Positions 1 through 21,248 are shown, counted from the stretch's first letter. The stretch: 21,248 bases of DNA from a virus (IMGVR_UViG_3300018428_000237:1-21248), one strand, 5' to 3'. Notes: generated by a model from the letters alone, not told the origin. Made by a program: numbers and translations.

Positions 1-13
1 CACCCAACCAAAA

Positions 14-118
14 TTACATACAAACGTCGTCATAATGGACGTTTGCGGCTCTGCGAATGTTAGCAAGTTCGCTGGAGTTTTCTTTCTTTTCAAACAGTTT
101 TTTAATAAATTTAATCAT
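14..118 (-). CDS. Possible 34-aa basic small protein
   Basis: A short open frame starts at ATG (116-118) and ends at TAA (14-16), just downstream of tRNA-Glu. The product starts MIKFIKKLFEKKE and has an amphipathic, Lys-rich N-terminal half. The only ribosome-binding signal is a weak AGG about 9 bases before the ATG. It lies on the same strand as everything else and could be read through from the tRNA promoter. No family is recognised. It may be a real small phage gene or chance; the length gives little statistical support. Confidence 0.35.
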   Translation of the reverse strand: MIKFIKKLFEKKENSSELANIRRAANVHYDDVCM

Positions 119-133
119 CTCTGGTACCTAATA

Positions 134-208
134 TGGTACACCGTACGAGATTCGAACTCGTGTTGCCGGCGTGAAAGGCTGGTGTCCTAACCACTAGACG
201 AACGGTGC
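134..208 (-). tRNA. tRNA-Glu (anticodon TTC)
   Basis: The minus strand folds as a full cloverleaf: acceptor GCACCGT pairs with ACGGTGT (one G-U pair), the anticodon loop is CTTTCAC with anticodon TTC at 173-175, the T-loop is TTCGAAT, and an encoded CCA occupies 134-136. The anticodon stem has one A-C mismatch. The body resembles bacterial tRNA-Glu. The discriminator base is A, whereas bacterial tRNA-Glu usually has G. It lies 32 bases after tRNA-Gln and carries a late-promoter-like AATAAATA eight bases upstream. Confidence 0.95.
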
Positions 209-216
209 AAAGTCTA

Positions 217-224
217 TATTTATT
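217..224 (-). promoter_or_regulatory. Late-promoter-like element AATAAATA before tRNA-Glu
   Basis: AATAAATA differs from the T4 late consensus TATAAATA in one base. If +1 falls 6 bases downstream as in T4, transcription would start about 3 bases before the mature tRNA-Glu 5' end. This would let the tRNA be made late, independently of the tRNA-Gln promoter. Inferred from sequence only. Confidence 0.5.
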
Positions 225-240
225 CCTCAAGTGTTAAAAT

Positions 241-314
241 TGGCTGGGGTACAAGGACTCGAACCTCGAATGACAGAATCAAAATCTGTAGTGTTACCAT
301 TACACTATACCCCA
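241..314 (-). tRNA. tRNA-Gln (anticodon TTG)
   Basis: Acceptor TGGGGTA pairs perfectly with TACCCCA, giving the U1-A72 pair typical of bacterial tRNA-Gln. The anticodon stem ACAGA/TCTGT closes a TTTTGAT loop with anticodon TTG at 280-282. The T-arm is GAGGTTCGAGTCCTT, the discriminator is G, and CCA is encoded (241-243). It closely resembles E. coli tRNA-Gln in the acceptor and T-arm. It reads CAA and CAG, useful in an AT-rich phage. Confidence 0.96.
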
Positions 315-328
315 ATATTATATAACAT

Positions 329-356
329 ATTATACACTAAGTCTACTATTTGTCAA
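329..356 (-). promoter_or_regulatory. Sigma70-type promoter for the tRNA pair
   Basis: The minus strand has a perfect -35 TTGACA (351-356) and a perfect -10 TATAAT (329-334) separated by 16 bases. Expected +1 is near 322, about 8 bases before tRNA-Gln. This is a host-RNA-polymerase promoter and implies early expression of both tRNAs. Confidence 0.85.
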
Positions 357-375
357 TCTTAACGGAATTTACCCG

Positions 376-397
376 TATATAAGCAAATGCTTATATA
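376..397. repeat. Perfect 10-bp inverted repeat over the radical SAM stop codon
   Basis: TATATAAGCA and TGCTTATATA are separated by AA, a perfect palindrome that includes the TAA stop of the gene ending at 391. On the minus strand it can form a hairpin but no T-run follows, so it is not a standard intrinsic terminator. It lies about 20 bases upstream of the -35 box of the tRNA promoter. It could be a 3' mRNA stabiliser, a weak terminator or a protein-binding site. Confidence 0.6.
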
Positions 398-1818
398 TCT
401 CCCTCAATACTGTCTAAAAATTTAATAAGTCTAGGGTCTAAAAAGTTATGGTAGTCTCGATTTAATACTTTATCCATCAATACTGTATAATTTTTAAATC
501 TTCGCTGATTGTATAATTTTGTTTCAGCGTCAACTGGATTATCTTCTATGTAATTTTTTAATCGCGATAGAATATATTCGTTATTACTCTTTTGTATCTC
601 GGTTGTAGCAGAATTTATTTTATCTTGATAAAAGTTTAGAGCGTCGTTAAGTAATTCATCAGGAAGCCATTTGGGGTGCAAAGGAGAATCATCATTGTAC
701 AATTCGAAGGTTAAATGTGTTTTATCCATGTTTACAATTGGCGCTAACTTAGAATTCAAGTTGTCATAATCAAATAAATTGTAAGACATAACAACAACTG
801 GTATATTTGTAAAACACCTGATTTTTCCGCTATTCATATAGTCCTTTAATGTGTGTAGTCGTTCTAATAATTTACTATATTGGAACGGTGCTCTTATGTA
901 TTCATATGTACCTTCTGTGCCGTCTATACTTATTAAAAATCTAACATGACGGAAATGCTGTAATAAATCCATTATATCCGTTACAAACTTTGTGCCATTT
1001 GTAGTTATCTCTAATGCAATATGTTCCGCATGGCCTGTTTCAATTGCATGTTTCAGTAAATCTACAAACTGACTACTAACAAATGGCTCTCCACCTGTAC
1101 ATTGTATTTCTCGTAATTGTGGTATAAGTGATTTTACTTCTTCGTAGAGTTCTTGCGGGAAAGAGTCGGCTGACAAATTGCGACTGTGGATAAGATGGTC
1201 AGATCCGTGAAATAAGCTTGTTTCTTGTTTTTCGAGCGCCCAGTCCTTGGACTTTTCTACCTCTGCTACGAATACCCAATCAGTTTTTAAATTATGTTTT
1301 ACTAAGTAGTCATGTATTTTATGATCTAACGTTTTCCACATATCACTACTTCCAGAATTACACATTAAACAATGTAAATTACATTTATTAGAAAATTTTA
1401 AATCTATTGATCTAACTTGTAGATCAGTGGATACAAAGTCAGGGTTAAAATCCATAATGCCTTTAAATGCATCTTCTTCAGCAAAATAAAACCAATTCCC
1501 AAACTGCCGTTTACTTGTGATATGTTTTTCTTGCAGCCAGCAATAATCACAAACCGAAGGTTTTTCACCATTTAATAACTTTGCTCGTAACTCTTGCATT
1601 GGTTTACTGTGAAATGCTTCCTCAATTCCTAAACCGTATGGGACAACTTTTTCATTTAAAAACTCCTGCGTATACTGCTTTGCCCACTTAGATTCCCCAT
1701 CCGCATTAACATAAAAATATTCGGACGCGCTACAGCAAGGTCCGTAGGTCCCCGAATTATGTGTAACTAAATGAATAAAAGGAAAAGCGCAAAATGTATC
1801 AGAAGGATATTTAGACAT
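391..1818 (-). CDS. Radical SAM protein with N-terminal twitch-like Cys cluster (A)
   Basis: A 475-aa iron-sulfur enzyme. The radical SAM signature C146-xxx-C150-xx-C153 binds the 4Fe-4S cluster that cleaves S-adenosylmethionine. It is followed by GGEPF (242-246, SAM binding) and an ISIDG strand typical of the core barrel. Ahead of the core are C10, C28-C29 and C90-xx-C93, a layout like the 'twitch domain' radical SAM proteins that hold an auxiliary cluster. The substrate is unknown. I place the start at ATG 1818, not at an in-frame TTG 15 bases upstream, because a late promoter element (1824-1831) ends exactly 5 bases before this ATG. There is no Shine-Dalgarno sequence, so it may be leaderless. 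A second, divergent family member lies at 2150-3349, and together they suggest sequential or paired modification of one substrate. Confidence 0.9.
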   Translation of the reverse strand: MSKYPSDTFCAFPFIHLVTHNSGTYGPCCSASEYFYVNADGESKWAKQYTQEFLNEKVVPYGLGIEEAFHSKPMQELRAKLLNGEKPSVCDYCWLQEKHITSKRQFGNWFYFAEEDAFKGIMDFNPDFVSTDLQVRSIDLKFSNKCNLHCLMCNSGSSDMWKTLDHKIHDYLVKHNLKTDWVFVAEVEKSKDWALEKQETSLFHGSDHLIHSRNLSADSFPQELYEEVKSLIPQLREIQCTGGEPFVSSQFVDLLKHAIETGHAEHIALEITTNGTKFVTDIMDLLQHFRHVRFLISIDGTEGTYEYIRAPFQYSKLLERLHTLKDYMNSGKIRCFTNIPVVVMSYNLFDYDNLNSKLAPIVNMDKTHLTFELYNDDSPLHPKWLPDELLNDALNFYQDKINSATTEIQKSNNEYILSRLKNYIEDNPVDAETKLYNQRRFKNYTVLMDKVLNRDYHNFLDPRLIKFLDSIEGDI

Positions 1819-1823
1819 ACTGG

Positions 1824-1831
1824 TATTTACC
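1824..1831 (-). promoter_or_regulatory. Late promoter element GGTAAATA, leaderless type
   Basis: GGTAAATA followed by CCAGT and then ATG (1818). The expected T4-type +1 coincides with the A of the start codon. No Shine-Dalgarno sequence is present. Confidence 0.55.
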
Positions 1832-1841
1832 AAGAAGAATA

Positions 1842-2153
1842 TTAACTATTTTCTTTCTTATCTTCGGCAATTATTTTCATAAATTTCAAAAACTGCTCAG
1901 GATATTTTTCAGAAACATGCGTTAGCATCTTAGATGGGGTTAATCCGCCGATGCGATCTTTAATAACTTTGTCGTTATCATAGTCTAGAATTGCAGTAGC
2001 ACGATTTAAAAACTTATTTGTAACTTTATTTAGAAAGTAAACTTCTTCTTGCATATACCAACTGCCGTCTAAGCCAAAATTCTTTGCTTCGGTTCTTGCA
2101 CCTTCTCCTGGACGATACACGTGAACAAATATAATAAAATGTTTTCCTCTCAT
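1842..2153 (-). CDS. Small protein between the two radical SAM genes
   Basis: About 103 aa, beginning MRGKHFIIFVHVYRP, with a hydrophobic beta strand at the N-terminus and a mixed charged remainder. No family is recognised. The chosen ATG overlaps the stop of the upstream radical SAM gene as ATGA, implying translational coupling; another in-frame ATG at 2165 would give 4 more residues and a 16-base overlap. Its position suggests it works with the radical SAM enzymes, for example as a partner or substrate-presenting subunit, but this is inference. It has no Cys residues. Confidence 0.75.
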   Translation of the reverse strand: MRGKHFIIFVHVYRPGEGARTEAKNFGLDGSWYMQEEVYFLNKVTNKFLNRATAILDYDNDKVIKDRIGGLTPSKMLTHVSEKYPEQFLKFMKIIAEDKKENS

Positions 2154-3349
2154 ACCCAGCACCATGGTAATACTCTTTTAGAATTTGTATTTCGTTTATT
2201 GTCTAATTTTTCTAAGTATACTTTCATTTTTTCGTTGTTTTCTCTATTGTATTGGTAATTGTTAATTAATAACTCACACCAATTTTTATCTCTAGTAGAA
2301 ATTGTACTTTGTTCTAACAGTTCTTTAAACTTGATAATTATCTCTGGTTTTAAACTATTAATGCTTAGTAAATCTGGTTCTACACATTCGCCTAATATTA
2401 TGCTACTGTTCTTATATTTAGTTGTAAAATTAATTATATTAACTATGTCTAATAAATTTAATGCAGAAACCGTAGTATTAAAATAAATTTTATCAGGAAA
2501 ACTATTATATAATAACTCGATGTTTAAACAATACGCATCCCAGTCTGTTGGGTACCTAATAATATCGTTTACATTTTCAACACCATCGATACTAATTGTA
2601 ATGCGAACATCCATAAATTGTTGTAATAATACAATTAACTCACTGTTAATGCTTACAGCATTTGTTGTTATTTCTAAATTTATATTTTTTGCAACATCTG
2701 CGTTAACTAAATCCTGTAAAAACTTTAGTGCATTCTTCATATAAAAGGGCTCGCCGCCTGCTATAAAGACACGCTTTAGATTATTAGAAAGAGACAGTAA
2801 TTCTTCCCAATCAGTATATTGCTTTGCTTTGTTGATATGCTCGCGAAGTATGTTTAAATCTTCCTGTGTAGGAAATTGTAAAAATGTACTATTATAAACA
2901 TCAATATCTTCTCCCCACTTTGAGGAATCCCAAGGATTACACATTATGCATTTTAAGTTACAAGTATTGCTCGGACGCAAATCTAAGTCTTGCACTTCTG
3001 ATAACAATTCTCCATTGCTGTTTACTTCAAATGTAAAATCTATATAATTGTCCAGTCTACTTAATCTTCTGCTGTATTTCCCGTCGCTTGCTATTTCGTC
3101 GGCAATACATCTACTGCACATTTCTGGCAATGCACGATCATTGATAAAATTTTGTCTAAGATCTTTTAAAAATGCATGATTCTTAATACTGCTTATTGTA
3201 TCTGTGTAAACTTCTTTACTTTCAGTAGTTTCACAGCAAGGTTTTACACGAAAGCCGTCAGGAGTTGCTAAACAATATAATTGTGTAAAAGGATATAAAC
3301 AAAAGTTTTTATGATTTAAAAAATCATCTTGTGTGAAAGTGTTAGCCAT
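2150..3349 (-). CDS. Radical SAM protein with N-terminal twitch-like Cys cluster (B)
   Basis: A 399-aa paralogue-like relative of the protein at 391-1818. The radical SAM motif is C130-xxx-C134-xx-C137 and is followed by GGEPF (198-202) and ISIDG. N-terminal C17, C38-C39 and C78-xx-C81 match the spacing logic of an auxiliary Fe-S cluster ahead of the core. It ends in LPWCWV. The ATG follows the TAG stop of the HIT-like gene directly (TAGATG), so the two are probably translated together; the ribosome-binding site is weak. Similarity to protein A is limited outside the motifs, so the two probably act on different positions or steps. No substrate can be named. Confidence 0.9.
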   Translation of the reverse strand: MANTFTQDDFLNHKNFCLYPFTQLYCLATPDGFRVKPCCETTESKEVYTDTISSIKNHAFLKDLRQNFINDRALPEMCSRCIADEIASDGKYSRRLSRLDNYIDFTFEVNSNGELLSEVQDLDLRPSNTCNLKCIMCNPWDSSKWGEDIDVYNSTFLQFPTQEDLNILREHINKAKQYTDWEELLSLSNNLKRVFIAGGEPFYMKNALKFLQDLVNADVAKNINLEITTNAVSINSELIVLLQQFMDVRITISIDGVENVNDIIRYPTDWDAYCLNIELLYNSFPDKIYFNTTVSALNLLDIVNIINFTTKYKNSSIILGECVEPDLLSINSLKPEIIIKFKELLEQSTISTRDKNWCELLINNYQYNRENNEKMKVYLEKLDNKRNTNSKRVLPWCWV

Positions 3350-3679
3350 CTACCTATCTATTGGATACTGCTTTCGAATCTTTTCAACCCATTCTGCATT
3401 TGGTAACCAACTAGTAGGTCTAGCATGCCAATGCAAATGATCCGGGACAGTATTTTGCGTAGTATCTATATTGTAATTACCTGACCCAAATTCTTTATCG
3501 GCAACTGCTCGCAACGCTAATTCCATTTCTGCCCAATCTTTAGGAGGAATTGCCATTGTATGATCATACCATACTATCATTGGGATAAGGCATGTCATAC
3601 AATCCATTATAATCCATCTAGGATCCGAATCATCGTATACCTTTAAAATAACGTCTAATTTACAAAGTTCACATGTCAT
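3350..3679 (-). CDS. HIT-like protein with two CxxC pairs
   Basis: About 109 aa. Near the C-terminus Q75-x-V-x-x-H81-L-H83-W-H85 matches the histidine triad of HIT nucleotide hydrolases/transferases, which attack the alpha-phosphate of nucleotides through the middle His. Near the N-terminus C3-xx-C6 corresponds to the zinc Cys pair of many HIT proteins; a second pair, C27-xx-C30, is additional. The frame extends upstream to an ATG at 3712, but that segment encodes an intrinsic terminator hairpin, so I place the start at 3679. No clear Shine-Dalgarno sequence precedes it. It is directly upstream of radical SAM gene B, suggesting a nucleotide- or nucleotidyl-linked intermediate in the same pathway. 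Confidence 0.72.
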   Translation of the reverse strand: MTCELCKLDVILKVYDDSDPRWIIMDCMTCLIPMIVWYDHTMAIPPKDWAEMELALRAVADKEFGSGNYNIDTTQNTVPDHLHWHARPTSWLPNAEWVEKIRKQYPIDR

Positions 3680-3682
3680 ATT

Positions 3683-3710
3683 AAAAAATAAGGGAGCCTC
3701 GAGGGCTCCC
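3683..3710 (-). terminator. Intrinsic terminator after the 37-aa gene
   Basis: On the minus strand GGGAGCC and GGCTCCC form a perfect 7-bp stem (3692-3698 with 3704-3710) around a 5-base loop, followed by TTATTTTTT. It lies 9 bases after the stop of the 37-aa gene and overlaps the extended reading frame of the HIT-like gene, so leakage through it would set expression of the downstream genes. Confidence 0.88.
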
Positions 3711-3718
3711 ATCCATTT

Positions 3719-3832
3719 TTACTTGCCGCCACCTGCGAATGGCAATACTTCCCACCATCCCATTTCTTGGCCCATATAGCCAACTACTACTGCGACTAGT
3801 AGAATAATAATAAACTTACCTTTACCTTTCAT
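3719..3832 (-). CDS. 37-aa single-pass membrane peptide
   Basis: A complete small gene: ATG at 3830-3832, TAA at 3719-3721. The peptide has a Lys/Gly start (MKGKGK), one hydrophobic segment (residues 7-20) and a tail GQEMGWWEVLPFAGGGK. A strong AGGAG (3839-3843) lies 6 bases before the ATG, a late promoter element lies 32 bases upstream, and an intrinsic terminator follows. This is a compact, well-expressed single-gene unit. It could be a virion or lysis-related membrane peptide, or, because HIT-like and radical SAM genes follow, a substrate for modification. The function is not known. Confidence 0.82.
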   Translation of the reverse strand: MKGKGKFIIILLVAVVVGYMGQEMGWWEVLPFAGGGK

Positions 3833-3863
3833 AATAATCTCCTATGAAGTTCTAGTATAATAG

Positions 3864-3871
3864 TATTTACC
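3864..3871 (-). promoter_or_regulatory. Late promoter element GGTAAATA, leadered type
   Basis: GGTAAATACTATTA matches the T4 late consensus and its downstream CTATT. Expected +1 near 3858 gives a 26-base leader containing the AGGAG of the 37-aa gene. Confidence 0.65.
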
Positions 3872-3885
3872 TAATTTTGTGCCAA

Positions 3886-4239
3886 TTAGTAAAAGAAAAC
3901 TACTAAAACATAGTATATTATCCAGCCTATCATTGCCCATTTAAGCGAACGAATTACAAAACCGGGGCCAAGTAAACCTTCGCCAAGCATTGGCAATTTA
4001 AAATTACCAGCGTTAAAATGTACCCAAAATGCACGTTCAAGTTCTTGCCTAACAGTAATAGGTAGTTGTCCTGTGTGTACAAACTTACTCCAAGGGTCGC
4101 CTTCAATGCCTACCTGCTTGTGTGCCACTTCATACACTTTTTCAAATGACCAGTGCTCCACATCAGCAATAATGCCAACTAAATCTTTATCACTTATGTG
4201 CTTTAAAATTTGCTCTATGTTTGGATCCACTGCTGTCAT
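3886..4239 (-). CDS. Unknown protein with C-terminal membrane anchor
   Basis: 117 aa, soluble for about 95 residues and ending in one hydrophobic helix (98-117, WAMIGWIIYYVLVVFFY), a tail-anchor layout. No family is recognised. A ribosome-binding AAGGA precedes the ATG, and the gene overlaps the preceding membrane protein gene by 4 bases (ATGA). It is last in the run that begins at the SET gene. Membrane topology fits roles in lysis timing, superinfection control or host envelope interaction, but nothing in the sequence decides between them. Confidence 0.82.
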   Translation of the reverse strand: MTAVDPNIEQILKHISDKDLVGIIADVEHWSFEKVYEVAHKQVGIEGDPWSKFVHTGQLPITVRQELERAFWVHFNAGNFKLPMLGEGLLGPGFVIRSLKWAMIGWIIYYVLVVFFY

Positions 4240-4571
4240 TGTAATTTCCTTGGATTATTTGACCTAACTCTATACCAAACGTCTTTCTCAAGTTCTCGTT
4301 CTGCTTCTATTTTTTCTAGTCTTTCAGTTAAGTCTTGCAAACAGTCACTTATAGCATTTAACTGTGCTACAATATCAGGCGGTAACTTTTCTAATTGTTT
4401 TTCTTGTTTTTTCAAAACTGCAATATTGTGTCTATTAACAACACGACTCATTATAGAATCTAACTTTGCATCAACCCAGATACCCATCTTTGTTGTTTTA
4501 AACCAGGCATAAAACGACGAACCTATTATTCCAGTTAAAATTGCCCTTAATATAAACAGCCAAAAAATCAT
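4236..4571 (-). CDS. Unknown protein with N-terminal membrane helix and coiled coil
   Basis: 111 aa with an N-terminal hydrophobic segment (about 2-24) followed by a charged helical region rich in Lys, Glu, Leu and Gln (about 52-100) that should form a coiled coil. The ATG overlaps the TAA of the upstream gene (TAATG), so translation is coupled. Paired with the tail-anchored protein at 3886-4239, it may form a membrane complex. No family is recognised. Confidence 0.82.
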   Translation of the reverse strand: MIFWLFILRAILTGIIGSSFYAWFKTTKMGIWVDAKLDSIMSRVVNRHNIAVLKKQEKQLEKLPPDIVAQLNAISDCLQDLTERLEKIEAERELEKDVWYRVRSNNPRKLQ

Positions 4572-5749
4572 TACCGATTAGACGCATCTTGTGTTGCTTG
4601 CTGTTGTTGAAACTGTGCGTCCGTATAACTCATTGAGTTAAAGGCTGACTCATATAGTGACAACAAATCTGGATTTAATACGGCTGCTTCGGGCATGCCA
4701 AGTGCATTTGCGGCGCCTGCTACTGCATTGCCTAAATCCATAAGAGGTTGCATTGCGGCTTGTATTTGTGCTTGTGCTTGCCCTACAGTTGCAGTTAAAG
4801 CAGTTTTTGCTTCGTGCATTGCATCAGTAACACTTTTACCTGCAGGAAATCCAGGTAAAGCAGGCCATGTAATGCCGGTTCCGTCTCCTACTATCCCTGT
4901 TGTACCCAATGTATCCTTTTGCCAAAGAATGTCATTTAAATCATCACCTTGTCCTGAATATGGGGTTTTTGATGCAATTTCGTTAATAACATTTAAACTT
5001 GTATTAATGTTATTAATGTGCTGGCCAATTGCACCATTTTGTAAAGTTGCAAATGCTTCGTCAATTGACGGCGGGGGAGGTAATCCACATTTTGATGCTA
5101 CGGCACCTGCCACTGTTGCACAAGCAGTTATCATTTGGGTGTTTGCTGTAATATTTTTTACGGTTTCAATTGCCGCACCTACATCAGATGTAGTGCTCTG
5201 CACTTGGTTAACAAGATTTCTAAATCTATCTACCGCTTGCCCTGCTTGTAACACACCGCCCATTTCTTCATTAGGAAAAACATACGCTGTGCCCGAAACA
5301 TCCGATATTAAAGTAGCAACATCTGTAGCGGTAGAGTCTTCTAGTGCTAATAGTTTCTGCATTGCAGTAACAATAGTACCATTTGCTGTATCCATTGAGC
5401 TATTAACAAATCCTTGTAACTTTCCTTCTAACCCTTCGGCGGATGACTGTATTTGTGCCACCATGTCTGTTACGTTAGACACTTCTGTCCATGCTCCGTC
5501 AACAAAATTTGTTACCGATGTTGGTATAACTTCTCCTAACATAGAAGCCGCTCCTATTGCCTCTTGATAAGGCTGTGTTTTTTTAACTGCTTCTACTATT
5601 TCTGGTGGAATTGATATTGCGTCTGCCAACGCAGCCGCAGTAAATCCGTCCGTGATCACTCGGGTGTTAACTGCAAATACAGAAAACTGTATAGGAATGT
5701 TTATAGTAATTCCGCCTAAGCCGGCTGCTGATGCTACAAATCCTGCCAT
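4571..5749 (-). CDS. Large Ala/Thr-rich, probably virion-associated protein
   Basis: 392 aa, rich in Ala, Thr, Gly and Asn, mostly helical in appearance, with a hydrophobic, beta-like start (GGITINIPIQF) and a Gln-rich end. It has a Pro run (GLPPPPS) near residues 228-234. No catalytic motif or known family was recognised. A good ribosome-binding site (AAGGA, 7-8 bases before ATG) precedes it. Composition resembles phage structural proteins. It sits downstream of the early-type SET promoter; no separate late promoter element is obvious just upstream, which is unusual for a structural gene. Confidence 0.82.
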   Translation of the reverse strand: MAGFVASAAGLGGITINIPIQFSVFAVNTRVITDGFTAAALADAISIPPEIVEAVKKTQPYQEAIGAASMLGEVIPTSVTNFVDGAWTEVSNVTDMVAQIQSSAEGLEGKLQGFVNSSMDTANGTIVTAMQKLLALEDSTATDVATLISDVSGTAYVFPNEEMGGVLQAGQAVDRFRNLVNQVQSTTSDVGAAIETVKNITANTQMITACATVAGAVASKCGLPPPPSIDEAFATLQNGAIGQHINNINTSLNVINEIASKTPYSGQGDDLNDILWQKDTLGTTGIVGDGTGITWPALPGFPAGKSVTDAMHEAKTALTATVGQAQAQIQAAMQPLMDLGNAVAGAANALGMPEAAVLNPDLLSLYESAFNSMSYTDAQFQQQQATQDASNR

Positions 5750-5759
5750 AATATTTTCC

Positions 5760-6080
5760 TTATGTAACTATACTATTTGCTCTTGCTGACGCAGTTACGA
5801 TGCCAGTGGTTGCTCTTGTATACTCGTCTGCTACTTCTTTTTGCGATTCGACTACCGCAATTACTTTGCTTTTATCGACAACAATAATTAATTTATCAGC
5901 GGCCGCTGTTATCATGTAAGGTGTAAGTGCCGGGCCTTGAGGGCCCATTGCTAAAGAAACTGGACGCTGAAACTCATATGTTGTATCTGTTTCTTCGCCA
6001 AGTTTAGCAACAATTTCTTCGCCAGAAATTAATTTTGCACTAATAATATCGCCGCTTTTAAGTGTGTTTATTTTTAACAT
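5760..6080 (-). CDS. Sm-like (LSM-fold) small protein
   Basis: 106 aa. The first half, LKSGDIISAKLISGEEIVAK then FQRPVSLAM, has the short-strand, Gly-turn pattern of Sm-like barrels; it continues with LTPYMITAAADKLIIVVDKS and a helical tail. Sm-like proteins of putative cyanophage origin are known from marine metagenomes, so a phage Sm-like ring protein is plausible; RNA binding is inferred. The start is taken as ATG 6080; an in-frame TTG 12 bases upstream would overlap the SET gene. The ribosome-binding GGGAA lies within the end of the SET gene, so the pair is co-translated. Confidence 0.7.
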   Translation of the reverse strand: MLKINTLKSGDIISAKLISGEEIVAKLGEETDTTYEFQRPVSLAMGPQGPALTPYMITAAADKLIIVVDKSKVIAVVESQKEVADEYTRATTGIVTASARANSIVT

Positions 6081-6082
6081 TT

Positions 6083-6403
6083 CTATTCCCAATTATCTTC
6101 TTCAACAACATATAAACTATATTTGGCTGTTAATTCATCGCCTTTTTTAATATCTTTCACTGTAACTAAGTATTTCACTGGTATCTGATGCCAGAAACCA
6201 TCTAATACATTACAATTTGGCTTATCGCTGTGATTATAAAAAGCACCAAGTGCTGTTCTTATATATCCGTGTGGAAAGTTTTTATTAGCCACGTGTACTA
6301 TGCCTAATACTACATTCGCTTTAAAGTTCTTTGTGGCAATAACACCAAGGCCATCAATACCGCTTTTGCCTATTGTGATACCATCAGGTAATGGTCTATA
6401 CAT
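6083..6403 (-). CDS. Minimal SET-domain protein lysine methyltransferase
   Basis: 106 aa, about the size of chlorovirus vSET, and essentially just the SET core. Visible signatures are GLGV (18-21) after a KSGIDG turn, the cofactor/knot motif YNHSDKPNC with N57-H58 and N63-C64, and GDELTAKY with E90 and Tyr95 in the position of the catalytic Tyr. SET enzymes transfer methyl groups from S-adenosylmethionine to Lys side chains. The substrate here is unknown; host or phage proteins are possible. AAGGAGT precedes the ATG. A near-consensus sigma70 promoter lies just upstream, so it is likely made early and is the first gene of a transcription unit with the Sm-like gene. Confidence 0.9.
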   Translation of the reverse strand: MYRPLPDGITIGKSGIDGLGVIATKNFKANVVLGIVHVANKNFPHGYIRTALGAFYNHSDKPNCNVLDGFWHQIPVKYLVTVKDIKKGDELTAKYSLYVVEEDNWE

Positions 6404-6430
6404 TTTATGTACTCCTTTGAGTATTATAAT

Positions 6431-6459
6431 ATAATAACAAAAAACATCTATGTTGTCAA
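6431..6459 (-). promoter_or_regulatory. Sigma70-type promoter for the SET operon
   Basis: Minus strand TTGACA (6454-6459), 17-base spacer, TATTAT (6431-6436). Expected +1 near 6424, leaving a leader of about 20 bases with AAGGAGT before the SET ATG. It fills the intergenic gap between the tail-fibre-like gene and the SET gene. It implies early transcription by host RNA polymerase. Confidence 0.82.
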
Positions 6460-6461
6460 GA

Positions 6462-8225
6462 CTAGAATCTACGTTGTATAAATTCTATTGTGCCGTCAAC
6501 ACCTCTTTCGTTTTGGTATAACAAGAATCCAAAATAATTCCCGTATGTCGGGCTTGTCGAATCATTGTCTATTAATACAGCACTTGTATGTGCTTCTCCG
6601 TACTTTGCAAGATAGTCTGCAACACTTGTACCAACATTATTCACAGCGTTGTCGTACTCTCGTTCAATGACCGGATCTCCACTTGTTGTTACCCGCTTTG
6701 CAACTACTACTGCAACCTCAAAAATCTGGGTTGCACCAAATGCCGATACTGCTCCCGATGCTGACATTATATCAACTTCGTTCCATTGATCTAGTACTGT
6801 TGCATGACCGTATGTATTCGAACCGTCTGCAAGTAGAGGGAAACTAGCAGAAAATCTGCCATTTCTAACTACATGATAAGTGGCGTTATCAGTAAATGTA
6901 ACTGTATAGTCAACTTCTAAATTAGTCATAGTAGTTAAATTATACTTCATTACCCCAACTAATGCGTTTGTAGTAGTATACACCGAACCCAATGGACGAT
7001 AAACTTGTGTACCGTTTACTGGGTTTGTGGAAGAACTACCCGGAGCAGTTGTATCACTTACAGTACGTGTTAGAGGGTTTGTAACTATAAGATTAGCAAA
7101 TACATCCCCAACGTTTTCATCGGTTACTACACGAATATTAGATCGAAGATGTGTTAACTGTCTTGTAGGATCAGAGCCTTCTGCTAGCCACATGTGGTTT
7201 AAGAAATTTGATAAATTAACTGCTCCTACATGACTACGTGCTGGAAACGCAAATGTCTCATCCATTGTATATGTTGGAACAGTTGTCTCAGCATCAGCAC
7301 CAAACAATGTTATACCATAACCACCTTCATTACTAATATTTACAGTAGTACCGTCGCCGTTACCCCAGTATGCGTTGCCTAAACTACTAATCGCACCATT
7401 TAACTTGTTATTAGAAGCAACAATCCATTCATCAAACCATTCTTTAATTGATTTATTGCTCGGGCCTGTAGGAGCACCCGGAGTAGGGACATTAGTGCTT
7501 AGATCTGCTTTTGGAATTTGTGCATCATTAAATCCAACAAATCCTTCACCAGTTGATTGATCAAAATATAACTGAGAAATATCAATAATGTGGTGTGCAT
7601 CTGTTAATGTATTACCAAGACCTGCTGGGTCATCATAACTTGCGTTAAACGCACTTACAAGATATATTTCCAAATCTCTTTTTGTTAAATGTACAACATA
7701 AACTACGTCAGTAGCAACTAGCGCCTTTGTAAACTCTATCTGTAATGAACCTACACCGCCTGATAATTTATAATCATTAATTGTTACAGGAGTTCCGTCA
7801 GGATCACCTGGTGTAAGTTTACTATGAGATGATGTTACGGGAGAATATTTATGCACGACTAGAGTCTGATCATTAATACCGCCTTCTAGTTTAACACCAC
7901 TTGCGTGTGCCGCGCTAGGGCTCAAGCCGGAGTGCAAAGACAAAATATCAAAACCACCAGTTCCTGTCAACCCTGTAAGTACATCTCTTTTAACTATAAA
8001 TTCTGATAGATTATTCTGTAAATGGCTATTAGTAAAATTAAACCCTGTAGCAAATGAGCCTACTTGCACAGTTTTATTTTGGATCCCACTCAAAGAATCA
8101 CTTAAATCGTTACCAATAAAAAGTTCTCGCGAATCTGTGGCTAACCCAAATTCACCTGGTGCTAATGGTACAGGTAAATCTCGACGAAGCCCGCGTCTTT
8201 GTTGCATTTTGGTTATTTTAGCCAC
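6462..8225 (-). CDS. Tail fibre / receptor-binding-type structural protein
   Basis: 587 aa. The N-terminus (IT-KMQQRRGLRRDLPVPLAPGEFGLATDS then LFIGND, residues 4-40) matches the short phage fibre motif with R-R-G, L-x-x-GE and a D-x-x-x-LFIG turn that attaches fibres to the baseplate. The rest is rich in Gly, Thr, Asn and beta-prone segments, as in fibres. The start is GTG at 8223-8225, with GGAG 8 bases upstream. A GATAAATA late element in the last codons of the exonuclease gene gives a 25-base leader. It lies between an early gene (exonuclease) and an early operon (SET), so it needs its own late promoter. Confidence 0.85.
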   Translation of the reverse strand: MAKITKMQQRRGLRRDLPVPLAPGEFGLATDSRELFIGNDLSDSLSGIQNKTVQVGSFATGFNFTNSHLQNNLSEFIVKRDVLTGLTGTGGFDILSLHSGLSPSAAHASGVKLEGGINDQTLVVHKYSPVTSSHSKLTPGDPDGTPVTINDYKLSGGVGSLQIEFTKALVATDVVYVVHLTKRDLEIYLVSAFNASYDDPAGLGNTLTDAHHIIDISQLYFDQSTGEGFVGFNDAQIPKADLSTNVPTPGAPTGPSNKSIKEWFDEWIVASNNKLNGAISSLGNAYWGNGDGTTVNISNEGGYGITLFGADAETTVPTYTMDETFAFPARSHVGAVNLSNFLNHMWLAEGSDPTRQLTHLRSNIRVVTDENVGDVFANLIVTNPLTRTVSDTTAPGSSSTNPVNGTQVYRPLGSVYTTTNALVGVMKYNLTTMTNLEVDYTVTFTDNATYHVVRNGRFSASFPLLADGSNTYGHATVLDQWNEVDIMSASGAVSAFGATQIFEVAVVVAKRVTTSGDPVIEREYDNAVNNVGTSVADYLAKYGEAHTSAVLIDNDSTSPTYGNYFGFLLYQNERGVDGTIEFIQRRF

Positions 8226-8251
8226 AAATCTATCTCCAGTAAATCTTAATA

Positions 8252-8932
8252 CTAGTATTTATCATAAACCTGGTAATACTCTTTTAGTTTGTTGAGCCAT
8301 TTTTGCGTATATTCTTCGAATTCCTTGCCTGTAATAGAAAATTCTAAATATACACCGTCGTGTGTAACCATCATAATAACAACAGTACCGATATCTGTGT
8401 CAAATAACTCGTTATGCGCCATTGCATAGGCAACACCTTGTAAAAAATAATCCTCAATCCATTCTCGTTTTTTTACTGAGCGGGACGTTTTAAAATCTAC
8501 AATTGCCGGTGTATCTTTCCATATTCCTACGCAATCTGTAGTACCTGCATAAAGTTCTGGTGAATATAACGATGCTTCTAGTCCCCATACTTCGCTAACA
8601 TTAGATAAACCTTCCTCAATGACAACGTCGGCTAACTTTGATGCTATTTGTCTAATTAAGTTTGTACCTTCGGGCCTATCTACGCCTAAGATGTGATTTT
8701 CTAAATTTTTATGTGTTGCTGTGCCTAAATTGGCACTCTCTGTTAAGATGCGTTGCGCTTCCTCTTTTCCAACTCGTTCTCGCCACTTGTTAATACCTTC
8801 CATATCCTTTAAGCGACTTAAGATAGTAGTTACGGATGGCACCTTAGCACTACCTGTATCATACAAGCGTTGTCCGTTTTGTTCTATCCTTTTTAGTGTT
8901 GGGTATTCATAAATTTGGTTTATTAAAGACAT
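8252..8932 (-). CDS. PD-(D/E)XK exonuclease (Cas4/RecB/MGME1-like)
   Basis: 226 aa. Catalytic residues are in order: H74 (GTATH), E119 (LEASL), D133 (AGTTD), D146-x-K148 (VDFKTS), then the QxxxY motif Q165-Y169. This is the RecB/Cas4-type nuclease fold that degrades DNA ends using divalent metal ions. No iron-sulfur Cys set is present, so it is closer to MGME1-like exonucleases than to Cas4. A role in recombination or host DNA breakdown fits. It is preceded by a near-perfect sigma70 promoter whose expected +1 is the A of ATG, with no Shine-Dalgarno sequence, so the mRNA may be leaderless. Confidence 0.9.
   Translation of the reverse strand: MSLINQIYEYPTLKRIEQNGQRLYDTGSAKVPSVTTILSRLKDMEGINKWRERVGKEEAQRILTESANLGTATHKNLENHILGVDRPEGTNLIRQIASKLADVVIEEGLSNVSEVWGLEASLYSPELYAGTTDCVGIWKDTPAIVDFKTSRSVKKREWIEDYFLQGVAYAMAHNELFDTDIGTVVIMMVTHDGVYLEFSITGKEFEEYTQKWLNKLKEYYQVYDKY
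8256..8263 (-). promoter_or_regulatory. Late promoter element GATAAATA for the fibre gene
   Basis: GATAAATAC is encoded by the last sense codons of the exonuclease gene (GAT AAA TAC TAG). Expected +1 near 8250 gives a 25-base leader with GGAG before the GTG start of the fibre gene. Confidence 0.7.
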
Positions 8933-8938
8933 CTATAT

Positions 8939-8968
8939 ATTATACAATGAAACATATATAATTGTCAA
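8939..8968 (-). promoter_or_regulatory. Sigma70-type promoter, leaderless geometry, for the exonuclease
   Basis: TTGACA (8963-8968), 18-base spacer, TATAAT (8939-8944), then ATATAG and ATG. With -10 at -12 to -7 the +1 is the A of the start codon. No ribosome-binding site exists upstream of the ATG. Confidence 0.85.
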
Positions 8969-8973
8969 TTATT

Positions 8974-9588
8974 TTACCAACTTACATACCATTTAAATGT
9001 TAAGTTCGAAGTGGCGGCATTTTGCTGTCTTAAGATTGTATATCCCTTGTCGGTAAAATACTTAATTACTTCAGACATCTGTTGAGAATACGTGGTATTT
9101 GTTGCAGTGCCTTGCCATACAGCAAAGAAGTCTTTACTAACAGCTGATGCATTTGTTACGCCTGCTGTAAGACCCAAATCACTTAGAATAGAACCTGTAT
9201 CGGCTGCAAGTGTTATAGAAAAGTTATTATTATCGCTTGTAATCTTTAATGCACCAGTAACACCAGTTTTACTTGCAGTAACACCTGTTATTGCTAAAGT
9301 ATTAATATCATCAACGATAGCATTAATACTTGTGCCGCTAGCCGTTACAGTTGTTGTATTAATTATAAAACTGTTAGCAGGGCTAATCACAGGATTATTA
9401 ACTGTTCCCGTAACAGAAATTTCAGGAGTACTCATTGTCATTCTGGTGCCATCTGCTATAGTAGCATTTAACAAATTGTTATTGACTGCTGTTAAAATTG
9501 CTTCTTCGATTGCACGAATCTCTTGGAGTATAACCAAGTTTCCTTGTGCTTGTAGTTTTGCATCTGCGGCACTAATCATTATTGACAT
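8974..9588 (-). CDS. Structural protein with flagellar-hook-IN-like repeat
   Basis: 204 aa. Residues about 73-143 resemble the flagellin hook IN motif found in FlgK/FliD/flagellin: a strand carrying a small loop, INAIVDDINTL, GVTAS, GALKITS, then a final GSILSDLGL. Such modules also occur in surface-exposed phage proteins. The N-terminal 40 residues are helical and the C-terminus is a distinct small domain ending FKWYVSW. AGGAAG precedes the ATG by 8 bases. Likely a virion structural or adhesion protein; the exact location in the particle is unknown. Confidence 0.82.
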   Translation of the reverse strand: MSIMISAADAKLQAQGNLVILQEIRAIEEAILTAVNNNLLNATIADGTRMTMSTPEISVTGTVNNPVISPANSFIINTTTVTASGTSINAIVDDINTLAITGVTASKTGVTGALKITSDNNNFSITLAADTGSILSDLGLTAGVTNASAVSKDFFAVWQGTATNTTYSQQMSEVIKYFTDKGYTILRQQNAATSNLTFKWYVSW

Positions 9589-9598
9589 TACTTTCTTC

Positions 9599-9946
9599 CT
9601 ATTTTATAAGAGGGTTCGCACGATCGGCTGCTTGTGCTACTGAATTTTCAGCGTCACTCTGTGACATTGCATCGGGCATTTCGTTTTTAAATGATATTTC
9701 ATCAACAGTAGCACTTGCAATTAAATCTGGTAGCTGCTCATTTAACAAATCTACCAAAGACTTTACCGAATCCTCGTCCCTTTCATCAAAGTCAGTTATA
9801 CCTTCTTTTTTCAACATTGGTATAAGTTCCTTTGTTCCTATTTTCATTACTCCCTGCTCTCTAAGATAGAATAGGAAGTTTACAACCGCATCACCTAACT
9901 GATCGATTGCCTCGTCTTCACCGAAAAATATCTCGGCAAGTTTCAT
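9599..9946 (-). CDS. Acidic small protein, MKLAEI N-terminus
   Basis: 115 aa, acidic, with alpha-helical composition, and beginning MKLAEIFFGEDEA. The N-terminus belongs to the M-x-[LI]-x-E-[ILV] group shared by several proteins in this window. The ATG overlaps the TAA of the upstream gene (TAATG). No family is recognised. It is probably co-expressed with the scaffold-like 9946-10650 protein, and a virion or assembly role is inferred from position. Confidence 0.8.
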   Translation of the reverse strand: MKLAEIFFGEDEAIDQLGDAVVNFLFYLREQGVMKIGTKELIPMLKKEGITDFDERDEDSVKSLVDLLNEQLPDLIASATVDEISFKNEMPDAMSQSDAENSVAQAADRANPLIK

Positions 9947-10650
9947 TACTTTTCTTCTCTACCTAGTGGCTCATCTGCTGGACCTGATACTTCATCAGCG
10001 CCGCCAAGCATATCATCAGTATCTTCAGCCGGTGGCATGTCGCTTGGAATTTCCTCGCCTGGAATTTCTGGCATTGGTGCTTCCATGTCTGTTGCTGGCA
10101 ACTGACCGCCTTGTAATGCAAGTACTTGATCACTCATTGCATCTTTAACACCAATAATAGCATCTAAAGCAGACTGTAATTGAGACTTTGCTGTTTCATT
10201 AAATGCACTTGCTTGCTGTTGACCAACATTATATTTAATTTCGTCAACTAGCGGCATTAGTGCCTTTGTTTGTAATTCAGCAATATCTTCAGCCATACCT
10301 GCTAACTTATCAACCATGTCTTGTGCGGCAAGTAAAATCTGTGCATTTTCAATTTCGTCGGTTTGTTCGTTAATCATTGCTGGTGTAGCAATAATTGAAC
10401 CACCATTAGAAAGTAAAATATCAACTGCTTCGAGCATTAAAACTGTTTTCATGTAATGCTTGTCTTTGTGACCTTCGTTGAACTTTGCAGTTTCGGATAA
10501 CTTTCTTTTATGAGTTTGTAAATTTACTTTTGCATTTGATAACTGATCATGAGATGAGTCTTCTTTTATAGTAATGTTAAACTCTTTGTTAAGCCAGCGA
10601 TTAATTTTACTAAAACGCTGTGCTTTATCTGATAAATCATTTAAAAACAT
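9946..10650 (-). CDS. Acidic, helical, scaffold-like unknown protein
   Basis: 234 aa. The first 180 residues look helical, and the last 50 are rich in Pro, Asp, Glu and Met with no order (PEIPGEEIPSDMPPAEDTD). An acidic protein with this layout recalls phage scaffolding or assembly factors, but no diagnostic motif was found. GGGGA precedes the ATG, and a GATAAATA late element gives a 26-base leader. It heads a unit with 9599-9946 and 8974-9588. Confidence 0.82.
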   Translation of the reverse strand: MFLNDLSDKAQRFSKINRWLNKEFNITIKEDSSHDQLSNAKVNLQTHKRKLSETAKFNEGHKDKHYMKTVLMLEAVDILLSNGGSIIATPAMINEQTDEIENAQILLAAQDMVDKLAGMAEDIAELQTKALMPLVDEIKYNVGQQQASAFNETAKSQLQSALDAIIGVKDAMSDQVLALQGGQLPATDMEAPMPEIPGEEIPSDMPPAEDTDDMLGGADEVSGPADEPLGREEK

Positions 10651-10681
10651 TATTATTCCCCGTTTATTTCGTAATAAACTA

Positions 10682-10689
10682 TATTTATC
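10682..10689 (-). promoter_or_regulatory. Late promoter element GATAAATA for the scaffold-like gene
   Basis: GATAAATA overlaps the TAA stop of the gene at 10685-11140. Expected +1 near 10676 gives a 26-base leader with GGGGA before the ATG at 10650. Confidence 0.68.
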
Positions 10690-11140
10690 TATTCTGATAT
10701 GATTTGTGAAGTTTCTTTTTTGACTTTACTGCGAGCATACGAGCCTGCTTGTATTTTGCATCCATTAAATCATACATTCCTACATCGCCTTGTTTGCCAT
10801 AAAGATTTCTTTTTTCCTTACAATATATCGCTTCGTGAAACTTTTGGGAGAAATGATCGTGGTGTTTAATAATTTCTGTTACTTTTAAAGAGGAAATGCT
10901 ATATCCCTTATTAATTAAATATGCAACATTGTATGCTACTTCGTATAATTCTATATCTTTTACAATAACATCATTGCTTACACTACAAACAATACAATAA
11001 CTGTTTTTATCTAATTTTTTTACTTCCCAATCACTACCAATTATGCCATCTCTATGAACAATAGGCCTTTTTTCCGTACGGCGTTGGTTGGCAACACTTT
11101 TTACTAAAGCGTTCAACTTTTTTAGCACGTTTCGTTTCAT
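10685..11140 (-). CDS. Basic unknown protein, possibly leaderless
   Basis: 151 aa, strongly basic at both ends (MKRNVLKKLN... and KSKKKLHKSYQNR), with a central beta/alpha segment. No family is recognised. There is no Shine-Dalgarno sequence; a GTTAAATA late-type element ends exactly 5 bases before the ATG and is formed by the last codons of the preceding gene. The basic ends suggest nucleic-acid contact or an internal head protein. Confidence 0.8.
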   Translation of the reverse strand: MKRNVLKKLNALVKSVANQRRTEKRPIVHRDGIIGSDWEVKKLDKNSYCIVCSVSNDVIVKDIELYEVAYNVAYLINKGYSISSLKVTEIIKHHDHFSQKFHEAIYCKEKRNLYGKQGDVGMYDLMDAKYKQARMLAVKSKKKLHKSYQNR

Positions 11141-11144
11141 AAGA

Positions 11145-11351
11145 CTATTTAACTAAATTAAAAAACATTCCCTTGCTGTCTTTAGACCGGGTTAGAACAC
11201 CACGCTTTACAAGATTATTTGCTACTTCAAAATCTCGCTCTTCAAGTTCATCACAATAGGCAGTATCAGAGCCTGTAATCATTTCGAGAACTCTGTTTTC
11301 TTCATTGCTAATATAAGTGTGTAAATTGCCTAATATTTCTACAAGTTTCAT
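11145..11351 (-). CDS. Small protein, MKLVEI N-terminus, possibly leaderless
   Basis: 68 aa from ATG 11351 (MKLVEILGNLHTY...). An in-frame ATG 21 bases upstream is possible, but the late element GGTAAATA (11357-11364) would then lie inside the gene, and it sits exactly 5 bases before ATG 11351 as in six other genes. The C-terminal part (FEVANNLVKRGVLTRSKDSKGMFFNL) has a winged-helix-like appearance. It is a possible DNA-binding or assembly factor; no family is assigned. Confidence 0.72.
   Translation of the reverse strand: MKLVEILGNLHTYISNEENRVLEMITGSDTAYCDELEERDFEVANNLVKRGVLTRSKDSKGMFFNLVK
11146..11153 (-). promoter_or_regulatory. Late promoter element GTTAAATA, leaderless type
   Basis: GTTAAATA, then GTCTT, then ATG (11140). 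The element is the coding sequence of the last two codons and first stop bases of the preceding gene (GTT AAA TAG). Confidence 0.5.
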
Positions 11352-11356
11352 TATAG

Positions 11357-11364
11357 TATTTACC
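11357..11364 (-). promoter_or_regulatory. Late promoter element GGTAAATA, leaderless type
   Basis: GGTAAATA, then CTATA, then ATG (11351). Matches the T4 late consensus TATAAATACTATT apart from the first two bases. Confidence 0.6.
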
Positions 11365-11413
11365 GTTTTCATATTTCATTGTAGTATTCTGTAAACTCTG
11401 AAAATTATTAAAA

Positions 11414-12274
11414 TTAAACAGGAAACCTATCTTTAAATCTCTTATAATATGAATCCAATTGTTTTTTTATTTTAGGAGAATTTAAATTATCAAAATACAA
11501 CGACATATCAATTGTTTCTAAATGAGAGATGCTCTCAAATGTGTCAATAACACTACGAGCAAAGTTTTTATTATTCTCTTCATTTAAATGATTTAAAGTA
11601 TCATCATCGTTTTTGATAAAATACCTTCTAATGCTGTTGTCAGATGTATCTGCAATTTTTCCTGCGTCAAGCAAGTTGTAAATGTGTAATTTTTCCAAAG
11701 GGCAAGACCCTACTGGGCCACTATATATCTGTACGGGAGATGTAGTAACAAAAAACCATATACACTTCTTTTCATTTTTAACTAATAATTCATCAATTTG
11801 TCTAACTATAGATGTATATATAAAGTTATCATATTCTTCATAATAAAAGTATTCCCAATAATTCTTTGCTGTTTCTATAACAGTTTCGGCTATTTTTTCT
11901 GCCTGAGATTTTAAAACTCCATGGTACTTAACTAATCTCCCGACCAATGCGTTCTTATTTCTCCCATTCATTGTTGAGCCGTAGGCAATTGGCAAATTAA
12001 GTCTATTAGGTAGTCTCGCAGGATCAGTAATACACATAACAATATAGTCTGCTTCGTTAATTACATTTAATAAGTCAAGGTATGCGTAAAAAGCAGCCAT
12101 ACCGGGTCTACCTTTACATATAACTTCTGCATCAAAATGCCGTGCTACTATCTCTGGCCAGGCTAAGAACGTAGGCTCTGGTCCCACGTCGTTGTTGCGA
12201 TCACTATCAGCAAAAAATCTATTAATATCTCCGCAGAAACTATCGCCAATAAAAGCAATCTTTGGAGACCTCAT
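11414..12274 (-). CDS. SGNH/GDSL-like hydrolase
   Basis: 286 aa. Block I is IAFIGDSF with Ser12 as the expected nucleophile; block II is GRPGM (Gly55, Gly58); block III-like TDPAR begins at Thr83 (canonical members have GxND here); and NHLNEENNKNFA near the C-terminus supplies His229. SGNH enzymes are esterases or lipases that often remove acyl groups from sugars. The gene sits in the virion-protein block, so it may modify envelope polysaccharides or virion glycans. The start codon follows the previous stop by a few bases, without an SD sequence. The replaced block III residue lowers certainty about activity. Confidence 0.78.
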   Translation of the reverse strand: MRSPKIAFIGDSFCGDINRFFADSDRNNDVGPEPTFLAWPEIVARHFDAEVICKGRPGMAAFYAYLDLLNVINEADYIVMCITDPARLPNRLNLPIAYGSTMNGRNKNALVGRLVKYHGVLKSQAEKIAETVIETAKNYWEYFYYEEYDNFIYTSIVRQIDELLVKNEKKCIWFFVTTSPVQIYSGPVGSCPLEKLHIYNLLDAGKIADTSDNSIRRYFIKNDDDTLNHLNEENNKNFARSVIDTFESISHLETIDMSLYFDNLNSPKIKKQLDSYYKRFKDRFPV

Positions 12275-12277
12275 AAC

Positions 12278-13348
12278 TTAAATACCAGCTAAGTGTTTTA
12301 TTCTTGCTACTGTATCGTCTGCACTTTCGTTTGCTTTATGACTGTCCATATAAGAAACAACTGCTTCATATGACTTCCAAGTGTGACCACCAACTTCCCA
12401 ATCTACTACACCTTGTGGCAAACTTGGGTACTTCCAATCGTAAATTGTTGCTACAACGAATTCACTATCATCTGCGTCATCTTCGTCACGCACTTCAAAC
12501 TCTAAATGCCATTCTGCATTGGTTTTATCTAGATCGTCGCCCATTTCCGTTGATCGAGTTGGCTCTCCAAAAATACGACGTAATTCTTCAAATGATGTTT
12601 TGATTCCGCCGCGGCGAGAAGTTCCGTTAATATTAACATGATCTCCACTGTCAACATCAAGAATATCCATCGGTTCTGCGCCGATTGCTTCTTTCATTTT
12701 CTTTTCGTCACTGCTTTTACCAAAAGTTTTATGCACAAGTTTGTCTAACTCTCGATGAAACTCATCTTCTTCATCTTTGCTTGCGCTATCTGTAATTTTT
12801 TTATAGGTTGTTTTACGCAAAGTGCCGCCGTCTTTTGTTTTTGTAGTAGTTTGCTTGTCTACTTCATAACCGGCTGCTTTACGCATAGCCTCTGTATCTT
12901 TTTTAGCATTTTTTAATTGGCCAATGCCTTCTTCAATTTCCTCACCTAAATGAGGATTCTTCATCTTTGATCCCATTTTTTCCATATCCTTGCGGGCTTT
13001 TTCGTTGTTGTCGTGGCGTTTCTTTAAATCAGGCTCTAACCAATCTGCTTCATCTTCGTCATCTTTTTCAACAGACTCAGGAACGCAGTTATTAACTCTA
13101 ACTCCGCCTTTCATTTTTGTGCCGTCTTTTTTATATCCATCCCAGCACTTAGGGTCTAATCTTTGTTTTGTTTTCTTTTCTTCGAGTTCTTCATCGTCTT
13201 CTACAATACCGGCTTCTCTTAAAATGCGAGTTATTTCATCCTCGATAGGAACCTCAGTCTCTAATGTTACGCTGTCATAATAACTTTCAATCTTTTTAGC
13301 CAACATCTTCATTTCATCAATTAGATCTGCGTATGTTTTTACTGACAT
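12278..13348 (-). CDS. Highly charged, virion-associated unknown protein
   Basis: 356 aa, with many Lys, Asp and Glu residues. A characteristic segment CWDGYKKDGTKMKGG (68-82), with a second Cys at 88 in VNNC, sits near the N-terminus; I recall similar sequences in T4-like marine phage proteins but cannot name a function. The C-terminal 130 residues form a separate domain (EWHLEFEVRDEDD, IYDWKYPS, WEVGGHTWKSYEAVVSYM). AAGGGG precedes the ATG, which overlaps the previous TAA. Probably packaged or an assembly factor. Confidence 0.78.
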   Translation of the reverse strand: MSVKTYADLIDEMKMLAKKIESYYDSVTLETEVPIEDEITRILREAGIVEDDEELEEKKTKQRLDPKCWDGYKKDGTKMKGGVRVNNCVPESVEKDDEDEADWLEPDLKKRHDNNEKARKDMEKMGSKMKNPHLGEEIEEGIGQLKNAKKDTEAMRKAAGYEVDKQTTTKTKDGGTLRKTTYKKITDSASKDEEDEFHRELDKLVHKTFGKSSDEKKMKEAIGAEPMDILDVDSGDHVNINGTSRRGGIKTSFEELRRIFGEPTRSTEMGDDLDKTNAEWHLEFEVRDEDDADDSEFVVATIYDWKYPSLPQGVVDWEVGGHTWKSYEAVVSYMDSHKANESADDTVARIKHLAGI

Positions 13349-13845
13349 TACTTTTTCCCCTTTTTTGATTTATTGTAGGATGCCCATGCAACTGCATATG
13401 GATTATCAACTTTACCCTTTAATGCTTTTACCTGTTCTTCGCGGCCAGGAGGTGCTTTCTCTCCCATGTGCTCATGATTCATTTCATGGTCTAAATGATG
13501 ATATACTGCTCCGATATAATCAGACGCTTTTGTAATCTTTGATTGTACCCAGCCTTCTAAGCCTTGTGTTTCGCTAACATTTGCTACCATGTCATGTAGT
13601 TTAATCGCATACTTTGCTAACTTATACAAGTCTGAAAGTGCCATGCTTACTTCATGATCCATTTCGTGTGCTTCTGTGACTACTTCACCTTTTGGCGTAG
13701 CACTATCATATATGCTTGGGTTTTTATTTTTCTTTTTCTTTGTTCGCTTTATAGGGTTTGCGAAAAGATTTGAAGCAACCGCGGCAATACTGCCTGCGGA
13801 CGTTGTTTCTTCAAGGGTTGATATTCCAATTTCTTTAAGTTTCAT
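13348..13845 (-). CDS. MKLKEI-type unknown, His/Met-rich core
   Basis: 165 aa, with a signal-like start MKLKEIGISTLEE, a basic stretch (RTKKKKNK), a helical His-containing central region (HEMDHEVSMALSDLYKLAKY; DHEMNHEHMG) and the end NPYAVAWASYNKSKKGK. Resembles virion-associated small proteins of marine T4-like phages. The ATGA overlap with the upstream gene and AGGA before the ATG indicate coupled translation. Its function is unknown; the N-terminal motif may be a capsid-targeting peptide. Confidence 0.78.
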   Translation of the reverse strand: MKLKEIGISTLEETTSAGSIAAVASNLFANPIKRTKKKKNKNPSIYDSATPKGEVVTEAHEMDHEVSMALSDLYKLAKYAIKLHDMVANVSETQGLEGWVQSKITKASDYIGAVYHHLDHEMNHEHMGEKAPPGREEQVKALKGKVDNPYAVAWASYNKSKKGKK

Positions 13846-14327
13846 TGTTGCATTCCTGCTAATTTTTGTAATTGAAGAAGGTCTCTTGGAACTTCTACTT
13901 CGTTTTTATCTGGATAAACTAATTTAACATTCTTGCTGCCAGGTTCAACTTTAACTTCTAACTTATCTCCTGACTTTAATTCTTCTGGTTCTACCTGATT
14001 ACTTGGTGTATTCTGCATGTTTTGTGCAGTATTATTGCTCAGAGAATTTCTCATGTCTGCGGCAGACTTTGTGCCTGTTGTACCAGTAGTGCCAGTAGTG
14101 CCAGTAGTGCCAGGTGTGTTAGGAGTACTATCAATAGTTGGTGATTTTATTGCTTGTTGCTGAGAGCCAATACTTGCGGTTTTAGTACCGGGTGTGGCAC
14201 CAATGCTACCTAAAGATTTTTTAGGAGGATTGCCGCTGAAAATACTGCCTGTTCCCCTATCTTGCGATGGGGTTCTCCCGGCACCAATTCTTCTACCATA
14301 TGCTGGCGTTACTTCTTCTATTCTCAT
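13842..14327 (-). CDS. Low-complexity MRIEEV-type protein with GTT repeats
   Basis: 161 aa, from ATG 14327. A longer frame begins at 14351, but its first bases lie inside the upstream gene; GGAG sits about 9 bases before 14327. The product starts MRIEEVTPAYGRR, then is rich in Gly, Ser, Thr and Pro with four GTT (Gly-Thr-Thr) repeats, then a small ordered end (KVEPGSKNVKLVYPDKNEVEV). The disordered composition suits a linker or internal head protein. No family is recognised. Confidence 0.76.
   Translation of the reverse strand: MRIEEVTPAYGRRIGAGRTPSQDRGTGSIFSGNPPKKSLGSIGATPGTKTASIGSQQQAIKSPTIDSTPNTPGTTGTTGTTGTTGTKSAADMRNSLSNNTAQNMQNTPSNQVEPEELKSGDKLEVKVEPGSKNVKLVYPDKNEVEVPRDLLQLQKLAGMQQ
14074..14115 (-). 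repeat. 9-base tandem repeat encoding Gly-Thr-Thr
   Basis: Three perfect copies of ccagtagtg (14083-14109 on the plus strand), with diverged flanking copies, encode the GTT repeats. Length change by slippage is likely at this site. Confidence 0.85.
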
Positions 14328-14329
14328 AA

Positions 14330-14668
14330 TTAATTGCTCCGTTGCCACCATTTAGTAGAGCCACCTGATGAAGATTTTGGGCGAAGAGGTTTATTCAACT
14401 GCGTTAATCTTTTTGTTATCGGGTTGAACTTCTTTGCTCTTTTTGTCTTTCTAGTAATTCTAGGTTGCAATCGTGCTTTAGTTTTCTTTAATGTGAATCT
14501 CTTTTTAACATCCAGTGGCTTTGAACAACTAGCAGGTGTAGACACCAATCTGCCAGATCTCCAACCAGATGTACATCGATATTTTTGAACAACCTTATTG
14601 CCACGACGTGCCCAGACACGACGCGCTTCAATTAACGGCTCTTCTCCAATTAATTCACCCAGATTCAT
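14330..14668 (-). CDS. Very basic MNLGEL-type protein, possibly internal head
   Basis: 112 aa, with many Arg and Lys residues spread over the chain (RRVWARRGNKVVQKYR, RFTLKKTKARLQ, RKTKRAKK) and two Cys. The start MNLGELIGEEPLIEARR contains an (L/I)-x-E-type site followed by Ala, like T4 prohead-protease cleavage sites. It is expected to bind nucleic acid. The perfect TATAAATA late element sits 5 bases before the ATG and there is no SD, so it is a clear case of leaderless geometry. Confidence 0.82.
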   Translation of the reverse strand: MNLGELIGEEPLIEARRVWARRGNKVVQKYRCTSGWRSGRLVSTPASCSKPLDVKKRFTLKKTKARLQPRITRKTKRAKKFNPITKRLTQLNKPLRPKSSSGGSTKWWQRSN

Positions 14669-14673
14669 ACTTA

Positions 14674-14681
14674 TATTTATA
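14674..14681 (-). promoter_or_regulatory. Perfect T4-type late promoter TATAAATA, leaderless type
   Basis: Exact consensus TATAAATA, then TAAGT, then ATG (14668). Expected +1 is the A of ATG. No Shine-Dalgarno sequence. Confidence 0.78.
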
Positions 14682-14698
14682 ATAAAAGAGATTTTAAC

Positions 14699-14980
14699 TT
14701 ATTTTAAAATAACAGCAACAACGCCGCTTAATAGAGTAACAAAAATAGCACCAACACCCCAGACTACTATCTTTTCTAATTTTGAAATTTGCGTTGCATT
14801 AGACTCAATTTTAGTGCTTAAACGATACTCAGTTTCTTGCAAATGTTGGTGTATTTGTAGATAACGTTCGCTACAAATGGCCACGTGGGCTTCTAGGCTC
14901 TCCGACTCAATTGGATAAGTTGGGTTTTCGCCCGGAATACTATGTAATGATTTTACGTCCGATGATATTCTTCCTACCAT
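14699..14980 (-). CDS. Coiled-coil protein with C-terminal membrane helix, XhlA/holin-like
   Basis: 93 aa: a charged helical region (about 28-70, with heptad-like Leu/Ile spacing) followed by one hydrophobic helix (72-93, VVWGVGAIFVTLLSGVVAVILK). This layout recalls XhlA-type haemolysin/holin-accessory proteins. It could serve in lysis, but many phage membrane proteins look like this. The AATAAATA element lies 5 bases before the ATG and overlaps the previous TAA stop; no SD is present. Confidence 0.78.
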   Translation of the reverse strand: MVGRISSDVKSLHSIPGENPTYPIESESLEAHVAICSERYLQIHQHLQETEYRLSTKIESNATQISKLEKIVVWGVGAIFVTLLSGVVAVILK

Positions 14981-14985
14981 AATGT

Positions 14986-14993
14986 TATTTATT
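14986..14993 (-). promoter_or_regulatory. Late promoter element AATAAATA, leaderless type
   Basis: AATAAATA, then ACATT, then ATG (14980). The element contains the TAA stop of the upstream gene (14989-14991). Confidence 0.65.
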
Positions 14994-15375
14994 CCAAAAC
15001 CTTTGGTAAGAAATATGTGTTTTTTATTTTAGAGTTCTTTGTTTCAATAAACTCTAGTGTGTCCGATACAGGAACGCCATTTAAATCTTCTGCAAGAGAC
15101 TCTAATGTAATTATACCGCCGTGCTCTACAGCAAAAGACCATGTCCAAACATTCCTTACTTTATTTTTATATATAGAACCAAACTGAAAACTTTCAAGTT
15201 TTCTCTTTTTCTTTACTGGTATATGTGAACCTAAAGGTTGGCATTTCATGCTTAAACAATTAATAATCATATCCCAGTTTTTTTGAGAGAAATCTTTACG
15301 CCTTAAAGAATGTGTAATATCAATTAAAGTATAAACAGTAAACCAGGTTGTAGTATCTGGATTAAACTCATGCAT
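14989..15375 (-). CDS. Unknown 128-aa protein, possibly leaderless
   Basis: 128 aa with mixed alpha/beta appearance (WFTVYTLIDITHSLRR, KKKRKLESFQFGS, HGGIITLESLAEDLNG). No family is recognised. The gene lies just after the terminator of the 88-aa gene, so it must have its own promoter: AATAAATA ends 5 bases before the ATG and no SD is present. Its stop codon lies within the promoter element of the next gene. Confidence 0.78.
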   Translation of the reverse strand: MHEFNPDTTTWFTVYTLIDITHSLRRKDFSQKNWDMIINCLSMKCQPLGSHIPVKKKRKLESFQFGSIYKNKVRNVWTWSFAVEHGGIITLESLAEDLNGVPVSDTLEFIETKNSKIKNTYFLPKVLE

Positions 15376-15380
15376 AAAAA

Positions 15381-15388
15381 TATTTATT
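15381..15388 (-). promoter_or_regulatory. Late promoter element AATAAATA, leaderless type
   Basis: AATAAATA, then TTTTT, then ATG (15375), immediately beyond the terminator at 15395-15419. This is the first transcription signal after that terminator. Confidence 0.65.
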
Positions 15389-15394
15389 GCTAAT

Positions 15395-15419
15395 AAAAAA
15401 CCCCCTCAATGAGGGGGTT
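15395..15419 (-). terminator. Strong intrinsic terminator after the 88-aa gene
   Basis: AACCCCCTC and GAGGGGGTT form a perfect 9-bp stem (15399-15407 with 15411-15419) around a 3-base loop; on the minus strand it ends in TTTTTT. Confidence 0.93.
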
Positions 15420-15443
15420 CTTTGTAAGTTGTTTAAAACAATC

Positions 15444-15710
15444 TTAGTATGTGAAATCAGCAGCTGTCCATGAACCACCTAGTGCTGTTTGTAGGTCGGA
15501 TGCTGTCCAACCATTTGGTGTTTCAACTGCTACTCGTGTACTTGTGCCTAGTGTACCAATTAGTACAACTGTTGCTTTTTGCTCAATTGTTTCAATAACG
15601 TGTGTTGCCTTTGCGGCATTTGACATGTCATCGCCTGCGATTGTGAAGTGAGCCAAGTCATGACCTACTACACTACCAGCTGCGATTGCGCCGTTTACTT
15701 TTGCTACCAT
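15444..15710 (-). CDS. Probable abundant 88-aa virion protein, monocistronic
   Basis: 88 aa, Ala/Gly/Thr/Val-rich, predicted beta-rich (MVAKVNGAIAAGS... TVVLIGTLGTSTRVAVETPNGW). It is the only gene of a complete unit: GATAAATA late element, 5'-end hairpin, strong AAGGAG (15719-15724, 8 bases before ATG) and a strong terminator. Such isolation and signal strength suit a highly expressed particle protein such as a capsid decoration protein. No family is recognised. Confidence 0.85.
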   Translation of the reverse strand: MVAKVNGAIAAGSVVGHDLAHFTIAGDDMSNAAKATHVIETIEQKATVVLIGTLGTSTRVAVETPNGWTASDLQTALGGSWTAADFTY

Positions 15711-15734
15711 TGGAATTTCTCCTTTTTATCATGT

Positions 15735-15753
15735 GCACCAGTATTACTGATGC
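15735..15753 (-). promoter_or_regulatory. 5'-end hairpin in the 88-aa gene leader
   Basis: GCATCAG pairs with CTGGTGC (one mismatch) around a 5-base loop. With +1 at about 15755 the hairpin begins within 2 bases of the mRNA 5' end. Such structures can protect mRNAs from decay; this is inferred. Confidence 0.6.
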
Positions 15754-15760
15754 TTACATT

Positions 15761-15768
15761 TATTTATC
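15761..15768 (-). promoter_or_regulatory. Late promoter element GATAAATA for the 88-aa gene
   Basis: GATAAATA, expected +1 about 15755, a 45-base leader with AAGGAG and a hairpin. Located in the gap after 15804-16583. Confidence 0.72.
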
Positions 15769-15803
15769 AATTGAAGTAAATTTTAAACACAATGTTTAAC
15801 CGA

Positions 15804-16583
15804 TTACTTTGTAGTGTATGAGGGTTTTGTGTACTTCTTTCCTGTTAGAGATTTGCCCAGTCGATATGCACCGTACGCCGCGGCGCCTGTTAGTCCTATA
15901 CCTAATGCTATCTTAGAACGAGTAGACATACCGCCTTTTGTACTAGCAGGTCGTGCTTTTTCCATATCTTTCACAGGCTCTTTCGGTACGTATTTCTTTT
16001 CTTTTGCTAGACTAGTCATAACTGGCATAAGTTCTGAGCGAATTGCTCTAGAGCGGAACGCCTGTAAAATTCTTGTTATAACTAAAGTTTTTTGTCCGTG
16101 ATTTAAATTAACCCAGTCAGATGCTAAACGACGAATGGATTTATACTGAGAATTATCAATTTTTAACTGGCGTTCAAGTCTAAACAAATACTGTGCATCG
16201 ACACTACCTGTTTTACCTTTTGCCGTTAAACGTAACCATTCTTTTAATTGTGGCTGATTTACACGTAACCCAGAAATAAACATATCCCTTGCTTGTTTAT
16301 CAGAAAACAAGTTGCTTGTATCATCTGTGCCAAGTAAACCAACTAGAAATACATACATGTCAGTACCATTTATACGGAATACATCAAAATTATTATACAT
16401 AACTGTTTTTTTAGCATAAGCGGCTGCAACAGGAGCATATTTAAATTCATTCTTAAGTATATTCAAGCAACATGCATACAGAAATACCAAATCGGCGGCA
16501 TCTTTAGCAGTAAACTTACCAACTTGCTTTTTCTGCCTAACTAGCCTGCTTTCGCATAACTCATTAATAAATTCTAATTCCAT
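15804..16583 (-). CDS. Unknown 259-aa protein, basic tail with hydrophobic segment
   Basis: 259 aa. Mostly helical and basic, starting MELEFINELCESRLVRQ; near the C-terminus a Gly/Ala hydrophobic stretch (about 226-246, IALGIGLTGAAAYGAYRLG) is flanked by Lys residues and could insert into a membrane. No family is recognised. AATAAATA ends 5 bases before the ATG without an SD. Its helical, Lys-rich body and position suggest an internal virion or ejected protein. Confidence 0.8.
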   Translation of the reverse strand: MELEFINELCESRLVRQKKQVGKFTAKDAADLVFLYACCLNILKNEFKYAPVAAAYAKKTVMYNNFDVFRINGTDMYVFLVGLLGTDDTSNLFSDKQARDMFISGLRVNQPQLKEWLRLTAKGKTGSVDAQYLFRLERQLKIDNSQYKSIRRLASDWVNLNHGQKTLVITRILQAFRSRAIRSELMPVMTSLAKEKKYVPKEPVKDMEKARPASTKGGMSTRSKIALGIGLTGAAAYGAYRLGKSLTGKKYTKPSYTTK

Positions 16584-16588
16584 AATAT

Positions 16589-16596
16589 TATTTATT
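16589..16596 (-). promoter_or_regulatory. Late promoter element AATAAATA, leaderless type
   Basis: AATAAATA, then ATATT, then ATG (16583). It begins right after the TAG stop (16598-16600) of the nucleotidyltransferase-like gene. Confidence 0.65.
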
Positions 16597-16597
16597 G

Positions 16598-17944
16598 CTA
16601 TCCATTCTTAAAATTAAGAGCACTAAACCCTAATCTATCAACAATCTTTAACGCATTACCAACATGATCAACTGCTACAAAGCCTTCTGGATCGCGAACC
16701 TCAAATGAACCATCTGGCATTTCTTCGAAGGTGTCCATTGCTCTAATACCGTGTAACTTTACCGCAAACATAGTTTTTACACTATACAATCTAAACCATA
16801 ACTCATATAAATGCAAAAACTTATCTTTATTTGCATCAAAAAATGCTAATCCTGTTTCTAATTCTTGTAGTCGTTTGTCAATAGAATCTTGTTTCTTTAA
16901 GTTTGCTATTTGCTTCTCTAGCCGATCTTCATAACGATTAATGTAAGCAGACGCAAACTGTTCAGCACTACTTGGAACAGTTCCCTGACGCACACTTGCA
17001 TTAATTGTTGACTCCAAATCCTTCTTAAAGTCTTTTCCCATATCCGCAGTTTCTAAAATACTAAAAAACTTTTTCCCTGTTGCTATTAAATCTTTTCTTG
17101 CATCGTTGATTGCTTTTCTAATTTCTGCTGTTTCTTCTGCTGTTAACGTTACCTGCCCGCTAACATCTTTAATACTAGCATCGCTAAACCATACGCCGTC
17201 TGTTTTAGTTAAATCTTCGACACCAGCACCAAATTCTGGCTCGTTACTTTCTGGCCAATTAGGATATGCAGTATGAAATACTATTCCTATTGTTGCTTTG
17301 TCTATTGCTCTACCCAAATCACTATTAACTGGAACAGCATATGTTAATGTATTTGGTTTAAAGAATATTGCTTCTTCGCCATCTAAAATTGCTCTATCTT
17401 TGAGTTCTGGTGTAAAAAGCAAATCACCCTGAAGTAATCCTTTAAAGTTTTTTGGAAATATTTTAGGCAGTTCTGCAAGAGCATGTTTTAATTTTTTACG
17501 TAAATTTGACTTATCAACGTCGCCAACATCTGCTTTGTTAGAATCAATTGCATCTGGCGTATTCATAATACGCGGAGTTTTTGCAAAAATGCCCTTATCC
17601 CCCATTATGAACTTACCTTTTGCGTCTCGACCTACAAACAATGCAGGAGAGCCGTCCCATTTAGTAGTTACGTTTACTGGAGACTTTGTGTGTCCTTCGA
17701 GTAAATCTAAAAGAGATGTAGCAATATTTAAAGCAACTTCGGCACCTTCATAACCGCCGTGAAAAACACTATCTTCAAAGTGCGTTAAATGTGTATTAGC
17801 ACCTTCATCTAGTTCAATATCATCTTGTATTGCTTTACGAACAGCCGCCAATTTATGAAAACCTACTTGTCGTTTGCGTGTGATACGCGGACCTCTAAAT
17901 TTACGTTTCTGTTTCGTATTCAGGATCAGTTCGTTGATCTGCAT
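16598..17944 (-). CDS. Ligase-like nucleotidyltransferase (T4-like marine phage family)
   Basis: 448 aa. TTKWDGSPALFVG (93-105) fits motif I of DNA/RNA ligases and capping enzymes, where the Lys (K95) takes the nucleotide; LLQGDLLF (170-177) fits a motif III/IIIa region, and EEAIFFKPN (190-198) may carry a downstream motif, though order and spacing are not canonical. The N-terminus MQINELILNTKQKRKFRGPR is basic, with the shared M-x-[LI]-x-E-[ILV] start. Such proteins are annotated as nucleotidyltransferases in T4-like cyanophages. AAGG lies about 11 bases before the ATG. It overlaps the upstream gene by 44 bases. Confidence 0.72.
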   Translation of the reverse strand: MQINELILNTKQKRKFRGPRITRKRQVGFHKLAAVRKAIQDDIELDEGANTHLTHFEDSVFHGGYEGAEVALNIATSLLDLLEGHTKSPVNVTTKWDGSPALFVGRDAKGKFIMGDKGIFAKTPRIMNTPDAIDSNKADVGDVDKSNLRKKLKHALAELPKIFPKNFKGLLQGDLLFTPELKDRAILDGEEAIFFKPNTLTYAVPVNSDLGRAIDKATIGIVFHTAYPNWPESNEPEFGAGVEDLTKTDGVWFSDASIKDVSGQVTLTAEETAEIRKAINDARKDLIATGKKFFSILETADMGKDFKKDLESTINASVRQGTVPSSAEQFASAYINRYEDRLEKQIANLKKQDSIDKRLQELETGLAFFDANKDKFLHLYELWFRLYSVKTMFAVKLHGIRAMDTFEEMPDGSFEVRDPEGFVAVDHVGNALKIVDRLGFSALNFKNG

Positions 17945-18176
17945 CGTTAATTCGCCTTAGTGCATTACTAAATTTTTCAATTTTTCCAGTACGAATAGCA
18001 TTTAAAAATTTCTTTTGTAATCGTTCTGCTGTCTCGTCGTCGTAATTACGCTCCAATAACGTCATAATATTATTAGCACTAGCAATAACGTGACTAGCTC
18101 TGTTCTCAACAATTAATTCTTTGTCTTTTTCAGGCAAAATATTATCAATTTCACTCAAAATGCTTTTTATTTTCAT
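17901..18176 (-). CDS. Small helical protein, MKIKSIL N-terminus
   Basis: 91 aa, helical and highly charged. No family is recognised. Upstream is a GATAAATA element with a 15-base leader and weak GGAA. The gene overlaps the start of the nucleotidyltransferase-like gene by 44 bases in another frame, so the two are coupled and may act together. Confidence 0.78.
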   Translation of the reverse strand: MKIKSILSEIDNILPEKDKELIVENRASHVIASANNIMTLLERNYDDETAERLQKKFLNAIRTGKIEKFSNALRRINDADQRTDPEYETET

Positions 18177-18196
18177 AACAATTTCCGTACTTTGTG

Positions 18197-18204
18197 TATT
18201 TATC
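18197..18204 (-). promoter_or_regulatory. Late promoter element GATAAATA for the 91-aa gene
   Basis: GATAAATACAC just after the helicase gene; expected +1 about 18191 with a 15-base leader. It begins the late region downstream of replication genes. Confidence 0.65.
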
Positions 18205-18219
18205 TATCTAAAGTTCTTT

Positions 18220-19602
18220 TTAACGATCCAACTTGTTCATATTTGCGATCATTTTACGCAAATTAGTTGCTTTAGCCTCAGTAGTTTTTCCATTTTCGTT
18301 TTCTCTGTCATCAGTTACTGAACTTTTTCTAACAACGTTACTATACAACACTTCTGATGGCTGTTCCTCTTCGCCTTCTGGTAAATCACTGATCTTCAAA
18401 CTGTCAATATCAAACTGTAAATCGACTCTTTGTCCTACACCGCTACTACTTCTAGTTTTCATAAACTGTATTTGATATCTGCCTCGTTCACGCATTGGTG
18501 CACTTGTAAAAATACCCAGCACATTATCTGCTGTTTGTACCTTACTTAAACCGCCAGCAATATGACTATGGTCAAATTCTATCTCTTCAACTGCTGTTCT
18601 ATTTAACTGCGATGCTGTTACTAGCAATGTATCTAACTCTACTGCTAAGTTACGCAACTCCTCGGCAACATACTTGTCTTTAACAAACAAATCACTAGGA
18701 CTAACCCGCTTGTCATTAGGCATCATTAAGTCGAGATAGTCAACAATAATAGCCTGCGGTTGTAATCCGCTTTGAATTTCATATTCTTTCAAGTACGACT
18801 TGAGTTGTGCCGCAGTTACACCACTTGGCAAGTATGCTATTTGTACTGCGCCTGCTTGCTTGGCAAGCATTTTTATCTTTAACTCGACATCTTCTAAGTT
18901 TTTAAAGAGACTTTTACTACTCATACCAGTTGCCATGCTGTCAATTCTCATGGCAACCAACTCCTCACTAAGTTCTAACGTAAAGTATATTACATTAACA
19001 CCAATCAATGCCCAGTTCAATGCAAGATTTTGTAAAAACAAACTTTTACCTGTTCCGCTACCACCAGCAAAGATATTAAGTTCGCCTTTGTTGAATCCGC
19101 CAAACAACTTTTTATCAATTGCTGTCCAGCCTGTGCTTATTTGACCGTTGTTGTCTTTTAATGTTTGTAATCGTTTGAGCGGATCCTCAAAATAATCTGT
19201 GCCTAGACTTTTTGTTAATCCAACTTCGCTTGCTTCCTTAACTCTTTTCTCAACCGAATAATACTCACCGCGCTCAATATCATCAGCACTTGCTAATATT
19301 GCTTGTTCCAATGCTTTAAACTTTACAAAATCTTGAAACTCATCTAAGAACCATTCCTTGTGCCTTGCTGTTATGTTGGTATCTAATTCAACTTCTATAC
19401 CAGTTTTTGCTTTAATTTGCTCAACTGTAGGCAAACTACTATATTTTTCACTGTGCTCATTAATTAATGCAACTGCAGGGCGAAATTTGTTGTTGAAATA
19501 AGTTGGTACTACTAAACTTTGTACACGAACATACAAATCTTTATCGCTTATTAAAAAGCCTAAAAACAACTTTTGTAAATCTTCAGTAAACTCTTTGGGC
19601 AT
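18220..19602 (-). CDS. 41: Replicative DNA helicase, T4 gp41/DnaB family
   Basis: 460 aa, close to T4 gp41 (475 aa). The RecA-type core has Walker A GGSGTGKS (180-187), a glutamate in YFTLE (210), Walker B IIVDYLDL (285-292, Asp288), and the sensor TASQLNR with Gln332; an Arg finger candidate lies in the KTRSSSG region. It forms a hexamer that unwinds DNA at the fork, powered by NTP hydrolysis. The gene starts where the primase gene stops (TAATG overlap), matching the T4 gp61/gp41 primosome pair. Confidence 0.96.
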   Translation of the reverse strand: MPKEFTEDLQKLFLGFLISDKDLYVRVQSLVVPTYFNNKFRPAVALINEHSEKYSSLPTVEQIKAKTGIEVELDTNITARHKEWFLDEFQDFVKFKALEQAILASADDIERGEYYSVEKRVKEASEVGLTKSLGTDYFEDPLKRLQTLKDNNGQISTGWTAIDKKLFGGFNKGELNIFAGGSGTGKSLFLQNLALNWALIGVNVIYFTLELSEELVAMRIDSMATGMSSKSLFKNLEDVELKIKMLAKQAGAVQIAYLPSGVTAAQLKSYLKEYEIQSGLQPQAIIVDYLDLMMPNDKRVSPSDLFVKDKYVAEELRNLAVELDTLLVTASQLNRTAVEEIEFDHSHIAGGLSKVQTADNVLGIFTSAPMRERGRYQIQFMKTRSSSGVGQRVDLQFDIDSLKISDLPEGEEEQPSEVLYSNVVRKSSVTDDRENENGKTTEAKATNLRKMIANMNKLDR

Positions 19603-20591
19603 TATATCTGTCTCTTTAACACATTTATTTTTATTGGATTATCTTCGATTGCATCTATTATACTTCTCAATGTAAACAGTCTGCCATACTTCTTTACAGC
19701 ATCAGCTACATCCTTGACGCCTTTATCCCATTCGGGGAAACTAATAGACCAGCCATGCTGTATTGCTGTTGGTATAAGTTTTTTTCCTGCTTTATCTCTA
19801 TCAGGTACTAATACAACTTTTTTACCAAAACTGTTTAAGAAATCTGCTTGTGTTTCTGTAATATTTGAACCTAACAATCCGACTCCATCTATGCCTATTG
19901 CATCAAACGGTCCTTCTACAAGTATAACATACTTCCTGTCTTTTGTATATAACTGATTTATGTTAAACAAATAATCACGCTGAACATCAACATAGTACTT
20001 TGGCGTTGTTTCTTTTCCAGGCTTAATATGTCTCGAAACCCATCCAACTACTTTGTCTTTAAAATAACAAGGTATAATAATACGCTTGTTTAGTTCCATA
20101 TATGTTTCAGGTGACCAATAGTAATCCCAGTTTTCGTAAATTCCTTTTCCTCGAGATTGTAGGTATGCCAGCACATCCTTGTCTACATCGCTGGATATTG
20201 GCTTTGCGTTCTTTGGTAACTCAACACCTTTCCAATCTAAATTAATTTTCCTAACCGGTTCAAACTCTACGTCTTGGTCTTTTTCTTTTAAACTTTCAAT
20301 CTTTAGTTTATTAATAGTACTATCTTCAACATTAAGCCCTGTTAATAAATTAATAAACTTGAGTCCCAATACGCTTCCTACCCACCATCCTGTTGTATAT
20401 CCACAGTTAAAGCAATGATAGGAGATTGCAGTTGGTTTAGAAAAGTTAAACCCGCCTCGCTTGCGTGTATCTGGTCTTGTTTCTCCCATGCTAATACACA
20501 TTGGGCAGTTTAATGTCATCCATCCACTTGGATTTGCTTTCTGGCCAGACAGACGCGACAGAATTAACGACTTTAATTTATCAATAAGCAC
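19602..20591 (-). CDS. 61: DNA primase, T4 gp61-like
   Basis: 329 aa, near T4 gp61 length. The zinc-binding domain has C29-xx-C32 and C60-xx-C63. The TOPRIM domain has VEGPFDAIG with E226 and VPDRDKAG with D264 and D266. It makes RNA primers for lagging-strand synthesis and pairs with the gp41-like helicase just downstream. The start is GTG (20589-20591) with no SD; TTAAAATA ends 5 bases before it, which is a weak match to the leaderless pattern in this window. Confidence 0.95.
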   Translation of the reverse strand: MLIDKLKSLILSRLSGQKANPSGWMTLNCPMCISMGETRPDTRKRGGFNFSKPTAISYHCFNCGYTTGWWVGSVLGLKFINLLTGLNVEDSTINKLKIESLKEKDQDVEFEPVRKINLDWKGVELPKNAKPISSDVDKDVLAYLQSRGKGIYENWDYYWSPETYMELNKRIIIPCYFKDKVVGWVSRHIKPGKETTPKYYVDVQRDYLFNINQLYTKDRKYVILVEGPFDAIGIDGVGLLGSNITETQADFLNSFGKKVVLVPDRDKAGKKLIPTAIQHGWSISFPEWDKGVKDVADAVKKYGRLFTLRSIIDAIEDNPIKINVLKRQI

Positions 20592-20600
20592 TACTATATT

Positions 20601-21248
20601 TTAACTTCTAAGTAGTACTTTGTCAAGTGTTCCTGTGTTTGATCCGTCTGGGACATGCACAAATCTAAACCAATTTGTCGTCATATAAAAATTAAAGGGA
20701 TCAATACCGGTTTTTGCTGTATATGTGTTTGCATCTATTATGTCATTTTGAGGGTGTAAGTCACAAATAAACCAATTTGTTGGTGCGGTTATATCGTGGC
20801 TACCTTCAACATAAAAAGTTCCTGTATAAGATGTTGCATAAACAGCACAAGTATGCAATGAACTTTGATAACTTCTGTTTGGCGAAGCACTTACGGCTTG
20901 ACTTTCATAGCGAGAGCCATTTGCTGTAAATGACACCACAGATATAGTTTCGGTTGGGCTTGGTAAAATATTGTCAAGTAATTCAACGGTGCCTATTGCT
21001 TTCTGTGACAAATCAGTATATAATGCACTTGTTTCACCTGTTGCAGTAGTTGTTGTTATACTGAATTCATATAATCCTGCGTCAAGATTAGCAGTATCTC
21101 CCCAACTAAATGTTACATCTAGCGTGCCTTTAGCATTATCTCGTATAACAGGGGTCTTTGTTAAAACAAGAACACCCGTATTTGCGTCAATAAGGTTAAA
21201 TGCCATTGTTAAATGTGCAAGAGATGCAAGGCGGCGATGCTCATCATA
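20601..21248 (-). CDS. Beta-sandwich structural protein, truncated at window edge
   Basis: The frame is open to the right edge (upstream codons read YDEHRRLASLAHLT before the first internal Met at 21206), so the gene probably starts outside the window. If it starts at 21206, it has 201 aa. The first part, DANTGVLVLTKTPVIRDNAKG, LDVTFSWGDTANLDAGLYEFSI, resembles the second half of a BppU/Ig-like baseplate domain whose first half would lie upstream. The C-terminal half, with TNWFICDLHP and TTNWFRFVHVPD, is another beta domain. Likely a virion structural protein next to the replication genes. Confidence 0.75.
   Translation of the reverse strand, partial: YDEHRRLASLAHLTMAFNLIDANTGVLVLTKTPVIRDNAKGTLDVTFSWGDTANLDAGLYEFSITTTTATGETSALYTDLSQKAIGTVELLDNILPSPTETISVVSFTANGSRYESQAVSASPNRSYQSSLHTCAVYATSYTGTFYVEGSHDITAPTNWFICDLHPQNDIIDANTYTAKTGIDPFNFYMTTNWFRFVHVPDGSNTGTLDKVLLRS

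Follow-up and report, generated by a model that had tools for sequence, protein, structure and literature searches.

Do two radical SAM (rSAM) enzymes and two small proteins, encoded side by side in a stretch of viral DNA, serve a common function, or do they only share a neighbourhood? The window, i.e. the whole stretch of DNA that was analysed, is 21,248 nucleotides long, and positions 391-3679 of its minus strand carry four genes in the order HIT-like, rSAM1, p103, rSAM2. A preliminary description had recorded them as two twitch-type rSAM enzymes with auxiliary Cys sets, a His-triad protein and a 103-aa partner, adjacent, co-oriented and joined by ATGA and TAGATG junctions, and had suggested that they form one functional unit. 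The locus comprises the following features:

3692..3710, minus strand: intrinsic terminator, GGGAGCC(CTCGA)GGCTCCC-TTATTTTTT, 12 nt upstream of the HIT-like start
3350..3679, minus strand: HIT-like protein, 109 aa, with CX2C...CX2C (C3, C6, C27, C30) and an HLHWHAR motif; AF2 model
3425..3439, minus strand: H-L-H-W-H of the histidine-triad-like motif, aa 81-85; the three His are invariant in 11 phage homologs
2150..3349, minus strand: rSAM1, N-terminal-twitch radical SAM protein, 399 aa; NF033640 242.4 bits, PF04055 1.2e-12
3107..3301, minus strand: rSAM1 N-terminal twitch-type Cys set (C17, C38, C39, C78, C81), invariant in 8 homologs
2939..2962, minus strand: rSAM1 CX3CX2C (C130, C134, C137), predicted 4Fe-4S/SAM site, invariant in 8 homologs
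1842..2153, minus strand: p103, 103 aa; profile matches in jumbo phages, with which BFVD fold matches agree
391..1818, minus strand: rSAM2, N-terminal-twitch radical SAM protein, 475 aa; NF033640 267.2 bits, PF04055 1.4e-10
1540..1791, minus strand: rSAM2 N-terminal twitch-type Cys set (C10, C28, C29, C90, C93, numbered from the ATG), invariant in 8 homologs
1360..1383, minus strand: rSAM2 CX3CX2C, invariant in 8 homologs
329..356, minus strand: sigma-70-type promoter with the perfect consensus TTGACA-16-TATAAT, downstream of rSAM2 and before tRNA-Gln and tRNA-Glu

The coordinates and junctions agree with the preliminary description. The TAG stop codon of the HIT-like gene is followed directly by the ATG of rSAM1, rSAM1 and p103 overlap by ATGA, and a 23-nt gap separates p103 from rSAM2. 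The true start of rSAM2 is the ATG at 1818, while the longer ORF opens at an upstream TTG; the reference used in searches (391-1815) misses only the initiator Met. With a terminator upstream and a promoter downstream, the four genes are enclosed by two transcription signals, and contig L005, from a related phage, has a hairpin of different sequence at the same position upstream of its HIT-like gene. No promoter of the block's own was identified, and the T4-type late promoter TATAAATA has a single site in the window, which is below chance expectation. tRNA genes are located on the flanks of the block. Against all three relatives that carry them, each of the four genes has a dN/dS far below 1, the mark of purifying selection. 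The block is genuine, and it is subject to selection.

Both enzymes exceed the curated full-length cut-off of NF033640 (N_Twi_rSAM, 170 bits), and with 48.8 bits (rSAM1) and 42 bits (rSAM2) also the Pfam cut-off of PF04055 (Radical_SAM, 29.5 bits). Five conserved cysteines in the pattern C...CC...CX2C precede the CX3CX2C motif in both proteins, and this N-terminal set is predicted to bind an auxiliary Fe-S cluster; residues 9-93 of rSAM2 weakly match PF13186 (SPASM, E 0.036). rSAM1 and rSAM2 thus share the architecture of the NF033640 family, a Cys-rich twitch-type domain followed by the radical SAM domain. The family has no assigned reaction. Members of the rSAM1 clade have in addition an invariant Trp-Cys pair close to the C-terminus (W396-C397), of which we know no earlier description. 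In a tree of 165 rows, the rSAM1 clade contains 16 viral and 2 metagenome-assembled rows (SH-aLRT 97), while the rSAM2 clade consists of 6 rows, all viral (SH-aLRT 99). The two proteins belong to separate, old clades that diverged anciently; their origin as recent duplicates is ruled out by these supported clades and by an identity of only ~25%. Among named phages, tblastn finds no match for rSAM2, and rSAM1 matches vibriophages such as KVP40 at only ~25% identity. A PDB sequence search with rSAM1 returned nothing significant. A viperin-like antiviral role was rejected, as NF038283 scores of 22.5 bits (rSAM1) and 33.7 bits (rSAM2) are far below the cut-off of 180.

The HIT-like protein is less easily classified. 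Its HLHWHAR motif fits the HIT consensus H-phi-H-phi-H-phi-phi at positions 1-6 of 7, the last one being Arg. The best Foldseek matches of its model are the HIT-family structures 3i24, 3ohe and 2oik, which are non-significant (E >= 0.16, prob 0.89, TM 0.52); the protein shares with this superfamily (PF01230) the HxHxH motif and a similar beta-beta-alpha-beta-beta topology. It differs in being shorter, in its four conserved Cys, in the Arg that ends the motif and in lacking a match to PF01230 or any other Pfam family; PF01230 matches none of the 11 family members either. An hhalign comparison of the family profile with four HIT proteins is weak (probability 2.8), the PDB sequence search yielded nothing significant, and tblastn against named phages gave no match. 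A cellular origin of the family was considered and rejected: bacterial and archaeal genomes, when scanned, gave no relative, and the sole match of the profile in 274 gammaproteobacterial genomes is one distant PF01230 HIT protein. A CX2C knuckle is common to the phage protein and a cellular HIT protein (L168). On the basis of the conserved motif, the two Cys pairs and a putative HIT-like fold, the protein is best described as HIT-superfamily-like and as belonging to a phage family.

Whether the four proteins belong together depends on where their relatives occur. The four-gene set is kept in three related contigs, with rSAM identities of 82-97% (L004), 71% (L005) and 52% (L015). All four genes are present in the near-identical contig (L003/L004/L012), whereas the set is interrupted in L005 (rSAM1 71%) by a complete EF-Tu gene between p103 and rSAM2, and L015 (rSAM1 52%) has the order rSAM2-rSAM3-HIT-rSAM1-p103. 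A permuted tmRNA and EF-Tu are found at the block locus in relatives. The window and all three relatives also share the upstream genes, namely those for a SET-domain protein, o5760, o4236 and o3886. Since these flanking genes are common as well, the order conserved in the three closest carriers may have been inherited from a common ancestor and need not be due to function. The near-identical phage contains a third twitch rSAM (L012:3560-4840). The window lacks this gene except for 32 nt from its 3' end, which persist as a remnant at 11369-11400. Gain and loss of rSAM genes are visible in this lineage.

The two small genes have histories of their own. The p103 profile matches EST35_0292 of phage PA5oct (3.9e-14), gp147 of Phosso (3.1e-11), gp129 of SCTP-2 (9.6e-9) and AUZ95076 of Atu_ph07 (2.5e-8); among 99 ORFs, the one ranked next is unrelated and has 0.18. 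In PA5oct, Atu_ph07 and Phosso, the homolog comes immediately after the clamp loader, and in the 322-kb viral contig L016 immediately before it. The clamp-loader regions of these three phages thus share with the window a homologous p103 and a related helicase, the gp41-type helicase of the window being closest to that of PA5oct (52%), but p103 lies by clamp loader and PhoH there and within the rSAM block here. The genome of PA5oct has no N-terminal-twitch rSAM above the NF033640 cut-off. Taken together, the clamp-loader neighbours, the missing twitch rSAM in PA5oct and the nearest helicase identify p103 as a core protein of the PA5oct/Atu_ph07-type jumbo-phage lineage. The window, a 21-kb fragment, derives from an uncultivated marine phage that is probably related to PA5oct and Atu_ph07 and probably of large or jumbo size. 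PDB searches with p103 found nothing significant by sequence and nothing by fold. The view that p103 serves the rSAM enzymes as a dedicated partner, or is their precursor peptide, was set aside as the main reading, because its family adjoins the clamp loader and PA5oct lacks a twitch rSAM above the cut-off.

The HIT-like family occurs without an adjoining rSAM in at least six other phage contigs (L147, L149, L150, L151/L162, L160 and L161), and the neighbours at such rSAM-free loci are thermonuclease-like, PfkB-kinase and NeuB genes. In L016, the HIT-like gene adjoins PhoH, and p103, clamp loader, PhoH and HIT-like all lie within ~5 kb. Clamp loader, p103 and PhoH are also close neighbours in PA5oct, Atu_ph07 and Phosso, and this clustering suggests that the window may owe its pairing of HIT-like and p103 to an old clamp-loader/PhoH neighbourhood that has since been rearranged. 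Both families are independent of rSAM genes.

Conversely, twitch rSAM arrays without HIT-like or p103 are found in other aquatic phages. Ten virus records, chosen because they hold relatives, contain 3 to 16 NF033640 matches each, and five of them 9 to 16; many of all these matches are below the cut-off. Relatives are encoded in 545 of the 600 pattern-matched stretches of one viral scan, while of the 185 gammaproteobacterial genomes that were sampled only 2 have a member above the NF033640 cut-off. The marine T4-like viral genome TARA_ERS488813_N000010 has 12 radical SAM genes, for which no function is given (PMC5332604), and rSAM gene cassettes, likewise without a given function, are part of the host-recognition cluster of pelagimyophages (PMC7029224). 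The phage described here resembles such multi-rSAM marine T4-like viruses in having several rSAM genes per genome that are gained and lost as cassettes, but it belongs to another lineage, with a helicase nearest to that of PA5oct, and its rSAM genes are interleaved with HIT-like and p103.

These distributions bear directly on the proposal of one functional unit, which was to be given up if the genes occurred independently among unrelated neighbours. This is the case for two of the four, p103 and HIT-like. The 103-aa gene is present, tightly packed and retained with the others in related phages, and the neighbourhood search recovers the whole block in L004, L005 and L015, but it also finds p103 by the clamp loader, HIT-like without rSAM and rSAM arrays without either. 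A dedicated four-gene pathway would have rSAM1 and then rSAM2 act on one metabolite, the HIT-like protein activate or release a nucleotide group and p103 serve as chaperone or carrier. The overlapping starts and stops, the order HIT-rSAM1-p103 retained in three phages down to 52% identity, and the terminator and promoter that enclose exactly these four genes agree with it. However, p103 and HIT-like are known without rSAM, the arrays do without both, rSAM2 relocates in relatives with EF-Tu inserted in L005, and the flanking genes are conserved in the same phages too. As the two small genes are also found without the enzymes, the block is probably not a single dedicated pathway of this kind, and we regard that reading as quite improbable.

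The enzymes could instead modify a peptide or protein, acting post-translationally on p103 or a structural phage protein in the manner of SPASM/twitch RiPP maturases. Similarity to SPASM and peptide-maturase profiles is weak and no maturase model comes near its cut-off; no RiPP-type partner was seen, and no short precursor-like gene other than p103 was recognised in the block. The PA5oct homolog of p103 carries the annotation of a structural protein, with detection by ESI-MS/MS, and in L025 and L035 genes of the rSAM1 clade lie amid those for head and tail, both in line with such a role, yet p103 occurs in phages without twitch rSAM and its sequence has neither a leader/core architecture nor a Cys-rich core, and peptide modification is thus judged unlikely. 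Chemistry on nucleotides or RNA, with the HIT-like protein as nucleotide hydrolase beside phage tRNAs, tmRNA and EF-Tu, would suit the tRNA genes that flank the block, EF-Tu and the permuted tmRNA at the locus in relatives, the PhoH neighbour in L016 and the QueE-like and viperin profile scores. These scores are low (QueE-like 1e-4 to 4e-3 and viperin 22-34 bits versus a cut-off of 180), the arrays elsewhere lie away from tRNAs in the loci read, and insertions into phage genomes commonly fall at tRNA clusters; chemistry related to nucleotides, tRNA or translation is distinctly doubtful.

The neighbourhoods of rSAM genes elsewhere weakly favour another substrate, an activated sugar or a glycan to be decorated. 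Among 102 neighbouring proteins at viral rSAM loci, 26 are further rSAMs and each sugar family has 1 or 2 members, a composition read without a background set and hence not an enrichment. It includes carbamoyltransferase, UDP-glucose/GDP-mannose dehydrogenase, cytidylyltransferase, GT2 and a few Asp/Asn hydroxylases. SGNH-like ORFs are present in ~16 of 86 viral loci (of 17 flagged loci, L090 has an rSAM instead, and one of the two ORFs in L082, the second, matches by chance), where the shuffle control bears on the reality of the motif and not on enrichment over phages in general; the third rSAM gene of the near-identical phage adjoins one of these ORFs. Several cellular homologs are located near GT2/glycosyltransferase, FkbM-methyltransferase or carbamoyltransferase genes. 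Within the window, no glycan gene adjoining the block was recognised, and many twitch/SPASM enzymes act on peptides, which counts against a sugar substrate. The leading guess, offered tentatively, is that the enzymes may act on a sugar or nucleotide-activated sugar for decorating host envelope or virion glycans.

The reading we prefer, and to which we give even confidence as a whole, is a lineage-conserved block of mixed gene histories in a PA5oct/Atu_ph07-related, probably jumbo, phage with proposed rSAM chemistry. The block would bring together p103, a core protein linked to the clamp loader, a phage protein of the HIT superfamily, and two N-terminal-twitch rSAMs of ancient divergence that stem from the aquatic-phage expansion. 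In each enzyme, the 4Fe-4S cluster bound by CX3CX2C would split SAM to yield a 5'-deoxyadenosyl radical, which would abstract a hydrogen from the substrate, while the auxiliary cluster on the N-terminal Cys domain may position or oxidise this substrate. Any part that the HIT-like protein may play would be to split or transfer a nucleotidyl group.

To our knowledge, no twitch rSAM of a phage has a known reaction. The rSAM expansion in aquatic phages is already mentioned in the literature, and rSAM1 and rSAM2 are additional uncharacterised members. Separating true partners from genomic neighbours provides cleaner candidates for assays, namely rSAM1, rSAM2 and the SGNH and sugar genes near other members, but not p103. 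It is rather improbable, but conceivable, that HIT-like and the two, ancestrally three, N-terminal-twitch rSAMs constitute a phage-specific radical pathway on a nucleotidyl-linked substrate, which would decorate phage or host macromolecules with a modification not known from cells. If so, the rSAM arrays found in aquatic phages would be based on this chemistry too.

Divergence between the window and a near-identical phage was uneven across the four-gene block. The gene for p103, the 103-aa jumbo-phage core protein, and that for the radical SAM protein rSAM2 (window 391-2153) gave dS values of 0.33 and 0.28, respectively, whereas the HIT-like gene, rSAM1 and the upstream genes as far as the SET gene gave 0-0.09, with the exception of o4571 (0.22). 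The higher dS of p103 and rSAM2 suggests that 391-2153 is a recombined segment. The SET-domain protein is kept in all relatives (82-100%).

6083-6403, minus strand: small SET-domain protein (PF00856, 9.8e-11; PHROG 28741)

In rSAM1, Trp-Cys near the C-terminus (W396-C397) is invariant in 8/8 aligned rSAM1-clade proteins, which end, for example, in PWCWV or GWCFE (alignment A6). The cysteine is possibly an extra ligand or a redox Cys.

Two related phage contigs, L005 and L015, carry translation-related genes. The EF-Tu gene of L005 sits between p103 and rSAM2, its best match among sampled gammaproteobacteria being 84-85%, and tRNA-Gly, -Asp and -Ile accompany the tmRNA of L015.

L005:7592-8782: full-length gene for EF-Tu (396 aa), the product having all three domains of the factor
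L015:2988-3464: permuted tmRNA, alphaproteobacterial-type (RF04321, 3.6e-21; RF01849, 9.5e-22)

Near HIT and PhoH in a 322-kb viral contig (L016:8795-14279) lie a 2OG-Fe(II) oxygenase (PF13759) and, judged by eye, ORFs like tryptophan 2,3-dioxygenase and tricarboxylate-transporter genes.

The near-identical phage has an intact third N-twitch radical SAM gene (L012:3560-4840); the window keeps only 32 nt of that gene.

11369-11400, minus strand: 3' end of the third N-twitch radical SAM gene, 32 nt, encoding ..PEFTEYYNEI*

An SGNH-like gene (11414-12274) adjoins this remnant. The remnant is evidence that the window phage lost this radical SAM gene recently.
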